Source: Ezakiella peruensis (lineage in GTDB: Bacteria; Bacillota; Clostridia; Tissierellales; Peptoniphilaceae). Taken from it: a stretch of DNA of 64,000 nucleotides. Below the pieces are notes generated by a model. It was not told the origin of the DNA, searched no databases, and worked only from the letters and a program-made list of their open reading frames with translations. Of the stretch, positions 1 to 64,000 are shown one piece after another (the first letter of the stretch is position 1; the number at the start of each line of letters is the position of its first letter). The stretch spans positions 907,365-971,364 of the forward strand of contig NZ_LT962469.1 in the NCBI RefSeq assembly GCF_900215725.1, given 5' to 3'. The translations under genes were made by a program, and so were the position numbers.

Positions 1-1194
1 CTTACAACTAACGAAAGAGTCCTTGCAGCTGACCCACTTGTAAAATATATTCCAGCAAAGGATTCCAAGTCAGAAAAATTTGGCGGCATTGGTGAAGAAG
101 ATATGGTTACCCTTGTCCTCCCTTATATAAAATCTGCTCGTGAAGGCGTTGTTCGCCTTGGTGAACTACTTGAAAAATATGGAACATACGAAATGAACGG
201 AATCGCCTTCCAAGATGTAGATGAAATTTGGTGGCTAGAAACAGTTGGTGGCCATCACTGGATTGCTAGAAGAGTCCCTGATGAATGCTATGTAATTATG
301 CCTAATCAATTGGGCCTTGATCACTTTGATTTAGAAGATGCTTTTGCTGATCAAAAAGAATTTATGTGCTCAAAAGATTTAAGGGAATTTATCGAAGAAA
401 ATCATTTAGATCTATCCTTTGATGAAAGTCTAAATCCACGCGACGCTTTTGGTAGCCACAGCGATTCAGACCACACTTATAACACACCACGCGCATGGAT
501 TTTGCAAAGATTCTTTAATCCAAGCACTTATTATTGGGATGGTATTGATGCTGACTTTAGACCTGATTCAGATGATATTCCATGGATGCAAATACCTGAA
601 AGAAAAATCACTGTTGAAGATATTAAATACGCCCTATCCCACCACTTCCAAGGCACTGAATACGACTGCTATGCAAAACACACTGACGGCCTTGCAAAAG
701 GAAAATTCAGACCAATTGGTATCAACCGCAACAACTTTATGGGCCTTGTTCAAATCAGACCTTATTGCCCAGACGAAATCAAGAGTATCGAATGGCTAAG
801 CCTAGGATCAAATGTATTTAATGCTATCGTTCCTTTCTATCCAAATGTTATGGACACACCTGATTATTTGAAGAATACTACTGGCAAAGTAACAACCGAT
901 GATTTCTATTGGACCAATAGAATTATAGGAGCCCTAGCTGACGCCCACTTCAGTGAAACTTCAAATCATATAGAAAGATACCAACAAGAATGTCAAGCAA
1001 CTTTATCTAGAATAATTAAAGAAACTGACAAGGAATTTGTTGATAGTAATCCTACAGACGCAAAAGAATTCTTAAGACAAGCCAACCAAAAGATTGCCGA
1101 CGAGTTAAGAGTTCAAACAGACGACCTTCTTGACAAAGTCCTCTACACTGCAAGCTGCTTAATGAAAAACGGCTTTTCAAGATCAGACGCCTAA
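1..1194 (+). CDS. C69-family dipeptidase (PepD type), 5' end outside window
   Basis: This is the C-terminal 397 residues of a peptidase family C69 (U34) dipeptidase, a cytoplasmic enzyme that hydrolyses dipeptides. The frame is open from base 1, so the gene starts upstream; the first ATG inside (103) is only an internal methionine following an in-frame FGGIGEED stretch typical of the family. The catalytic N-terminal cysteine is therefore not in view. Family-like stretches include VGGHHWIARRVPDECYVIMPNQLG and a central RAWILQRFFNP segment. It ends at TAA 1192-1194 and is followed by an intrinsic terminator, so it closes its transcription unit. The family call is fairly sure; substrate range cannot be read from the sequence. 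Confidence 0.85.
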   Translation, partial: LTTNERVLAADPLVKYIPAKDSKSEKFGGIGEEDMVTLVLPYIKSAREGVVRLGELLEKYGTYEMNGIAFQDVDEIWWLETVGGHHWIARRVPDECYVIMPNQLGLDHFDLEDAFADQKEFMCSKDLREFIEENHLDLSFDESLNPRDAFGSHSDSDHTYNTPRAWILQRFFNPSTYYWDGIDADFRPDSDDIPWMQIPERKITVEDIKYALSHHFQGTEYDCYAKHTDGLAKGKFRPIGINRNNFMGLVQIRPYCPDEIKSIEWLSLGSNVFNAIVPFYPNVMDTPDYLKNTTGKVTTDDFYWTNRIIGALADAHFSETSNHIERYQQECQATLSRIIKETDKEFVDSNPTDAKEFLRQANQKIADELRVQTDDLLDKVLYTASCLMKNGFSRSDA

Positions 1195-1218
1195 GATAAA
1201 ACATTTCAAATAAAAAAA

Positions 1219-1250
1219 CAATCGCTCGATTTATTTCGGGCGATTTTTTT
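1219..1250 (+). terminator. Intrinsic terminator after the dipeptidase gene
   Basis: A ten-pair stem (AATCGCTCGA with TCGGGCGATT, one G-U pair) is followed by a run of seven T, 25 bases after the dipeptidase stop. Confidence 0.8.
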
Positions 1251-1282
1251 CTTGGAAATTGTATTTTTAAAAATTTAATGCA

Positions 1283-1307
1283 AATGAAAAACCGGCCAAA
1301 GCCGGTT
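1283..1307 (-). terminator. Terminator of rpsO
   Basis: On the minus strand a perfect AACCGGC/GCCGGTT stem with a short loop is followed by TTTTC, directly after the rpsO stop codon. Confidence 0.7.
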
Positions 1308-1312
1308 AAAAA

Positions 1313-1579
1313 TTATCCTCTGATGTTTAATTCTTGGATTAATTCACGATATGAATCTAGGTTTGTATCTTTTAAGTATCTTAAAAGATTTCTTCTCTTA
1401 CCAACCATCTTTAATAGGCCACGTCTTGAGTGGTTGTCCTTTGGATTGGCTTTCAAGTGTTCGTTTAGTTCGTTCATGCGTTCTGTTAAGATAGCAATTT
1501 GAACTTCTGTTGAACCTGTGTCATTAGCGTGTTTTTGAAATTTTTCAATAATTTCTTGTTTCTTTTCACCTTTAATCAT
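1313..1579 (-). CDS. rpsO: 30S ribosomal protein S15
   Basis: S15 binds the three-way junction of the 16S rRNA central domain early in 30S assembly. The 88-residue product has the usual length and the family pattern: the N-terminal helix [26 protein letters not shown], the H-L-K/N...DNHSRRGLL segment that contacts rRNA, and the C-terminal RRNLLRYLK helix. The start ATG at 1579 has an AGGAGG site 7 bases upstream. It is transcribed alone from its own promoter (1658-1686) into a terminator, and its leader looks folded, which fits the known habit of S15 of repressing its own mRNA. Identification is secure. Confidence 0.97.
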
Positions 1580-1651
1580 AATTTACCTCCTAATAAAATC
1601 CACCTAAACAAAGCATCAGGCTGAGGTAAGCCCAGACCCTTGTCAAGGTAC
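1580..1651 (-). promoter_or_regulatory. Folded rpsO leader, possible S15 autoregulatory site
   Basis: The 72-base leader between the predicted transcription start and the rpsO ATG contains a CCTT-GAC-AAGG hairpin, a CTGGG/CTCAG hairpin (one G-U) and an AGC/GCT stem before the ribosome site. S15 leaders of several unrelated shapes are known in bacteria. Structure is seen by eye; the S15-binding role is inference. Confidence 0.4.
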
Positions 1652-1657
1652 GCCTAT

Positions 1658-1686
1658 ATATTAACATAAAAACATTAAATTGTAAA
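1658..1686 (-). promoter_or_regulatory. Promoter of rpsO
   Basis: TTTACA and TAATAT are separated by 17 bases, with a TG one base before the -10 element (extended -10). Confidence 0.7.
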
Positions 1687-1687
1687 G

Positions 1688-2548
1688 CTATTTATCATAT
1701 AAACTTGCAAGTTCTAAGGTTTTTATTTTATCTTTTTTGAGTTGCAAGATAAGATCTTCTTTGGAACCGAATTTTTTATTCTCTCTCATAAAATCTTTAA
1801 AATATAATTTAACTTCCTTGTCGTAAATATCCTTGTCAAAATCGAAAATATAAGACTCGCAGGAAAAGTCCTTGTTGAAAGTTTTGGCAACGCCGACCAT
1901 GGTCATGGCGTCATAAATCTGTCCATAAACCTCAAAGTTTGTATAGTAAACCCCATACTTGACCTTTACTATATGGTCTGGCCAATTTATATTTGCCGTT
2001 TTAAAACCAAGAGTTTCCCCACGCCTATAGCCGTGTTCTACCTTTGATTTAACAAAGAAATCATAAGTCAAAAGTTCGCTAGCCTTATGGACCTGGCCCT
2101 CTTCTAATAGGTCTCTTATGTGGGTAGAGGATATTTTTTCATCATCAGAATACAAGTCTTTGATGATTTTAACTTCAATATCTTTACTTAATCCATATTC
2201 GATCAGGTCCTTACTAGATCCTGCTCGATTTTGACCAAACCTAAAGTCTTCACCAACGATAATTCCCCTGGCGTCTTCAAAGTATGCATCTAAAAATTCT
2301 TTTGGGCTCATGGACTTGACTTCGCTAAAATCCAATTCCACAACTTCATCTATGCCCATGTCTTTTATCATAGAAAGCTTGTCCTCTGGAGATAGAATTA
2401 AAGAATCCAAGCTCCTGGTATGAGATTTAAAAGTAATAAGTCTAGATTTTACATTTAAATCATCAGCCATATTTTTTGTTTTATTAATGATTTCTTGATG
2501 GCCCTTGTGTAGGCCGTCAAAATTTCCAATTGTAATTATATATTTCAT
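1688..2548 (-). CDS. ribF: Bifunctional riboflavin kinase/FAD synthetase
   Basis: RibF phosphorylates riboflavin to FMN and adenylylates FMN to FAD in the cytoplasm. The 286-residue protein opens with the nucleotidyltransferase motif GNFDGLHKGHQ (residues 8-18), has the SSTHIRDLLEEG segment before residue 155, and ends in a riboflavin kinase domain containing GETLGFKTANINWP (residues ~179-192), where the family has G-x-G-FPTAN; the FKTAN reading is a mild variant. It is slightly shorter than the usual ~305-315 residues. It overlaps truB by 4 bases (ATGA) and is the last gene of the nusA operon, its usual place beside truB in Firmicutes. Confidence 0.93.
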   Translation of the reverse strand: MKYIITIGNFDGLHKGHQEIINKTKNMADDLNVKSRLITFKSHTRSLDSLILSPEDKLSMIKDMGIDEVVELDFSEVKSMSPKEFLDAYFEDARGIIVGEDFRFGQNRAGSSKDLIEYGLSKDIEVKIIKDLYSDDEKISSTHIRDLLEEGQVHKASELLTYDFFVKSKVEHGYRRGETLGFKTANINWPDHIVKVKYGVYYTNFEVYGQIYDAMTMVGVAKTFNKDFSCESYIFDFDKDIYDKEVKLYFKDFMRENKKFGSKEDLILQLKKDKIKTLELASLYDK

Positions 2549-3432
2549 TTGTCACCTAAAAAACAAATCGTCCTAATAAGACCTTCCCTAATCTCACCAA
2601 GGGCAAAAACTTTTCCTTCATTTGATAAAAGAAGAGGTCCTTGATCTTCTAAAGAGCTTTCAATCCTTATCCCGTTATATAGTTTATCAACACTATCTCT
2701 ATCCAAATCTATTTTTTCATATGAAGTCTTAATGTCATCTATTTTGAGGATTGATTGGTAAAAATTATCCGCATTCAATTCATCGATACCTATAGCCTTT
2801 TCCAAATTCAATGAACCCGAGCTTTCTCTCCTTAGGCTCTTTAAATTTGCAGGAATTCCATATTCTTTACAATAATCTTCGACAAGAGTCCTGACATATG
2901 TGCCCTTTGAAACCTCAGTCTTAAAAGTCACTTGATCATCTTCTTTTTTCATCTCAAAACTAGTCACTTTAATTGGCCTGGGGTCTTTGTGGACAAACTC
3001 GCCTTTTCTAGCGTACTCATATAAGGGTTTGCCCTTATGTTTGAGCGCACTGTACTGAGGAGGAGTTTGCATAAAATCTCCAATATAATCTTTGGAATTA
3101 ATTATAAGATTGTCTACGTCTTCTACAGATACATCTTTTGATTCAATAACATTTCCAGTTAAGTCGCCAGTGTCTGTTGCATTTCCTATATCAACTATAC
3201 CAGAATAAACTTTAGAGGCATCCATAATATAATCAGATAATCTTGTATACCTGCCCAAAAGCACGACTAAAAGCCCAGTTGCAAAGGGATCTAAGGTCCC
3301 TGCATGACCAATTTTAGTTTTAATATTTAAGTCTTTGAGTATTTTTTTTATTTTCCGAATTACATCATAGCTTGTAATTCCCTCGGCCTTGTCTATTAAA
3401 ATCAGGCCATCAACACTTGTTTTCTCTAACAT
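2545..3432 (-). CDS. truB: tRNA pseudouridine-55 synthase
   Basis: TruB makes pseudouridine 55 in the T loop of tRNAs. Motifs: GLILIDKAEGITSYDV near the N-terminus, the catalytic block KIGHAGTLDPFATGLLVVLLGRYT with its aspartate, QTPPQYSALKHKGKPLYEYARKG, and SKGTYVRTLVEDY. I place the start at the ATG at 3432 (MLEKTSVDG...); an in-frame TTG six bases upstream is possible but needless. With this start the gene overlaps the end of nrnA by 23 bases. The C-terminal domain is short and low in similarity to PUA domains. Translation is probably coupled to the neighbours in the nusA-ribF operon. Confidence 0.94.
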   Translation of the reverse strand: MLEKTSVDGLILIDKAEGITSYDVIRKIKKILKDLNIKTKIGHAGTLDPFATGLLVVLLGRYTRLSDYIMDASKVYSGIVDIGNATDTGDLTGNVIESKDVSVEDVDNLIINSKDYIGDFMQTPPQYSALKHKGKPLYEYARKGEFVHKDPRPIKVTSFEMKKEDDQVTFKTEVSKGTYVRTLVEDYCKEYGIPANLKSLRRESSGSLNLEKAIGIDELNADNFYQSILKIDDIKTSYEKIDLDRDSVDKLYNGIRIESSLEDQGPLLLSNEGKVFALGEIREGLIRTICFLGDK

Positions 3433-4381
3433 AGGCAATTATCTTTTCTTTTATTTCTTCAATATTTCCGTAAACACTAGCACCTGCAGCCCTAATATGG
3501 CCGCCACCGCCTAAGTCCTGAGCAAGTTTGCCAACATTCACACAGGTTTTGCTTCTCAAGGAGACCTTGTAAAAATTATCTCCGTATTCTTTTATAATAG
3601 CAGAAACTTCGACGCCCTCTGTATCTCTAATAAAGGCTACAATCTCGTCCAAGTCATCAACACTTGCACCTGTATCCTCTAAATCTTTTTGACTAATGTC
3701 AGTTATAGCCAAATAGCCGTCAAGTAAAAACTCAGACTTGTCCAAACCAACTTTTAAGATCTCAAGCTTTCTAAGAGGCCTATTCATAAATAAATTGAAA
3801 TTGGCAAGGCTCCTATCAGCGCCAAGCTCTATTAATTTACCTGCTATTTCAAAAGTCCTTGGGCTGACATTATCATACAAAAATCTACCAGTATCTGTAG
3901 AAATTCCTGAAAATAATGAAGTTGCAACATTGCTCGATATTTCAAGCTCAAGAGCCTCGAAAATTTCATACAAAAGTTGACAAGTGCTACTCATCTCTGG
4001 ATCAATTATATTTAAGTCTCCATAGCCAGGATTTGTACCATGGTGATCGATTACAACTTTATACTTTGCATTTTTAAAAGTTTCCACATTGGGACCAAGG
4101 CGATTTAAATCGCCTGAGTCCAAAGATACATATAAATCTGGAGCAAAATCAATTGACTCCGGATTCCTTAACTCATTTATGTTTGGCAAAAATTTATAGG
4201 CGTCTGGCATCGTGTCGGACTCCAGCATATAAACGTCCTTATTCATACCCTTTAAAACGCCAAATAGGGCGGTTACAGACCCAATATTGTCGCAATCCAC
4301 CCCAATATGACTAGATATAAAAATTGTTTCAGCCTTATTCACGGCTTCCATAAATTTTATAGCCTTATCTTTAATCTTCAT
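3410..4381 (-). CDS. nrnA: DHH/DHHA1 phosphoesterase (NrnA-type oligoribonuclease/pAp phosphatase)
   Basis: NrnA-type proteins degrade nanoRNAs, and often 3'-phosphoadenosine 5'-phosphate or cyclic dinucleotide products, using two metal ions. The 323-residue protein has the four metal motifs in order: HIGVDCDNIGS (residues ~25-35, where family members usually have D-x-D), SLDSGD, DHHGTNPGYGD, and an STDTG segment; the C-terminal DHHA1 domain carries GGGGHIRAAG. The usual D-G-D in motif I reads D-C-D, which keeps both aspartates. It lies between rbfA and truB, a common Firmicutes order, overlapping both. The exact substrate is not decided by the sequence. Confidence 0.9.
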   Translation of the reverse strand: MKIKDKAIKFMEAVNKAETIFISSHIGVDCDNIGSVTALFGVLKGMNKDVYMLESDTMPDAYKFLPNINELRNPESIDFAPDLYVSLDSGDLNRLGPNVETFKNAKYKVVIDHHGTNPGYGDLNIIDPEMSSTCQLLYEIFEALELEISSNVATSLFSGISTDTGRFLYDNVSPRTFEIAGKLIELGADRSLANFNLFMNRPLRKLEILKVGLDKSEFLLDGYLAITDISQKDLEDTGASVDDLDEIVAFIRDTEGVEVSAIIKEYGDNFYKVSLRSKTCVNVGKLAQDLGGGGHIRAAGASVYGNIEEIKEKIIAYVRENKC

Positions 4382-4724
4382 CTTCTAGATCAAGTCCTTT
4401 TAAAATTTTGTTAATCCTGCTTGAATACTCAATTGATTCATCAAGTTTAATTCTCAGCTCAGGAATTTTTCTCATCCTAATATTTTTTGCAATATGGCTT
4501 TTGAAAAAACCTTCTGCATTTTGTAAAGCCTCAATAGTTTTTTCTTTTTCTCTCTCAGTTCCCATTACAGAAAACTTTAGATCACAGAAGCTAAAGTCAT
4601 TTGTAATTGAAGCTTCAGTAAGTGTTGTCATATCTGAAACATTTGGGTCGCGAATTTCCCTAAGAGCAGTTGAAACCACCTTAATGATTTCTGAATTTAG
4701 TCTTTCCTGTCTTCTGTTATTCAT
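4371..4724 (-). CDS. rbfA: Ribosome-binding factor A
   Basis: RbfA binds the free 30S subunit and helps mature the 16S 5' end. The 117-residue product begins with [21 protein letters not shown], the typical first helix, followed by [29 protein letters not shown] (KH-like fold) and ends with an acidic tail. Length is normal. It overlaps infB by 8 bases and nrnA by 11, and follows infB as in most Firmicutes. Confidence 0.94.
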
Positions 4725-7092
4725 TAGCTACCTCTACCATTTCATAAGCTTCAAAGGCATCTCCAACTTTAACGTCGTTGAATTTATCAATGCTCATACC
4801 TGCTTCATAGCCTGATTGAACTTCTCTTACGTCATCCTTAAAGCGTCTGAGTGATGAAACATCTCCATCAAAAATCATAACGTCATCTCTTAGGATTCTA
4901 ACCTTTGCATTTCTTGTAATCTTTCCGCTTAGTACATAAATACCAGCAACGATAGTGCCGTTTGGAAGTTTAAATGTATCTCTAACTTCTGCCCTGCCGA
5001 TTACTTGTTCTTTAATAACAGGTTTTAACATACCCTTTACAGCATTTTCAACGTCTTCTATAGCTTCATAAATGACCTTATATGTTCTGATGTCAACATC
5101 TTTTTCTTCAGCCATATCAATTGCAGGCAAGCTTGGTCTTACGTTGAAGCCAATGATAACAGCATTTGATGCTTCAGCAAGCATAACGTCACTTTCGCTA
5201 ACGCCACCTACTCCAGTGTGAATGATATTGATTTTAACTTCATCGTTTGAAACCTTGAGTAGTGAATTGCTGAGTGCTTCAATTGAACCCCTAACATCAC
5301 CCTTGATAATAATATTTAAGTCTTTAAGTTCGCCAGCTTTGATTTGATCATATAGGTAGTCAAGACTTACCTTGGTCTTGTCGCGAAGTTCTTGTTCTCT
5401 TAACATTTCACGTTTACGGTCTGCAATATTTCTAGCTGTCTTGTCATCTTCACAAGCGTAGAGTAAGTCGCCAGCTTCTGGTACATCAGATAAGCCAAGA
5501 ATTTGTACTGGTGTAGATGGACCGGCTTTTTTAATTGGCTTATTCTTGTCGTCAAACATCGCCCTTACTCTACCAGATGCAATACCTGAAACAATGTCAT
5601 CTCCAACTCTTAGAGTTCCCTTTTGAACAAGGACTGTTGCAACAGGGCCTCTGCCCTTGTCTAATTGTGCTTCTACAATGGTACCTACTGCAAGTCTATC
5701 TGGATTTGCCTTTAGTTCTGAAACTTCACTTACAAGTAAAATCATTTCTAGAAGGTCATCAATGCCTTGCTCTTCCTTAGCAGAAACAGGAACACAAATA
5801 GTTGTGCCGCCCCAATCTTCTGGTGTTAGACCTTGTTCCAAAAGTTCTTGCTTAATTCTATCTGGATTTGCTGTTGGCTTATCCATTTTGTTGATAGCAA
5901 CAATAATTGGAACGCCTGCAGCCTTTGAGTGGTTTATAGCCTCAATTGTTTGTGGCATAACTCCGTCATCAGCAGCTACAACAAGAATCGATATATCTGT
6001 AATCTCAGCACCCCTAGCCCTCATAGAAGTAAAAGCTTCGTGGCCTGGAGTATCCAAGAAGGTAATCTTTTTCCCATCAATATTTACAGTGTAAGCACCG
6101 ATGTGTTGAGTAATTCCTCCTGCTTCGCCAGTTCTTACTCGAGCATTTCTAATAGCATCTAGCAAGCTTGTCTTACCGTGGTCAACGTGACCCATGACAG
6201 TAACTACAGGTGGACGTGGCTTTAAGTCTTCTTTTTTATCCTCAAAGTCTAAATCAAATTCATCCAAAATGATTTCTTCATTAGAAAGTTGAGGTTCAAC
6301 TGTAACTTCGAACTCTTCTGCAAGGATCTCTGCAGTGTCGTAATCTATAGATTCATTTTGGGTAACCATCATGCCCAATTGGATTAACTTGCCCATTACA
6401 AGACTCAAAGAAGCACCAATTAGTTCTGCAAAGTCTCCAACAGTGATGGACTCTGGAACTTGTACTACCAAATCTTCCACAGGTTGTTTAGGAGTATCCT
6501 CTTTCTTTTTCTTTTTCTTGCGTTCTTTTTGTCTGGTCTTTTCAAAGAAATCCTTGTTTTCATCCTCGAATCTTTTTTCTTCGTATTTGCGGTTGTTGGA
6601 TTTCTTTTTATTGTTCATATTGATTTTAGGTTTTTCAACTACAAAAGTATCGAGGCTTTCCTCTTTATCTTGTTGCCTCTTAATTGGCTTCTTATGGAAA
6701 TCTCTGCCATCATCTTTTTTAAAATCTTCTTTCCTAAAATCATTATTTTTATTAAATGGCTTTTTATTTCTATTATCCTTGTTGCGGTTGTCTCTATTAT
6801 CTCTGTTATCGCGTCCATCTCTTCTTCTATCACCGCGATTTTCACCGCGATTCTTATTTTTAAAATCTTTTTGTTGCCTGTCTTTTTTATCTTTATTTTG
6901 TTGTTCAATAAGTCTTGCTTCAACTTTTTTTCTTGCCAGCGTAACTTGATCAATAACTTTATCTGCCAATTCTTTATCAATGCTTGCCATATGTGAACTT
7001 GCATCAATATTAAGAGCAGAAAGCATATTAAGCATATCCTTACTAGATATATTTAATTCCTTGGCTAATTCGTATATTCTAACTTTACTCAA
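4717..7092 (-). CDS. infB: Translation initiation factor IF-2
   Basis: IF-2 is the GTPase that brings initiator fMet-tRNA to the 30S subunit and promotes subunit joining. The 791-residue protein has an IF2_N module ([18 protein letters not shown], residues 4-21), a very charged, low-complexity linker rich in K, R, D and N (about residues 60-205), a second IF2_N-like module ([16 protein letters not shown]), and the G domain with [18 protein letters not shown] and NKMD motifs, then domains II-IV. Unlike many Firmicutes, no ylxQ (L7Ae-like) gene lies between rnpM and infB; infB overlaps rnpM by 8 bases. Antisense frames over the linker are compositional shadows. Confidence 0.97.
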
Positions 7093-7366
7093 GCATAGCT
7101 CCTTCCTTTATATCGCTTAAAAGCTTTTCAAATTCTTCATCTGAAAACTTGACCTTTAAAGCGTTTTGAATCCTAAATCTCAAATTCTTGTCATTAATGA
7201 CATCCTCGTTTTTTGAGATATAGGCACCTCTACCATTTATTTTCCCTGTATTGTCAACCACGACTAAACTGTCCGCAGTTCTAACAACTCTAATAAGGTC
7301 TTCCTTTAAGAATTGTTTCCTACAAACAATACAAGTTCTTAAAACCTCTTTTTTAGTCTTGGTCAT
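7085..7366 (-). CDS. rnpM: YlxR-family RNA-binding protein (RnpM)
   Basis: The YlxR family sits between nusA and infB in Firmicutes; the Bacillus member binds the RNase P RNA and tunes its activity. The 93-residue product has the family pattern [20 protein letters not shown] near the N-terminus, then a GRGAYIS motif. The two cysteines of C-x-x-C are present. It overlaps nusA by 14 bases and infB by 8, so translation is likely coupled. Family call is secure; the RNase P role is transferred from homologues. Confidence 0.92.
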
Positions 7367-8699
7367 ATAAATCTTCTTCGTCTAAATCCATATCTAAGTC
7401 TTCGTCATCTACATCTTCAAACTTGTCTAATTCGTCTTTATATAAGTCATAATCAGTGACTTCATCTTCGTCATCATAGTAATCGTTTGAATAATAATTT
7501 TTCATTTTGCTATAATCTGCGTCTTCTTCATCGTCATAGTTTGTGTCAGTAAATTCATAGTCAGATTCATAATCATCGTAGATGTCATCATAATCATCTT
7601 CGTGATTTTCTTTTTCAGCAGATTTATTAGCCATCATTGACTCATATTCTTTCCTGTATTCATCCAAATACTTGTCGCTCTTTATATCGATCTTCCAATT
7701 GGTAAGTTTGGCAGCAAGCCTTGCGTTTTGACCTTCCTTACCGATGGCAAGCGAGAGCTGATCTTCAGGAACAAATACAACTGATGAATGCTCTTCTTCA
7801 TCTATAAATACTTCTGTGACAGTAGCTGGTGCAAGGGCATTTTTAATAAATACGGACATGTCATTGCTCCAGATTATGATGTCGATTTTTTCACCGTTTA
7901 ATTCATTTACAACATTTCTAACCCTGGTTCCTTGGAAACCAACACAAGCTCCTAGCGGATCTACATCTGGATCACGGCTAAAGATTGCAATCTTAGATCT
8001 GCTGCCAGCTTCCCTGGCTACATGGAAAATTTCCACAGTACCCTCAGAAATTTCAGGCACTTCCAATTCAAAAAGTTTTCTAACCAGGTTTGGATGGCTC
8101 CTGCTTAAAACTATTTGAGCGCCCTTACCTGTTTTCTTAACTTCTGTAATAAGCATCTTTAGTTTATCGCCAACAGTATATGTCTCATTCATACTTTGTT
8201 CAACAGATGGAAGGACGCCTTCAAGTCTGCCCAAATCGACATAGCAGCTATTAGCTCTTATGCGATTGATTTGACCTGTTATAATTTCATTTTCTCTGTC
8301 GATGTATTCATTATAAATTACTTCTCTTTCAGCGTCCTTTAGCTTTTGAATTACAACTTGCTTGGCAGTTTGTGCAGCAATTCTACCAAAATCTTTTGGA
8401 GTAATTTCAACTTTAACCACATCACCAAGGCTTGGGTTTGCAATATACTTTTGAGCATTTTCTAAGCTAATTTCTGTAGCTTCGTCTTCAACTTCCTCCA
8501 CCACATTTTTCAGATTAAAAACATGAACAGATCCATCTTCTTCTGAGATACTAATGTCTATTTCGACATTGCTTGCAGTATTGTAGTTTTTCTTGTAGCT
8601 TGAAACCAAGGCTGAGCAAATCGATTCGATTATAACGTCCTTAGGAACACCACGCTCTGCTTCAATTTCATCTAAAGCTTCTATAAATTCCCTATTCAT
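7353..8699 (-). CDS. nusA: Transcription termination/antitermination factor NusA
   Basis: NusA binds RNA polymerase and nascent RNA and affects pausing and intrinsic termination. The 448-residue protein has the N-terminal polymerase-binding domain (to ~120), an S1 domain (IITGQINRIRANSCYVDLGRLEGVLP), KH1 (GSRSKIAIFS..., GACVGFQG) and KH2 (LAIGKEGQNARLAAKL). From about residue 360 it continues in a ~85-residue tail made almost only of D, E, Y, N and S, not part of the usual Firmicutes NusA (about 345-385 residues). rimP is not upstream; nusA is the first gene of the unit. A hairpin with a T-rich tail lies in its short leader. Confidence 0.95.
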   Translation of the reverse strand: MNREFIEALDEIEAERGVPKDVIIESICSALVSSYKKNYNTASNVEIDISISEEDGSVHVFNLKNVVEEVEDEATEISLENAQKYIANPSLGDVVKVEITPKDFGRIAAQTAKQVVIQKLKDAEREVIYNEYIDRENEIITGQINRIRANSCYVDLGRLEGVLPSVEQSMNETYTVGDKLKMLITEVKKTGKGAQIVLSRSHPNLVRKLFELEVPEISEGTVEIFHVAREAGSRSKIAIFSRDPDVDPLGACVGFQGTRVRNVVNELNGEKIDIIIWSNDMSVFIKNALAPATVTEVFIDEEEHSSVVFVPEDQLSLAIGKEGQNARLAAKLTNWKIDIKSDKYLDEYRKEYESMMANKSAEKENHEDDYDDIYDDYESDYEFTDTNYDDEEDADYSKMKNYYSNDYYDDEDEVTDYDLYKDELDKFEDVDDEDLDMDLDEEDLYDQD

Positions 8700-8714
8700 C
8701 TAAACCTCCCAACT

Positions 8715-8746
8715 CACAAATAAAAGAGTGGTTCTGGCCACTCTTT
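8715..8746 (-). promoter_or_regulatory. Terminator-like hairpin in the nusA leader
   Basis: A perfect 9-pair stem (AAAGAGTGG/CCACTCTTT, plus strand 8723-8746) lies within the first bases of the predicted nusA transcript and is followed on the minus strand by TTTTATTT, 15 bases before the ribosome site and start. It looks like a weak terminator or attenuator. Since NusA itself enhances such stops, feedback control is a reasonable inference. Confidence 0.5.
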
Positions 8747-8759
8747 CTCATCTATATAT

Positions 8760-8788
8760 ATTCTAACATAAAAGATTTTATAATACAA
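8760..8788 (-). promoter_or_regulatory. Promoter of the nusA operon
   Basis: TTGTAT and TAGAAT at 17-base spacing with TG before the -10 (extended -10). The predicted start is near 8753, giving a leader of about 53 bases. Confidence 0.65.
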
Positions 8789-8789
8789 G

Positions 8790-8817
8790 GGCAAATGTTA
8801 GAATTCTAACGTTTGCC
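8790..8817 (-). repeat. 28-bp near-perfect palindrome just upstream of the nusA promoter
   Basis: GGCAAA, a mismatch pair, then GTTAGAATTCTAAC and TTTGCC form a 28-bp inverted repeat with a single mismatched pair. It ends one base from the -35 element of the nusA promoter and begins just past the T tract of the tRNA terminator. It is not followed by T residues on either strand, so it is not itself a terminator. It could be an operator or an RNA processing hairpin. Confidence 0.6.
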
Positions 8818-8853
8818 AGAAAAAAATAAAAAAGAAAGTCCTATTGAACTTCC
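8818..8853 (-). terminator. Terminator of the tRNA-Leu gene
   Basis: On the minus strand GGAAGTTC-AATA-GGACTTTC (8 pairs, two G-U) is followed by TTTTTTATTTTTTT, eight bases after the encoded CCA end. Confidence 0.8.
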
Positions 8854-8860
8854 TCTTTAA

Positions 8861-8946
8861 TGGTGCCGAAGGCGAGACTCGAACTCGCACGGCTCATCAC
8901 CGGTGGATTTTGAATCCACTGCGTCTGCCAATTCCGCCACTCCGGC
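8861..8946 (-). tRNA. tRNA-Leu (CAA anticodon)
   Basis: 86 bases with encoded CCA. The acceptor stem GCCGGAG/CTTCGGC pairs fully (one G-U). The anticodon stem GTGGA/TCCAC encloses loop TTCAAAA, giving anticodon CAA, which reads UUG. A long variable arm and the GAGTTCGAGTCTC T arm mark a class II leucine tRNA. It is a single-gene unit with its own terminator. A 63-codon plus-strand frame across it is meaningless. Confidence 0.96.
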
Positions 8947-9031
8947 CCGTATTCAAAAACAATGATGTTATTATACTATTTATTTTAACAAATTGCAAGT
9001 CTTTTTTTATTTTTAAAAAGAAAAACTCGTC

Positions 9032-9060
9032 TTGACAAATTTAAAATTTAATAGTAATAT
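9032..9060 (+). promoter_or_regulatory. Promoter of the zinc-uptake operon
   Basis: TTGACA (9032-9037) and TAATAT (9055-9060) are 17 bases apart. Confidence 0.7.
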
Positions 9061-9065
9061 AAATT

Positions 9066-9078
9066 GATAATGATTATT
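9066..9078 (+). promoter_or_regulatory. Fur-family (likely Zur) operator
   Basis: GATAAT-G-ATTATT is a 6-1-6 inverted repeat with one mismatch, the shape of Fur/Zur/PerR boxes. It covers the predicted transcription start of the znuA promoter, the usual place for repression. The regulator gene is not in the window; assignment to Zur rests on the downstream genes. Confidence 0.55.
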
Positions 9079-9099
9079 GATTTCATTAGGAGGAAAAAA

Positions 9100-10116
9100 A
9101 TGAAAAATAAAAAAATTATTTTATATGTATTAATTATTGGCCTACTATTTTTAACAAACGCTTGTACCAACAAGGATTCTCTTGTTGAGACACAAGCAAA
9201 ATTAAATATAGTTACAAATATTTTCCCAACTTATGATTGGGCTAGAGAAATTACCAAGGGCGGAGATGTAGATATTTCTTACCTTACAGACACTGGCGTT
9301 AGCCTTCACAATTATGAACCATCAGCAGAAGATATTAAAAAAATTAAAGATAGCGATTTATTTGTATATCTTGGGTCGCATTCAGACAAGTGGGCAGAAA
9401 AGATTTTAGCAGAAAATCCTGATCTAAAAGTAATAAAGCTAATGGATGTTCTTAAAGATAATATTCTGGACGAAGAAATAAAAGAAGGTATGGAAGACCA
9501 CCATGACCACGACCACGAACATGATGACCACGATCACAATGATCATAATGATGAACACGACCACGATCACGACCATGAACACCACCATGAAGACGAACAC
9601 GTATGGTTGTCCATTAAAAACGCCCAAGAAATTTGCAAAGCTATCGAAGAAAAATTATCTGATATTGATAGTAAAAATAAAGATCTCTACGCAAAAAATC
9701 TAAATAATTATTTACAAAAATTGACTGAGCTCGACAATGAATATATAAAAGGAATTAATTCTTCAAAAGAAAAAACCTTAATTTTTGCTGACCATTTTCC
9801 TTTTAGATATTTAACTGAAGATTATGATTTGGATTATTACGCAGCCTTTACTGGTTGCTCTGCTGATGCTGAAGCCAGCTTTGACACAATTGTATTTTTA
9901 GTAAAAAAACTCGACGAGCTAAATATAAATTATGTATTTACCCTCACTGACTCAGATGGTAAAATTGCAAGAACTATAATAGAAAATTCCAAAAAGGACA
10001 TTAAAATTTTAAAATTAAATTCGATGGAAAGCATAAACAAAGACCTGGCCCAAGAATCAACCTACATCGACTATATGAGAGACAATTTAAAATCAATTGT
10101 TCAAGGCCTGGAATAA
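9100..10116 (+). CDS. znuA: Zinc ABC transporter substrate-binding lipoprotein (ZnuA/AdcA type)
   Basis: A cluster A-I (ZnuA/TroA family) metal-binding lipoprotein that captures zinc outside the membrane. I choose the ATG at 9100, which has AGGAGG 7 bases upstream; an earlier in-frame ATG at 9064 lies inside the operator. The 338-residue product has a lipoprotein signal (…FLTNAC, Cys ~22), the conserved LHNYEPSAEDIKKI histidine segment, a strongly His/Asp-rich loop (about residues 135-168) typical of zinc proteins, DEHVWLS, and ADHFPFRYL with another ligand histidine. The histidine loop and nearby Zur-like box favour zinc over manganese. The permease gene follows after 27 bases. Confidence 0.92.
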   Translation: MKNKKIILYVLIIGLLFLTNACTNKDSLVETQAKLNIVTNIFPTYDWAREITKGGDVDISYLTDTGVSLHNYEPSAEDIKKIKDSDLFVYLGSHSDKWAEKILAENPDLKVIKLMDVLKDNILDEEIKEGMEDHHDHDHEHDDHDHNDHNDEHDHDHDHEHHHEDEHVWLSIKNAQEICKAIEEKLSDIDSKNKDLYAKNLNNYLQKLTELDNEYIKGINSSKEKTLIFADHFPFRYLTEDYDLDYYAAFTGCSADAEASFDTIVFLVKKLDELNINYVFTLTDSDGKIARTIIENSKKDIKILKLNSMESINKDLAQESTYIDYMRDNLKSIVQGLE

Positions 10117-10143
10117 TTTCAATAATTTTATCAAAGGTGATTT

Positions 10144-10980
10144 ATGATTAATTTTATTGATAAGATAATTGAATATTGGCAGTTTCCCTTTGTTAAATAT
10201 GCATTTATCAGCGGAATCTTAATAGCTGTATCTTCAGCTCTCTTAGGGCTAGTTTTGGTTTTAAAAAGATACAGTCATATTGGTAGCAGCTTATCAAATG
10301 TTGCCTTCGGATCCATGTCCATGGCCTCTTTAATCGGCCTTACAAAAGAAATATATCTAATACTCCCTGTAAGTGTCGCTTCATCAGTGGTCCTACTAAA
10401 GAAAAATAAGTCTCGCTTTAGGTCCGACGCTTCACTTGCTATGATAAGCGTATTTTTCCTAGCTCTCGGCTATATGCTTATGAATGTTTTTAAAAGCGGG
10501 CCAAATGTTGCCGTGGATGTATGCACGACTTTGTTTGGATCTCTCTCGATTCTCACCCTTACAAAGGCTGATGTCCTAATATGTTTGGTACTTGCAAGTA
10601 TTATAATTTTATTTTTTATTTTCTATTACAATAAAATTTTCTTGCTGACTTTTGATGAATCCTATGCCAAGGCAAGCGGCCTAAATTTAGAAAAACTAAA
10701 TCTCATACTCGCTATTATAATCGCTCTTACAATTTCAATATCCTTGCGACTAGTAGGATCATTATTGGTCTGTGCTCTTATGGTATTCCCCACTATGGCA
10801 GCCGTAAAAATCTGCAAATCCTTTAAAATGATTAGCATTTTTGTAGCCATATCCTCTATTCTAATGGCTGTTTTTGGCATCTGCGTATCCATAGTTTTTG
10901 GCCTGCCAGTTGGTCCAACAATTGTATTTATAAATGCGCTCGTATTTATGATTGCTAGTATCATCGGAAAAAGGACTTAA
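10144..10980 (+). CDS. znuB: Zinc-type ABC transporter permease (ABC-3 family)
   Basis: Integral membrane subunit of a metal uptake transporter of the ZnuB/MntB (ABC-3) family. 278 residues, about eight hydrophobic segments, with the family pattern ISGILIAVSSALLGLVLVLKRYSHIGSSLSNVAF near the N-terminus, FDESYAKASGLN in the middle cytoplasmic loop (contact with the ATPase) and ISLRLVGSLLVCALMVFPTMAA. AAGGTGAT serves as ribosome site. No ZnuC-type ATPase gene lies in the operon or next to it, which is unusual; the ATPase must come from elsewhere or be lost. Confidence 0.88.
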   Translation: MINFIDKIIEYWQFPFVKYAFISGILIAVSSALLGLVLVLKRYSHIGSSLSNVAFGSMSMASLIGLTKEIYLILPVSVASSVVLLKKNKSRFRSDASLAMISVFFLALGYMLMNVFKSGPNVAVDVCTTLFGSLSILTLTKADVLICLVLASIIILFFIFYYNKIFLLTFDESYAKASGLNLEKLNLILAIIIALTISISLRLVGSLLVCALMVFPTMAAVKICKSFKMISIFVAISSILMAVFGICVSIVFGLPVGPTIVFINALVFMIASIIGKRT

Positions 10981-10982
10981 AT

Positions 10983-11639
10983 ATGAAAAAGACTTTAATC
11001 AAATTTTCTATAATTATATTAATCTTAATAGTTTTTTTATCCTGCCAAAAAGAAAATAAAAATCCTATTGACTTGCTTGATAATAATATAAATAGCCAGA
11101 ATGTAAAAAATGACATCAGAAAGCAAATGGGCCAGCAAAATTTAAAGGAAAAAAATAAAAAAAGCGAAATTTTATTCGATGCAAATAAAAATCAGGACAA
11201 AACAAACACAGATAATGCAAATTTAGACAATATTGAAATGGCCAATACAAAAGACCTGCTTGACGAACTCGAAGAGCAAAATAAAAATGACAGCGGCTAC
11301 AATTTTGACCTGACAGACATGGGTGCTGATATGATATTTGCTACTGTCTATATGATTGTCACCGATCCTGACGCAGCCGCAGGTAAATCCATTCGGGTAA
11401 ATGGCCTCCTCTACACCTACCCTAGCGCAGACGGTAATGGAGAGAGCCAGTACTGCATAATCAAGGACGCCCTCCAGTGCTGCGCCCAAGGCTTAGAAAT
11501 TGCTTTTAAAAATAAGCCTGACCAAATTCCTGAGGATGGAACTGAAGTTTTAGTTGAAGGAATTCTAGAACCCTACCAAGTCGAAGGCGTTCCCATGAAA
11601 CTTTGCAGAATAAAAGAAGCAGTTCTTACTTTGAAGTAA
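10983..11639 (+). CDS. Putative lipoprotein with C-terminal OB-like cysteine domain, zinc operon
   Basis: Unknown function. 218 residues, two bases after the permease stop. An N-terminal hydrophobic segment ends at Cys21 (VFLSC, a weak lipobox), then a long polar linker rich in N, K and D (to ~100), then a compact domain of about 110 residues with GKSIRVNGLLYTYP, YCIIKDALQCCAQGLEIAF and VLVEGILEPYQVEGVPMKLCRI. The strand-rich pattern and the CCAQGLE signature resemble small OB-fold-like proteins seen near metal transporters; I cannot name the family with certainty. Two neighbouring cysteines and two more could bind metal. Position implies a part in zinc handling. Confidence 0.6.
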   Translation: MKKTLIKFSIIILILIVFLSCQKENKNPIDLLDNNINSQNVKNDIRKQMGQQNLKEKNKKSEILFDANKNQDKTNTDNANLDNIEMANTKDLLDELEEQNKNDSGYNFDLTDMGADMIFATVYMIVTDPDAAAGKSIRVNGLLYTYPSADGNGESQYCIIKDALQCCAQGLEIAFKNKPDQIPEDGTEVLVEGILEPYQVEGVPMKLCRIKEAVLTLK

Positions 11640-11659
11640 AGTTTTTTCATAAAATTAAT

Positions 11660-11688
11660 TTGATTTTTAATTTATCTCTTGTTATAAT
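11660..11688 (+). promoter_or_regulatory. Promoter of mnmH
   Basis: TTGATT (11660-11665) and TATAAT (11683-11688), 17-base spacing. The predicted start leaves a leader of only about 10 bases. Confidence 0.65.
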
Positions 11689-11705
11689 ATTCCCCTAGAG
11701 GTTTT

Positions 11706-12707
11706 ATGTACGATATTATAGATTATGATGAAATAAATGAAAATTCAATATTAATAGATGTGAGAACACAGGAAGAATACGAAGACTTCCACATACCAGG
11801 GGCTCTATCAATGCCCATCTTAAATTTCGAAGAGAGAAAAATTGTGGGAACCCTTTATGACAATGGCGAAAAAGACATAGCTAAAGTAAGGGCCCTGGAA
11901 TTTGGATCAGTAAAGTTAAAAGAGTTTTTAGACTTACTTGTCGACAACAAGGATAAAAAAATTGTCTTTTATTGTTCCAGAGGTGGATTTAGGTCAAAGA
12001 CTGTGGCTGCCCTATTCTTTAGCCTGGGCTACAATGTCTGCCAACTAAAAGGTGGCATAAAACACTACCGGCAAATCGTCAATGCTAATTTGCCTAATTT
12101 GATTAAAGAAATAAATCTAATCGCCCTTTATGGGCCAACTGGTTCAGGAAAATCAAATATTTTAAATATTTTAAAAAAAGATTATCCAGTTATTGATTTA
12201 GAGGCACTTGCAAATCACAAGGGCTCTGTCTTGGGTTCAATTGGTATGGGCAGGGCTCATTCACAAAAAACCTTTGAAGCCCTGCTCTTTGAACAATTAA
12301 AACATTCAACTGATAAAAACTTTTTAATTGAAGGCGAAAGTAAACGCATCGGAAATATCGTCCTTCCCCAAGACTTGTGGGACAAGATGCTAGTAGCCAA
12401 GAAGATTTATATCAAATCTCCTATTGAATATAGAGTAGATAGGCTTATCTCTGAATATGTAAATCAATCTGCGGATTCCGAGCTCTTGGCAGCCCTATCC
12501 AATATTGAAAAATATATTTCAAAAGAAAACTATGAGGCTGTTGTAAGTAGTATTAAATCAAAAGAATACAAGCTGGCAGCAAAAATTCTCTGTGAAAAAT
12601 ACTACGACCACAATTACAAATTTAAACCAGATGCAAATACAATAGTAATTGAAAATAAAAATGACGCCCAGTGCGCCAAGGAAATTTTAAAATTAATAAA
12701 TATGTAA
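11706..12707 (+). CDS. mnmH: tRNA 2-selenouridine synthase (rhodanese + P-loop)
   Basis: MnmH (SelU/YbbB) changes 2-thiouridine to 2-selenouridine at wobble position 34, through a geranylated intermediate, using selenophosphate. The 333-residue protein has an N-terminal rhodanese domain (LIDVRTQEEYEDFHIPGALSMP; catalytic loop FYCSRGGFRSK with the cysteine) and a P-loop domain (LYGPTGSGKSNIL), followed by ALANHKGSVLGSIG and EGESKRIGNI, both characteristic. It is monocistronic with its own promoter and terminator. Its presence suggests the cell makes selenophosphate, but selD is not in the window. Confidence 0.92.
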   Translation: MYDIIDYDEINENSILIDVRTQEEYEDFHIPGALSMPILNFEERKIVGTLYDNGEKDIAKVRALEFGSVKLKEFLDLLVDNKDKKIVFYCSRGGFRSKTVAALFFSLGYNVCQLKGGIKHYRQIVNANLPNLIKEINLIALYGPTGSGKSNILNILKKDYPVIDLEALANHKGSVLGSIGMGRAHSQKTFEALLFEQLKHSTDKNFLIEGESKRIGNIVLPQDLWDKMLVAKKIYIKSPIEYRVDRLISEYVNQSADSELLAALSNIEKYISKENYEAVVSSIKSKEYKLAAKILCEKYYDHNYKFKPDANTIVIENKNDAQCAKEILKLINM

Positions 12708-12711
12708 AATT

Positions 12712-12747
12712 AAAAAGCCCACGCAAAAATCAAATGCGTAGGCTTTT
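12712..12747. terminator. Bidirectional terminator between mnmH and the DUF1858 gene
   Basis: AAAAGCC...ACGCA stem pairs with TGCGT...GGCTTTT, with A-rich and T-rich flanks on both sides, so it can stop transcripts of mnmH (plus) and of the grx/DUF1858 pair (minus). Confidence 0.7.
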
Positions 12748-12750
12748 ATT

Positions 12751-12948
12751 TTATAATCTTTCTAAGTCAGCCATTAACCTATCAAGGTTAAGACCGTGGA
12801 CCATACTAGCCTCTTCGACTGTTTCCATCAAGCTTGCAGGGCATCCTACGCAAGCCATTCCATAGCTCATCAAGATGTAAGCAGCTTCAGGTTTTTTCTC
12901 TAAAAGCTCGCTTAGATAAGTGTCTTTGGTAACTTTGAATTCGCTCAT
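12751..12948 (-). CDS. DUF1858-domain small protein
   Basis: 65 residues matching the DUF1858 (ScdA N-terminal-like / hybrid-cluster-associated disulfide) family: KVTKDTYLSELLEKKPEAAYILMSYGMACVGCPASLMETVEEA. The central CVGC pair is the family mark and suggests a redox or metal-binding role. Its start shares an A with the stop of the glutaredoxin gene (TAATG), so the two are translated together, which supports a thiol redox role. Confidence 0.85.
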   Translation of the reverse strand: MSEFKVTKDTYLSELLEKKPEAAYILMSYGMACVGCPASLMETVEEASMVHGLNLDRLMADLERL

Positions 12949-13178
12949 TATAGTCCTAGTGCCTTTTCAAGTTTTTCTTGGTTGAATCCTAAAATAACTT
13001 CATCATCAACAAAAATTACTGGAACGCCAGCAAAACCTTGTTTTCTTAGGTCAAGCATAGCTTCCTTGTCTTCGCTGATATTCTTTTCTTCAAATTCGAA
13101 GTTGTTTTCTTTTAGCCAATCTTTTGCCATGTGGCAGAATTGACAATTATCACTTGTATAAATTACTATTTTTTTCAT
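12948..13178 (-). CDS. Glutaredoxin-like thiol redox protein (NrdH type)
   Basis: 76 residues of thioredoxin fold. The active-site motif CQFC follows the first strand (VIYTSDNCQFCHMAKDWL), then GVPVIFVDDEVILGF contains the cis-proline. Size and motif fit small NrdH/glutaredoxin-like reductants. AGGAGG precedes the start, and a likely -10 TATAAA is seen near 13215 with a weak -35. It is co-translated with the DUF1858 protein. The electron donor and target cannot be told from the sequence. Confidence 0.88.
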   Translation of the reverse strand: MKKIVIYTSDNCQFCHMAKDWLKENNFEFEEKNISEDKEAMLDLRKQGFAGVPVIFVDDEVILGFNQEKLEKALGL

Positions 13179-13249
13179 ATTACATATACCTCCTAGTTTT
13201 CCATATTCTTTTTATACCCTAATTAATATAAAATAAACAAAATTCTCAA

Positions 13250-13285
13250 TAAAAAAATGAAGGCCATATTCCCTTGCCTCCATTT
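13250..13285 (-). terminator. Terminator after arsR
   Basis: On the minus strand AATGGAGGC pairs with GCCTTCATT (one G-U), followed by seven T, ending the nadK-arsR operon. Confidence 0.75.
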
Positions 13286-13296
13286 ATAAAAACTAT

Positions 13297-13599
13297 TTAT
13301 TTATGGGAAACATGGTTCATTCCCTTTACAAAGATATCTTTTACGTGATCATCGTCGATTGTATAAAAAATATTTTTTCCTTCTCTTCTCGGCTTAACAG
13401 CTCTTACAGCTCTTAAAATGCTCAGATGATGACTTACTAGAGACTGGCCAAGACCTGTCTTTTCAGAAATATCTGACACGCACAAGGTCCCATCCATAAG
13501 TGCATGAATAATCTTTAGCCTGCTTGAATCAGCAAGTGCCTTTAACATCTCTACAAAATCGTATACAGTATCTTCATTAAAAATATAATTTTCTTCCAT
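13297..13599 (-). CDS. ArsR/SmtB-family metal-sensing repressor, likely zinc
   Basis: A winged-helix repressor of 100 residues. The ATG at 13599 is chosen because GGAGGT lies 5 bases upstream; a further GTG start would swallow this site. The recognition helix reads GLGQSLVSHHLSIL. The alpha-3 ELCVCD site is degenerate (TLCVSD), but the last helix carries D-x-H-x10-H-x2-H (DDHVKDIF...NHVSH), exactly the alpha-5 zinc site of SmtB/CzrA-type sensors. It lies 12 bases after ksgA at the operon end. Its operator target is unknown; the zinc-uptake operon nearby and exporters elsewhere are candidates. Confidence 0.88.
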   Translation of the reverse strand: MEENYIFNEDTVYDFVEMLKALADSSRLKIIHALMDGTLCVSDISEKTGLGQSLVSHHLSILRAVRAVKPRREGKNIFYTIDDDHVKDIFVKGMNHVSHK

Positions 13600-13611
13600 T
13601 TTTACCTCCAC

Positions 13612-14442
13612 TTATAATATGTCTCTCAACTTATCTTCTAGCTTGATATAATCTTCCAAGCCTAAGTTCTCAGCTCTTTTCCCTGGATCAATATCAATAT
13701 CTACCAAGGCATTTTCTATTAGTTTCTTGTTAACATCTAAGCCCATGCTTATTGAATTTAAAATTGTCTTCCTTCTCATGCCAAAAGCTGCATGAACTAA
13801 CCTCATAAAAGACTTGTGGTCCTTGTTATCTTTGAGCTTCATATAGACAACTGCGCTGTCCACTTTTGGTCTAGGTATAAAGCCACCCGGTTTTACTACA
13901 AAGGCCTCCCTAGCATCCGAAAAATATTTTACAAAGACTGACAAGGCAGAGTAATCTTTGCTTCCAACTTCTGCAGTCATCCTGGCAGCAACTTCCCTTT
14001 GGACCATAACTGTCGCCGAATTAAATTCTCCCAGGGTAAAAATATTTTCAAGTATAGGCGTGGTTACTACATAAGGCAGGTTTGCAACAAAGTCTGTCAT
14101 CCCTTGGGCTGCCTTAGAGAAAAGCTCTTCATTGGTCGCATCGCCCTGATACAATTTAAATTTGGGATAGGCTTCTAGGTTTTCTTCCAAGATTGGAAAA
14201 AATCTTTGGTCTATCTCAATCGAGTGGACTTCCGCCCCTCTAATCAAAAGCTCTTCTGTGAGAGACCCTATACCCGGTCCAACCTCAAGAATTTTTGACT
14301 CTTCATTTACGCCCGCAGTTTCTGCAATCTTTTTCAAAACATTGCCGTCTATCAAAAAGTTTTGACCCAAGCTCTTTTTAAAATCCAAACCGTAGGAGTC
14401 AATAATTTCTCTGGTCCTATTCAAATGATAAATTCTAGTCAA
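13612..14442 (-). CDS. ksgA: 16S rRNA dimethyladenosine transferase
   Basis: KsgA dimethylates A1518 and A1519 in 16S rRNA using SAM. Motifs: KKSLGQNFLID, the SAM loop LEVGPGIGSLTEELL, and NLPYVVTTPIL. I place the start at TTG 14442, one base after the rnmV stop and 9 bases after an AGGGAG site; this gives MTRIYHLNRTREIIDSYG..., the normal N-terminus and 276 residues. A longer frame back to 14508 would overlap rnmV and has no family support. It follows rnmV as in Bacillus. Confidence 0.95.
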   Translation of the reverse strand: MTRIYHLNRTREIIDSYGLDFKKSLGQNFLIDGNVLKKIAETAGVNEESKILEVGPGIGSLTEELLIRGAEVHSIEIDQRFFPILEENLEAYPKFKLYQGDATNEELFSKAAQGMTDFVANLPYVVTTPILENIFTLGEFNSATVMVQREVAARMTAEVGSKDYSALSVFVKYFSDAREAFVVKPGGFIPRPKVDSAVVYMKLKDNKDHKSFMRLVHAAFGMRRKTILNSISMGLDVNKKLIENALVDIDIDPGKRAENLGLEDYIKLEDKLRDIL

Positions 14443-14443
14443 A

Positions 14444-14995
14444 TTATTTTCTCCCTTCGTCTTTAACTTCTCTAATGGCCTGTAAAACTTTTTCTTCGTC
14501 AATGGCAAATGAATTTAATCTGTTGATAAATTCCTTGGCATTGGGCTTGCCTATGCCGAGCTTTTCACTAACCTTTTCTCTTAAATATTTGGAATTATCC
14601 AAACCTGTAAATCCATGTTCAAACAAAAATTTACTATCATAAATCTTTTCTTGTGTTTGGACTATAGGATTGGCTGACTCAATTGCCTTTCTTATAACAT
14701 CTGCGCTGGCATTTTCAATGCCAACATCGCCATTTTTTACCCCATCCCTCTGACTTATATAAGCGTCTTTTATCGGACACTTTAAATTCTCTTTGAGCTT
14801 TCTTCTGATAGTTTCGCCTGGAGAGTCGGGATCTGTTAAGATAATGGCTCCTCGATTTTTTGTAATCTCAACAATTTCATTCATTTTAGATTTGGAAATA
14901 TGAATACCACCTGTTGCTATTACATCTGCATCTACAGCCTGTTTAACTTTGGTTATATCGTCCTTGCCTTCAACTATTATAATTTCCTTGATCAT
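14444..14995 (-). CDS. rnmV: Ribonuclease M5
   Basis: RNase M5 matures 5S rRNA with the help of ribosomal protein L18. The 183-residue protein starts with the Toprim pattern EIIIVEGKDDITKVK and has the acidic LTDPDSPGETIRRKL motif that binds metal; the C-terminal part contains KLGIGKPNAKEFINRLN, typical of the family. Overlaps the tatD stop by 4 bases (ATGA) and is followed by ksgA. Confidence 0.94.
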   Translation of the reverse strand: MIKEIIIVEGKDDITKVKQAVDADVIATGGIHISKSKMNEIVEITKNRGAIILTDPDSPGETIRRKLKENLKCPIKDAYISQRDGVKNGDVGIENASADVIRKAIESANPIVQTQEKIYDSKFLFEHGFTGLDNSKYLREKVSEKLGIGKPNAKEFINRLNSFAIDEEKVLQAIREVKDEGRK

Positions 14996-15753
14996 ATATT
15001 ATAAAATTCCCTAGCATTTTTTGTGGTTTGCTCTATGACTTCCTCAGGTGAGATGCATTTTAATTCTGCAATTCTCTTTACTACATAAGAAATATATTTA
15101 GGCTCATTGCGCTTTCCCCTAAATGGCACTGGCGTCATATAAGGAGCATCCGTTTCCAAAAGGAGTCTATCGAGCGGCGCGTACTTTACTGAGTCCACAA
15201 CATGCTTAGCATTCTTAAAAGTCACGGCCCCACCTATTGATAAATAGTAACCCATGTCCAAATATTCCCTAGCCACTTCAACGGGGGCAGTAAAACAGTG
15301 GATCAGGGTCTTGCCCTTGCGCATGGCCTTTAGCATATCTATCGTGTCCTTGGTCGCCTCCCTAGTGTGGATTACAAGCGGATAATTAACTTCATTTGCA
15401 AAATCTATAAAGCGTTCAAAAACTTTTTTCTGGGTTTCCCTATCGGACAAATCATAATGATAATCAAGTCCGCATTCACCAATGGCTACTACCTTTGGAT
15501 TTTCGAGCATCTTTTTGTATTCTATTATATCTTCCTCTTTAAAATCCTTGGCCTCATGTGGATGGACGCCCACAACAGCGTAAATATTTTCGTACTTTGT
15601 AAGCTCTACAGAGCTATAAGAAGATTTCAAATCACTTGACGCATTAACTGCGAACAAAACGCCATCGTCTTTAAAATTTTTAATTATCTGGTCCCTGTCC
15701 TCGTCAAAAGCTGGGTCGTCCAAGTGGGTGTGGCTATCTATAAACAAACTCAT
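14992..15753 (-). CDS. tatD: TatD-family metal-dependent DNase
   Basis: A TIM-barrel hydrolase of the TatD family (3'-5' DNase, some with D-tyrosyl/aminoacylase-like roles). 253 residues with all metal ligands: SHTHLDDPAF, GECGLDYHYD, VIHTREA, LIHCFTA and LLETDAPYM. It overlaps metG by 4 bases, the standard metG-tatD-rnmV-ksgA order of Firmicutes. Confidence 0.94.
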   Translation of the reverse strand: MSLFIDSHTHLDDPAFDEDRDQIIKNFKDDGVLFAVNASSDLKSSYSSVELTKYENIYAVVGVHPHEAKDFKEEDIIEYKKMLENPKVVAIGECGLDYHYDLSDRETQKKVFERFIDFANEVNYPLVIHTREATKDTIDMLKAMRKGKTLIHCFTAPVEVAREYLDMGYYLSIGGAVTFKNAKHVVDSVKYAPLDRLLLETDAPYMTPVPFRGKRNEPKYISYVVKRIAELKCISPEEVIEQTTKNAREFYNI

Positions 15754-17642
15754 CTTATCTTTGCACCTGGATCAATATCCCTATCTGCCCTCAAGAGTGA
15801 GAGTGCATCTCCGCTTTCTGCAGCCAAGATCATACCGTTGCTTTCAACTCCGCGTAGGTTTACTGGCTTTAAGTTTACAATCATTGCCAGCTTCTTGCCA
15901 ATGATTTCCTCTGGCTTATAATGGTCTTTAAGTCCGCTTACAATCGTCCTTTCTTCCCCGCCAATGTCGACCTTTAATACATAAAGCTTGTCTGCATTTG
16001 GATGGTTTTCAACTGATTTTACTTGTCCAACCCTGAAATCGCATTTCTCAAAATCAGAAAATTCGATTTGTGGTTTTGTTTCAACCTTTGTATCAGCCGC
16101 TGATTTTATTTTTCTGGATTCAGCGAGTTCATTATTTAAATTAATAATTTCATCAATTTTATCGTCATCAGCACGGTCAAATAAGTTCTTGCCCTTGGCA
16201 ACTTTTAGGCCCGGTTTTACCTTAATTTTATCAGTTAAACTGAATTTTTTATAAATTTCCTTGGAAGTGTCTTCAAGAACTGGGCTCAAGAGTTCTGCAG
16301 CTGCGACTATACATTCGCAGAGGACATATAGGACTGTCTTTAGCCTTTCTTTGTCTTCCTTGGCCAGCTTCCATGGTTCGGTTTCATCAATATATTTGTT
16401 AGCCCTTCTGATTAGTACAAATACATCTTCAAGGGCAAAATTAAATTTAAAATCATCCATTTGCTTGTAGAATTTATCGGATGAAATTTTAATTTGCTCT
16501 AGAACTTCCTTATCCAAGTCATTGTATTCATTTGGCTCAGGTATAATTCCATCGAAGTATTTTTCAATCATTGACAGGGTCCTACTTACCAGGTTGCCCA
16601 AGTCATTTACCAAGTCTGAATTGTATCTTTGAACTAGCTTGTCAATGCTAAAGTTGCCGTCGCTACCAAAGGAAAATTCTCTAAGGATAAAGTATTTTAA
16701 TACATCCCTGCCAAGGGCTTGGATAATTGGCTCTGGATAATATACATTGCCCTTTGACTTGCTCATCTTGTCTCCGTCGAATAAAATCCATCCGTGGGCT
16801 ATAACCTTTTTAGGTAATTCCAGACCAAGAGCCATCAAGAGTGCTGGCCAAATTACAATGTGGAAACGCAAAATTTCCTTGCCAACCAAATGAAGGTCGG
16901 CCGGATAAAATTTATTGAAGAGCTCTTCATCAAATCCATAGCCAATACCTGTTAGATAACAGCTAAGAGCGTCAATCCATACATATATAACGTGCTTTTC
17001 ATCGCCTGGAACTGGTACGCCCCATGAGATTGATGACCGACTAACAGACAAGTCCTCCAAATCATTTACAAAGTTGTTGGCCATTTCGTTCATGGCACTC
17101 TTTGGTTCAATGTCAGCGGTCTTGTACCATTCGAGAATCTTGTCCTTATATTTACTTAATCTAAAGAAATAGCTTTCTTCTTCGCGTTCTTGCAATTCAC
17201 GTCCACAGTCTGGACACTTGCCATCGTTGGTTTGTGCTTCAGTGAAGAATGATTCACAAGGCACGCAATATAATCCCTTGTACTTAGCCTTATAAATATC
17301 GTCGTTATCCACGAGTTTTTGCCAAATTTCTTGGACAGCCTTTATATGTTCTTCATCAGTTGTCCTTCTGAAGCAGTCGTAATTGATTCCCAAATCGGAC
17401 CATAGTTTCTTGGCTGAAGCTACAATGCCGTCTGTAAATTCCTTTGGAGTCACGCCTGCCTTCTCAGCAGTTGTTGCAATCTTTTCCCCGTGCTCGTCTG
17501 TGCCAGTTACAAAAAATACTTCATCGCCCTTGAGCTGTCTGTATCTTTTGATTACATCTGCAACAATAGTTGTATAAGTATGACCAATGTGCAAGTTGCC
17601 ATTGGGATAATAAATTGGTGTTGTTAAATAATATTTACTCAT
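15750..17642 (-). CDS. metG: Methionyl-tRNA synthetase
   Basis: Charges tRNA-Met. 630 residues: class I catalytic core with HIGH-type motif NLHIGHTYTTI (residues ~15-25) and KMSKSKGN (~295); a zinc finger with CVPCESFF and CPDCGREL, the single-knuckle type; an alpha-helical anticodon domain; and a C-terminal EMAP-like tRNA-binding domain (FRVGQVKSVENHPNADKLYVLKVD), giving a homodimer. GGAGG precedes the ATG. It lies 34 bases downstream of nadK in one transcription unit. No T-box leader was seen ahead of the operon. Confidence 0.97.
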   Translation of the reverse strand: MSKYYLTTPIYYPNGNLHIGHTYTTIVADVIKRYRQLKGDEVFFVTGTDEHGEKIATTAEKAGVTPKEFTDGIVASAKKLWSDLGINYDCFRRTTDEEHIKAVQEIWQKLVDNDDIYKAKYKGLYCVPCESFFTEAQTNDGKCPDCGRELQEREEESYFFRLSKYKDKILEWYKTADIEPKSAMNEMANNFVNDLEDLSVSRSSISWGVPVPGDEKHVIYVWIDALSCYLTGIGYGFDEELFNKFYPADLHLVGKEILRFHIVIWPALLMALGLELPKKVIAHGWILFDGDKMSKSKGNVYYPEPIIQALGRDVLKYFILREFSFGSDGNFSIDKLVQRYNSDLVNDLGNLVSRTLSMIEKYFDGIIPEPNEYNDLDKEVLEQIKISSDKFYKQMDDFKFNFALEDVFVLIRRANKYIDETEPWKLAKEDKERLKTVLYVLCECIVAAAELLSPVLEDTSKEIYKKFSLTDKIKVKPGLKVAKGKNLFDRADDDKIDEIINLNNELAESRKIKSAADTKVETKPQIEFSDFEKCDFRVGQVKSVENHPNADKLYVLKVDIGGEERTIVSGLKDHYKPEEIIGKKLAMIVNLKPVNLRGVESNGMILAAESGDALSLLRADRDIDPGAKIR

Positions 17643-17676
17643 ATTCCCTCCTAAAAACTCTCTTATCTATAAAATC

Positions 17677-18498
17677 TTAAATAAATTTATCTCTCAAATT
17701 GCTCCAGTAACTGTCTTCGTCTATGTGCAAGCGATTTATAAATACATCTGACATAGTCGTTACTATCCTATCTATATTTTCAATCAAGTGTTCAGTCCCG
17801 TCTTGGACGATCATTATGCCTTTTTCATACTTGGTTTCAGGCGATAAAATAACTTCAAAACGCCCCGGCATTATAACCGAGTTTAAAAGCGACCTGTAGC
17901 TGGCACTTGATATTGGCGCCAGTGGACTTAGCTGCATAATTTCAAAAGCCGGATAAACAACAGCTCCACCAACCGAGAAATTGTAGGCCGTGCTCCCAAT
18001 TGATGTAGAAATAATTAAGCCGTCGCCGGAAAATCTTTCCAGGAAATTATCCCCAATCATTACATCCATGTGGAGAACTTTTGAATTAAGTCCCTTGACC
18101 AAAACTTCATTGACGCACAAGTATTCTTCGCTGGACCCGTCAGTCCTGTAAGCTGTACACTTTAAAAGCCGAGTTGGATTTGTGGTGTACTTGCCAACAG
18201 TTATATGGTGGACCAAGCTCGCCAGCTCGTGCCTCTTAACCTCTTGAAAAAATCCAAGACCGCCTGTATTGATACCAATAAAAGGCTTCTTAGAATAATT
18301 TGATAGGGTGACCGCCTTTAAAAAAGTTCCGTCGCCACCGACTACAATATTAAAATCAACTTGACCCTCGAATATAGCATTCGAATTTATGTCATGCCTC
18401 ACTGTCTCAATGCCGAGTGCATGAAATCTTTCTTCAAGTTCTTTTGCAACTTCTATACTCGCTGGGTATTCATTTAAATATATACAAATTTTTTTCAT
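17677..18498 (-). CDS. nadK: NAD kinase
   Basis: Phosphorylates NAD to NADP. The ATG at 18498 (MKKICIYLNEYPAS) has GGAG 7 bases upstream, giving 273 residues. Motifs: VVGGDGTFLKAV (GGDGT, residues ~55-66), the INTGGLGFF turn, VNEVLVKG, and GSTAYNFSVGGAVVYP. An extended -10 (TGC-TATAAT, plus strand 18515-18520) just upstream probably starts the nadK-metG-tatD-rnmV-ksgA-arsR operon; its -35 is weak. Confidence 0.94.
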   Translation of the reverse strand: MKKICIYLNEYPASIEVAKELEERFHALGIETVRHDINSNAIFEGQVDFNIVVGGDGTFLKAVTLSNYSKKPFIGINTGGLGFFQEVKRHELASLVHHITVGKYTTNPTRLLKCTAYRTDGSSEEYLCVNEVLVKGLNSKVLHMDVMIGDNFLERFSGDGLIISTSIGSTAYNFSVGGAVVYPAFEIMQLSPLAPISSASYRSLLNSVIMPGRFEVILSPETKYEKGIMIVQDGTEHLIENIDRIVTTMSDVFINRLHIDEDSYWSNLRDKFI

Positions 18499-18533
18499 AT
18501 TTACTCCTATACATATTATAGCAGTTTTTATCA

Positions 18534-18560
18534 AATAAAAAAAGAGCCCGAAGGCTCTTC
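18534..18560 (-). terminator. Terminator after natB
   Basis: AAGAGCC-TTCG-GGCTCTT on the minus strand (a very stable UUCG loop) followed by seven or more T. Confidence 0.85.
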
Positions 18561-18583
18561 CTTGCTTAAAATTTTAATTTCTA

Positions 18584-19771
18584 TCAATCTTTAATAGCTT
18601 TAAATAAACTTTTAAAGAAATTGACCTTGGTTCCATAGTTAAAACTTCCCAGCTTGTAGACTTTGATTGAGAACTTCGCAATCAAAACTGTACTTACAAA
18701 TAGAATTGCTGCAGAAATAATAACTTCGATTACAGGAACAGTTTCCACCCCATACCTGGCAATCATAGCGAATGGTGATGAAAATGGAACGAAGCTTGCA
18801 ACTTTTAAAACAATCCCTGGATTCATCATTCCAAAATATGAAACGAAAAATGAAATTACAAATACCATTGTAAGTGGTTGGATAGCTGTGTTGACATCTT
18901 CGATCTTGCTGACCAAGCTAGCAGCAGCTGCCATCATAAAGAGATATAAAACATAACCCAGGATAAAAAATACAAAGGTAACTATAATCTGATCCACCTT
19001 AATTAGCTGAGTCAAGTTTAAGGACTCAACAATTTCCATGGCAGTTTCTCCGCCAAATTTTGTGCCGATAATCATGCCACCATAAAGTACTAATAGTGAA
19101 ATCACTCCCACCAATCCATAGGCAGCGACCTTACCACAAATTAAATCAGATGGCTTGGCAGCTGTTATCAAAAGCTCCATAGTTCTATCTGATTTTTCCC
19201 GAGCTATACTCATTGCAACTTGATTTGAAAACATCATTATAAGGAAATACAATACAAATAAAGCGATGTAGACCAGCCAAAAGTTTTTAGCTCCGTCAGT
19301 TTCCAAACTAACTGGCTCATAGTAATTGGATTCCAAGAACTTTTCTGTAATAGCTGAATCAACTCCCATGTCGCTTAACTCTTTTTGCTTTTCAATATTT
19401 GTAGCAATCTCCGCCAAGTTTTCATATTTATTCATAGACCCCATTGAGGACGATTTCATAATTAATTTTCTTTGGTCACCTTTGATTAAAATTGCAGCAT
19501 CCAAATCATTTTTCTTTAAGTCCCCCTCCATCTTATCTGGGTCATCGTACTTTACAAATTCAGACTCGTAAGCACCTGCCAAGGCATCCTCGTCAATATA
19601 GTCTAAATCAGAATAAACTCCTATTGGCTTATTGTCCCCTGAAGAAAATTTGGCCACTAGCTTTGGCACAAAAGAAAACAAAATTGTAAACAAAAACATA
19701 ATAGCCATAGAAATTATAAAGGCTTTTTTTCTCACTGCGTTTAAAAATTCAAAATTAAATACTGTTAACAT
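18584..19771 (-). CDS. natB: ABC-2 type exporter permease (NatB-like)
   Basis: 395 residues with one N-terminal membrane segment (about 17-36), a ~140-residue outer loop, and five or six C-terminal membrane segments starting with NFWLVYIALFVLYFLIMMFSNQVAMSIAREKSDRTMELL, the sequence hallmark of the NatB/ABC-2 permease family. With NatA upstream it forms a two-gene exporter; in Bacillus NatAB exports sodium, but many relatives carry other substrates, so the cargo is open. The ribosome site overlaps the 3' end of natA. Ends in a strong terminator. Confidence 0.86.
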   Translation of the reverse strand: MLTVFNFEFLNAVRKKAFIISMAIMFLFTILFSFVPKLVAKFSSGDNKPIGVYSDLDYIDEDALAGAYESEFVKYDDPDKMEGDLKKNDLDAAILIKGDQRKLIMKSSSMGSMNKYENLAEIATNIEKQKELSDMGVDSAITEKFLESNYYEPVSLETDGAKNFWLVYIALFVLYFLIMMFSNQVAMSIAREKSDRTMELLITAAKPSDLICGKVAAYGLVGVISLLVLYGGMIIGTKFGGETAMEIVESLNLTQLIKVDQIIVTFVFFILGYVLYLFMMAAAASLVSKIEDVNTAIQPLTMVFVISFFVSYFGMMNPGIVLKVASFVPFSSPFAMIARYGVETVPVIEVIISAAILFVSTVLIAKFSIKVYKLGSFNYGTKVNFFKSLFKAIKD

Positions 19772-19777
19772 CTTTGT

Positions 19778-20671
19778 TTACCTCGCATACTCTACAAATA
19801 TATCCGATAATGTCGGCTTAAAGATTCCGTAGTTATCAATCTTTAGACCCATTTCATTTATAGCATTCAAAAGTTCTGCCTGATTCTTGTCTGTCAGGTC
19901 TACAATTATCTTTTCGTCTTTGATAGATGTAACAAAACCTTTTTCATTCAAGTCTCTGGCCACACCAACATTGTCCACATTTAATAGATCAATGTAGACA
20001 TTATTGCCGGCTATCTTCCTTTTGAGTCCATCAATTGATCCATTAACCACAACCCTACCGCCGTTTAATATAGCTAGGTCATCGCAAATTTCATCTACAT
20101 AACCCATTTGATGAGAAGAAAAAAACATGAGCTTATCCTTGCCTGCCCTTTCTAAAATCAAATCGCGAAGCAAGTTTGAATTAATAGGGTCAAGGCCAGA
20201 AAAAGGTTCGTCCATAATAATAATCTCTGGATCACCGATCAGCGATTGGGCGATTTGAACTTTTTGTTGGTTACCCTTACTTAAAACTTCCAATTTTTTG
20301 TTGGCATATTCTTCCAGGCCAACGCGGTCCAAAAGTTCAAGGGCAGATTTTTTTGCTGCATGAGGATCATAGCCCTTTAACTTTGCAAAATAAACCAGCT
20401 GCTCTAAAATTTTAACCTTTTGGTACATGCCTCTTTCCTCTGGCAGATAACCAATCTTAAAATTCTTAGCTGAAAAATCTTCCCCGTTTAGAGTAATTTT
20501 GCCTCCATCTTTGGAAATAACTCCCATAAGTATTTTAATTGTTGTGGACTTGCCAGCACCGTTCCTACCTAAAAAGGCAAGCGGCCGGCCGCTCTCAACA
20601 TTAAAACTAATTCCCTTTAATACATGGTTTTTGCCATAGGATTTATCTATATCAATTAATTTTAATTCCAT
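19778..20671 (-). CDS. natA: ABC exporter ATP-binding protein (NatA-like)
   Basis: 297 residues. Walker A GRNGAGKST, signature LSKGNQQKVQIAQ (S-K-G-N-Q-Q-K, typical of NatA-like exporters), Walker B IIIMDEPFSGLD and switch histidine SSHQM. A ~70-residue C-terminal domain follows the nucleotide-binding fold. The ATG at 20671 with AGGAGG upstream is preferred over an earlier in-frame start. Promoter-like TTGCTT/TATAAT with an extended -10 lies at 20693-20722. Partner of the NatB permease immediately downstream. Confidence 0.9.
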   Translation of the reverse strand: MELKLIDIDKSYGKNHVLKGISFNVESGRPLAFLGRNGAGKSTTIKILMGVISKDGGKITLNGEDFSAKNFKIGYLPEERGMYQKVKILEQLVYFAKLKGYDPHAAKKSALELLDRVGLEEYANKKLEVLSKGNQQKVQIAQSLIGDPEIIIMDEPFSGLDPINSNLLRDLILERAGKDKLMFFSSHQMGYVDEICDDLAILNGGRVVVNGSIDGLKRKIAGNNVYIDLLNVDNVGVARDLNEKGFVTSIKDEKIIVDLTDKNQAELLNAINEMGLKIDNYGIFKPTLSDIFVEYAR

Positions 20672-20692
20672 ATTACCTCCTAACACAAGTTC

Positions 20693-20722
20693 ATTATACC
20701 ATAGATTTGTATTTTAAAGCAA
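20693..20722 (-). promoter_or_regulatory. Promoter of natAB
   Basis: TTGCTT and TATAAT, 18-base spacing, with TGG directly before the -10 (extended -10). Confidence 0.55.
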
Positions 20723-20741
20723 AGATTATTATAAATTTATG

Positions 20742-20770
20742 TAAAAAAAGCCAAGGCAAAAGCCCTGGCT
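20742..20770 (-). terminator. Terminator after the tandem TIGR00300-family genes
   Basis: AGCCAGGGC-TTTT-GCCTTGGCT on the minus strand (9 pairs with one G-U) followed by TTTTTTT. Confidence 0.85.
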
Positions 20771-20785
20771 AAAATAAATCTATAT

Positions 20786-21841
20786 TTACAGATTGCGGTC
20801 GATATGACAAACAAAGTCGTGGATATTTGTAACCATAGTCTTTACTTCTAGGGTACCACGGTCTGATAATTTATTTACAGAGAACTCTTGCAAGTCGATT
20901 GAGTAAATAAATACAGGTCTGATTTCTCCATCAAATTCATTGTAGGATGGGGTCATATTTCCTGATGCAATTGTATGAAGTACTGTTGATAGACAAATGA
21001 GCATGCCAGTTTTTCTGGTGTGTGTGCGCATTTTGTTTTGAGCTTCATATACATTGTCGATGGTCTCTGGCATTGTGTATGGGTCTCTGATGCTTGCTGC
21101 AAGTACAAAGTCCTTGTTTTCCTTAACCATTGTGTACATGATACCACTCTTTAAAACACCTTGGTCAACTGCATCCTTGATTGATCCAGCTTGTCTAATG
21201 GTGCTTACTGCATCATATTTTAGTGAATCAAAATCTCTGTCTGAGTTTTCAAAAAGATTTTTTGTAATATCAACAGTCGCAAAAGTATCCCCTGTTAAAA
21301 TTGCATCTACATAACCCTTTTTGATCAGGCTTTCAAAAGCCTTTGAAGCGCGTTTATCATTTACAAGTGATGGTCCAATAACCCAAGTAATTGGCTCATT
21401 AAATGATTTAACATATTTCATGATTTCATAGAGCTCATCATAGTCTTTTGAGTAAGCAGTCTCACGGCTTCTGCCAGTTCTAAAGGCAAAAGTATCTCCG
21501 CATTCTCCACCTGTGGCAAAGCCCTTGGTGTACATATAAATTCCTTCGCTGGCATCTTCTGTCCTACCAACAATAACCTTGTCGCCTTTTTTTAGATTTC
21601 TAAATTCAATGATTTCAACGCTGGTTGGGCTGGTGATAATAGGACAAGTATCCATCCTACTTTCAACTGCCAAAACCCAATTGCCATCTATCTTAAAGTA
21701 TTCAGGATAAATTGAAAGCGCATGATAGTTATCTGGAGCAACCCCGTCCATAGGAGCTTCCACATATTTGCAATTAGGGGCGTTTACTAAAAATTCTTGA
21801 TTCCAATCTGGTTCTTGATATTTTTGAAAATTATAAGCCAT
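20786..21841 (-). CDS. TIGR00300 (LOR/SDH-domain) family protein, copy 2; possible ornithine cyclodeaminase type
   Basis: 351 residues. It resembles the TIGR00300 family, the domain found at the C-terminus of cyanobacterial AgrE/ArgZ and in archaeal ornithine cyclodeaminases: PEYFKIDGNWVLAVESRMDTCPII, RNLKKGDKVIVGRTEDASEGIYMYTKGF, and VIGPSLVNDKRASKAFESLIKKGYVDAILTGDTFA. It directly follows copy 1 (stop and start abut; GGAGG lies in the end of copy 1). Compared with copy 1 the TGDTFATVDI site differs from the family AGNALAVHDIE, so this copy may be catalytically different or a partner subunit. Enzymatic role is inference from the family. Confidence 0.65.
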   Translation of the reverse strand: MAYNFQKYQEPDWNQEFLVNAPNCKYVEAPMDGVAPDNYHALSIYPEYFKIDGNWVLAVESRMDTCPIITSPTSVEIIEFRNLKKGDKVIVGRTEDASEGIYMYTKGFATGGECGDTFAFRTGRSRETAYSKDYDELYEIMKYVKSFNEPITWVIGPSLVNDKRASKAFESLIKKGYVDAILTGDTFATVDITKNLFENSDRDFDSLKYDAVSTIRQAGSIKDAVDQGVLKSGIMYTMVKENKDFVLAASIRDPYTMPETIDNVYEAQNKMRTHTRKTGMLICLSTVLHTIASGNMTPSYNEFDGEIRPVFIYSIDLQEFSVNKLSDRGTLEVKTMVTNIHDFVCHIDRNL

Positions 21842-22897
21842 TTATTCCTCCACTAAAGCATTTCTAACATTTACACAAAAATCTTGTACGTTAGTAACAA
21901 TACTATCTACAAGTTGTCCTTCTCTTTCATTTACCACAGAATTTGTTGCATAGTCACTGATGTCAATAGAACAAATATAAGTTCCGTAGATCTCATCACC
22001 CTTAACCCTATACAAAGGAGCAACTTCTGTAGCACTTACTGAGTGCAAGAGGGTTGCCAGGGTGATAATAATATCTGCATCCTTGACGGCATCGTGCATA
22101 GCATTTAGTCCGCAAGTAACATTGTGGCGAACTTCTGGTAGAGGTCCGTCATCTCTGATTGATCCGCAAAGAACAATTGGCATTTCTTTTTCAACTAACT
22201 TTTTAATAAAACCATCCTTAACCTTGCCTGAATCAATAAAAGCCTTCAAAGAATCATAGTGTCTGGCTTCATTTAACAAGTCCAAGTGATTGTAGTGGCC
22301 GTTTGGAACTGACTCTTGAGTATAAATATTTTGTCCAAGAGCTGTGTTTAAAAAGCCCCCTTCAAGGTCATGAGTAGCCATGGCATTACCTGCAAGTAAA
22401 ACTTGAACATAACCTGCATCAACCAAGTTTGCAAGTGCATTTCTAGTATCGTAGTCAAAAACAACTGCAGGGCCAAGTACCCAGGCAATCTTGCCTCCCC
22501 TTGCCTTAACTTCTTTCATCATAGCAAGAAGTTTTTCATAAGCGTCAGATGAACCCTTAAACATTGGCATTTTTCCGCCGTCTAAATCATCACTAAAGGC
22601 ATCCGCCCTATAAATTCCGCACTTTTCACATGGGCAATCGCCAATCAAAACCATGTCCCCAACCTTTAAGTCCCTAGGTTGAACACATTTTAATTCTCCA
22701 TCATTAACCACAACTCCCCTTAAAAAATGGTTTGTCGGTAGCTTAAATTCTCCATCAACCTTTATGTATTCCACATAAGGTTTGGTCAAATAAGCGCCAA
22801 CAGGCATGCAGCCGTCTTTTTCCACTTTTTTAAAAGTCGCATTTTTATAAGCATCTTCATTAATCTTTTTAATCTTACTTACTGGAAAAACTGTCAT
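21842..22897 (-). CDS. TIGR00300 (LOR/SDH-domain) family protein, copy 1; possible ornithine cyclodeaminase type
   Basis: 351 residues, paralogue of the next gene. Family features: YVEYIKVDGEFKLPTNHFLRGVVV, LKVGDMVLIGD, VLGPAVVFDYDTRNALANLVDAGYVQVLLAGNAMATHDLEGG, and GHYNHLDLLNEAR, which match the family's AGNALAVHDIE and G-H-x-H-H stretches closely. It has a C-P-C-E-K-C cluster at about residue 93-98 not seen in copy 2. A -10 TATAAT (22918-22923) stands upstream with a weak -35, back-to-back with the promoter of the DUF1294 gene. If active it would convert ornithine to proline and ammonia; that is family inference. Confidence 0.68.
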   Translation of the reverse strand: MTVFPVSKIKKINEDAYKNATFKKVEKDGCMPVGAYLTKPYVEYIKVDGEFKLPTNHFLRGVVVNDGELKCVQPRDLKVGDMVLIGDCPCEKCGIYRADAFSDDLDGGKMPMFKGSSDAYEKLLAMMKEVKARGGKIAWVLGPAVVFDYDTRNALANLVDAGYVQVLLAGNAMATHDLEGGFLNTALGQNIYTQESVPNGHYNHLDLLNEARHYDSLKAFIDSGKVKDGFIKKLVEKEMPIVLCGSIRDDGPLPEVRHNVTCGLNAMHDAVKDADIIITLATLLHSVSATEVAPLYRVKGDEIYGTYICSIDISDYATNSVVNEREGQLVDSIVTNVQDFCVNVRNALVEE

Positions 22898-22977
22898 ATC
22901 TACCTCCTAATGTTTTAATTATAACATAAATCTTGAAATAACAAAACCATTTAAGTATAATTAATTTGGAGGTAGAT

Positions 22978-23250
22978 ATGGAATCTTTATTTTATTTAAT
23001 TATAACAATGAATATTATTAGCTTTGCGGTCTATGCCTATGATAAATTTGCAGCCATAAATAACCGTTGGAGGATAAGCGAGAAAAATTTATTTATACTC
23101 GCCCTATTGTTTGGAGGAGTTGGCGCCACATTATCAATGAAAATCTTTCGCCACAAAACTCAAAAGCCTTTATTTTTATTATTAATCCCCATATTGACAG
23201 CCCTGCAATTAGTCGCCATTGCCACCCTCTATGGAGTCAATCTCAATTAA
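22978..23250 (+). CDS. DUF1294 small membrane protein
   Basis: 90 residues, start ATG at 22978 with GGAGG 7 bases upstream. Two or three hydrophobic helices with the DUF1294 pattern NIISFAVYAYDKFAAINNRWRISEKNLFILALLFGGVGATLSMKIFRHKTQKPLF; the Y-D-K-x-A and R-I-x-E motifs and H-K-T are conserved in the family. Function unknown. Transcribed away from the TIGR00300 pair, probably from TATAAT at about 22952. Confidence 0.85.
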   Translation: MESLFYLIITMNIISFAVYAYDKFAAINNRWRISEKNLFILALLFGGVGATLSMKIFRHKTQKPLFLLLIPILTALQLVAIATLYGVNLN

Positions 23251-23347
23251 AATTTTACCTTTTATATAAATATAAGTTTATTCATATATAGAATGGGGTA
23301 AGGCCATAATAAGAGGGCAATTATTTTGATAAAGCAAAGGAGTTATG

Positions 23348-24481
23348 ATGAACAATTTTGAATTTAATTTTAATCGAATAAGAACAAATATAAGGTCCAG
23401 CCGGCAGATTTCTCTGACAATTTTCTGCGCCATCCTTATATCTGTTTTTATTTTAACCTGGGCCAGCTCAATAATACTGGCAACTGTAAATCACAGGACC
23501 TACCTTGACAAAATAACTTATAAGGACAGCGAAACCCGTGCAAGACTAATGTTCAGTGGTTCTTTTAATTTTAATGATAATCCCATGGATATTTCTTACA
23601 TAAGGAAAACTATGGATGAGAATTTCAATTCTCCCTACAATTTTTCTATTTCCACTGGTCCAACTGCCACCATTAACGGAGATATTATTGCTTGTGAGAT
23701 AACTGGCATAAGCGAAAACTTTATTGACGATAGCTTTGTAATTTTTTCTGGCGATCCGAATAAAATATATACAGAAAATGCCATAGCTATTAAAAAATCT
23801 ATGACTGAAGAATTAAAATTATCTCTGGGCGATAAGGTTAATATTAATGGGAGTGATTTTACTTTAGCAGCAATTGTTGATGAGTACAAGTGTTTCACCC
23901 CTATTTTTATGAGTCTAGAAAATTACGATAAATTATTTTACAATCAAAACAATATTCTGGACTTATACATAGATAATTTATCTGGACTTGAGCGAAGTTC
24001 TTTGGTCCACAAACTTAATAGACTTTTCAAAAACCCAAATCTCTGGGATATTAAAGTAGAAAATGTAAATAAAAGGTACGAAGTCCTTGATGACTATATA
24101 AGTAAAGCCATAAGTGATGAAATCATCCCAATTATAATGGTATTTGTTTTGGCAATAATAGCCATATTTATCTTGTATTTTGGATTAATCAGGTGGAGAA
24201 AAAGAAACATAGGCATACACATGAGCTTGGGCGCAAGGAAAAAAGATATTATTATGGATGCTAGTCTAGAGGTCTTTATCTATATGTTTACCTCAACTCT
24301 TATAAGCTTTTTGATTATAAATATCTTTTATAAATACTTGGCTTATATTTCTAGTATCTATAAAGGACCCCTCCTTTATCTCTTAGTCCTAGTTATTTCT
24401 GCACTGACATCAATAGTCATAGGCATATTCTCAGCCAAAAAGATATCATCCAAGCCAATTACTGAAATTATAGGAGGTTAA
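23348..24481 (+). CDS. FtsX-like ABC permease, subunit A of pair 1
   Basis: 377-residue membrane protein of MacB/FtsX topology: one N-terminal membrane segment (about 22-46), a ~205-residue extracellular domain, then three C-terminal segments (about 256-280, 303-325, 340-365). RWRKRNIGIHMSLGARKKDI between the second and third is the coupling region for the ATPase. The ATG at 23348 is chosen over the ATG three bases before because it aligns with the paralogue (MKNFEFNF) and spaces better to AAAGGAG. It is the first gene of the six-gene cassette and nearly identical at its first 45 residues to the A subunit of pair 2, while outer domains have diverged. Confidence 0.85.
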   Translation: MNNFEFNFNRIRTNIRSSRQISLTIFCAILISVFILTWASSIILATVNHRTYLDKITYKDSETRARLMFSGSFNFNDNPMDISYIRKTMDENFNSPYNFSISTGPTATINGDIIACEITGISENFIDDSFVIFSGDPNKIYTENAIAIKKSMTEELKLSLGDKVNINGSDFTLAAIVDEYKCFTPIFMSLENYDKLFYNQNNILDLYIDNLSGLERSSLVHKLNRLFKNPNLWDIKVENVNKRYEVLDDYISKAISDEIIPIIMVFVLAIIAIFILYFGLIRWRKRNIGIHMSLGARKKDIIMDASLEVFIYMFTSTLISFLIINIFYKYLAYISSIYKGPLLYLLVLVISALTSIVIGIFSAKKISSKPITEIIGG

Positions 24482-24482
24482 T

Positions 24483-25838
24483 ATGAAATATTCATTACAC
24501 CGAGTGAATTTAAGAATATACCATAGGATTGTCCTATATCTATTTTTAATTCTTGAAATTGCAATAGGGTCTGCCCTTTTGTTTTATTCATATTCTCACT
24601 TCATAGCTGATAAAAAAGAGTATGATAAAACTAATAGATATATCGAAGCCTCAACATCTGCAATTTTGGCTAACCCAAATTTAACAAAAAATATAACCTA
24701 TGATGATTACTTATATTTAAAAGAAAATATCTTTAAAAACACCCAAGCTTCATATACTGTCAATACAAATCTGAATTTTGGAATTGGTTATGATAGCTTT
24801 AATATTGCCCTGGTTTTCATGGACCCAGATGAGCTTAAGGAAACTTTTGGCATTGATCAAGAACCTGGCAAGGCCTACATAGGTGAAATGGCCAAAAAAG
24901 AGCTGCAGAAAATTCTTGGTTTAAAAAAGAAAAGGCCACATTTTGAAGTTGATAGTAACAGTGTTGGTTATTTCCCAGATAAGGGTTACTACTACGAATT
25001 AAATGATATGGATATAGAATTTACAAAGTCTTCTATTAAATTTCCAAATTTAGATACAGAATTAGAATTTGTAGATATGCCAGAAGATACAAAAAACAAT
25101 GCCATAGCAACTGGCGACGTCATACAATTAAAATCAGATCAAGTACACAAGGATATGTGTAAAAGTATACAGCCAGAAGGTCGCTTTATGATTATCGTAC
25201 CCGCTGAATATGCCAGAGATATAGATAAAATTATTAGGCCTTGGAAACATCCAACTCTAGCTTTAATATATACAACTATCGATCCAAGAATAGTCGTTAA
25301 AGACTTTAAAGAAAGTCCAGAAGAAATCTGGCAGGCCATAGATTACTTAAAATCTAAACATCCCGAGGCTAATTTCAATCTGGATGACCCCAGAGCCTTA
25401 AATAAAAAATGGATAAAAGAAAAAAGGCAAAGCATGTACAAATATATGCTTACAAGTATCCTATTGTTATCAACTGTATCCTTAATAACATCAGGTATAT
25501 TTTTGCTCCTACTTCAAAGTCGTAAAAAAGAAATTGCCATATCCCTAGCTTGTGGATCGACCATTAAAACTCAAATCAAAGAGCTAATCTTGGAAATAGG
25601 TCTATTGATATTATATGGAATGATTGTGGGAGTTGCCCTTGCCTATATGTACGGAGATATAGTGGAACAAATTAGTATAGCCAAGACCAATTATATGACA
25701 GGCACTACCATTGTTACCAATATAGAACCCTTTATAGTCTTGCTGATAACTGGACTAATAATCTTGCTAACCAGCTCCATTTTAATAATCAAAGCTATTA
25801 AAAAACTAAATCCAATTGAAATTTTGCAAAACGAATAA
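24483..25838 (+). CDS. FtsX-like ABC permease, subunit B of pair 1
   Basis: 451 residues, same four-helix FtsX layout but with a longer (~300-residue) outer domain. N-terminal helix at about 15-38; C-terminal helices begin with YMLTSILLLSTVSLITSGIF, followed by RKKEIAISLACGSTIKTQIKELILEIG, the coupling region, and a typical tail NPIEILQNE. It starts one base after the A gene with AGGAGG overlapping A's end, so A and B are made together. Likely pairs with A1 and the single ATPase at the end of the cassette. Substrate unknown. Confidence 0.85.
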   Translation: MKYSLHRVNLRIYHRIVLYLFLILEIAIGSALLFYSYSHFIADKKEYDKTNRYIEASTSAILANPNLTKNITYDDYLYLKENIFKNTQASYTVNTNLNFGIGYDSFNIALVFMDPDELKETFGIDQEPGKAYIGEMAKKELQKILGLKKKRPHFEVDSNSVGYFPDKGYYYELNDMDIEFTKSSIKFPNLDTELEFVDMPEDTKNNAIATGDVIQLKSDQVHKDMCKSIQPEGRFMIIVPAEYARDIDKIIRPWKHPTLALIYTTIDPRIVVKDFKESPEEIWQAIDYLKSKHPEANFNLDDPRALNKKWIKEKRQSMYKYMLTSILLLSTVSLITSGIFLLLLQSRKKEIAISLACGSTIKTQIKELILEIGLLILYGMIVGVALAYMYGDIVEQISIAKTNYMTGTTIVTNIEPFIVLLITGLIILLTSSILIIKAIKKLNPIEILQNE

Positions 25839-25907
25839 GAAAACTTTATATAATTATCAAATATATATATTCGTTTATTTATAATTTTACTTGGGTAACA
25901 TGGAACT

Positions 25908-25930
25908 AAGAAGACATAAGCAAGTTCTAT
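25908..25930. repeat. Left arm of inverted repeat around the small secreted-protein gene
   Basis: AAGAAGAC, three bases, AGCAAGTTCTAT. The reverse complement of the right arm (26324-26347) reads AAGAAGAC, four bases, AGCAAGTTCTAT: twenty matching positions. The arm ends two bases before the TATAAT of the gene's likely promoter. Confidence 0.85.
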
Positions 25931-25932
25931 AC

Positions 25933-25938
25933 TATAAT
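25933..25938 (+). promoter_or_regulatory. -10 element of the small secreted-protein gene
   Basis: TATAAT stands 17 bases before the start codon and 4 before AAAGGAGGGG. No good -35 is seen, so control by an activator, or no independent promoter, are both possible. Confidence 0.4.
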
Positions 25939-25954
25939 ATAAAGGAGGGGTATT

Positions 25955-26311
25955 ATGAAGAAATTTACATCAATTTTGTTAATTACATTAGCAGTTGTTT
26001 CTTTTTTAGTAACACCTACTATGGCAAAAAGTATGCAGTTAACGACTGATGTTATCAGTCATGAGCCAACCATTATTTCTCGTGGTGTATTTAGGCAATG
26101 CCAAGCTTGTGGTAATGGAGCGCTTGATCTTGTCGACACCATTTGTGAAACTGAAAGATTTGCTTACGATAGTAAATGTGCTCATTATCCACATGGCTAT
26201 GACTATTATTATAGTACAGATGCAAATTATTACTATAAGTGCTCTAATTGTGGACATAGCAAGTTAGATAACGCTAAAAGCTATAGGATGGAGTGTCACG
26301 GAACATATTAA
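25955..26311 (+). CDS. Small secreted seven-cysteine (zinc-ribbon-like) protein in FtsX cassette
   Basis: 118 residues. A clear Sec signal peptide (MKKFTSILLITLAVV..., likely cleavage after TMA at 24) is followed by a ~94-residue mature protein with seven cysteines (49, 52, 64, 75, 96, 99, 114). CQAC and CSNC resemble a zinc ribbon; between them lies KCAHYPHGYDYYYSTD, rich in tyrosine. I recall similar C-x-x-C...C-x-HG...C-x-x-C secreted proteins beside ABC exporters in Firmicutes but cannot name a family. A strong AAAGGAGGGG site suggests high expression. Placed between two permease pairs and bracketed by inverted repeats, it is probably the cargo, ligand or product that the transporters act on. 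Bacteriocin, signal or envelope stress factor all remain possible. Confidence 0.75.
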   Translation: MKKFTSILLITLAVVSFLVTPTMAKSMQLTTDVISHEPTIISRGVFRQCQACGNGALDLVDTICETERFAYDSKCAHYPHGYDYYYSTDANYYYKCSNCGHSKLDNAKSYRMECHGTY

Positions 26312-26323
26312 ATTAATCATCAA

Positions 26324-26347
26324 ATAGAACTTGCTTGGAGTCTTCTT
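26324..26347. repeat. Right arm of inverted repeat around the small secreted-protein gene
   Basis: ATAGAACTTGCT, four bases, GTCTTCTT, starting 13 bases after the stop codon and running into six T. Pairs with the left arm at 25908-25930. In a transcript reading through from pair 1 the two arms could form a long-range stem around the whole ORF, with the T run after it. Confidence 0.85.
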
Positions 26348-26371
26348 TTTTATTAAACAAAAGGAGTTGCA

Positions 26372-27502
26372 ATGAAAAATTTTGAATTTAATTTTAATCG
26401 AATAAAAACAAATATAAGGTCTAGCCAGCAGATTTCTCTGACAATCTTTTGTGCCATCCTTATATCTGTTTTTATTTTAACTTGGGCCAGCTCAACGATT
26501 CTAGCCACTATCAACTATCGGTCATACTTAAATCAAGTCTCTTATAATCCTGACGAAGTCTATGCCAGATTGTCCTATTCCAGAAACTATTCTACTGAAA
26601 ATAAACTGACTGCTGACTTTGTCCAAAAAGCTATGGCATATGAGTTTGACAATGACTACAATTTTGCTATGTCAACTGGGACCAACATTGCCATTAATGG
26701 GCATATAATGAATTTACAAATAGCAGGGCTTGGAGATAACTTTATTGATGATACTTTTGTAGTCTTGGATGGTGACATCAATAAAATTTATAGTGAGGAT
26801 GCAATCGCCCTTATAGAATCTCTAGCTAACAAGCTAAATCTCTTTGTTGGGGACATGGTAAATATAAATGGTAAAGACTTTGAGCTTTGTGCCATCGTAG
26901 ATGAATACAAGTGCTTTGACTACATATTTATGTCAATAGAAAATTACGAAGACCTATTTGCAAATGTTAGCATGGCTCTGCATTTGTATATAAAAAATTT
27001 GTCACAGGGAGATATCAGCTCTCTAACCCACAAGCTAGACCGTATTTTCAAGGCTCCAAATCTAAGTAATATAAGAGTTGAAGAATACAAGGATAGAAAT
27101 GAACTTTTGGATTACTATGTAGAGAATGCTGTTTCAAAAGATATTATTCCAATAATTATAATCTTTATCCTGTCTATAATTTCTCTTGTAGTCTTATACT
27201 TTGGCCTTATTAAGTGGCGGAAGCGAAATATCGGCATCCACTTAAGTCTGGGCGCCAGTCCAAGAGATATAAGGCTGGATTCAACTTTGGAAATCCTTGG
27301 ATATATGCTTGTCTCTACCCTGATTAGTTTTATAGCTATCAATATATTTTACAATCAATTATCCTACATGACATCAATTTTCATAAATAAATGGCTTTAC
27401 ATTTTTGTGCTAGCTATAAACATATTGTTAGCTCTTGCAATCGGGGCCCTAGCAGCCAGAAAAATTACCTCAGAGCCAATTAACGAAATGATAGGAGGAT
27501 AA
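26372..27502 (+). CDS. FtsX-like ABC permease, subunit A of pair 2
   Basis: 376 residues, paralogue of the gene at 23348 with the same four-helix layout. The first ~50 residues (FNFNRIKTNIRSSQQISLTI..., the helix, and WASS) and the coupling loop KWRKRNIGIHLSLGAS are almost the same, whereas the outer domain (about 55-250) is clearly diverged. This pattern suggests duplication of the A-B pair followed by change of the ligand-facing part. AAAGGAG lies 7 bases before the ATG. Confidence 0.85.
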   Translation: MKNFEFNFNRIKTNIRSSQQISLTIFCAILISVFILTWASSTILATINYRSYLNQVSYNPDEVYARLSYSRNYSTENKLTADFVQKAMAYEFDNDYNFAMSTGTNIAINGHIMNLQIAGLGDNFIDDTFVVLDGDINKIYSEDAIALIESLANKLNLFVGDMVNINGKDFELCAIVDEYKCFDYIFMSIENYEDLFANVSMALHLYIKNLSQGDISSLTHKLDRIFKAPNLSNIRVEEYKDRNELLDYYVENAVSKDIIPIIIIFILSIISLVVLYFGLIKWRKRNIGIHLSLGASPRDIRLDSTLEILGYMLVSTLISFIAINIFYNQLSYMTSIFINKWLYIFVLAINILLALAIGALAARKITSEPINEMIGG

Positions 27503-27503
27503 A

Positions 27504-28847
27504 ATGAAATATTCCAAACATCGTGTAAATTTAAGATTGTATCATAGGATAGCCCTCTATATATTTTTAGTATTGGAAATAGCCCTGGGCTCTGCCCTCT
27601 TATTCTATTCATATTCACAGTATATAGTAGACAAAAAAGAATTAGACTCTACTATGAAATACATCGAAGATTCAACTACTTCTATTATGGCTAGGCCAAA
27701 TACAGTTGAGTATTTAACTTATGACGACTATACTTACATCAATGAAAATATATTTAAAAACACAAAATCCCACTACACAGTAAATGCTACTTTGAATTTT
27801 GACTATAGCAGAACTGGTAAAATCGCCTTGGTCTTTATGAGCCATGACGAGATGAAAGAGACTTTTGGTATCAGTCCCCAAGCAGGAACGGCTTATATAG
27901 GTGAAGAAGCCAAAAAAGTCGTTGAGATTTTAAGCAAATTGCAAAAATCCAGAGCTCAAGTTACAATAGATGATGGCATAGTTAGCTTTGGTGCAAAGGG
28001 CGGTCATTACTTGGAACTAAATGACATGGATATAGACTTTACTGCAAATTCCATTAAGTTTTTAGACCAAGAGTTTGAATTTCAAGATATGCCGTCACCT
28101 ACAAAAGAAAAAATGCTGATAACCAGCCCCGTCATTCAGACAATCGAAAATGGCAAAAATGAATCTCTCCTGCCCAACCAGCCAAAGGGAAAATATATGA
28201 TTATTGTACCTGTCGAATATGCTAAGGAAATAGATAAGATAATCAGGCCTTGGCAAAATAGAAAAATGGCAGAGTTCTATAATAATATAGCACCAAGAAT
28301 TTCAATTAAAAATTTTGAAAAAGCTCCCGAAGAAGTATGGCAGGCAATAGATTATTTAAAATCAAAATACCCCAATGCCAACTTTGCTATTGACGATCCC
28401 AAGGCCAGCAATGAAGCTTGGATAGAATATAAAAAGCAAACCATGTCCAAGTACCTGCTTATAAGCATCTTGCTCCTAGTCATAGTATCGGTTATCACAT
28501 CGGGTATATTCCTGCTCCTCCACCAAGGCCGCAAAAAAGAAATCGCCATTTCTCTGGCCTGCGGATCCACCGTCAAAGGCCAAATCAAAGAGCTCCTCAT
28601 GGAGATCTCCGCCCTTATTTTTTATGGCATGGTCGTTGGAGTCGCCGCTGCATATATGTACGGAGATATAGCTGAGAGGAGATTTTTTGAAAAATACAAA
28701 GCCTACAGGGGCTTAAATATAAATACAAATGTAGAACCATTTTTAATACTCATATTAGCAGCAGTAATTATTCTAATAATATCATCTGCCCTCTCAATCA
28801 GGGCAACACGCAAGCTAAATCCAATAGAAATTTTGCAAAATGAATAG
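27504..28847 (+). CDS. FtsX-like ABC permease, subunit B of pair 2
   Basis: 447 residues, paralogue of the gene at 24483. Helices at about 15-38 and three near the C-terminus; coupling region GRKKEIAISLACGSTVKGQIKELLMEI and tail NPIEILQNE are the same as in pair 1. The outer domain keeps blocks such as MIIVPVEYAKEIDKIIRPW and EEVWQAIDYLKSKYP in both copies. Starts one base after A2 with AGGAGG inside the junction; the ATPase gene follows after 9 bases. Confidence 0.85.
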   Translation: MKYSKHRVNLRLYHRIALYIFLVLEIALGSALLFYSYSQYIVDKKELDSTMKYIEDSTTSIMARPNTVEYLTYDDYTYINENIFKNTKSHYTVNATLNFDYSRTGKIALVFMSHDEMKETFGISPQAGTAYIGEEAKKVVEILSKLQKSRAQVTIDDGIVSFGAKGGHYLELNDMDIDFTANSIKFLDQEFEFQDMPSPTKEKMLITSPVIQTIENGKNESLLPNQPKGKYMIIVPVEYAKEIDKIIRPWQNRKMAEFYNNIAPRISIKNFEKAPEEVWQAIDYLKSKYPNANFAIDDPKASNEAWIEYKKQTMSKYLLISILLLVIVSVITSGIFLLLHQGRKKEIAISLACGSTVKGQIKELLMEISALIFYGMVVGVAAAYMYGDIAERRFFEKYKAYRGLNINTNVEPFLILILAAVIILIISSALSIRATRKLNPIEILQNE

Positions 28848-28856
28848 GAGGACCAA

Positions 28857-29519
28857 ATGATTAAAATCAGAAATCTATGCAAAACATACACAGACTCAAT
28901 AGTTGAAACCCAGGCCTTAAAGGGAATCGACCTGGACATTGACGAGGGCGAATTCGTTGCCATTATTGGCAAGAGCGGCTGTGGTAAGTCCACCCTCTTA
29001 AATATTATGGGCGGTATGGACCAAGCCACCAGCGGAGAATATTATTTCGACGATGTCGACGTCAGAAAATTAAAGGATGCGGATCTGGCCAAGTTTAGAA
29101 ATAAAACAATTGGCTTTGTCTTCCAAGCCTTTAACCTAATAAACGAAATCAATTTAATAGAAAATGTTGCCGTTCCGCTGGGCTATAGAGGCGTTAGCAA
29201 GAGAGAAAGAGATGTAGTTGCCGAGGACATGCTTGAAATCGTTGGCCTCAAAAAGGAAAAGAGGAAAAAGCCCACAGAATTATCCGGCGGACAAAAACAA
29301 AGGGTCGCCTTTGCCAGAGCCATAGCCAACGAACCACGGGTAATTTTGGCAGACGAACCCACAGGTAACCTGGACCAAAAAAACTCACGTGAAATCGTCG
29401 ACCTCCTTCACCAAGCTCACAAAAACGGAACGACCATTGTAATGGTAACCCACGACATGGACCTGGCCAAGGAAGCCGATAGGATAATAGAAATGGAAGA
29501 TGGGAAAATTATTTCATAA
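28857..29519 (+). CDS. ABC transporter ATP-binding protein (MacB/LolD/BceA type)
   Basis: 220 residues, nucleotide-binding domain only. Walker [11 protein letters not shown]-loop FVFQAFNLI, signature LSGGQKQR, Walker [13 protein letters not shown] and switch MVTHD. The ADEPTGNLD form is the mark of the MacB/LolD/BceA group that works with FtsX-like permeases as mechanotransmission pumps rather than channels. It is the only ATPase of the cassette and presumably energises both permease pairs. No sensor kinase or response regulator lies nearby, unlike Bce systems. GGAGG precedes the start; a strong terminator follows. Confidence 0.93.
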
Positions 29520-29561
29520 GTAATTATAAGCTCGATTTAAATAAAAATTTTATCTAAGACT

Positions 29562-29596
29562 AATCGCAAATCATTTTAGATTTGCGATTTTTTATT
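29562..29596 (+). terminator. Terminator of the FtsX/ABC cassette
   Basis: AATCGCAAATC and GATTTGCGATT form a perfect 11-pair stem with a 6-base loop, followed by TTTTTATT. Confidence 0.85.
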
Positions 29597-29615
29597 GCTA
29601 GTGAATTGAGTCATG

Positions 29616-29720
29616 ATTTGAAAAAAATATTGCAATTTCATTTTCCTGATGGCTGGGATTTGAAAATAATATTGCATTTTTATTTTACTTATAGCTTGCA
29701 TTTGAAAAGAATTTTACATA
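29616..29720. repeat. 42-bp imperfect tandem repeat, 2.5 copies
   Basis: ATTTGAAAA recurs at 29616, 29658 and 29700, spacing exactly 42; copies 1 and 2 share most positions, for instance AATATTGCA and ATTTT blocks. It fills the space between two facing terminators. No gene, promoter or start site is evident in it. Confidence 0.65.
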
Positions 29721-29721
29721 C

Positions 29722-29751
29722 AAAAAGAGCAGCATCTCAGCTGCCCTTTCT
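29722..29751 (-). terminator. Terminator of the LPXTG protein gene
   Basis: AGGGCAGC-TGAGAT-GCTGCTCT on the minus strand (8 pairs, one G-U) followed by TTTTT. Confidence 0.8.
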
Positions 29752-29793
29752 TTGAATTAAAAGTTAAACATAAAACTTAAAATCGATTTAAAT

Positions 29794-32700
29794 TTAGTTT
29801 TCTTCATCTTCATCTTCTTTTTTCTTTTTTAGAGCTCCTAGTCCCAAGAAACCTGAACCTAAAACGCCCATTAGATATCCATACAAGGATGCATTAAGGC
29901 TACCACCAGTCTTTGGCAATGTCTTAGCACCTGATGAAACACTTTCATTAATTTCATTAGGATTATTCTTTTTACCTGTACTGTCTTCGCCATCAGTTTC
30001 AGAAATGTCTTCAGTGCTTTCAACATTTTCTACTGACTCTTCTGTTCCTGGTTCGGATGGTTTCTTTTCACCTGTTTCGCTTGGTTCTTCAGGTGTTTCT
30101 TCACCTTGTTCAGACGGAACATCTTCGCCTGGCTTTTCTGGATCTTCTATACCTGGTTCTTCAGTGCCTGGTGTGCCTGGTTCGTTTGGTTTATCTTCAT
30201 CTTGTGTGCCTGGCTCTTCAGGTGTATCTGGTGTATCTGGTTTTTCGTCTGGGTTTTCGTCAGTATTTCCTGAATCTCCTCCACCTGGAGTTTGAGAATC
30301 TTCTTCGCCTTGTTTTTCCGGATCTTTTGAATCTTCTCCAGGAATTGGACAAACATTCTTTGTTCCGACTTCAATAATCTTATCTTGTTTTTCTGTGATT
30401 GTCTTAGTTTCCCTAGATACTTCCTTGCTGTTTTCAATTTTTACAGTAGTTTCAGTTTTACCAACAACACCTTCTTGGATTACATTAGTCTTGCCAGATT
30501 CCAGATTTGGGTTTTCTCTAATGATTATATCGTAAGCTTTTTCGCTTTCATAAGTGAATTCTCCGTCAGTCTTAGAACCGTATTCTACAACCTTGTTCTT
30601 TGGCTCAGTTCTTTCCTCTTTGACTTCAAGCTTACCAGTTTCCTTGTTGAAAGTTGTTGTGTATTTTACAGATCCCTTAGAACCTTCTTCGATTGTATTT
30701 GTTTCACCTTCTTTTAGGTCTGGATTATGTCTGTACTCAGTATCATGTCCAAGTTCAGTTTCTTTAACTACTGGTTTTACACCAATTCTTACTACCCTAT
30801 CTTCTTTTTCTGTAATAGTTTTTGTAGTTTCTGTCGGATTACCAACTGGCTTAGAGTCCTTAATCTTTTGAGTAATTGTAACTTCTTCCTTGCCTGCTTT
30901 TCCTTCTTTTTCAATCTTTTGGAAACCAGCTTCAAGAGTATCATCATAGATTACCTTAGTTTCGTAAGGAATTTCTCTTTCAATAGTCTTTGTAGTTTCA
31001 CCTTCAGATGATTTTCTACCAATCTTAATTAATCTTTCTTGAGGCTCTTTAGTTGTCTTGAATTCGCCTTCTTTAGTTTCAACAACTTTTCCATCTTTGA
31101 TTACAAGAGTATTTGTTCTTTCTTGTTCTCCTGGTGAGCCTGGGGTGACGACTTTTTCTTCACCTGGTTCTAATGAGTCATCATACTCATATCTTGTTTC
31201 AAAAGGAAGTTCCTTCTTTTCAACTATTTCATGAGTACCTTCGTTAGTTCCCTTACCTACTTGGATAAGAGCATCTTCTGCGGCAACTTCTGTGACAGTT
31301 GGCTCGCCTTCGACTTTAGAATTTTTGATTATCCAGGTTGTTGTTTTTGTACCGACCTTGCCTGGTTTTACAATCTTGTATTCGCCTTTTTTAAGTGTAT
31401 CTACTTCTTCTACCTTATATTTGAATGGCAGTTCCTCTTTGTGTTCTACCTTGCCTTCGGTGTTTCTACCTAATTTTATAATTCTCTTTTTAGGAGCCTT
31501 AGTTTCAGTAAACTCACCTGTTTCAGTCTTTGTTACATTTCCGTCCTCTATTGTAAGAGTAATATCTCTCTTCTTTTCTCCGGCTTCACCTTTTTGAACT
31601 TCTTTGGTTTCCCCAGGAGCAAGGCTATCATCAAATTGGATTTCAGTTTCAAATCCTACTTCAACCTTTTCTTCAATCTTGTGAGTTCCGTCATTTACAC
31701 CTTCACCAACGTGAATTTCTCTAATTTGTGGTTTTTCTATTTCTTGTTCTTCTTCTTTTACGATTTTTGAATCTTCAATAGTATAGGTTATTTTCTTAGA
31801 GCCTTTTTTACCTTCGGTGATGACTTTGATTTCGCCCTTTTTAAGATTTGGATCTTTTTCAACCTTTGTTTCAAATGGAATTTCTTCAGTCTTTTCAACC
31901 TTTCCATTCGTACCATAAGCCACAAATTGCACTTCTGTACTTTTTATACCAACTTCAATTAGTTTTTGGTCTTTGTCTTCCTCATAGTAGTGGGCTGTTA
32001 CTGGTATATTTAAAAGTGCACCGTCAATTGACTGGCCTTCCTTAGGATTTGGAACTGTTGCACTTACCTTACCTGTCTTTTCATCTATTGTAACTTGCCA
32101 TTTATTACCCTTATCATCTGTAATGAATTTATTACCAGCCTCATCTGTATCTAGAGTATCTGGAAGCGTATACTTGCCTGGTCTTCTATTGTATTTATCT
32201 TCAGTGTTAAGAATGACATCTGAAACAAGCTTATCTTCTGCCTTGCCAGCCTTGGCGTTGTAGCGAGGAGTCATGTTAGATTTTTCTTCAATGACGAAGT
32301 AGGCGTTGGCTTCTTCAGTTATATCTTCCCCTGGTTTTTGTTCATCTACATAGTGAGAAATTACTGGGACTGTCAGTTTTTCCCCACCATTAAAGTCTAA
32401 AGGATTTACTGGTTTAGCACTTACTTTACCTGTTTTCCCATCAAGAGTTACAGTCCATTTGTTACCCTTATCATCTGTAGCCATTTTATTACCCGCCTCA
32501 TCTGTTTCTAGAGTATCCGGAAGCGTATAATGGTCCGGTTTAATTCTCTTAGTATCTTGTGCAACTGTTGCCTCTGATGTTTGTTTATTAACCGGGAAGT
32601 TAACTTGGGCATCGTATTCCGGCTTGATATAGTCTGATTCTTGGACAACAAAGTGGAACCAGTGTGTGTCTGTTGAGCCGTTTGTATAGGTGTATTCAAC

Positions 32701-34686
32701 TGGTATGGCTACAAAGTCTCCTGCCTTGGCGGATTTCGGTGGAGTGATGGTGAACTTAGAAATATCGTGTTCATCAACATCTAGTTTCCACTGGTCTTCT
32801 GCTCCCTTGCCTTCATTTTCCTTGTTGATAAAGTCCATTATCAGCTTACCGGAAGCTTCTCCCTTCTTATCTGCTTCGTTCATTTCATCAGCAGTCTTTT
32901 GATTTGGTTTTGGACTTTCCGGCTTGTACATCTCAACATCGAAAGCTTCCCCTGGTTTTACCTTTGAATAAGTCTTCTCAGATGTGTCCTCTTTGTGACC
33001 ATCTTTAAAGGATTGGTCATAGTATCTTGTATCATCTAGGTTTAGCTTAAATCCACCTATAAGGTTATAGTGGTCGTAACGGTCTATGCCTTGCTTATCG
33101 ATTGTGACATTAGTTCCCTTGTGATTGATGTCGGCAGTACCAGCTTCTGAGCCAGTGTATTTTCCTGTTTCACCAAACTCATCTGGTGTTTTTGCTATAT
33201 TTCTAAATTCTTCAGCTGTTCTCGGACGAGCAAAGAATTTAACATCTAGATTTTGAAGAGCCTTGTAATCAGGTGTATTGAAGATTGAGTCTTCATTAAT
33301 GACAGTTTTTCCATTTTCGTCCTTCTTTAGGGCACCTTCCGGCAACTTAACGTGGATATTGCCATCATCTCCTATATAGGCACTTGCCCCTGGTACGATA
33401 TCGCCATTAATAGGATTGTATACTTGGCCGACTAGCCTTTCCTTGGCATTGTCATCGATATTGTCTACCTTGACACCAGTGTTGATATCTTGGCCTTGAA
33501 CAAATACCTTATCATTGTATTGCCCACTTAGTTTCATTAGCTCAAGCTTGTCGTTTTCATTTGGCCATGGATTTACCTTGTAATCTAAGGTGAAGCTGCC
33601 TCCAAAAAACTTCACTCCTGGGTTGTCTTTTGTGTAATTATCCTTCATACCAAAGGAAGTAGAGTCGTTTTCATTATTATTGATATGCTTTAGGGTATCT
33701 TCGCTAGCTTCATAGTGAAAGTTCCTTTGCCTTCCACCAGCGGTCATTTCTCCTTTTTCATCTGGCGTAAATGTTACATCAGGGGATTCAGGTGTTAATT
33801 TATCTCCCTGACCCATCATTGGTTTTTCGCCTAATTCTGCTGGAACAAGTCCAGAATCTGTAACATAAATCCTAGTATAGGTTCTTTGTCCAGTCTTCTT
33901 GTCTATGGTGATTTGGTAACCATATTCAGTCTTACTTGGTGATGTTTCGGATGGGTTTTTAAGTTCAAATTTAAAACCGTCTTTTTCTTCTTTTTCATCA
34001 GTCTTATAGAATTCTTGGTTGGTATCTCCCGGTTGGAGGTCTGTTTCCCTATAACGTTCAGATTCATTATAGTCTTTAATCTTTGCTTCATCTTCAGAAT
34101 AATTAGGCTCAGTAACTTCTTCTCCTGCCTTTTGAACTTGGGCTTGATTTTCTTCTGATGTTTCTAGCTTTTCTTCTTCATCTGCTTCGTTTGCATCTAG
34201 ATTAAAAATATTCTCTAAAGTGTCATCTTTAATAAATTCATCTAGAGTAATACCATCTTTTCCTTCAGTTGAATTTTCTGGATCAGACGAATTATTTACA
34301 TTGTTTTCTGAGTCATCTGACTGGCTTTCATCAGCAGGACCTTCATCTTCACTAGTCCCATTGACACTACTTAGAGCTAGTTCTTCTTTATTGTCTGAAT
34401 TTAGAGCTTGATCTTTTTGTGGCAATATATTTTCCACAGCAGCTGCAAGTGCTTGATCATATTGTGCTATTTCTTCGTCTTTTGCTTCTTCAACTATAGC
34501 AGTTGGATTTTCTACAGTTTCGGCCTTAACTTGTGTGGCTCCACCTGCAATCATAACCCCAGCTATAGAGATCCCTAAGATTGACTTAGTAATATTTGAT
34601 TTAATTTTGTTTACTGCCTCATTGGACATAGGGACGACGATTTTGTATTCGTTTATGTCTTTTTGTGAATTTTGTTTCCTATTCAT
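29794..34686 (-). CDS. Giant LPXTG wall-anchored adhesin with seven G5 domains
   Basis: 1630 residues. A long signal peptide (1-55, hydrophobic 35-50, cleavage near VKA-E) leads to an acidic linker (to ~215), an N-terminal region of about 400 residues with GQDINTGVKVDNI and GGFKLNLDDTRYYDQSF (likely ligand-binding, not identified), then two or three ~110-residue YPDG/Rib-like repeats (about 610-925) with KYTLPDTLDTDEAGNKF and GNKW-x-VT. Residues 930-1444 are seven G5 domains of 68-79 residues (P-F-E-T-x-x-x-x-D..L-x-x-G-E...G-x-x-G), the long and short forms alternating. A P/E/D/G/T-rich wall-spanning part follows, then LPKTG (1590-1594), a membrane helix and KKKK tail for sortase. G5 stalks occur in SasG/Aap-like biofilm proteins; some G5 proteins bind zinc or glycosaminoglycans. 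A lone cysteine (~1446) ends the last G5. Ligand unknown. Confidence 0.93.
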   Translation of the reverse strand: MNRKQNSQKDINEYKIVVPMSNEAVNKIKSNITKSILGISIAGVMIAGGATQVKAETVENPTAIVEEAKDEEIAQYDQALAAAVENILPQKDQALNSDNKEELALSSVNGTSEDEGPADESQSDDSENNVNNSSDPENSTEGKDGITLDEFIKDDTLENIFNLDANEADEEEKLETSEENQAQVQKAGEEVTEPNYSEDEAKIKDYNESERYRETDLQPGDTNQEFYKTDEKEEKDGFKFELKNPSETSPSKTEYGYQITIDKKTGQRTYTRIYVTDSGLVPAELGEKPMMGQGDKLTPESPDVTFTPDEKGEMTAGGRQRNFHYEASEDTLKHINNNENDSTSFGMKDNYTKDNPGVKFFGGSFTLDYKVNPWPNENDKLELMKLSGQYNDKVFVQGQDINTGVKVDNIDDNAKERLVGQVYNPINGDIVPGASAYIGDDGNIHVKLPEGALKKDENGKTVINEDSIFNTPDYKALQNLDVKFFARPRTAEEFRNIAKTPDEFGETGKYTGSEAGTADINHKGTNVTIDKQGIDRYDHYNLIGGFKLNLDDTRYYDQSFKDGHKEDTSEKTYSKVKPGEAFDVEMYKPESPKPNQKTADEMNEADKKGEASGKLIMDFINKENEGKGAEDQWKLDVDEHDISKFTITPPKSAKAGDFVAIPVEYTYTNGSTDTHWFHFVVQESDYIKPEYDAQVNFPVNKQTSEATVAQDTKRIKPDHYTLPDTLETDEAGNKMATDDKGNKWTVTLDGKTGKVSAKPVNPLDFNGGEKLTVPVISHYVDEQKPGEDITEEANAYFVIEEKSNMTPRYNAKAGKAEDKLVSDVILNTEDKYNRRPGKYTLPDTLDTDEAGNKFITDDKGNKWQVTIDEKTGKVSATVPNPKEGQSIDGALLNIPVTAHYYEEDKDQKLIEVGIKSTEVQFVAYGTNGKVEKTEEIPFETKVEKDPNLKKGEIKVITEGKKGSKKITYTIEDSKIVKEEEQEIEKPQIREIHVGEGVNDGTHKIEEKVEVGFETEIQFDDSLAPGETKEVQKGEAGEKKRDITLTIEDGNVTKTETGEFTETKAPKKRIIKLGRNTEGKVEHKEELPFKYKVEEVDTLKKGEYKIVKPGKVGTKTTTWIIKNSKVEGEPTVTEVAAEDALIQVGKGTNEGTHEIVEKKELPFETRYEYDDSLEPGEEKVVTPGSPGEQERTNTLVIKDGKVVETKEGEFKTTKEPQERLIKIGRKSSEGETTKTIEREIPYETKVIYDDTLEAGFQKIEKEGKAGKEEVTITQKIKDSKPVGNPTETTKTITEKEDRVVRIGVKPVVKETELGHDTEYRHNPDLKEGETNTIEEGSKGSVKYTTTFNKETGKLEVKEERTEPKNKVVEYGSKTDGEFTYESEKAYDIIIRENPNLESGKTNVIQEGVVGKTETTVKIENSKEVSRETKTITEKQDKIIEVGTKNVCPIPGEDSKDPEKQGEEDSQTPGGGDSGNTDENPDEKPDTPDTPEEPGTQDEDKPNEPGTPGTEEPGIEDPEKPGEDVPSEQGEETPEEPSETGEKKPSEPGTEESVENVESTEDISETDGEDSTGKKNNPNEINESVSSGAKTLPKTGGSLNASLYGYLMGVLGSGFLGLGALKKKKEDEDEEN

Positions 34687-34748
34687 ATAGATCTCCTTCC
34701 TATTAAAAATTATATAAATTATTATAAAAATCCCTTTTCAACTCTTAC

Positions 34749-34778
34749 ATTATATCATATAGTTCGGATTTTGTACAA
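34749..34778 (-). promoter_or_regulatory. Promoter of the LPXTG protein gene
   Basis: TTGTAC and TATAAT, 18-base spacing, with TGA directly before the -10 (extended). The leader is about 56 bases and ends in a good GGAAGGAG site. Confidence 0.65.
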
Positions 34779-34886
34779 TACAATTTGGTTACAATTACTT
34801 GAGTATGCAAGGAATTGTGTTTTTTTATTTTAAAAAAAAGGACAAAATAAAACATTACTTTGCCCTTGAAAAAAATTATTCCCAAT

Positions 34887-35078
34887 AAAAAAAACACCCC
34901 AATGGGGTGGCCCACATAGGCCGTCCGTCTTGTAATTCACACCCGCCATGAACAGGTGGGTAATTGGTGCGAATATCCAATGTCCACACGAAGAGGCATA
35001 TTGTCCAAACGCACACATAAGGTTTCCCTAAAACAATTTGTCGGTTGAATTAAAAAACATAACGCACCTTGTAGGTCT
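34887..35078 (-). ncRNA. Probable ~190-nt structured small RNA, class not identified (6S-like size and outline)
   Basis: This stretch has a promoter at 35085-35114, no convincing ORF, and ends in CACCCC-ATT-GGGGTG plus eight T. The 5' end can pair with the 3' end just before the terminator: CCUACA (35075-35070) with UGUGGG (34916-34911), then AGG with CCU after one bulged base. Inside, CACCUG...CGGGUG flanked by AAUU/AAUU, GUGCG...CGCAC and GGCC...GGCC can form hairpins. Size, own promoter, end-to-end helix and terminator recall 6S RNA, but I see no decisive signature. It lacks the T-box AGGGUGG-ACCGCG motif, the SRP loop and the RNase P core. It could also be a leader that stops before the LPXTG gene. 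Confidence 0.6.
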
Positions 35079-35084
35079 ACATAT

Positions 35085-35114
35085 ATTATAACTCAAGACT
35101 TTTTCTTTTTCAAG
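35085..35114 (-). promoter_or_regulatory. Promoter of the ~190-nt RNA
   Basis: TTGAAA and a perfect TATAAT at 18-base spacing. The rest of the gap up to the dtxR terminator (35115-35245) is AT-rich; I see no other gene or site in it. Confidence 0.7.
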
Positions 35115-35245
35115 TTTTATGAGTGAGATAATTTGTATTGTTAGTTGATAATTTCTGCTCTAAGTAAATTATCTTTATAAGATTTATTAGTCGGGAATTG
35201 TCATCAAGATATTGATATCAATCGTTTCCTCTAATATATTTGCCC

Positions 35246-35276
35246 AAGAAAAAAGACGCTATCGCTAGCGTCTTTT
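35246..35276 (-). terminator. Terminator overlapping the end of dtxR
   Basis: AAAAGACGCTA-GCGA-TAGCGTCTTTT, 11 perfect pairs, followed by TTTCTT. The ascending arm contains the last three dtxR codons and the stop, so translation must clear it for the stop to work. Confidence 0.85.
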
Positions 35277-35633
35277 GTTCATTACTAAGTCTTTTATTTT
35301 CTTAATCGATTTATCACTCAAAACATGCTCAAGCTTACAAGCGTCTTCATGAGCCGTTTCTTCGTCAACACCGATCATCATCAGAGCATCTTTAATAAAA
35401 ATATATTTATCGTAGACTTCCAGAGCTTTTTTTCTGCCCTCATCTGTAAATGTCAGGGTGCCTCCTTGTTCAATTGTGATATAATCTTCGTCTTTTAATA
35501 TACCAACTGCTCGTGATACACTTGCTTTCGAATATCCCAATTCATTCGCAACATCAACACTTCTGGCTGATTTGTTTCTTAGATGTAGCAAAAGAATGGT
35601 CTTTAGATACATCTCCTGGGATTCATTGGCCAT
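35265..35633 (-). CDS. DtxR/MntR-family metal-dependent repressor
   Basis: 122 residues: winged helix (SARSVDVANELGYSKASVSRAVGILKDEDYI) and a dimerisation/metal domain with EETAHEDACKLEHVLSDK. The D-A-C-x-x-E-H ligand set corresponds to the C-x-x-E-H primary site of DtxR-type iron sensors, though short length without an SH3 domain is more like MntR. So iron or manganese are both possible. It follows the YerC gene after 3 bases and ends the fhs operon. Possible targets are not evident in the window. Confidence 0.88.
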   Translation of the reverse strand: MANESQEMYLKTILLLHLRNKSARSVDVANELGYSKASVSRAVGILKDEDYITIEQGGTLTFTDEGRKKALEVYDKYIFIKDALMMIGVDEETAHEDACKLEHVLSDKSIKKIKDLVMNKRR

Positions 35634-35636
35634 AGC

Positions 35637-35939
35637 TTAGTCCTCGAATAATCCTAATTTTTTAAAGATTAAGTTATAGCCGTCTGCTCCGTAGTTTAAT
35701 GCACGATTAATTCTACTGATGGTTGCTGTTGATGCACCAGTTTCAGCTTCAATTTCATTGTAGGTCTTATTTTCGCGAAGTTGTTTTGCTACTTCTAGAC
35801 GTTGTGAAATTGCTTGAATTTCTTTGATTGTGCAGATGTCTTCAAAAAATCTGTAGCATTCTTCAATTGTTTCGAGCTTTAAAATTGCTTCGAAAAAGCT
35901 ATCTGTTTGTTCGCTTTTTAGTCTTGAGTTATAATCCAT
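35637..35939 (-). CDS. YerC/YecD-family TrpR-like protein
   Basis: 100 residues with the ATG at 35939, 5 bases after AGGAGG that itself overlaps the fhs stop; a longer frame back to 35966 lacks such a site. The family pattern is clear: FFEDICTIKEIQAISQRLEVAKQL followed by the helix-turn-helix TYNEIEAETGASTATISRINRALNYG. These TrpR-superfamily proteins are common in Firmicutes and of unproven function, likely DNA-binding. Sits between fhs and dtxR in one unit. Confidence 0.88.
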   Translation of the reverse strand: MDYNSRLKSEQTDSFFEAILKLETIEECYRFFEDICTIKEIQAISQRLEVAKQLRENKTYNEIEAETGASTATISRINRALNYGADGYNLIFKKLGLFED

Positions 35940-35949
35940 AATTTCCTCC

Positions 35950-37620
35950 TTAGAATAATCCGACAATTTGTCCGTCTGGTAAAATGTCGATATTGTTTGC
36001 TGCAGGAACCTTTGGTAGTCCAGGCATTGTCATGATATCACCTGTTAAGGCTACAACGAATCCTGCACCGTTAGAGATTCTGACTTCTCTAATTGTTATT
36101 TCAAATCCCTCTGGTCTGCCAAATAGATTTTTGTCGTCAGACAAGGAATATTGAGTCTTTGCCATACATACTGGAACTTTATCCATGCCGTTTGCTTCAA
36201 TTTGTTTGATTGAGTTTAATGCAGCCTTTGTGAAGTTGACTGATTCTGCTCCGTAAATTTCTTTGGCAACTGTTTCAATCTTTTCTTTGATTGACATATC
36301 TAAGCTGTATAGTGGTTTGAAGTGGCTTTCTTCTTCGTCACAAATTCTGACAACTTCTTTTGCTAGATCAATAGCTCCGTCGCCGCCCTTAGCAAATACA
36401 TCTGTTAGGATGCATGTTGAGCCAGCTTTTTCAGTTAATTCTGTGAGGAGTTTGATTTCAGCTTCTGTGTCTGTTGGGAATTTGTTGATAGCAACTACTG
36501 AAGGTACACCGAATTTCTTAACGTTTTCGATGTGTTTTTCTAGGTTAGCAAATCCTTTTTCTAGAGCTTCTAGATTTTCTAGGCCGTATTCTTCTTTTGT
36601 AGCTCCACCGTGGTGTTTAAGAGCACGGATTGTAGCAACGATTACAACTGCGTCTGGGTGTAAGTCACCGTATACGCACTTGATGTCAAAGAATTTTTCA
36701 GCTCCAAGGTCTGCACCGAATCCTGCTTCTGTTACTGTGTAATCAGCAAGTTTTAATGAGTATTTGGTTGCAAGGACTGAGTTACATCCGTGGGCAATAT
36801 TTGCAAATGGTCCACCGTGTAACATAGCTGGTGTGTTTTCTAGAGTTTGTACAAGATTTGGTAAAATAGCGTCCTTCATTAGAAGGGTTACTGCACCTTC
36901 ACCGCCAATATCTTTTAAAAATACTGGGCTCTTGTCTCTTCTGTAAGCGATAACTACTTTTGATACTCTTGCTTTGAAGTCTTCAAGGCTTGTTGATAGA
37001 CATAGGATAGCCATGATTTCACTGGCAACTGTGATATCAAATCCGTCTTGTCTTGGGTAGCCGTTTGAAACTCCGCCTAGGCCTACAACAATATTTCTAA
37101 GAGCTCTGTCGTTCATGTCGACAACTCTCTTCCATGTTATTCTTCTGACGTCGATTTCTTGTTCGTTGCCTTGGTGGATGTGGTTATCCAAGAGGGCTGC
37201 GATTAGGTTGTTGGCTGATGTTATTGCGTGGAAGTCTCCTGTGAAGTGGAGGTTGATGTCTTCCATTGGAACAACTTGAGCGTATCCGCCGCCAGCTGCA
37301 CCGCCCTTAACACCAAAGCTAGGTCCAAGTGATGGTTCTCTGAGAGCTGAGATTGCTTTTTTACCAATCTTGTTTAAGCCCATTGATAAACCGATATTTA
37401 CAGTTGTCTTACCTTCACCAGCTGGTGTTGGGTTGATAGCTGTAACTAGGATTAGTTTACCATCTTTTTTATCTTTTAAGTTTTCATATACCTGTGGTTC
37501 AATTTTTGCCTTGTAGTGGCCGTATTGAATCAAATCTTCTTGGCTAATTCCCAAGCCACTTGCAATTTCTGTAATGTTTTTCATTTTTGCTTCTTGAGCA
37601 ATTTGTACGTCTGTTTTCAA
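35950..37620 (-). CDS. fhs: Formate-tetrahydrofolate ligase
   Basis: Makes 10-formyl-THF from formate, THF and ATP, feeding purine synthesis, fMet formation and, in anaerobes, one-carbon flow. With the TTG start at 37620 the protein has 556 residues, the usual length; GGAGG lies 8 bases upstream, and the longer frame to 37650 would translate the ribosome site itself. Motifs: [25 protein letters not shown] (P-loop), [23 protein letters not shown], and [16 protein letters not shown] near the C-terminus. First gene of fhs-yerC-dtxR. No ZTP riboswitch was seen in its leader. Confidence 0.96.
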
Positions 37621-37707
37621 AGTTCTACCTCCTATATAACTAAAATTCATACATTAGTTTTCTACCCGTAATTAATATACTTTAAACAGATAAATAACTC
37701 TAACTAT

Positions 37708-37736
37708 AAGATAACACATCTCTTTAATTAAGTCAA
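37708..37736 (-). promoter_or_regulatory. Promoter of fhs
   Basis: TTGACT and TATCTT at 17-base spacing, the -35 lying only four bases after the pepF stop; no terminator separates pepF from it. Confidence 0.55.
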
Positions 37737-37739
37737 GTG

Positions 37740-39503
37740 TTAATTAATCTTGTCAACAATTTCTCCAATAAAATCTATTGTTGTTTTTATAAAGTCGCCT
37801 TCAATGTCTACGCCAAGTTTGCCTGCCCATTCTTTTGGTAAATAATGCCCGCCACTTGCCAAGACTTCCTTGTATGGTTTTAAAATATTTTCATTGCCAG
37901 CCATGAGCTCTTTGAAAACATTGGTGGCAATTGAAAGTCCAGCTTGATAAGTGAATGGATAAAGGCCCATATAATAGTGTGGCTGTCTGGTCCATGTGAG
38001 TTCAGCGCCATCGATTATTTCAACTTCATCGCCCCAGAATTCTTCAAGGACATTTCTAAAAATTCTGTTTAAAATTTTGTCGTTAACAGATTCACCCTTA
38101 TCGATTAGTCTCAAGACTTCTCTTTGAAATACTGCTTCGATTCCGTGCGTTACGAAGTTGTGATAGTAAGTTCTTTCGATCATTTGTGTGTGAACCCAGT
38201 TCTTGGTCTCGTCGTCATTTGCATTTTTGATTAGGTAATTACTCATAATCATTTCATTCATAGTCGATGGACACTCGGACACATACATTGATGATTCTGT
38301 GTTTAGATAGGCATTATTTCTCATAGTATATCTGCCGTGGCCTGCGTGGCCAAGTTCGTGGGCCAGGACAAAGACGTCTTCCATCTTGCCTGTCCAGCTA
38401 ATGAGAACGTATGAGTGAACATTATGGACTGATGCGCAGAAGGCTCCTGTGGTCTTGCCTTCGTTTTCTGCAAAGTCAATCCACCTGTTGTCTATATATT
38501 TTAAAGTATCAGCTACATAATCGTCGCCAAGGATTTTTAAACCATCACTCAAATAGTCCTTGCTAGCTTCAATAGTAATATGTTTTTCAAATTCTGGCAT
38601 GAGTGGAGCTTTTAAATCTGCATAGGTCATTTTATCCAACTTATATTTTTCTTTGATTTTCTTGGCATACTTTCTCATGACCTTTGGCAATTCGTTTTTA
38701 ATTGTATCGACGTGGTGTTCATAACTTTCCCTGGAAATATCTTGCATATCCAAGAGGTAATCAAAAACAGAATCAAAACCCTTGATTTCACTGAAAGCCT
38801 TTTCCATTTTTAATTGGGAATTGTAAACGGTCGCCAAAGTTGATTGATATTTTCTCATCTCTTCATAAAAGACTCTATGAGCCTCTCTTCTTAAATTTGT
38901 ATCTGAATTTGCCTCGTATCTTTCTTCAAAAAAACCAAAGGTCATGGGATAAGTTTTTCCATTTACTTCAAAGTCAGGGAACCTGATGTCGTTGTTCTTG
39001 GTTATTTCAGAAATTTCGTATGGAGCCGCCCAGGTGTCTGAAAATTTTGATAGAGCATTTTCAACTTCAAAAGGAAGTTTTCTTGATTTTTTCTTTATGA
39101 CTTCCCTTAAATATACAAAGGCGTCTGGAGATTTGTTCATGGCTTCTGATAAAATTTTTTCGTCTAAATTCATGAGCTCATCTTCCAAGAAAATTGTATT
39201 TTCTCTAACTTCTTTGTTAACCTTGTTCATTTCCGTAACTAGCTTAAAGGCTTCCTCATCGGAACTGTCAACAGAATAAGTCAAGTTTGCATAGTGATTT
39301 GTATGGTTCAAGAACTCATACATCTCGTTTAAAATTTCTGTGACCTTGTTGATGTCGTTAGTAGTTTTGATTGTGCCTTTTAGGTCCTTAAGTTTTTTTG
39401 AAAGTTCTATAGCCGATTTGTTTTTACTTTCAAATTCTGCATAGTCTTTGGCCAAGTCGGTCAAATCCCAAGTGAGTTCTTTTTTTACATCTTGTCTCTT
39501 CAT
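37740..39503 (-). CDS. pepF: Oligoendopeptidase F (M3 zinc metallopeptidase)
   Basis: Cytoplasmic peptidase of family M3B that cuts peptides of roughly 7-17 residues. 587 residues from the ATG at 39503 (AAGGA upstream; a longer in-frame start exists but is less likely). Zinc site VLAHELGHAGHGRY (HExxH), with the third ligand in the following SECPSTMNE segment. It overlaps asnB by 4 bases and is the last gene of the pyr transcription unit. Likely a housekeeping amino acid recycling enzyme. Confidence 0.95.
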   Translation of the reverse strand: MKRQDVKKELTWDLTDLAKDYAEFESKNKSAIELSKKLKDLKGTIKTTNDINKVTEILNEMYEFLNHTNHYANLTYSVDSSDEEAFKLVTEMNKVNKEVRENTIFLEDELMNLDEKILSEAMNKSPDAFVYLREVIKKKSRKLPFEVENALSKFSDTWAAPYEISEITKNNDIRFPDFEVNGKTYPMTFGFFEERYEANSDTNLRREAHRVFYEEMRKYQSTLATVYNSQLKMEKAFSEIKGFDSVFDYLLDMQDISRESYEHHVDTIKNELPKVMRKYAKKIKEKYKLDKMTYADLKAPLMPEFEKHITIEASKDYLSDGLKILGDDYVADTLKYIDNRWIDFAENEGKTTGAFCASVHNVHSYVLISWTGKMEDVFVLAHELGHAGHGRYTMRNNAYLNTESSMYVSECPSTMNEMIMSNYLIKNANDDETKNWVHTQMIERTYYHNFVTHGIEAVFQREVLRLIDKGESVNDKILNRIFRNVLEEFWGDEVEIIDGAELTWTRQPHYYMGLYPFTYQAGLSIATNVFKELMAGNENILKPYKEVLASGGHYLPKEWAGKLGVDIEGDFIKTTIDFIGEIVDKIN

Positions 39504-41323
39504 AATCCCATCCTTTCGCACCAAACCATAAATACATAAACCGAGTAGAGCCTTCTGTGATTGCGAGCCCTGCCCTCCTTGTGATCATCGAGGAGTTGCA
39601 TTAACTGGTCTCTTTTGAAAAACTCTGCGGTCTCTGGGCTGGTAAATACTTCTTTAAATTTATTATAAAAATTGTCTTCCTGTAGCCAGTACCTAAATGG
39701 AACTGGGAAACCTTTCTTTGGCCTGTTGTACCATTCCTCAGGTAGGTTTTCCTTGGCCGCCATCCTGAGGGCGTACTTGGTCAGGCCTGCTTGCAATTTT
39801 AAATCATCTGTGAGCTTGCTGGCAACATCATAAACTCCTAGATCTAAAAACGGCATGCGAACCTCCAGGCTGTTGGCCATGCTCATCCTGTCGCCTTTTA
39901 AAATAATATCCTTTTGCATAAAGACATTTAGGTCAACCAGCTGTTTAGATTTAATTTTGCTGGACCCATTAAAGTATTTTTTGGTCTCTTGGCTGGCAGG
40001 ATATCCATTTTTATATGCCTTTGCAATAATTTCCTTTACCTGATCCCCATCTGCAATATTGGCTTCACCAATAAAGATTTCATTTTCATCCATAGCACCT
40101 TTTTTTAATTTGTGTTTGATGCTTTGGTTAGGAATAATATTTGCAAGTCCGCCGTTAAACTTACGGAGGGCCCTTGGCAGCTTCATATATTTGCTTAGAC
40201 TATCTGCAGTCCTATATCCATCGTAACCGCCAAAGAGCTCGTCTGCTCCCTCGCCTGATAAGACGACAGTTACTTCTTCACGAGCAAGCTTGGATAAAAA
40301 ATAAAGTGGAATGCTTGATAAATTTGCCTGAGGCTCGTCCAAGTAATAAATAATATCGTCCAGCTTATTTAAAACCTCTGATGGATCAATTATCTCCGTC
40401 CGATTTTTGATGCCAAGAATTTCTGAAAGTTCTCTGGCATGGACGCTCTCGTCAAATTTGTTGTCAGCTGACTTAAAGCCCACACTAAAAGTATACTCAG
40501 GCATGGTAAGGGCCGTTATATATGAGGAGTCAATGCCCCCTGATAAAAATGTGCCCAGAGGAACGTCGGCGTTTTTGTGGAGGTCCACAGATTCCCTTAC
40601 TGCTTCTTGGATTAAAGCAACGGCCTCATCTAATTCATTGATCTCGTCAGTTAAGTTAAAGGAAAAATATTTTTTAATTTTTATTTCTTTGCTCTCATTA
40701 AAATTATTTACAATTCCTATGGACCCATGTGGTAGTCTCTTGATGTTTTTTATCATGGTATTGTCGCCAGCCATGTGTTGGAGCTCTAAGTAAGAAAATA
40801 GCTCACTAGCATTTATTTCTCTAGCCATATTTTTATAAGCGACTAAACCTTTGAGCTCTGATCCAAAGACCAGGGCCCCATCATCGGCGTATCCATAATA
40901 TAAGGGCTTCATACCAAAATGGTCGCGAGCAAGTACCAGCTTGTTTCCGTCTATTATTGCAATGGCAAACATGCCGCGCAGGTGGTTTACAAAGTCCTCT
41001 CCCCACTCTTCATAGGACCTCAATACTACCTCTGTGTCAGATTCGGTTGAAAATTCGTGGCCCTTATTTTTTAATTGGTCTCTTAAAATTTTATAATTAT
41101 AAATTTCCCCATTAAAAACAAGGCTTATGCCTCGGCTTTCATCAATCATGGGTTGGTTGCTGCGTGCATTTAAGTCAATTATTGACAGACGACAAAAGCC
41201 CAATGCATAATTTATAGCGTGATCATAATTTACAGCATCTGGCCCTCGATGACCTATAGCCTTGGTCATAGCCTCTATATTATCTAAATTTTTATTATTA
41301 ATAATTCCAACAAATCCGCACAT
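39500..41323 (-). CDS. asnB: Glutamine-hydrolysing asparagine synthetase
   Basis: Forms asparagine from aspartate, ATP and glutamine. 607 residues: Ntn glutaminase domain starting with catalytic Cys2 (MCGFVGIIN), with the RLSIIDL and NGEIYNY motifs, followed by the synthetase domain with the PP-loop LSGGIDSSYI and VLSGEGADELFGGY. It lies two bases after the TPR-like gene and overlaps pepF. As it uses aspartate, which is also the PyrB substrate, co-transcription with the pyr genes makes metabolic sense, but this is inference. Confidence 0.95.
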   Translation of the reverse strand: MCGFVGIINNKNLDNIEAMTKAIGHRGPDAVNYDHAINYALGFCRLSIIDLNARSNQPMIDESRGISLVFNGEIYNYKILRDQLKNKGHEFSTESDTEVVLRSYEEWGEDFVNHLRGMFAIAIIDGNKLVLARDHFGMKPLYYGYADDGALVFGSELKGLVAYKNMAREINASELFSYLELQHMAGDNTMIKNIKRLPHGSIGIVNNFNESKEIKIKKYFSFNLTDEINELDEAVALIQEAVRESVDLHKNADVPLGTFLSGGIDSSYITALTMPEYTFSVGFKSADNKFDESVHARELSEILGIKNRTEIIDPSEVLNKLDDIIYYLDEPQANLSSIPLYFLSKLAREEVTVVLSGEGADELFGGYDGYRTADSLSKYMKLPRALRKFNGGLANIIPNQSIKHKLKKGAMDENEIFIGEANIADGDQVKEIIAKAYKNGYPASQETKKYFNGSSKIKSKQLVDLNVFMQKDIILKGDRMSMANSLEVRMPFLDLGVYDVASKLTDDLKLQAGLTKYALRMAAKENLPEEWYNRPKKGFPVPFRYWLQEDNFYNKFKEVFTSPETAEFFKRDQLMQLLDDHKEGRARNHRRLYSVYVFMVWCERMGL

Positions 41324-41325
41324 AA

Positions 41326-41973
41326 CTATCCCTTCTTCACTATCATCTTTGCAGTGGTGATTATATTTCTATAGGGTTCAATGCCCTCTTGCATGTTCAA
41401 ATCGCTGAGCATCCTTAAGCCCTCTTCACTTCCCCTGTGCTTCCTAATAACTTCTGTAATTTTAAATAAAGGATTGTCTCTCTTCACCTTATCGCTTTGT
41501 AAGGCTTGGTCAAAAAGTCTGTCCCCAGCTTCAAATTCATCAATCATATAATAAATAATAATTTTATTGAGAGCAGCATTTTCATAATTTCTTTTGCCAA
41601 AATCTTTTAAATCAATATCATCTAAGGTTTCTTTTGCAAGTTTAAAATCTTTTTTATCAGCATAGGCGCCGGCAAGATTTAATTTCACCATGGACTTTAC
41701 ACTATCGTCATTTGAGTTTTCGATTAAGTTTTTATTTGTTCTTATAAATTTGTCAACATCCTTGTCTGCAACATATTCTGCAACTGCTTGGCGCATCAGA
41801 TCGAATTCTCTTCTGATGGTCCTTAAATCCAACCATGATAATACAAGGACAACCATAGCTGCAAGGCCACCTGCCAAAAGTGAATCTACTGGTTTTTTAA
41901 AAATTACGCAAACTAACATATAAGCCGCCAGAGTCATGGTAGCTGCTAGTATATATTTTCTGTATTTAAGCAT
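41326..41973 (-). CDS. Membrane-anchored TPR-like protein, unknown function
   Basis: 215 residues; ATG at 41973 with GGGAG upstream. Two N-terminal membrane helices (about 7-23 and 31-50) are followed by a cytoplasmic helical region with repeat-like pairs such as LNLAGAYADKKDFKLAKETLDDIDL, which read as one or two tetratricopeptide units. No catalytic motif. It overlaps the AcpS-NnrD gene by 8 bases and precedes asnB by two, so it is a firm member of the operon. I do not recognise a named family. Confidence 0.7.
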   Translation of the reverse strand: MLKYRKYILAATMTLAAYMLVCVIFKKPVDSLLAGGLAAMVVLVLSWLDLRTIRREFDLMRQAVAEYVADKDVDKFIRTNKNLIENSNDDSVKSMVKLNLAGAYADKKDFKLAKETLDDIDLKDFGKRNYENAALNKIIIYYMIDEFEAGDRLFDQALQSDKVKRDNPLFKITEVIRKHRGSEEGLRMLSDLNMQEGIEPYRNIITTAKMIVKKG

Positions 41974-43084
41974 TGTCTTCTCCCTTAAAAACATATTTTA
42001 ACATAGCGGATAAATCGCCTGACTTCATAGACCGTTTGGAATATTTGGCAGAAAAAATATCTGCAGCAAGTCCATGGAAGTAAGCGCCAGCCACTGCTGA
42101 ATTCCATACGCCCATGCCCTGGGCTAAGAATCCTCCTATAATGCCCGTAAGGACATCACCTGAGCCCGCAGTTGCAAGAGCATTTGATCCGCTTGTATTT
42201 ATTATTATATTATTTTTCTCGTCTGCAATCAAGGTCCCATTACCTTTTAAGAGGCAGACGGCCTTGTATTTTTGGGCGAGCTTTAGTGCGGCTTCTTTTC
42301 TATTGTTTATAACATAATCAATATCACAATTCAAAAGATATGCGGCTTCCTTGGGATGAGGGGTGATGACAAGGTCTGTATCAAGTCCATGTTTTTTTAA
42401 ATAGTAAAAACCGTCAGCGTCGATAACACTTGGAATCTTATTTTTTTCTATAAAATCAAAGAGCTTATCTACATCTGGCATTTCAAATCCAAGACCCGGC
42501 CCAAAGGCAATGGCATCAAAATTTTCCCTTAAAAAAAAGCAACCAAAGCTATTAATTATAGCCTCGGTTGATTTACTTTGTAAAATTGGAATCATTTGAT
42601 CTGATGAATATAAATATACATAGCCAACCCCTGACCTAAAGGCAGCATCGGTCGCAAGCAAAGCAGACCCCGGCATATTATTGTAGCCGGCGATTAAACC
42701 CAGCCTGCCAAAAGTCCCCTTGTTGGAATCCTCTGGTCGCTTATTTAATAAATCCAAATATTTTTGGTCAGCGATAAAACTCGATGCATCGACATTTGCC
42801 ACAGCATAATCACCATCGTGGGAAATGCTAATAATATATCTTTTATTTTTGTAAGACAAAAAGGGTTGACCCTTCTCACCATAAATAACTTTTGAATTCT
42901 TTAAAATATCTGTGGAAATCCCTATGCCCATAGCCTTGGCAAAGGCTTCTTTGGCAGCATAATGGCCGGCCAGAGTCTCAGTCTTATCTGCGTCTGACCC
43001 AACCATCTTTTGTGCAAAGTCTAAGCCTTTATTATTTATAATTTCATCAATGCGTGAAATTTTTACAAGATCAATTCCAATCAT
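41966..43084 (-). CDS. Fusion: holo-ACP synthase (AcpS) + ADP/ATP-dependent NAD(P)HX dehydratase (NnrD)
   Basis: 372 residues. Residues 1 to ~105 are AcpS, which transfers phosphopantetheine to acyl carrier protein: MIGIDLVKISRI with the metal aspartate, AAKEAFAKAMGIGI with the metal glutamate, and ISISHDGDYAVA. From ~120 it is the YjeF C-terminal kinase-fold dehydratase that repairs hydrated NADH: GLIAGYNNMPGSALLATDAAFRSGVGYVY, AFGPGLG, VIDADGFY, TPHPKEAAYLL and ATAGSGDVLTGIIGGFLAQG with the catalytic aspartate. The epimerase half (NnrE) is missing. acpS and yjeF genes are neighbours in many Firmicutes, so a fusion is reasonable. Overlaps pyrE by 4 bases. Confidence 0.9.
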   Translation of the reverse strand: MIGIDLVKISRIDEIINNKGLDFAQKMVGSDADKTETLAGHYAAKEAFAKAMGIGISTDILKNSKVIYGEKGQPFLSYKNKRYIISISHDGDYAVANVDASSFIADQKYLDLLNKRPEDSNKGTFGRLGLIAGYNNMPGSALLATDAAFRSGVGYVYLYSSDQMIPILQSKSTEAIINSFGCFFLRENFDAIAFGPGLGFEMPDVDKLFDFIEKNKIPSVIDADGFYYLKKHGLDTDLVITPHPKEAAYLLNCDIDYVINNRKEAALKLAQKYKAVCLLKGNGTLIADEKNNIIINTSGSNALATAGSGDVLTGIIGGFLAQGMGVWNSAVAGAYFHGLAADIFSAKYSKRSMKSGDLSAMLKYVFKGEDNA

Positions 43085-43650
43085 TTCTTTAAAAATCTGC
43101 TTCCTGGTTTTTCAATTGGAATATTTTTTTCACATAGGGGGCAAGCGTCTGCTTCAAAGAGTTTTGCTTCTTCGTAAATAGCTGCGTAGATTGGAAGTTC
43201 TACCTTGTCAACTGTCCTATCTACAATAGCGCCGATGCCTACAACTTTGCCGCCCAGTTCTTCGATGACTTTTGCAGTTTCCATAGAGCTCTTGCCTGTT
43301 GTAATTACGTCTTCGCAAATCAAAACTCTTTCGCCTTCTTCAATTCTAAAGCCGCGTCTAAAGGTCATCTTACCTTCAACTCTTTCTGTAAAAACGCTTC
43401 TAACTTTTAAAGCTCTGGCAAGTTCATAACCAATTATAATTCCGCCCATGGCAGGTCCAACAACTACATCAACTTCTACACCAGCGTCACTTAATTTTTT
43501 TGCAATTTCACCTGCAATAAATTCTGCGTCTTCAGGATATTCAGTTGCCTTGGCACATTGAAAATATTGGTCAGAGTGCTTACCACTTGATAGGCAAAAG
43601 TGTCCTTCAAGCAAGGCGTGTCTTTTAATCATAAGTTCTTTTACATACAT
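43081..43650 (-). CDS. pyrE: Orotate phosphoribosyltransferase
   Basis: Joins orotate to PRPP giving OMP. 189 residues, PRTase fold with the PRPP motif VLICEDVITTGKSSMET and the flexible loop TERVEGKMTFRRGF. The C-terminus (LFEADACPLCEKNIPIEKPGSR) carries the extra C-x-x-C tail seen in one PyrE subgroup. Start and pyrD stop share one base (TAATG). Confidence 0.95.
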   Translation of the reverse strand: MYVKELMIKRHALLEGHFCLSSGKHSDQYFQCAKATEYPEDAEFIAGEIAKKLSDAGVEVDVVVGPAMGGIIIGYELARALKVRSVFTERVEGKMTFRRGFRIEEGERVLICEDVITTGKSSMETAKVIEELGGKVVGIGAIVDRTVDKVELPIYAAIYEEAKLFEADACPLCEKNIPIEKPGSRFLKK

Positions 43651-44546
43651 TATATAATCCCCCTAATTTCATCTAAGCTCTTTATTCCGTGTCTGGTCAT
43701 ATATTCTTCCATGCCTTCAATGATATCGATTGCAGCAGATGGATTTACCAGATTAGCTGTGCCAATTTCAAATAATGTCGCACCGACCATAATAAATTCC
43801 AAGGCGTCACTGGCAGTCATTATGCCACCAATGCCAATTACAGGAATCTTAACTGATTTTACAACATCGTGGACCATCCTTACGGCAATTGGTCGAATGG
43901 CAGGACCCGATAGGCCAGCTGTCACATTATCAAAAACCGGTTTTCTTCTTTCAACATCAACTGCCAAGGCATTAAAGGTATTTACCAAACTAATGGCGTC
44001 TGCACCTTCAGCTTCAACGGTCTTGGCCATGGATTTTAAATCAAAAGCATTTGGCGATAACTTTACAATCAAAGGTTTTTTGACAATTGATCTGATTTCT
44101 CTGACGACGACAGATGCGTCTTGGCATTGGATACCAAAGGCCATACCACCTTCTTTTACATTTGGGCAGGAAATGTTTAATTCAATTGCGTCAACATCTG
44201 TCTGATCTAAAAGTTTGGCCCCTTCCATATAGTCTTCCAGTGAGTTGCCGCCCAAGTTTGCAATAATATAATCATTAAGCTTGTGCATTTCTGGGAGTTC
44301 ATGTTCGATAAAGTGTGGGATGCCAGGATTTTGTAAACCGATTGAATTCATAATTCCCGATGGAGTTTCGTGAATTCTAATTCCACTGTTTCCTTCCTTT
44401 TCGCGAATGGTTAAGCCTTTGGAAATAAGTCCACCAAGTCTTGATAGGTCCATGTAAGGAGTAAATTCAGTGCCAAAACCAAAAGTGCCGCTTGCAACGA
44501 GCAGGGGATTTTTTAATTCTTTACCTAAAAATTTTGTTTCTAACAT
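43650..44546 (-). CDS. pyrD: Dihydroorotate dehydrogenase, class 1B catalytic subunit
   Basis: Oxidises dihydroorotate to orotate, passing electrons by FMN to PyrK. 298 residues, TIM barrel: [27 protein letters not shown] with the catalytic cysteine of class 1, [12 protein letters not shown], and [19 protein letters not shown] for FMN phosphate. GGGAGG stands before the start. Overlaps pyrK by 7 bases; the pair implies the NAD-dependent heterotetramer. Confidence 0.95.
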
Positions 44547-45253
44547 AAATCCCTCCCGTTAATTATTGGTCCTTCCTTGCAAATCCTGATGTGGCCGTCC
44601 TTGGTCTTGCAGTTGCATGACAAGCATGCGCCAACACCGCAGCCCATACGGGCCTCTAGGCTCACTTCTATATTTGCATTCGGATATTTTTTTACAAGGG
44701 CATTTATCATTGGCATTGGTCCACATGCATATATTTTATCATACTTTTCTGCATCCAATATATCAAGAGCATAACCCTTGTGGCCAACGCTGCCGTCTTC
44801 AGTTGCTATATAAATATTTTCTACATAGTCTTTGAACTTGTCAGTATAATATTCTCCTGACCTGTAGCCCACATATAAGTCTGGCTTGGTCTTTAAATTT
44901 TTTGCCAGATATAGCATGGGAGCGATTCCTGCTGTGCCAGCGAGCAAAGCGGTCTTGCCTTCAGTTAAGTTAAAGCCGTTACCCAGTGGTCCCAAGAGAC
45001 CGACTTTGTCTCCAACTCTTAGATTAGACAAGTATTTAGTGCCTCTTCCCATTATTTGTATTAGAAAAACGATTTTGTTTCCATCAATATCTGAAATTGA
45101 AATTGGCCTGCCCAATAGTGGATCTTGAAATTCATTTACCTTGAGCATATAAAATTGGCCAGGCTTGCCCTCAAAGTCGCCTTCAAAAGTCAAGGTAAAA
45201 ACTTCATCGGTCAAGATTTCTTTATTGGAAATTTCTACAAATTTATATGACAT
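44540..45253 (-). CDS. pyrK: Dihydroorotate dehydrogenase electron transfer subunit
   Basis: FAD and [2Fe-2S] subunit that links PyrD to NAD. 237 residues: flavodoxin-reductase-like FAD domain ([10 protein letters not shown]), NAD domain ([13 protein letters not shown]), and the iron-sulphur loop [27 protein letters not shown] with four cysteines. Overlaps pyrF by 11 bases and pyrD by 7. Confidence 0.95.
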
Positions 45254-46088
45254 TAAAATCTCTCCTCATTTTTTCAACAGCTTCTCTGGTGGCTTCTTCA
45301 AAAGATTTTTCACTCTTTTCAAAGGCCCTGATAATGCCGCGTGATGAATTTACAACTCCGCCATTACCTGAGTTTAAAAGTTCCATTGCATCATGAGCTC
45401 CACCGCCTTGGGCCCCGTAACCTGGTATTAAAAAGAATACATCTTTAAAAGTTTCTCTGATGATCTTGCCCTCATCTGCGTTTTTATTTGTAGCTCCAAT
45501 TACAAAACCAATATTTCTATAGCCAGATTCATTTACAGAATTCCCTGACATTTGGCAAATCTTTTTGCCAATATTCATATAGAGTGGATCGTCTCCAACC
45601 ATGAGCTCTTCAAAATCAGCGCTGCCTGGGTTTGAAGTTTTAATAATTACAAATAAACCCTTGTTTTTCTTTTCAGCATATTCCATATAAGGCTCAATGC
45701 TGTCCAGGCCCATGTATGGATTCAATGTCACGAAGTCACCTTCGTAGTCGCCTTCAAAATAAGCCTTGGCATATTGGCTGGCAGTTGAAGAAATATCAGA
45801 ACGTTTAACGTCATTTATAATTAGGGCGTCTTTCTTTCTTAAGTATTCCAGTGTCCTCTTGTAAGCTTTGAGTCCGTCCAGACCAGCCCCCTCATAGTAG
45901 GCAGCTTGTGGTTTATAAACAGCGACCAAATCATGGGTGGCATCTATAATTGCCTTGTTGTAAGAAAAAATTTTTTCTTCAATGCTTAGGTCCTTTACAA
46001 AGTCTGGTAGATGGTCAAGGTTTGGGTCCAGGCCCACACAGATGGGCCCCCTCTCCTCAACTCTCTTGTATAATTTATTTATTGACAT
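45243..46088 (-). CDS. pyrF: Orotidine 5'-phosphate decarboxylase (group 2)
   Basis: Converts OMP to UMP. 281 residues, the longer group 2 form: [15 protein letters not shown], the catalytic [15 protein letters not shown] (D-x-K-x-x-D), [15 protein letters not shown] and [12 protein letters not shown] phosphate loop. Overlaps pyrI by 14 bases. Confidence 0.95.
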
Positions 46089-46512
46089 CGTCTTTTACCA
46101 CTTGATGGTCACAGTAAGTGCATTTGTAAATTCCCTTTTCCCTGTCGACCAAATGGAATTCATGTTCTATACCGCGTTCAATACTGGTGATGCATCTTGG
46201 GTTCTTACATTGGATAACTCCAACAACTTTTTCAGGTAGGGTTAGATTAATTTTATCTACAATTTTTTCGTCTTCAATTATATTTACTGTAATTTCAGGA
46301 TCGATAAAGCCAAGAGCTGATAAGTCGAGATCAATTACGTTTTCGATTTTTATAATATCTTTTCTTCCGATCTTGCCTGATTGAGCATTCATAATAAGGG
46401 CAACTGTATAATCAGCATCTCTTAGGCCCAAATAATCAAAAATCTTTACGCCAAGTCCTGCGTGGATGTGGTCTATAACTATACCTTTTTTAATTGAATT
46501 TATACTTAACAT
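46075..46512 (-). CDS. pyrI: Aspartate carbamoyltransferase regulatory subunit
   Basis: Allosteric nucleotide-binding chain of ATCase. 145 residues; N-terminal [20 protein letters not shown] is the CTP/ATP site and the C-terminal zinc domain has [20 protein letters not shown]...CTYC with four cysteines. A PyrI implies an allosteric PyrB-PyrI dodecamer, unlike Bacillus. Overlaps pyrB by 7 bases. Confidence 0.95.
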
Positions 46513-47432
46513 GCTTCTACCCCCAACAATTCCATAATAAGTGCCATTCTTACGAACATTCCGTTTTTAACTTGCCTAAAGTACCATGCACGTGGGTCAT
46601 CGTCGACTTCGTTTGCAATTTCAGTTACACGTGGTAGTGGATGGAGGATTGCAAGGTCTGCTTTAGCAGATTTTAATTTTTCTTCATCCAAGATATATGA
46701 ATCTTTGAGTCTAATATAGTCAGCTTCGTTGAAGAATCTTTCCTTTTGAACCCTTGTCATGTAGAGGACATCCAATTCGTCCATTACATTTTCAAGTCTT
46801 TCCACTTCCTTGTATTCGATATTTTTATCATCTAAAATATTTTTAATATAATCTGGAACGCGAAGTTCTTCAGGAGAAATTAAAACGAATTTAATATTTT
46901 CTCTAATGCTCATGGCCTTGATCAGTGAGTGAACTGTTCTACCAAATTTCAAGTCTCCGCAAAGGCCGATAACCATGTCGGCTAGTCTGCCCTTGCTTTC
47001 TTGAATGGTAAAAAGATCTGTCAGCGTTTGTGTTGGATGTTGGTGGCCACCATCTCCAGCATTAATTAGTGGCACATAAGTATATTCGCGTGCGTAGTTT
47101 GGAGCACCTTCTTTTGGATGTCTCATGGCGATAATATCAGAATAACATCCAACTGTTCTAATTGTGTCGCGTAAGCTTTCACCCTTCTGAACAGAACTAG
47201 AGCCCGGCTCCGAGAAACCAATAACTTGACCGCCAAGTCTTAACATGGCAGCTTCAAATGAAAAACGTGTTCTCGTGCTGGGCTCATAAAATAGGGTAGC
47301 TAATAATTTACCTTTGCAAACATCGGTAAATAATTCAGGTTTATCTTTAATTTTTTGTGCTAGACTCATTACCTCGTCTAATTCCTCTACAGAAAAATCT
47401 GTCGGATCGATATAATTTCTTCCTTTAAGCAT
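46506..47432 (-). CDS. pyrB: Aspartate carbamoyltransferase catalytic subunit
   Basis: Commits carbamoyl phosphate and aspartate to pyrimidines. 308 residues from the ATG at 47432 (GGAGGA upstream; a longer frame reaches into the terminator hairpin and is rejected). Motifs: the carbamoyl-phosphate site [30 protein letters not shown], and HPLPRV near the C-terminus. First gene of the pyrBIFKDE operon; pyrC and carAB are not in the window. Its leader contains an attenuator. Confidence 0.96.
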
Positions 47433-47453
47433 TGCATCCTCCAATCGTATTTT

Positions 47454-47500
47454 AAAAAAAGCCATCCACAAGGATGGCCTCTACCACCCTCGGTGGATTT
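47454..47500 (-). promoter_or_regulatory. Transcription attenuator of the pyr operon with PyrR-like binding loop
   Basis: In the pyrB leader (read on the minus strand) three mutually exclusive hairpins can form. First, CCACC-GAG-GGUGG within AAUCCACCGAGGGU, which resembles the PyrR consensus ARUCCNGNGAGGYU at 12 of 14 positions. Second, an antiterminator GGGUGG-UAGAGG-CCAUCC. Third, a terminator GCCAUCC-UUGU-GGAUGGC followed by seven U. This is the order of known PyrR attenuators. PyrR itself is not in the window. Confidence 0.75.
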
Positions 47501-47511
47501 TTATCTAAATA

Positions 47512-47540
47512 ATTATACATCAAGACCAAGGGCCTGTCAA
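47512..47540 (-). promoter_or_regulatory. Promoter of the pyr operon
   Basis: Perfect consensus TTGACA and TATAAT with 17-base spacing; predicted start near 47505, a few bases before the attenuator loop. Confidence 0.85.
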
Positions 47541-47593
47541 GTATTTTTAAAAAATATTTTTAATATTTTTCTTTGCACTTTATTTATTTTTTT

Positions 47594-47624
47594 CAAAAAA
47601 AGAGGGACTATAAATCCCTCTTAT
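47594..47624 (-). terminator. Terminator of tpl
   Basis: AAGAGGGA-TTTATAG-TCCCTCTT followed by five or more T on the minus strand. Confidence 0.85.
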
Positions 47625-47629
47625 AAATT

Positions 47630-49081
<1,452 letters not shown>

Positions 49082-49083
49082 TT

Positions 49084-49112
49084 ATTATATTAAAAAGCAT
49101 TGTGTATGTCAA
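49084..49112 (-). promoter_or_regulatory. Promoter of tpl
   Basis: Perfect TTGACA and TATAAT with 17-base spacing. The leader of about 55 bases shows no evident terminator. Confidence 0.85.
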
Positions 49113-49188
49113 TGGATTTTTTAATAAAATATAACTTTTTACAAAAATAGTTAGCACTTTATCAACCATCAGTGATATCAATTATAAG

Positions 49189-49217
49189 TTGAAGAGCAAA
49201 TTAAAAATTGCTATACT
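49189..49217 (+). promoter_or_regulatory. Promoter of the ogt-like gene
   Basis: TTGAAG and TATACT with 17-base spacing. Confidence 0.6.
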
Positions 49218-49238
49218 TATGAAGGGAGGTATCAGTGC

Positions 49239-49699
49239 ATGAACTTTGTAATAAAAACTGCCATTGGCAATTTAAAAATTACCTGTGAGGACTCACATAT
49301 TATAAGAATTGAAATGACAGATGAAAACGAAAATAAAAATTTAAATAAAATGCAAAATGAAATTAAAAAAAATTTGCGGATTATTTTAAGGGTCAGGGCC
49401 TCTTGGATGATCTACCTATTAAAATAAAAGCGACTGCCTTTAGGGAAAAAGTTTATAAAGAATTATTATTAGTCCCCTACGGTCAGACGGTCACTTACAA
49501 AGACCTAGCCATGAGAATTAACAATCCCAAGGCAGCCCGAGCTGTTGGCTCTGCTATGAAAAATAACCCCCTGCCATTTGTAATTCCCTGCCACCGAGTT
49601 GTGGGCACAAATAATCCCGGAGCCTATGCCTATGGAGCGGACTTAAAATACTTTTTGCTCAATATGGAAAAAGCAAATGCCCAAAAATTTAATCTATGA
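49239..49699 (+). pseudogene. ogt: Methylated-DNA-protein cysteine methyltransferase, frameshifted at a poly-A run
   Basis: This family repairs O6-alkylguanine by suicidal transfer to a cysteine. The gene begins at ATG 49239 (GGGAGG upstream) and runs in one frame to the A8 run at 49365-49372; from there homology goes on in another frame as ADYFKGQGLLDDLPIKIKATAFREKVYKELL, PYGQTVTYKDLA and the active site IPCHRVVG, to 49699. One more A in the run would restore a single protein of about 153 residues. As written the first frame ends at 49427, before the active site. Causes may be mutation, sequencing error, or slippage of polymerase on the A run that gives some full protein. The second part has no good start of its own. 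Confidence 0.85.
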
Positions 49700-49775
49700 T
49701 TTTTTCATAATTTCTATTATAATATGACTTGGAGATTTAAATGAAAATTTAAATAATAATAATTTATTAAACGCA

Positions 49776-49809
49776 AAAGCCTGGGTGCATTTCAGCAAAC
49801 CCAGGCTTT
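49776..49809. terminator. Bidirectional terminator between the ogt-like and DUF4097 genes
   Basis: AAAGCCTGGGT and ACCCAGGCTTT, 11 perfect pairs with a 12-base loop; A-rich and T-rich sides allow use in both directions. Confidence 0.75.
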
Positions 49810-49843
49810 AATTGTATCTTTTAACTTTATTTATAATATTTTA

Positions 49844-50947
49844 TTAATCAATATTTACAGATCCAAAAGAAGATTCTACATTTATTATGAGACTTGTCTC
49901 ATCATCTACATAATCATCCGTATAGGCAATAATTTTATTACCTATCTCTTCGAATCTGGTAAACCTATAGCCGAAAAACTCTCTGGAATTCGATCTCTTC
50001 TTCCTCCTACCTATGAGTTTAACTGGCTTGTCAAGCCCGTCTAAGCCTAAGTTAATACTGCCAGAAACAACTTCAATGTCGATCTTTTCAGCTGAGTTTC
50101 TAATGTCATCAATTTCAACTTTACCCGAAACCGTCTCTAAGTAGGAGTTTTTATAATCGATTTCATCTGCAACAACCTTGCCAGAAACTGTGCTTGCATT
50201 TAAATTTGTACCGGAAATATTGTCTATTTCAACCTTGCCAGAAACTGCTTCGATATTTGCCTTGTCCATCTTGGAGTTTTTAACCATAACCTTGCCAGAA
50301 ACTGCTTCTATATCTGCTTCATCCGCATTTAATCCTTCAGCCTCTATGCAGCCGGAAACATTTTCTAATTTGATTTCTTCAAAATTCCTCTTTGGCAGGG
50401 TCAACCTTATATCAGAAATGTAGGAGTCGGCCTTGTATTTTTTAAACTTTGGTTTAACCTTTAGAGTGTCTCCTTCAAGGTAAATATCATAGTAATCATT
50501 TTTATTGTTCTTGTTGTCTCTTTCGTCGTATTTAATGTCGATTTCAACTTTTATTTGGTCTGACAAATCTGTGATTACATCTAATCTACCGCGTATGTTT
50601 TCAACATCAATGCCTTTTACTTCACCATCCTCATTTAAGTCATGAGTATACTCTTGCCTGGTCCTAGCATTTAAATCTTCAAAGCAAGATCCTATATTTA
50701 CGCTGATGCCTTCCCACAGATTATCCAGATTTAATTTCTTAATGGCCTCTTCGGTCTTGGTGCCAATCTTTGAAATGGAATCTGTGACCTTGTCTACAAA
50801 GCTATCATCAAAAACCTTGTTAGAAGATTTGCTTTTCTTTTCTTGACTCTTGTTTTCACCAATGGCGTCCAAGAGTTTTAAGGCTTCATCATTTGTAATC
50901 TTGCCATCCTTTAGCATCTCTAGAATCATTTCTCTTTCTCTACTCAT
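49844..50947 (-). CDS. DUF4097-type beta-helix protein with SHOCT-like N-terminus
   Basis: 367 residues. The first ~30 residues (REREMILEMLKDGKITNDEALKLLDAIG) form a SHOCT-like helix pair found in envelope-stress regulators and LiaI/PspC-type proteins. From about residue 110 the chain is an acidic beta-helix built of ~20-residue turns, each with V-S-G-K/C/S (six cases), the mark of DUF4097. No signal peptide or membrane segment is seen. It lies 13 bases after the DUF2089 gene in the same unit; together they resemble known Firmicutes pairs whose function is unproven, probably in sensing envelope state. Confidence 0.8.
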   Translation of the reverse strand: MSREREMILEMLKDGKITNDEALKLLDAIGENKSQEKKSKSSNKVFDDSFVDKVTDSISKIGTKTEEAIKKLNLDNLWEGISVNIGSCFEDLNARTRQEYTHDLNEDGEVKGIDVENIRGRLDVITDLSDQIKVEIDIKYDERDNKNNKNDYYDIYLEGDTLKVKPKFKKYKADSYISDIRLTLPKRNFEEIKLENVSGCIEAEGLNADEADIEAVSGKVMVKNSKMDKANIEAVSGKVEIDNISGTNLNASTVSGKVVADEIDYKNSYLETVSGKVEIDDIRNSAEKIDIEVVSGSINLGLDGLDKPVKLIGRRKKRSNSREFFGYRFTRFEEIGNKIIAYTDDYVDDETSLIINVESSFGSVNID

Positions 50948-50960
50948 AAGAACCTCCTTT

Positions 50961-51323
50961 TTATTTATATTCTTTTAAAAGTTCAGTGGCTTCTTCAGGG
51001 CTAATCTCCCCTTCATTAAGCCTGTTTAAGATATCTATCCTAGACTCTTCTTTGCCTACATCGTGACCAAGAGATTTAATTACACCATCCAGTTTATTCC
51101 TAACCGTTGGATAGGATATGCCCAATTCCTTCTCAATCTCTTTGATTGACCCCCTCTTCATTACAAAAATTTCTATAAAATCTTTTTCCTCTTGGCTGAG
51201 CTTTGAAAACTTATCTTCTTCAAAGTCGCCTTTAATAGTTGTCCCGCAATTCTCGCAGGAGACCTCTTTGATAATTAAAGATCCTCCGCAAACCGGACAG
51301 GATGATAATTTTTTATTTGCCAT
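50961..51323 (-). CDS. DUF2089 zinc-ribbon/HTH regulator
   Basis: 120 residues. An N-terminal zinc ribbon (CPVCGGSLIIKEVSCENCG) is followed by a helix-turn-helix resembling sigma-factor region 4 (SIKEIEKELGISYPTVRNKLDGVI), then a C-terminal helix pair with ILNRLNEGEISPEEATELL, the same SHOCT-like unit as in the downstream DUF4097 protein. Such DUF2089 proteins are likely DNA-binding regulators of their own operon. A consensus-like promoter precedes it. Confidence 0.85.
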   Translation of the reverse strand: MANKKLSSCPVCGGSLIIKEVSCENCGTTIKGDFEEDKFSKLSQEEKDFIEIFVMKRGSIKEIEKELGISYPTVRNKLDGVIKSLGHDVGKEESRIDILNRLNEGEISPEEATELLKEYK

Positions 51324-51340
51324 ATGATCACCTCAAGTAT

Positions 51341-51369
51341 ATTTTAACACCTCTTTTAATATTTGTCAA
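51341..51369 (-). promoter_or_regulatory. Promoter of the DUF2089-DUF4097 operon
   Basis: TTGACA and TAAAAT, 17-base spacing, TG one base before the -10. Confidence 0.7.
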
Positions 51370-51464
51370 TAATATTAAGATTAAAATTAATAAAATTAAT
51401 TTAATAATTAATATTTTTAAAATTTCGTTTGAAAATTTGCTCTATCACTTTTTATCTTATAGGT

Positions 51465-51493
51465 TTGATAAAATTATTTAATAATGCTATAAT
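51465..51493 (+). promoter_or_regulatory. Promoter of the pst operon
   Basis: TTGATA and TATAAT, 17-base spacing, TGC directly before the -10 (extended). No clear Pho box was recognised. Confidence 0.7.
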
Positions 51494-51532
51494 ATCAAAT
51501 GAACATTTTTATTTTTTAAGGAGGAAATATTA

Positions 51533-52420
51533 ATGAAAAAAACATTAGCAATTATTATTGCAGCCCTACTTTTATTCGTAGGATGCACCAAGCCTGCTGA
51601 TTCAGGCGAAAAAGCATCTGATGCAAGTGGCGAATTATCATTCGCAGGTTCATCAACACTCGGACCTGTAGTATCAGCAGTCACAGATGACTTCAAATCA
51701 AATTACAAAACTTGGAAAGAATACGACAATAGCCTAGCAGACAAACCTGTTGTAGTAAATGTGTCAACTGGCGGTTCAGGTGCTGGTATTAAAGCTATCC
51801 AAGAGAAAACTGCAGACTTTGGTATGCTTGCTCGCGACTTAAAAGACAGCGAAAAAGAAATTGAAAATTTGGTTGTAAATAAAATCGGTATCGACGCTCT
51901 TACAATTTCTGTTAACCCAGAAAACCCAATTTGCAATTTGGTTGATGATCTTTCAAGCGAAGAAATCAAAAAATTCTTCTCAGGCGAATACAAAAAATGG
52001 TCAGACTTTGACCCAAGCCTACCTGATGAAGAAATCGTTGTGGTTGCTAGAGACTTAGGCGGCGGAGCCCACCAAGTTTTCCAAAAAGTTATCATGGGTG
52101 AAACACCAGTTCGCGAAGACGTTATCCAAGCCCCATCAATGGGTGCCCTAGTTCAAAAAGTTATTGAAAACAAGAACGCTATCGGCTATGCATCATTTGG
52201 TGTATCAAACCAAAACGAAGGTAAACTATTCCCTATCAAGGTTAATGGCGTTGCAGCAACTGAAGAAACAATCTTAAATGGTTCATATATCATTTCAAGA
52301 CCACTAATTATTGTTCACGACGGAGAATTAAAAGGTGAAGCAAAAGCTTTTATGGATTATTTAAAATCAGATAAGGGCGAAGCTATCCTTCACGACCTAG
52401 GATTTGTTCCTGTAAAATAG
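51533..52420 (+). CDS. pstS: Phosphate ABC transporter substrate-binding lipoprotein
   Basis: Captures phosphate outside the membrane for the high-affinity Pst importer. 295 residues; signal with lipobox FVGC (Cys ~21), the phosphate loop FAGSSTLGPV, VNVSTGGSGAGIKAIQEKTADFGMLARDLKDSE and ARDLGGGAHQVF. GGAGG precedes the ATG. First gene of pstSCAB, 19 bases before pstC. Confidence 0.94.
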   Translation: MKKTLAIIIAALLLFVGCTKPADSGEKASDASGELSFAGSSTLGPVVSAVTDDFKSNYKTWKEYDNSLADKPVVVNVSTGGSGAGIKAIQEKTADFGMLARDLKDSEKEIENLVVNKIGIDALTISVNPENPICNLVDDLSSEEIKKFFSGEYKKWSDFDPSLPDEEIVVVARDLGGGAHQVFQKVIMGETPVREDVIQAPSMGALVQKVIENKNAIGYASFGVSNQNEGKLFPIKVNGVAATEETILNGSYIISRPLIIVHDGELKGEAKAFMDYLKSDKGEAILHDLGFVPVK

Positions 52421-52439
52421 TTTTAAAGGAGGTAAAGAT

Positions 52440-53300
52440 ATGAAGAAGAACGATAAATTTTTTAAAGGTATTCTCTCTGTCTTTACCTTTTTTTCTATTT
52501 CTTTATTGTTTTTAGTTTTGATTTTTATAATTATAGAAAGTTTACCATTTTTTAAAAATCATTCCATAATTGAATTTATTTCAGGAAAGACTTGGCGACG
52601 AGGAGTTGAATTAGAGCTTGGCCTCTTGCCAATCATCTTGGCCAGCGCCTACACATCTTTTCTTGCAATATTATTTGCCACACCAATTTCCCTAGGGCTT
52701 AGCTTGCTTATAGTCGGCTATGTCCCTGGCAAGTACAAGAAATACATAAATAATTTATTAAATATCCTGGCTGGAGTTCCGTCAGTTATTTACGGATTTT
52801 TAGGCTTAACCGTTATAGTCAAAATTTTTGAAGATAAATTTAATTTAGCTACTGGCGAGTCTGTTCTGGCTGGCGGCATCCTCTTGGCCCTGATGATTAT
52901 CCCCTATATAACTTCAGTCACCTTTGATAAGATGGAAGAGTCTTATCAAAAATACAATGAAATCTACAAGTCACTCGGACTAAGCAAGGACTTTTTCTTA
53001 AGGAAAATCATTATTAAGGATGCCCTTAAAAATATTATCGCAGGCATAATCCTTGGGCTGGGTAGAGCCTTTGGTGAAACTATGGCCGTTATGATGGTAA
53101 TTGGCAACGCGCCAATTATGCCGACACTATTGAGCAAGGGGCAAACCATTCCTTCGCTCATTGCCCTAGAGATGGGTATGGTCGAACTAAACAGCATGCA
53201 CTACCACAGCCTCTACGCTGCTGGCCTAGTCCTAATGCTTATAACAATACTTACAAATATTTTATTTTCCTTTATAGTTACTAAGGGGGACCAAAGATGA
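52440..53300 (+). CDS. pstC: Phosphate ABC transporter permease PstC
   Basis: 286 residues, six membrane helices. One N-terminal helix leads to FKNHSIIEFISGKTWRRG, then the family stretch LNILAGVPSVIYGFLGLTVIV and the EAA-type loop YKSLGLSKDFFLRKIIIKDALKNIIAGIILGLGRAFGETMAV that docks PstB. Overlaps pstA by 4 bases. Confidence 0.94.
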   Translation: MKKNDKFFKGILSVFTFFSISLLFLVLIFIIIESLPFFKNHSIIEFISGKTWRRGVELELGLLPIILASAYTSFLAILFATPISLGLSLLIVGYVPGKYKKYINNLLNILAGVPSVIYGFLGLTVIVKIFEDKFNLATGESVLAGGILLALMIIPYITSVTFDKMEESYQKYNEIYKSLGLSKDFFLRKIIIKDALKNIIAGIILGLGRAFGETMAVMMVIGNAPIMPTLLSKGQTIPSLIALEMGMVELNSMHYHSLYAAGLVLMLITILTNILFSFIVTKGDQR

Positions 53301-54127
53301 GAAAGTTTAAAGATACAATTTTTAAGGTCCTACTTTTTATAAATTTATTGATATTTGCATCTATACTTATCGCCCTCTTCTCTAAATTAATTAAAGAAGG
53401 GGCACATGTCCTATCTTGGGATTTTCTCTTTGGAAGCCCATCTGGCCTGCCTCCAGGAAAGGAAGGCGGCATTTGGCCAGCCATAATAGGTTCGCTTATA
53501 ACATTTTTCTTGTCGTCCTTTATTTCATCAATTCTAGCTTTGATGACGGCAATTTATATTGTCTTTTACCTAAAGGAAGGCAGAACTAAAAATATTTTAA
53601 GAATTATAATCCAATGCATATCAGGTATTCCATCAATTGTCCTAGGACTCTTTGGATATACCTTACTCGTATACAAGCTAAGACTAGGCAGGTCAGTATT
53701 ATCTGCATCTGCAACTTTAGCGGTAATGATCTTTCCCTTTATGGAAATAAGGATGGAGAAATTATTTATAAATTACGACTATGATAAATTAGAAACTGCT
53801 CTCTCACTAGGAATTGACAAAGGCTTTGTAATTAGACATATAGTTTTAAAGGGCCTAAGAAATAAAATTATCCAAACCGTTACACTCGGTGGGAGCTTGG
53901 CTATTGGTGCCACAGCTCCAATAATGCTCACAGGAGCTGTTATCCACACTGGCATACCAAGCGGGCTATTTAAACCCTTTATGGCCCTGCCTTACCACTT
54001 ATATATTTTAATTAACGAAGGCATTTCAACCACCATGGGCTACGGGACAGCCCTCGTCCTTATGATAATCCTACTTATCATAAACACATTCTCTCTTTTG
54101 ATAGGAGGTAAAGATGACAATTATTAG
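53297..54127 (+). CDS. pstA: Phosphate ABC transporter permease PstA
   Basis: 276 residues, six membrane helices, partner of PstC. Family blocks: CISGIPSIVLGLFGYTLLV, ETALSLGIDKGFVIRHIVLKGLRNKIIQTVTLGGSLAIGATAPIMLTGAV (ATPase docking loop) and GIPSGLFKPFMALPYHLYILI. Overlaps pstB by 14 bases. Confidence 0.94.
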   Translation: MRKFKDTIFKVLLFINLLIFASILIALFSKLIKEGAHVLSWDFLFGSPSGLPPGKEGGIWPAIIGSLITFFLSSFISSILALMTAIYIVFYLKEGRTKNILRIIIQCISGIPSIVLGLFGYTLLVYKLRLGRSVLSASATLAVMIFPFMEIRMEKLFINYDYDKLETALSLGIDKGFVIRHIVLKGLRNKIIQTVTLGGSLAIGATAPIMLTGAVIHTGIPSGLFKPFMALPYHLYILINEGISTTMGYGTALVLMIILLIINTFSLLIGGKDDNY

Positions 54128-54845
54128 CACAAAAGATTTGAACATTTACTATGGTGACAATCATGTTGTCAAGAATGTAAATATAGATTTTGCAGAAAAT
54201 AAAATAACATCTATAATTGGGCCATCGGGTTGTGGTAAAACTACATTTTTGGTTACCTTAAATAAGATTATTGAAGAGCGTGGCGGATCCTATACGGGCG
54301 AAATTTTTTATATGGATAAAAATATAAATTCCTACGATATAAATGACCTAAGAAAACAAATTGGCATGGTCTTTCAAAAGCCAACACCCTTTCCTTTATC
54401 TATCAAAGGCAATGTGGAACTCGCCCTCAAATATCATAATATGAATTATAAAGATGCGGCTATTGAAGCTATAAAAAAAGTTAGTCTCTATGATGAAGTC
54501 GCCAACGACCTAGACAAATCGGCCTTTGAACTTTCTGGCGGCCAACAGCAAAGGCTGTCTATAGCTAGAAGCATAGCCATCAAGCCCAAAGTCCTTTTAC
54601 TTGATGAACCCTGCTCTAGTTTAGACATACGAAACACAGAAAAAATCGAAAGACTCTTGGTCAATCTCAAGGACGAAATCACTATAATAATCGTTACCCA
54701 CAACCTCCAGCAAGCAAAGAGGATTTCGGATAACACACTCTTTATGTTAAACGGAGAATTAATTGAGTGGGGACCGACAAATCAAATATTTGAAAACCCA
54801 AAAGACAAACGCACAGAAGATTATGTAGCTGGCTTATTTGGATAA
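54114..54845 (+). CDS. pstB: Phosphate ABC transporter ATP-binding protein
   Basis: 243 residues. Walker A GPSGCGKTT, Q-loop MVFQKPTPFPLSIKGNV (typical of PstB), signature LSGGQQQRLSIAR, Walker B LLLDEPCSSLD and VTHN switch. The usual PstB pattern DEP(T/C)S-x-LD is kept. phoU does not follow; a bidirectional terminator closes the operon. Confidence 0.95.
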   Translation: MTIISTKDLNIYYGDNHVVKNVNIDFAENKITSIIGPSGCGKTTFLVTLNKIIEERGGSYTGEIFYMDKNINSYDINDLRKQIGMVFQKPTPFPLSIKGNVELALKYHNMNYKDAAIEAIKKVSLYDEVANDLDKSAFELSGGQQQRLSIARSIAIKPKVLLLDEPCSSLDIRNTEKIERLLVNLKDEITIIIVTHNLQQAKRISDNTLFMLNGELIEWGPTNQIFENPKDKRTEDYVAGLFG

Positions 54846-54867
54846 AAATTATATTTACACAAAAGAA

Positions 54868-54900
54868 AAACTGCTTTGATTTTTAATTTCAAAGCAGTTT
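54868..54900. terminator. Bidirectional terminator between pstB and oppF
   Basis: AAACTGCTTTG and CAAAGCAGTTT, 11 perfect pairs, with T-rich tails on both sides. Confidence 0.85.
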
Positions 54901-54922
54901 TATTTTTATAAATAATAATTAA

Positions 54923-55873
54923 TTATACCAAGTGGCAAGCTACGAAGTGTCCTGGAGATACTTCTCTTATTTGTGGGTGTGGACCATCGCAAATGCCTTC
55001 TTTTCTATTTTTACATCTTCCATAGAATACACATCTATCTGGTGGATCAATTGGAGAAGGTACATCGCCTTCAAGGATAATCCTATTTGCATGATAGTCA
55101 TATTCAGGAACAGGTATAGCTGATAAGAGCGCCTGAGTATATGGATGCAAGGCATTTTCAAAGATCGCCTTGTAGTCTGCAAGTTCAACCATACGGCCCA
55201 AATACATAACAGCAACCCTGTCCGACAAGTGTCTTACGACTGAAAGGTCATGAGATATAAATAGATAGGTAAGATCTTTGTCTTGTTGAATGTCTTGAAG
55301 TAGGTTCAAAACTTGAGCTTGAATAGAAACGTCAAGAGCAGATACTGGTTCGTCGAGGACGATAAATTCTGGCTTCATAACCAGGGCCCTTGCTATACCA
55401 ATTCTTTGCCTTCTACCACCGTCAAGTTCATGAGGATATGAGTTCATTAATCTCTTTTCAAGACCAACTGTTTCCATCATTTCAAGAACTACTTCTTCAA
55501 TTTCCTTTTTATCCTTGTAAATCTTGTTTACATACAAAGCATCAGCTATAAGATCAAAGGTATTTAATCTTGGGTTTAGTGATGAATATGGATCTTGGAA
55601 AACAATTTGCATTTCCCGTCTTAAGAGGCGCAAATCTTTTTTGCTGTGCCTATCCATAATGTTTTCGCCATTTAGGTAAATTTCACCTGAGGTTGGTTCG
55701 TGTAGTCTAATTATAGCACGGCCTGCAGTGGATTTACCGCATCCAGATTCACCAACCAGTCCTAAAGTTTCACCCTTATCGATATATAAGGACAAATCTT
55801 CAACAGCATGTAAGAGACCTTTTTTAGTAGGAAAGTATTTTTTTAAATTTTTAACTTCAATAAAATGATCCAT
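54923..55873 (-). CDS. oppF: Oligopeptide/dipeptide ABC transporter ATPase (OppF/DppF)
   Basis: 316 residues from the ATG at 55873 (AAGGAGG upstream). Walker A GESGCGKST, signature HELDGGRRQRIGIARAL, where the usual L-S-G-G reads L-D-G-G, Walker B IVLDEPVSALD, and a C-terminal four-cysteine [Fe-S]-like region CVFYGRCKNRKEGIC. The signature change is a small oddity; other members tolerate it (the position is often S). Last gene of the operon; closes in the shared terminator with pstB. Confidence 0.93.
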   Translation of the reverse strand: MDHFIEVKNLKKYFPTKKGLLHAVEDLSLYIDKGETLGLVGESGCGKSTAGRAIIRLHEPTSGEIYLNGENIMDRHSKKDLRLLRREMQIVFQDPYSSLNPRLNTFDLIADALYVNKIYKDKKEIEEVVLEMMETVGLEKRLMNSYPHELDGGRRQRIGIARALVMKPEFIVLDEPVSALDVSIQAQVLNLLQDIQQDKDLTYLFISHDLSVVRHLSDRVAVMYLGRMVELADYKAIFENALHPYTQALLSAIPVPEYDYHANRIILEGDVPSPIDPPDRCVFYGRCKNRKEGICDGPHPQIREVSPGHFVACHLV

Positions 55874-55874
55874 A

Positions 55875-56870
55875 TTATACCTCCTTATCTTCGGCCTTAT
55901 CCGAATTTTCAAACAAGAAACACTTTACAAAGTGGTCTTCTTCGACTTCGTACATCTTCGGATCCTGTGTCTTACATTTTTCCATGCAATGTGTGCATCT
56001 TGGGTGGAATTTGCATCCTTTTGGCAAATCAGTTGGGTCAGGTGTGGCACCTGGAATAACTGCAAGTCTTTCAACATCATCAGTTAAGCTTGGAATTGAT
56101 TCGAACAAACCAATTGTATATGGATGCAATTTATTTGTGTAAATATCTTTTGTTGATCCGCTTTCTACAACTTCACCAGCGTAGACAACATCAACCCTAT
56201 CTGCGATTTCAGCTATAACTCCTAAGTCGTGAGTAATCATAATAATCGAAGTGTTAAACTTTCTCTTGAGGTCCTTCATAAGTTCCAATACTTGGGCTTG
56301 AATAGTAACGTCAAGAGCTGTTGTAGGTTCGTCAGCTATTATGATTTCAGGATTACAAGCAAGGGCCATAGCGATAACTATCCTTTGTTTCATACCACCT
56401 GATAATTGGTGAGGATAGTCGTTTACACGCTCTGGTCTAATGCCAACGAGTTCTAGCATTTCAAGAACTCTTTTATCTTGGTCTTTTTTATTTAGATCGG
56501 TGTGAAGTTCAATAACTTCCTTGATTTGATCACCAATTGTCATAACAGGGTTTAGAGATGTCATAGGGTCTTGGAAGATCATGGAGATTTTTTTACCACG
56601 AATCGCCCTCATTTCTTTGCCCTTTTTCTTTAGTACATCTTCTCCTTCAAATTCAACAAAACCATCTGTAATTACTCCGGGTGGATCTGGAATCAAGTTT
56701 AGTATTGATAAAGCTGTTGTAGTTTTGCCAGCCCCAGTCTCTCCAACAAGACCCAAAGTTTCTGATCTATTTAGCGATAAATTCATATTGTTTACTGCTT
56801 TAACTATTCCTGAGTCGGTATGAAATTCAACGCATAGATTTCTTATATTTAATAAATCTCCTTTTTGCAT
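55875..56870 (-). CDS. oppD: Oligopeptide/dipeptide ABC transporter ATPase (OppD/DppD)
   Basis: 331 residues. Walker A GETGAGKTT, Q-loop IFQDPMTSLNP, signature LSGGMKQR, Walker B IIADEPTTALD, ITHD switch, and C-terminal cysteine cluster GCKFHPRCTHCMEKC. Paired with OppF as the heterodimeric motor. Starts 9 bases after oppC. Confidence 0.94.
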   Translation of the reverse strand: MQKGDLLNIRNLCVEFHTDSGIVKAVNNMNLSLNRSETLGLVGETGAGKTTTALSILNLIPDPPGVITDGFVEFEGEDVLKKKGKEMRAIRGKKISMIFQDPMTSLNPVMTIGDQIKEVIELHTDLNKKDQDKRVLEMLELVGIRPERVNDYPHQLSGGMKQRIVIAMALACNPEIIIADEPTTALDVTIQAQVLELMKDLKRKFNTSIIMITHDLGVIAEIADRVDVVYAGEVVESGSTKDIYTNKLHPYTIGLFESIPSLTDDVERLAVIPGATPDPTDLPKGCKFHPRCTHCMEKCKTQDPKMYEVEEDHFVKCFLFENSDKAEDKEV

Positions 56871-56879
56871 AATTCCCTC

Positions 56880-57758
56880 CTATCTCTTAAGCTTAGGATC
56901 AAGAGCATCTCTTAAACCATCGCCCATAACATTTAAAGCAAAAATTGTAATTACAATTGCAAGTCCTGGAAATACCGTGATGTGTGGGTAGTGCATGATG
57001 TATGTTCTACCATCAGAAAGCATTGCGCCCCATTCAGGTGTTGGAGGTTCTAGCCCCAAACCTATAAATGATAGACCTGCAGCATTGATAATTGCATAAG
57101 CAACACCAAGTGTAGCTTGAACTATAATAGGAGCCATACAGTTAGGGATTATGTGTTTAAAAATAATTCTAAAATCTGTAGAACCATTAGCTTTTGCAGC
57201 TTCTACAAATTCATTATCCTTGATTGTTAAAACTGATGACCTAACAATTCTTGCATAAGCAGGAACGGATGCAATACCAACAGCAATCATAAGGTTGCCA
57301 AGGCCTGTGCCAAGTGCAGCCATAATTGCAATTGCAAGCAAAATATCAGGAATAGCTTGTAGGATATCTATAAATCTCATAATGAGTGTATCGACCTTGC
57401 CTCCATAATAACCTGTTATAGCACCCATAGTTACCCCAAATACCAGTGCAATCGAAACAGAAATAAAACCAACCTTTAATGAAATTCTGGAACCGTAAAC
57501 TACACGAGAGAAGATATCACGACCAAGGTGGTCTGTTCCAAAAATAAATTCACTGTTCGGTGTAACAAAAGGATCAGCCACGATTTCATTGTATTTAAAT
57601 GGTGCAATTACATCTGCAAATATAGCGCTTAAAATCAATATTACTAGGATTACAAGACCAACCATAGAAAGTTTGTTCCTTGACATCCTCTTCATAACTT
57701 CGCTAAGACCAGTTTGGCGTCTAGATTTTTCTTTTTTAACTTTATTTTCTTTAGCCAT
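56880..57758 (-). CDS. oppC: Oligopeptide/dipeptide ABC transporter permease (OppC/DppC)
   Basis: 292 residues from ATG 57758 (AGGTGAT upstream; the GTG three codons earlier lies in the ribosome site). A charged N-terminal tail, then about six helices; FGTDHLGRDIFSRVVYGSRISLKVGFI and EAAKANGSTDFRIIFKHIIPNCMAPIIVQ (EAA loop) mark the OppC/DppC family. Confidence 0.94.
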   Translation of the reverse strand: MAKENKVKKEKSRRQTGLSEVMKRMSRNKLSMVGLVILVILILSAIFADVIAPFKYNEIVADPFVTPNSEFIFGTDHLGRDIFSRVVYGSRISLKVGFISVSIALVFGVTMGAITGYYGGKVDTLIMRFIDILQAIPDILLAIAIMAALGTGLGNLMIAVGIASVPAYARIVRSSVLTIKDNEFVEAAKANGSTDFRIIFKHIIPNCMAPIIVQATLGVAYAIINAAGLSFIGLGLEPPTPEWGAMLSDGRTYIMHYPHITVFPGLAIVITIFALNVMGDGLRDALDPKLKR

Positions 57759-57767
57759 AATTATCAC

Positions 57768-58697
57768 CTACACATATTGACTCTTAACACGTGGATCGAT
57801 GAAGGTATATAGAATATCAACGATCAAATTAACAAAAGCAAAGGTAATAGCTACAAAAAGTACGCAGCCCATAACCATTGGCATATCACGTTTATTAATT
57901 GAGTCAACCATTAAACGACCAATTCCTGGTATCGAAAAGATAACTTCTGTCATTAGAGCTCCGCCCATCAACTGACCAAATTGTGTACCAATAACTGTAG
58001 TGATTGGTATTAAAGCATTGGCAAGAGCGTGTTTTTTTCTGATAACCTTGTCTTCTTGGCCTTTAGCTTTAGCAGTTCTTATATAGTCTTGTCTAATAAC
58101 TTCAAGCATGGAGCTTCTGGTTTGTCTGGTAATAACACTAACAGATTGTGCGCCAAGAGCAACTGCTGGAAGTATCCATTGTTTTGGTGTGTCAAATCCA
58201 GACGCTGGTAGCCAGCCGAGTTTTACAGAAAACAACATTATAAGCAAGAGCCCCAGCCAGAATACCGGCATAGAAATCCCTATGAGGGCAAAAATCATTG
58301 TTATGTTATCAAAAATACTATATTGTTTGACAGCCGAGATAATTCCAATAGGAATACCTAGAATTACTGCAAAAGTAATAGCTAAAAATGCAAGTCTAAT
58401 AGTTGCGCCAGCACGACTTTGAATTTCTTTTACTACTGGCACCCTAGTAATATAACTTCTTCCTAAATCTCCCTTAAGTACCATATTTTTTAGATATCTT
58501 CCATATTGTACAAAAAACGGATCATCCAAACCCAATTCTGCTCTTAAATCCTTAACTTGTTGTTCTGTTGCAGATGGACCTAAAACGTTTCTCGCCGGAT
58601 CACCAGGCGTTACATACAATAACCAGAAAACAAATAAACTTACAAGTAGAATAACGGGAATAAGATACAATAATCTTTTTAAAATATATTTTGCCAT
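57768..58697 (-). CDS. oppB: Oligopeptide/dipeptide ABC transporter permease (OppB/DppB)
   Basis: 309 residues, six helices. N-terminal YILKRLLYLIPVILLVSLFVF, TPGDPARNVLGPSAT, EAA-like loop RTAKAKGQEDKVIRKKHALANALIP, and IFSIPGIGRLMVDSINKRDMP. Typical of the OppB/DppB family. GGAGG precedes the start. Follows oppA after a hairpin. Confidence 0.94.
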   Translation of the reverse strand: MAKYILKRLLYLIPVILLVSLFVFWLLYVTPGDPARNVLGPSATEQQVKDLRAELGLDDPFFVQYGRYLKNMVLKGDLGRSYITRVPVVKEIQSRAGATIRLAFLAITFAVILGIPIGIISAVKQYSIFDNITMIFALIGISMPVFWLGLLLIMLFSVKLGWLPASGFDTPKQWILPAVALGAQSVSVITRQTRSSMLEVIRQDYIRTAKAKGQEDKVIRKKHALANALIPITTVIGTQFGQLMGGALMTEVIFSIPGIGRLMVDSINKRDMPMVMGCVLFVAITFAFVNLIVDILYTFIDPRVKSQYV

Positions 58698-58710
58698 TTG
58701 TACCTCCTAA

Positions 58711-58745
58711 TATTAAAGAAAAGGCCACTAAATTGAAGTGGCCTT
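58711..58745 (-). terminator. Hairpin with T tract between oppA and oppB
   Basis: AAGGCCACT and AGTGGCCTT, 9 perfect pairs, then TTCTTT on the minus strand. Placed after a binding-protein gene and before its permease, it likely acts as a partial terminator or mRNA end block that keeps oppA message in excess. Confidence 0.7.
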
Positions 58746-58759
58746 ATTCAATTTAATAA

Positions 58760-60301
58760 CTATTCTTCTATTGTTACTTTGTTTAGCTTGTAGAAACCAA
58801 ATGGATTCATTTCAAATCCCTTAACCTTTGCTGATGTAGCAACTGTTAATTCTGACCAGTATTGAGGAATCCAAACTTGTGTATCAAGAATTCTTTGTTG
58901 AGCTTCCTTATATAGTTCTCCACGTTTTGCATCGTCTTGTTCTTCTCTAGCGTCTTCTAGAAGTTTGTCTAGTTCTGGGTCGTCTAGGAAGCAGTAGTTT
59001 CCACCTTCACCCTTTGCAGATGAGTGGAAGCATGGGAATAAGAATGTATCTGGGTCTGGTGTATCAGAAATCCAAGCGATTTCAAACATATCTTGTTGAC
59101 TGTTCTTTAACAAGTCATTATATGCTGACCATTCCATAACTTGAATTGTTACATCGATGCCGATTTCAGCAAGTTGTTCTTTTATAATAGTAGCCATATC
59201 AACTCTTTGTTTTCTTTCATTTGTTGATAGAGTTGTAGCAAATCCGTTTTCATATCCAGCTTCTTTTAATAAAGCCTTAGCTTTTTCAATATCACGTTTC
59301 TTAGGTTGTGTTGAGTCACCGATTGAGTATTTTAGTGTTGGTGGCATTGAGTTGGATGCTGTGCGTCCTAGACCTAACCATACCTTTGGAATAATTTCTT
59401 CCATGTCAATACCGTAAGCAATAGCTTCTCTTACCTTTGGATTGTCAAATGGAGCCTTGGATGTGTTAAATCCTAAATATGTTGTACCATAGTCGTCTGA
59501 TTTGAACATTTGAAGTTTGTCGTCTTTTTCAACTTGTTCAACGTCTAGAGGTTGAATTTCGTAAGCGATTTGTGCTCCACCAGTTTGCAATTCAACGAAT
59601 CTGTTTGTTGGTTCAGGAACGATCTTCATTTCAAGTTTAGCAACGCCAGCTTTTTCTCCGTGATAATCTTCAAAACGTGAGAATTTTAAAACTGTAGCTT
59701 TTTGCCATTCATCAAGTTTAAATGGACCTGTACCTACAACTTTGTCGCCTGTTTGACCATAGTCTTTGCCAGCTTATTCAACAGCTTTTTTGCAAAGAAT
59801 TGATCCGCCTGGGTGCATAAAGGCCATCAAAACGCCCTTGAACGGGTGTTTTAATTGCATTTTTACTGTGTAATCATCAACGGCTTCAATGGAATCTTTG
59901 TCGATTGTGTTGAATAAGTGAAGAACGTTTGGAGCTTCACATGCTCTCTTGATTGAGAATACAACGTCTTCAGCCTTCATTTCTTCTCCATTGTGGAATT
60001 TAACTCCCTTTTTCAGATGGAATACATATTCTGTATCTGAAGGTTGATCATAGCTTTCACATAGTAAAGGTTTGATTGAGCCGTCTCCTGTAAGTTCAAA
60101 TAAACCTTCGTATACTTGTACTAATGCCTTTGATGAAGCATTGTCGTTTGATCCCATAGGATCCATTGTTACAGCGTCTGAGTCGTTAACTACTACAAGT
60201 GTAGCGTCTTTTCCGCCCTTTGATGAGCTGTTTCCTCCACAGCCGGTTAATAGTGTCATAACCATAGCTATAGAAATGATGATTGTCAAAAATCTTTTCA
60301 T
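58760..60301 (-). pseudogene. oppA: Oligopeptide-binding lipoprotein gene interrupted by an in-frame TAA
   Basis: The frame from ATG 60301 (AGGAGG upstream) to the stop at 58760 reads as one SBP family 5 protein of about 513 residues: lipobox LLTGC, ATLVVVNDSDAVTMDPMGSND, KGVKFHNGEEMKAEDVVFSIKRA, then, after the stop, VVGTGPFKLDEWQK, GGAQIAYEIQ, TSKAPFDNPKVREAIAYGID and TPDPDTFLFP. The only break is TAA at 59774-59776, between ILCKKAVE and AGKDYGQTGDK; relatives have an acidic residue there, so one G-to-T change in GAA explains it. The frame is the same on both sides. The truncated 175-residue product could not bind peptide. Sequencing error, ochre suppression or recent decay are open. Confidence 0.9.
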
Positions 60302-60367
60302 ATTATCCTCCTTGTTTTGTGACAATTTATATTTACGTGATAACCACGGAAATACCAGAAAATTTGT

Positions 60368-60404
60368 ACAAAAAAACTACAAGAAATCCCTATCCTTGTA
60401 GTTT
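60368..60404 (-). terminator. Terminator at the end of the tyrosine-rich leader ORF
   Basis: AAACTACAAG and CTTGTAGTTT, 10 perfect pairs with an 11-base loop, followed by TTTTG on the minus strand. It lies 67 bases before oppA and overlaps the last codons of the small ORF, so it works as an attenuator candidate for opp. Confidence 0.85.
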
Positions 60405-60503
60405 GCTTAATGACTGCATAAAAATATAATAGTACATACTCTCGAACGAATAATTACTACTATGATAAGTTATATTATAATTTTTTTCAAAATATGTAGC
60501 CAT
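60390..60503 (-). CDS. 37-residue tyrosine-rich ORF, candidate leader peptide of the opp operon
   Basis: MATYFEKNYNITYHSSNYSF... has seven tyrosines and four phenylalanines in 37 residues, including three tyrosine codons in a row at residues 24-26. GGAAGG stands 8 bases before the ATG, a better site than chance would give. A strong promoter is just upstream and the stop codon falls inside the loop of the terminator. The RNA has AUAGUAGU (60463-60456), which can pair with ACUAUUAU over the three Tyr codons (60433-60426) or with ACUAC of the terminator. This is the layout of a leader peptide attenuator; no relative is known to me, and a small functional protein is the alternative. Confidence 0.5.
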   Translation of the reverse strand: MATYFEKNYNITYHSSNYSFESMYYYIFMQSLSKLQG

Positions 60504-60540
60504 AATATTTCCTTCCAACAATTTTTTTGTACTTGAGTAT

Positions 60541-60568
60541 ATTATACCACATTTAATAATTTTGTAAA
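60541..60568 (-). promoter_or_regulatory. Promoter of the leader ORF and opp operon
   Basis: TTTACA and TATAAT, 16-base spacing, with TGG directly before the -10 (extended). Predicted start near 60534. Confidence 0.75.
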
Positions 60569-60693
60569 CATTTAAACACAACTTTGTTTTAAAATTTCTA
60601 TTTATTTTTTGCATTAAAAGTATTCAACATTTTTATAAGAATTGACCAGCAACTTAAAATGGCTTCTTTTAAATATATGTAAGATATAATTAT

Positions 60694-60722
60694 AAAATAA
60701 AAACCTGGAGTTTCCTCCAGGT
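60694..60722 (-). terminator. Terminator of the mnmE-mnmG-rsmG operon
   Basis: ACCTGGAG-GAAA-CTCCAGGT (GNRA loop) followed by TTTTTATTTT on the minus strand. Confidence 0.9.
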
Positions 60723-60727
60723 AAAAT

Positions 60728-61390
60728 TTATAGTGGTTTGGTCTTTGCCTTATTTTGTTCACGGGGATATTTTTTGGGTGTTGGCTTAATTTTTTTAATA
60801 ACTAAAATATTTCTTTCCCCATAGTCGTAATCAAATTTTACATTCTCAACTATTTCTCCACCAAGAATTTTTATTGCTTTTTTGGCTTCTTCTATCTCTT
60901 CACCTATAGCCGGCCCCTTCATGGCGAAGAAATATCCACCGACTTTAACAAATGGCAAGCAGTATTCTACAAGTGTGTTTAATCTAGCAACCGCCCTTGA
61001 AATCGCCCCATCATAGGCCTCGCGTTCAGGAGTTTTGGCCAAATCTTCTGCCCTGGCATGAATGGTCTTTACATTTTTTAATCCAAGGTCTTCTACAACT
61101 TCGTCTAAAAAATTAATTCTCTTTTTTAAACTATCCATAAGGGTAATTTTTAAATCTTCGTCTTGAAGTTTTATAATCACGCCTGGTATACCTGCGCCAG
61201 TGCCAATGTCAATCAAACTTTTGATCTCGTATTTTTCCAGCAAAGGCATTATGGTTGCAGAATCTATGACATGCTTATCCCACATCTCATCGTAATCATC
61301 AACTGCCGTTAGATTCATCACCTTATTTTTTTCTTGGATTAACTTTAAATATCTATCAACTTTTTCCTTATTAACTATTTCTGTTTTCAT
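60728..61390 (-). CDS. rsmG: 16S rRNA (guanine-527 N7) methyltransferase
   Basis: RsmG methylates G527 of 16S rRNA. 220 residues from ATG 61390 (an earlier in-frame start at 61411 is possible but lies further inside mnmG). Motifs: KNKVMNLTAVDDYDEMWDKHVIDS, the SAM loop LIDIGTGAGIPGVIIKL, and ISRAVARLNTLVEY. It overlaps mnmG by 20 bases, the usual gidA-gidB arrangement. Confidence 0.94.
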   Translation of the reverse strand: MKTEIVNKEKVDRYLKLIQEKNKVMNLTAVDDYDEMWDKHVIDSATIMPLLEKYEIKSLIDIGTGAGIPGVIIKLQDEDLKITLMDSLKKRINFLDEVVEDLGLKNVKTIHARAEDLAKTPEREAYDGAISRAVARLNTLVEYCLPFVKVGGYFFAMKGPAIGEEIEEAKKAIKILGGEIVENVKFDYDYGERNILVIKKIKPTPKKYPREQNKAKTKPL

Positions 61391-63251
61391 GTTTCCGCCT
61401 TTCCAGTTCAAGATGAATCATGAGCACATTCATATCAGATGGGCTGACCCCGCTAATCCTACTTGCTTGAGACAAGGTCTCCGGCCTAATTTGTGTGAGC
61501 TTGTCAGCCGCCTCATGTTTAAGGCCCTTTATCTCATGATAATTAATATCCTCTGGCAATTTACGATCTTCAAATTTGTGCATGCGAGCAATTCTATCGT
61601 TGTTTTTCTTTATATAGCCCTCATATTTAATTTCTGTTTCAATGAGGAGTTTTGTTTCCTTGTCTAAATTAATATTTATAGGAAACATTTCAAGGGCTTG
61701 GTCAATTCGAATTTCTGGCCGCCTAATTAGCTCTTTTAAGGAAATAGCCGTCTTAATCGGCGTTGTATACTTTGACAAAAGCTCATTTGTCTCTTCAGTT
61801 GGGGTGATTTTTTTATCTTCCAACAATTTAATCGCGTCTTCCAAAACTTTTTTTCTTTCAAGCATTTTCTTTAGACGCTCATCACTTGCCAGGCCAATAT
61901 CATAGCCTTTTTGTGTGAGCCTTAAATCGGCATTGTCTTGGCGAAGGGTTAGGCGATATTCAGCACGCGCCGTCATCATCCTGTAAGGTTCATAGGTGAT
62001 CTTTGTTACAAGGTCATCGATTAAAACCCCAATGTAACCTTCATCGCGTTTAATTGTAAACTCATCTTGGCCCTTGATTTTTCTCGCCGCATTTATTCCA
62101 GCGACAAGGCCTTGGGCTGCGGCTTCTTCATAACCAGAAGACCCATTTATTTGGCCCGCAAAGAAAAGATTGCTTATGTCCTTACTTTCAAGCGTAGACT
62201 TAAGAGATGTAGCAAAAATTGCATCATATTCAATGGCATAGCCCGGACGCATAATACGAACGTCATCCATGCCTTCAATCATCTTGTACATATTTTCTTG
62301 AATGTATTCGGGCATGGAAGTCGAAACGCCCTGAACATAAATTTCATCAGTCGACTCAGCTTCAGGTTCCAAAAATACTTGATGGTCGTCCCTATCTGGA
62401 AAACGCTTGATCTTGTCCTCAATACTTGGACAATAGCGTGGGCCTGTCCCTTCTATGGCCCCAGAATAAAGGGCCGATTCTTCCATGTGGTCTCTAATAT
62501 AATCATGCATCTTCTTGGTCGTTCTGGTTAAATAACAATTTACCTGTGGGCGATCAATGTCTTCTCTTGTATTTAAAAATGAGAAAGGTGTTATCTCTTC
62601 ATCGCCAGGTTGGACTTCCATATTTTCAAAATTTATAGTCTTCCTGTCAACCCTTGCCGGCGTCCCAGTCTTTAATCTCCTAAGGACAATGCCATGTTTT
62701 CTTAGATTGTCTCCAAGCAAAACCGATGGAAACCTACCATCCGGTCCAGATTCATAAATATTTTTACCAATAAAGACCCTGCCCTTTAGGTAAGTTCCTG
62801 TTGCTAAGATAACAGCCTGTGCACAAATTTCTCTACCGTCGCGAAGGACAATGCCCTTTACCTCATTATCTTCTACAATAATATCGACGGCCTCCATTTG
62901 ACGAAGGATTAAATTTTCTGTGTTCTCCAATTTTTGCTTCATGTGCTTGTGGTATTCAAGTTTATCAGCTTGGACTCTAAGCGAGTGAACAGCTGGACCC
63001 TTGGATGTGTTTAGCATCCTTGATTGGATGAAGGACTTATCAATATTAAGTCCCATGTAGCCACCAAGGGCGTCAACTTCTCTAACCAAGTGGCCCTTGC
63101 CTGTTCCACCGATATTTGGATTACAGGAAAGAGCTGCAATTCCGTCCAAGTTCATGGTAATTATTAAAGTTTTTATTCCCATATTTGCAGCAGCAATAGC
63201 GGCCTCGCATCCAGCGTGACCAGCCCCTACTACTATTAAATCATAATCCAT
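61371..63251 (-). CDS. mnmG: tRNA uridine-34 5-carboxymethylaminomethyl modification enzyme MnmG
   Basis: FAD protein that with MnmE installs cmnm5U at the wobble position. 626 residues. N-terminal FAD motif VVGAGHAGCEAAIAAA, SCNPNIGGTGKGHLVREVDALGG, LKTGTPARVDRKT, PRYCPSIEDKIKRFPDRDDHQVFLEPE, GQINGSSGYEEAAAQGLVAGINA and a helical C-terminal domain with LKHEAADKLTQIRPETLSQASRISGVSPSD. Lies four bases after mnmE. Its product position (U34) is also the MnmH target. Confidence 0.97.
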   Translation of the reverse strand: MDYDLIVVGAGHAGCEAAIAAANMGIKTLIITMNLDGIAALSCNPNIGGTGKGHLVREVDALGGYMGLNIDKSFIQSRMLNTSKGPAVHSLRVQADKLEYHKHMKQKLENTENLILRQMEAVDIIVEDNEVKGIVLRDGREICAQAVILATGTYLKGRVFIGKNIYESGPDGRFPSVLLGDNLRKHGIVLRRLKTGTPARVDRKTINFENMEVQPGDEEITPFSFLNTREDIDRPQVNCYLTRTTKKMHDYIRDHMEESALYSGAIEGTGPRYCPSIEDKIKRFPDRDDHQVFLEPEAESTDEIYVQGVSTSMPEYIQENMYKMIEGMDDVRIMRPGYAIEYDAIFATSLKSTLESKDISNLFFAGQINGSSGYEEAAAQGLVAGINAARKIKGQDEFTIKRDEGYIGVLIDDLVTKITYEPYRMMTARAEYRLTLRQDNADLRLTQKGYDIGLASDERLKKMLERKKVLEDAIKLLEDKKITPTEETNELLSKYTTPIKTAISLKELIRRPEIRIDQALEMFPININLDKETKLLIETEIKYEGYIKKNNDRIARMHKFEDRKLPEDINYHEIKGLKHEAADKLTQIRPETLSQASRISGVSPSDMNVLMIHLELERRKHENRNS

Positions 63252-63255
63252 AATA

Positions 63256-64000
63256 TCACTTCCCTACGCAGAAGTCATGAAAGACTCTGTCAATCAAATC
63301 TTCATCATAATTTTTTCCTAAAATCGAATAGAGGTCATCCAAAGCCATCCTGAGACTTACTTCGACTATTTCAAAAGGCATAAAGTCCATATCGTTTTTG
63401 GCTTGTATTAACTCATCCTTTGCTGCCTCCAGGGCCTGCCTGTGGCGAAGGTTAAATATAGATGTAAAGGACGCATCTACATCAATGGTAAATATTTTTT
63501 TAATTAGTGACATGATCTCGCGAATTCCTTGATCCTCTTTAATAGAACCAATAACCAGATTATCACTGTATTTTTTTATCTCTTCAAGGTCAGCGCTTGT
63601 GCCCTTGTCAGCCTTGTTTATAAAAATAATTTTATTTTTATCTTCTACAGAATTTAAAATTTCCCTGTCTTCATCGGAAATTTTATCTGACCCATCGATA
63701 ACCACGATTACAATATCCGCTTCCCTTGCAGATTTTTTGCTGAGTTCAATGCCAATCGATTCAACAACCTCGCTTGTGTGCCTAATGCCTGCAGTATCTA
63801 TCAAGTGCAGATAAAGTCCCTCGTAATTTATAAATTCTTCAATAGTATCACGGGTCGTCCCAGGTATTTCAGTAACAATAGCCCTGTCCTTATTTGTAAT
63901 TGCATTTAACAAGGAGCTCTTGCCTACATTTGGCCTGCCGATAATAGCAGTCTTGATGCCTTCTCTAATAAAGCTTGACCTGTTTTGGTCGTCCAAAAGA
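63256..64000 (-). CDS. mnmE: tRNA modification GTPase MnmE, C-terminal part (5' end outside window)
   Basis: About 248 codons of the C-terminal half; the frame is open to base 64000, so the gene starts beyond the window. G domain: GRPNVGKSSLLNA, the TTRDT switch, DTAGIRHT and NKAD; the end carries the essential FCVGK cysteine motif at the C-terminus. Partner of MnmG; the ATG-like positions inside the window are internal. Confidence 0.95.
   Translation of the reverse strand, partial: LLDDQNRSSFIREGIKTAIIGRPNVGKSSLLNAITNKDRAIVTEIPGTTRDTIEEFINYEGLYLHLIDTAGIRHTSEVVESIGIELSKKSAREADIVIVVIDGSDKISDEDREILNSVEDKNKIIFINKADKGTSADLEEIKKYSDNLVIGSIKEDQGIREIMSLIKKIFTIDVDASFTSIFNLRHRQALEAAKDELIQAKNDMDFMPFEIVEVSLRMALDDLYSILGKNYDEDLIDRVFHDFCVGK

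What the first reader, a model, noticed from the sequence alone, without database searches (positions are those of the whole stretch)
23348..29519. Two FtsX-like permease pairs, one ATPase and a seven-cysteine secreted protein in one operon
Seen: gene order A1-B1-small secreted protein-A2-B2-ATPase, all same strand, with A1/A2 and B1/B2 clear paralogues whose membrane and coupling parts are nearly identical but whose outer domains differ. Known: MacB/BceB/DUF1430-type systems move or sense envelope peptides, and FtsX-type pumps use one ATPase dimer. Inference: a duplicated pump with altered specificity, acting on the small protein made between the pairs (export, immunity or signalling). Two permease heterodimers sharing a single ATPase and no two-component regulator is unusual. 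I know of no described system with this exact layout.
Basis: partly seen in the sequence, partly recalled or inferred. Interest (0 to 1): 0.75.

Follow-up and report, generated by a model that had tools for sequence, protein, structure and literature searches.

The report
Twin membrane pumps with secreted protein
A bacterium carries two related membrane pumps that probably share one motor, and between them a small secreted protein that turns out to belong to an unnamed family present in several other bacteria; the pairing looks meaningful but is not exclusive, and its job is untested.

Summary
Confirmed: A1-B1-small-A2-B2-ATPase, one strand, 23345-29519. A1/A2 are 57% and B1/B2 59% identical. 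One sister species has the same six-gene order; the other genomes searched did not show it. (1) The small protein is no orphan: a motif scan found relatives in Erysipelotrichaceae, Traorella, Lachnospiraceae and Halothermothrix records, later also G407 and G982, sharing CxxC..C..CxxC..CH; no Pfam or NCBIfam model reaches its cut-off in those scanned. Of nine other loci, two lie beside comparable ABC genes, three beside M28-type peptidases, so the link recurs but is not exclusive. The seventh cysteine is not conserved. (2) A third A/B pair has no such ATPase nearby, yet its B subunit keeps B1's ATPase-facing ends and loop: one ATPase may serve three pairs. The small gene changes fastest (dN/dS 0.56 against 0.01-0.17). 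Best guess: a secreted effector with self-protecting type VII pumps, working like, but not belonging to, lactococcin 972 systems. Function is inferred, not shown.

The parts
23345..24481 (+). A1: FtsX-type permease subunit, 378 aa, four TM segments, ~215-residue outer domain
   Evidence: ORF, PF02687 38.2 bits, hydropathy
24483..25838 (+). B1: FtsX-type permease subunit, 451 aa, four TM segments, ~300-residue outer domain
   Evidence: ORF, PF02687 40.7 bits, hydropathy
25908..25929 (.). left arm of a long inverted repeat; overlaps a promoter-like site 25911-25938 in front of the small gene
   Evidence: (duplex -35.4 kcal/mol, reached by 0 of 1000 shuffles; in the sister 4 of 1000); promoter-like site, where the scan as a whole is not above chance (38 found, 32.0 expected, sd 4.7)
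25955..26311 (+). small secreted protein, 118 aa, signal peptide (read by eye), 7 Cys of which 6 are shared with the sister species; member of a wider unnamed family
   Evidence: ORF; family alignment; model; one hydrophobic segment 6-24
26325..26347 (.). right arm of the inverted repeat, between the small stop codon and the A2 start, followed by a T-run
26372..27502 (+). A2: paralogue of A1 (57%)
27504..28847 (+). B2: paralogue of B1 (59%)
28857..29519 (+). ABC ATPase of the MacB/LolD/FtsE kind with the catalytic motifs
29562..29589 (+). terminator-like hairpin (11 pairs, T-run) after the ATPase

Best explanation
Shown by sequence: two type VII (FtsX/MacB-fold) A-B permease pairs made by a block duplication, one ATPase, and between them a member of a small secreted Cys/His protein family. 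Inferred: the ATPase dimer docks on each A-B heterodimer (A1B1, A2B2, and probably the third pair A3B3 about 835 kb away on the same contig), so the pairs are exchangeable heads on one motor with different outer specificity. The small protein leaves through Sec, folds outside into a three-stranded beta protein held by metal (two four-ligand sites) or disulfides, and acts on the envelope of other cells. The pumps act from outside the membrane by mechanotransmission and protect the producer by pulling the protein, or what it binds, off the membrane. This works like the lactococcin 972 arrangement but with an unrelated small protein.
For: Architecture. Order kept in the sister. The ATPase scores 228.3 bits with the Lcn972-type model TIGR03608, third after LolD and DarD; TIGR03608 is the best NCBIfam model of the first fused ABC beside the L045 small pair (136.7 bits). 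L045: two small genes, a 443-aa protein, then two ATPase+permease fusions with one TM, an outer domain and three TM, one outer domain short and one long as in A and B. L047: two small genes, then an ABC ATPase cut by the contig end, 38% identical to the first L045 fusion's ATPase part. Fast change of the small gene between the two species: dN/dS 0.56 against A1 0.17, B1 0.07, A2 0.10, B2 0.09, ATPase 0.011; Fisher p 2.7e-6 against B1, 0.012 against A1; six cysteines are kept. Shared ATPase: 14 of 16 FtsX matches lie within 4.4 kb of an ATPase match; only A3 and B3 do not. B3 keeps B1's N-end 8/11, coupling loop 16/28 and C-end 8/11 while its outer domain is 71/282; G520's B, which has its own ATPase and a similarly diverged outer domain (59/282), keeps 4/11, 10/28 and 1/11.
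Against: No activity was found recorded for any member of the small family. 3 of 9 other loci have an M28-type peptidase beside the small gene, 1 a sugar-type importer, 3 no partner seen. The two L045 fusions have no FtsX match in Pfam up to E 0.01 and do not match A or B in profile comparison (probability 0.7-5.8%), so the likeness there is topology only; the second does best with other ABC models; L047 is truncated. Fast change could be relaxed constraint and rests on two genomes. The A-side control is weak: A3 13/28 against up to 12 for an unrelated permease, and A3's N-end (5/21) and C-end (1/15) are not kept. A 535-aa exporter with its own ATPase lies near A3/B3 here (not seen in the sister). 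The signal peptide was read by eye; no predictor was run.
Confidence: 0.38

Rival explanations
1. The small protein is a partner of the pump, not its cargo: an extracellular adaptor or ligand that the A/B outer domains hold and switch on, as FtsEX does with EnvC and cell-wall hydrolases. The two pairs hold it, or its targets, differently.
For: Type VII pumps often drive outside partners (PMC11466899, passages; PMC7668044, search listing with abstract start). The small family stands next to quite different envelope proteins: ABC pumps, M28-type peptidases, a solute-binding protein, as a general accessory would.
Against: It changes much faster between the two species than the pump it would have to fit. 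The related pairs A3/B3 and G520 A/B have no small Cys protein of this family nearby in the ORFs read.
Confidence: 0.27
2. Neighbours only: the small gene is its own unit with its own promoter, sitting between two pump pairs that respond to some envelope peptide or lipid; no functional link.
For: An inverted repeat brackets the small gene, with a promoter-like site on the left arm. 7 of 9 other family loci show no such pump beside them, though two of these end at a contig edge (L050, L067). Gaps of 116 and 60 bases separate it from B1 and A2, whereas the other gaps from A1 to the ATPase are 1, 1 and 9 bases.
Against: Order kept in the sister; two other distant loci pair the family with ABC genes.
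Confidence: 0.22
3. The small protein is a secreted metal (zinc) carrier or sensor: two sites of four ligands each, C49 C52 C96 C99 and C75 H77 C114 H115, and the pumps or peptidases are its clients.
For: C49, C52, C75, C96 and C99 are invariant in 12 of 12 rows; C114 and H115 in 90% or more. Model: three long strands that place the CxxC pairs towards one end and CxH and CH towards the other (the clusters are my reading of the strand order, no coordinates were available). Weak zinc-ribbon matches below cut-off. M28 peptidases are zinc enzymes (recalled).
Against: H77 is missing in the 3 rows from M28 loci, just where a zinc carrier would be expected. Cysteines outside the cell can equally form disulfides. 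No model cut-off is reached.
Confidence: 0.13

Closest known systems
Lactococcin 972 systems (structural gene plus orf2-orf3, a putative immunity ABC; PMC4055356, passages seen)
   Same: Small secreted protein beside an ABC system; ATPase close to the Lcn972-type model TIGR03608. That the Lcn972 protein is Sec-exported and its permease FtsX-like is recalled
   Different: Small protein cysteine-rich and not matched by any lactococcin family in Pfam up to E 10; permease is two separate genes and doubled; TIGR03608 and TIGR01654 cut-offs not reached
MacB / type VII ABC, LolCDE, FtsEX
   Same: FtsX domain over cut-off in all four permeases; ATPase of this group; heterodimer plus ATPase dimer as in LolCDE (recalled)
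   Different: LolD, FtsE, DarD and MacB model cut-offs not reached; two pairs per ATPase gene; no adaptor gene among the six
BceAB-type peptide detoxification modules (PMC11466899, passages; PMC7438565, search listing with abstract start)
   Same: Type VII fold, Gram-positive, possible peptide target
   Different: Bce permease has ten TM helices in one chain and works with a two-component system; here four TM per chain and no such gene among the adjacent ones scanned
Multi-client ATPases such as MceG (PMC9947336, search listing with abstract start)
   Same: One ATPase serving several permease systems
   Different: Other ABC system; sharing here is inferred, not shown
YbbAP-TesA (PMC12646458, search listing with abstract start)
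   Same: Type VII ABC tied to an extracytoplasmic partner protein
   Different: Partner is a lipid hydrolase; this small protein has no enzyme motif that I recognise

Membership tests
Type VII (FtsX/MacB-fold) ABC systems | FtsX C-terminal domain over curated cut-off in permeases | tested here: met
   4 of 4 over 25.5 bits
Type VII (FtsX/MacB-fold) ABC systems | four TM helices per chain with one large outer domain after the first | tested here: met
   hydropathy, 4 of 4
Lactococcin 972 system | structural protein of the Lactococcin_972 Pfam family (PF09683, number recalled) | tested here: not met
   not among the 8 Pfam matches listed up to E 10 (HMMER filters drop most matches above about 0.1)
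Lactococcin 972 system | ATPase over TIGR03608 cut-off 254.85 | tested here: not met
   228.3 bits
Lactococcin 972 system | permease over TIGR01654 cut-off 189.35 | tested here: not met
   A1 18.4 bits; B1, A2 and B2 not listed up to E 10; A3 20.7 bits
LolCDE / FtsEX | ATPase over LolD (307.75) or FtsE (264.85) cut-off | tested here: not met
   248.5 and 216.6 bits
BceAB module | ten-TM permease and adjacent two-component genes | tested here: not met
   four TM per chain; no such gene among the adjacent genes scanned
Small Cys/His secreted family (this work) | CxxC ... C ... CxxC ... CH with signal peptide | tested here: met
   12-row alignment; G407 (6.7e-13) and G982 (3.9e-8) were found with the 9-row profile, which held neither of them
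Shared-ATPase system | physical assembly of one ATPase with several permease pairs | not testable with these tools
   only genome inventory and segment conservation

The most novel reading that the evidence does not exclude
One ATPase drives three different FtsX-type heterodimers that differ mainly in their outer heads, a plug-in pump with exchangeable specificity, and two of the heads handle a secreted protein of a family that no Pfam or NCBIfam model covers and that is spread over several lineages of Firmicutes.
Probability: 0.2. Interest if true: 0.75.

Novelty: new variant of a known kind. Interest (0 to 1): 0.5.

Why it matters
If the small family is a set of secreted effectors with matching pumps, it is a new class of antimicrobial-like proteins that a short motif finds and that no Pfam or NCBIfam model reached here. 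If one ATPase really serves three type VII permease pairs, it would be a natural test of how these pumps couple one motor to different outer domains, and a warning against assigning one ATPase per permease pair from gene order alone.

Tried and rejected
Mobile insertion: the inverted repeat round the small gene was first taken as terminal repeats. Its right arm has no second copy at 2 or fewer mismatches in 6 genomes; the pattern had the right arm's spacing, one base more than the left arm, so left-type copies could have been missed. Rejected as a multi-copy element; a one-off element is not excluded. Plasmid or phage origin: no match of the small protein in plasmids or phages, of B1 in plasmids, or of the L047, L054 and L065 small proteins in plasmids. 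Viral contigs: B profile none; two-row small profile one 28-residue signal-peptide match, L040, set aside; motif 3 loci, one with a translated motif in a zinc-ribbon-like protein, set aside; three single-protein scans none. B profile in genome contigs: none (the own genome may be left out there). The two-row small profile gave 15 matches besides our own genome in 398 genomes, E 0.003-0.05: 11 looked at and judged chance, 4 set aside unread (L027, L028, L033, L036). The nine-row profile matched 8 of 398 genomes: own, G407 and G982 kept; G678, G847, G882, G928 and G1003 set aside unread for long unrelated frames or many stops. In G982's family 1 of 4 genomes matched, G982 itself. In G407's family 5 of 160 matched: G407 itself, L069 read and rejected, L070-L072 set aside unread. 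Of 12 motif loci 5 were kept and 7 judged chance. The BLB8/JUQZ bacteriocin match (E 0.13) covers only residues 1-36; rejected. Profile against solved structures gave nothing convincing for the small family (best E 0.028, ribosomal eL42); B profile best MacB E 0.0092, A profile best MacB E 0.019. Gene conversion: in the first 46 codons A1 and A2 use the same codon for 32/40 shared residues against 0.26-0.48 elsewhere; noted, not pursued. The B1 model (job) never finished, and no fold search ran.
Full report
Observation. The six genes are real, complete and on one strand at the stated place. All four permeases pass the FtsX cut-off, each with four hydrophobic segments and one outer domain, shorter in A than in B. 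A1/A2 and B1/B2 are 57% and 59% identical. A1 and B1 show no significant BLASTP match (best E 0.16); profiles of the A and B families match over 155 columns of the C-terminal half (probability 96%). Synonymous divergence between the copies is high (dS 2.8 and 2.0), so the duplication is old. The two plus-strand terminator-like sites of the region lie after the ATPase.

Where else. Among 6 genomes of the genus the small protein is in 2, own and G002. B matches at E 1e-10 in 2 of 130 genomes of the family and the same 2 of 249 of the order. G002 has the same six genes in the same order, with the same genes on both sides. A profile of B found, among 391 genomes drawn from the class, own and G520 only (up to four candidates per genome were scored). 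G520 has a propeller protein, ATPase, A and B in a row and no small Cys protein of this family in the ORFs read. This genome and G002 also hold a third pair, A3/B3, behind three lipoproteins (one of two scanned matches a propeller family) and a thioredoxin-like lipoprotein; in G002 the A3 frame was listed as 295 aa against 371 here.

The small protein. Between the two species it is 82% identical while A1 and B1 are 97%; six cysteines are kept and Cys64 is not. A degenerate DNA motif for CxxCG-CxHxxxGxD-CxxCG gave 12 loci in the named genome collection, 5 of which hold 7 relatives. Features that the motif did not ask for recur in them: a signal-like N-end in 6 of 7 by eye, PR before the first Cys in 5 of 7, a closing CHG in 4 of 7. 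The nine-row profile made of these, the window protein and its sister then found G407 (6.7e-13) and three genes in G982 (best 3.9e-8) among 398 genomes. No Pfam or NCBIfam model reaches its cut-off in the members scanned; weak zinc-ribbon matches recur; PHROGs gives only weak matches (best E 0.0025). The AlphaFold model from 8 rows has mean pLDDT 71, pTM 0.46, blocks of 77-92 from residue 51 on, and three long strands. With CxxC 49/52 before strand 1 and CxxC 96/99 at the second turn, and CxH 75/77 and CH 114/115 towards the other end, the layout suggests two four-ligand sites; that is my reading of the strand order, no distances were available.

Neighbours of the family. Besides the window and its sister, 9 loci were read. 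L045: tandem small genes, a 443-aa protein, two ATPase-permease fusions of MacB-like topology. L047: tandem small genes, an ABC ATPase cut by the contig end, and an HTH/TPR regulator. L050: a 420-aa protein upstream, contig end downstream. L051: none. L054: directly followed by a solute-binding protein (SBP_bac_1, 24.5 bits, cut-off 26) and two importer-type permeases. L065 and L066: directly followed by an M28 peptidase over cut-off. L068: followed by a protein like that of L066 (by eye). L067: none seen before the contig end. No further family gene turned up in the five source genomes. So a comparable ABC occurs in 2 of 9 and is not the rule.

One motor, three pairs. The genome has 16 FtsX matches and 34 ATPase matches at E 1e-20. 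14 of the 16 lie within 4.4 kb of an ATPase match; A3 and B3 have none of those within 50 kb. Yet B3 keeps the N-end, the coupling loop and the C-end of B1 far better than its outer domain, and better than the B of G520, which has its own ATPase and a similarly diverged outer domain. In a local comparison B3 matches the B1 loop at 16 of 28; seven ORF stretches from six other FtsX genes of this genome (one gene, near C2:313 kb, was not compared) match at 5-10, and A subunits at 9. The A side is less clear: A3 13 of 28 in the loop against up to 12 for another permease, and A3's two ends are not kept. A 535-aa exporter with its own ATPase lies downstream of B3 here but was not seen in the sister stretch.

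Regulation. The small gene is bracketed by an inverted repeat with arms of 22 and 23 bases, present in both species; duplex energy -35.4 kcal/mol, reached by 0 of 1000 shuffles (sister -33.2, 4 of 1000). A fold of the whole stretch pairs the arms, z -2.39, with 3 of 100 shuffles as stable. The left arm overlaps a promoter-like site, in a region where such sites are not above chance. It may be a long-range stem on read-through transcripts or a pair of operators.

Mechanism. [quoted passage not shown] PMC11466899, passages). A fast-changing secreted protein, doubled pumps with diverged heads, an ATPase near the Lcn972 type and tandem small genes beside ABC fusions elsewhere fit effector plus self-protection best; the M28 and importer contexts fit a general accessory protein. 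I put effector with protection at 0.38, partner at 0.27, unrelated neighbours at 0.22, metal carrier at 0.13.

Filing. It is a type VII ABC system by tested features; it is not a lactococcin 972, LolCDE, FtsEX or BceAB system by tested features, though it may work like the first.

Noticed in passing
L019:1431-7920 (G000 C1 about 89.4-95.9 kb) and L021:6202-12688: Third A/B permease pair without a MacB-type ATPase nearby, behind three tandem propeller-like lipoproteins and a thioredoxin-like lipoprotein; propeller, ATPase, A, B also in G520 (L039:7668-11697).
   Followed up: partly
L021:7655-8542: The A3 frame of the sister species is listed as 295 aa against 371 aa here, so it may be interrupted there.
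   Followed up: no
L065:9355-11706, L066:1907-4271, L068:1597-3963: Small Cys family gene followed by a secreted M28-type peptidase gene, in two genomes of different families.
   Followed up: partly
window 23348-23485 and 26372-26509: First 46 codons of A1 and A2 share far more synonymous codons (32/40) than the rest, in both species: gene conversion or a DNA-level constraint.
   Followed up: partly
window 25908-25929 and 26325-26347: Long inverted repeat bracketing the small gene, with a promoter-like site on the left arm.
   Followed up: partly
window 29794-34686 (-): 1630-aa LPXTG surface protein with seven G5 stretches and a pAdhesive_10 domain; a 1416-aa counterpart lies at the same place in the sister (L020:1686-5936).
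   Followed up: no
window 20786-22897 (-): Two tandem 351-aa proteins with an ArgZ-like C-terminal domain.
   Followed up: no
L045:1103-2434, L047:1673-2920, L050:1082-2344: A 415-443-aa protein stands near the small gene in these three loci; the L047 one is an HTH/TPR regulator, the other two match no family, and L047 and L050 do not match each other significantly.
   Followed up: partly
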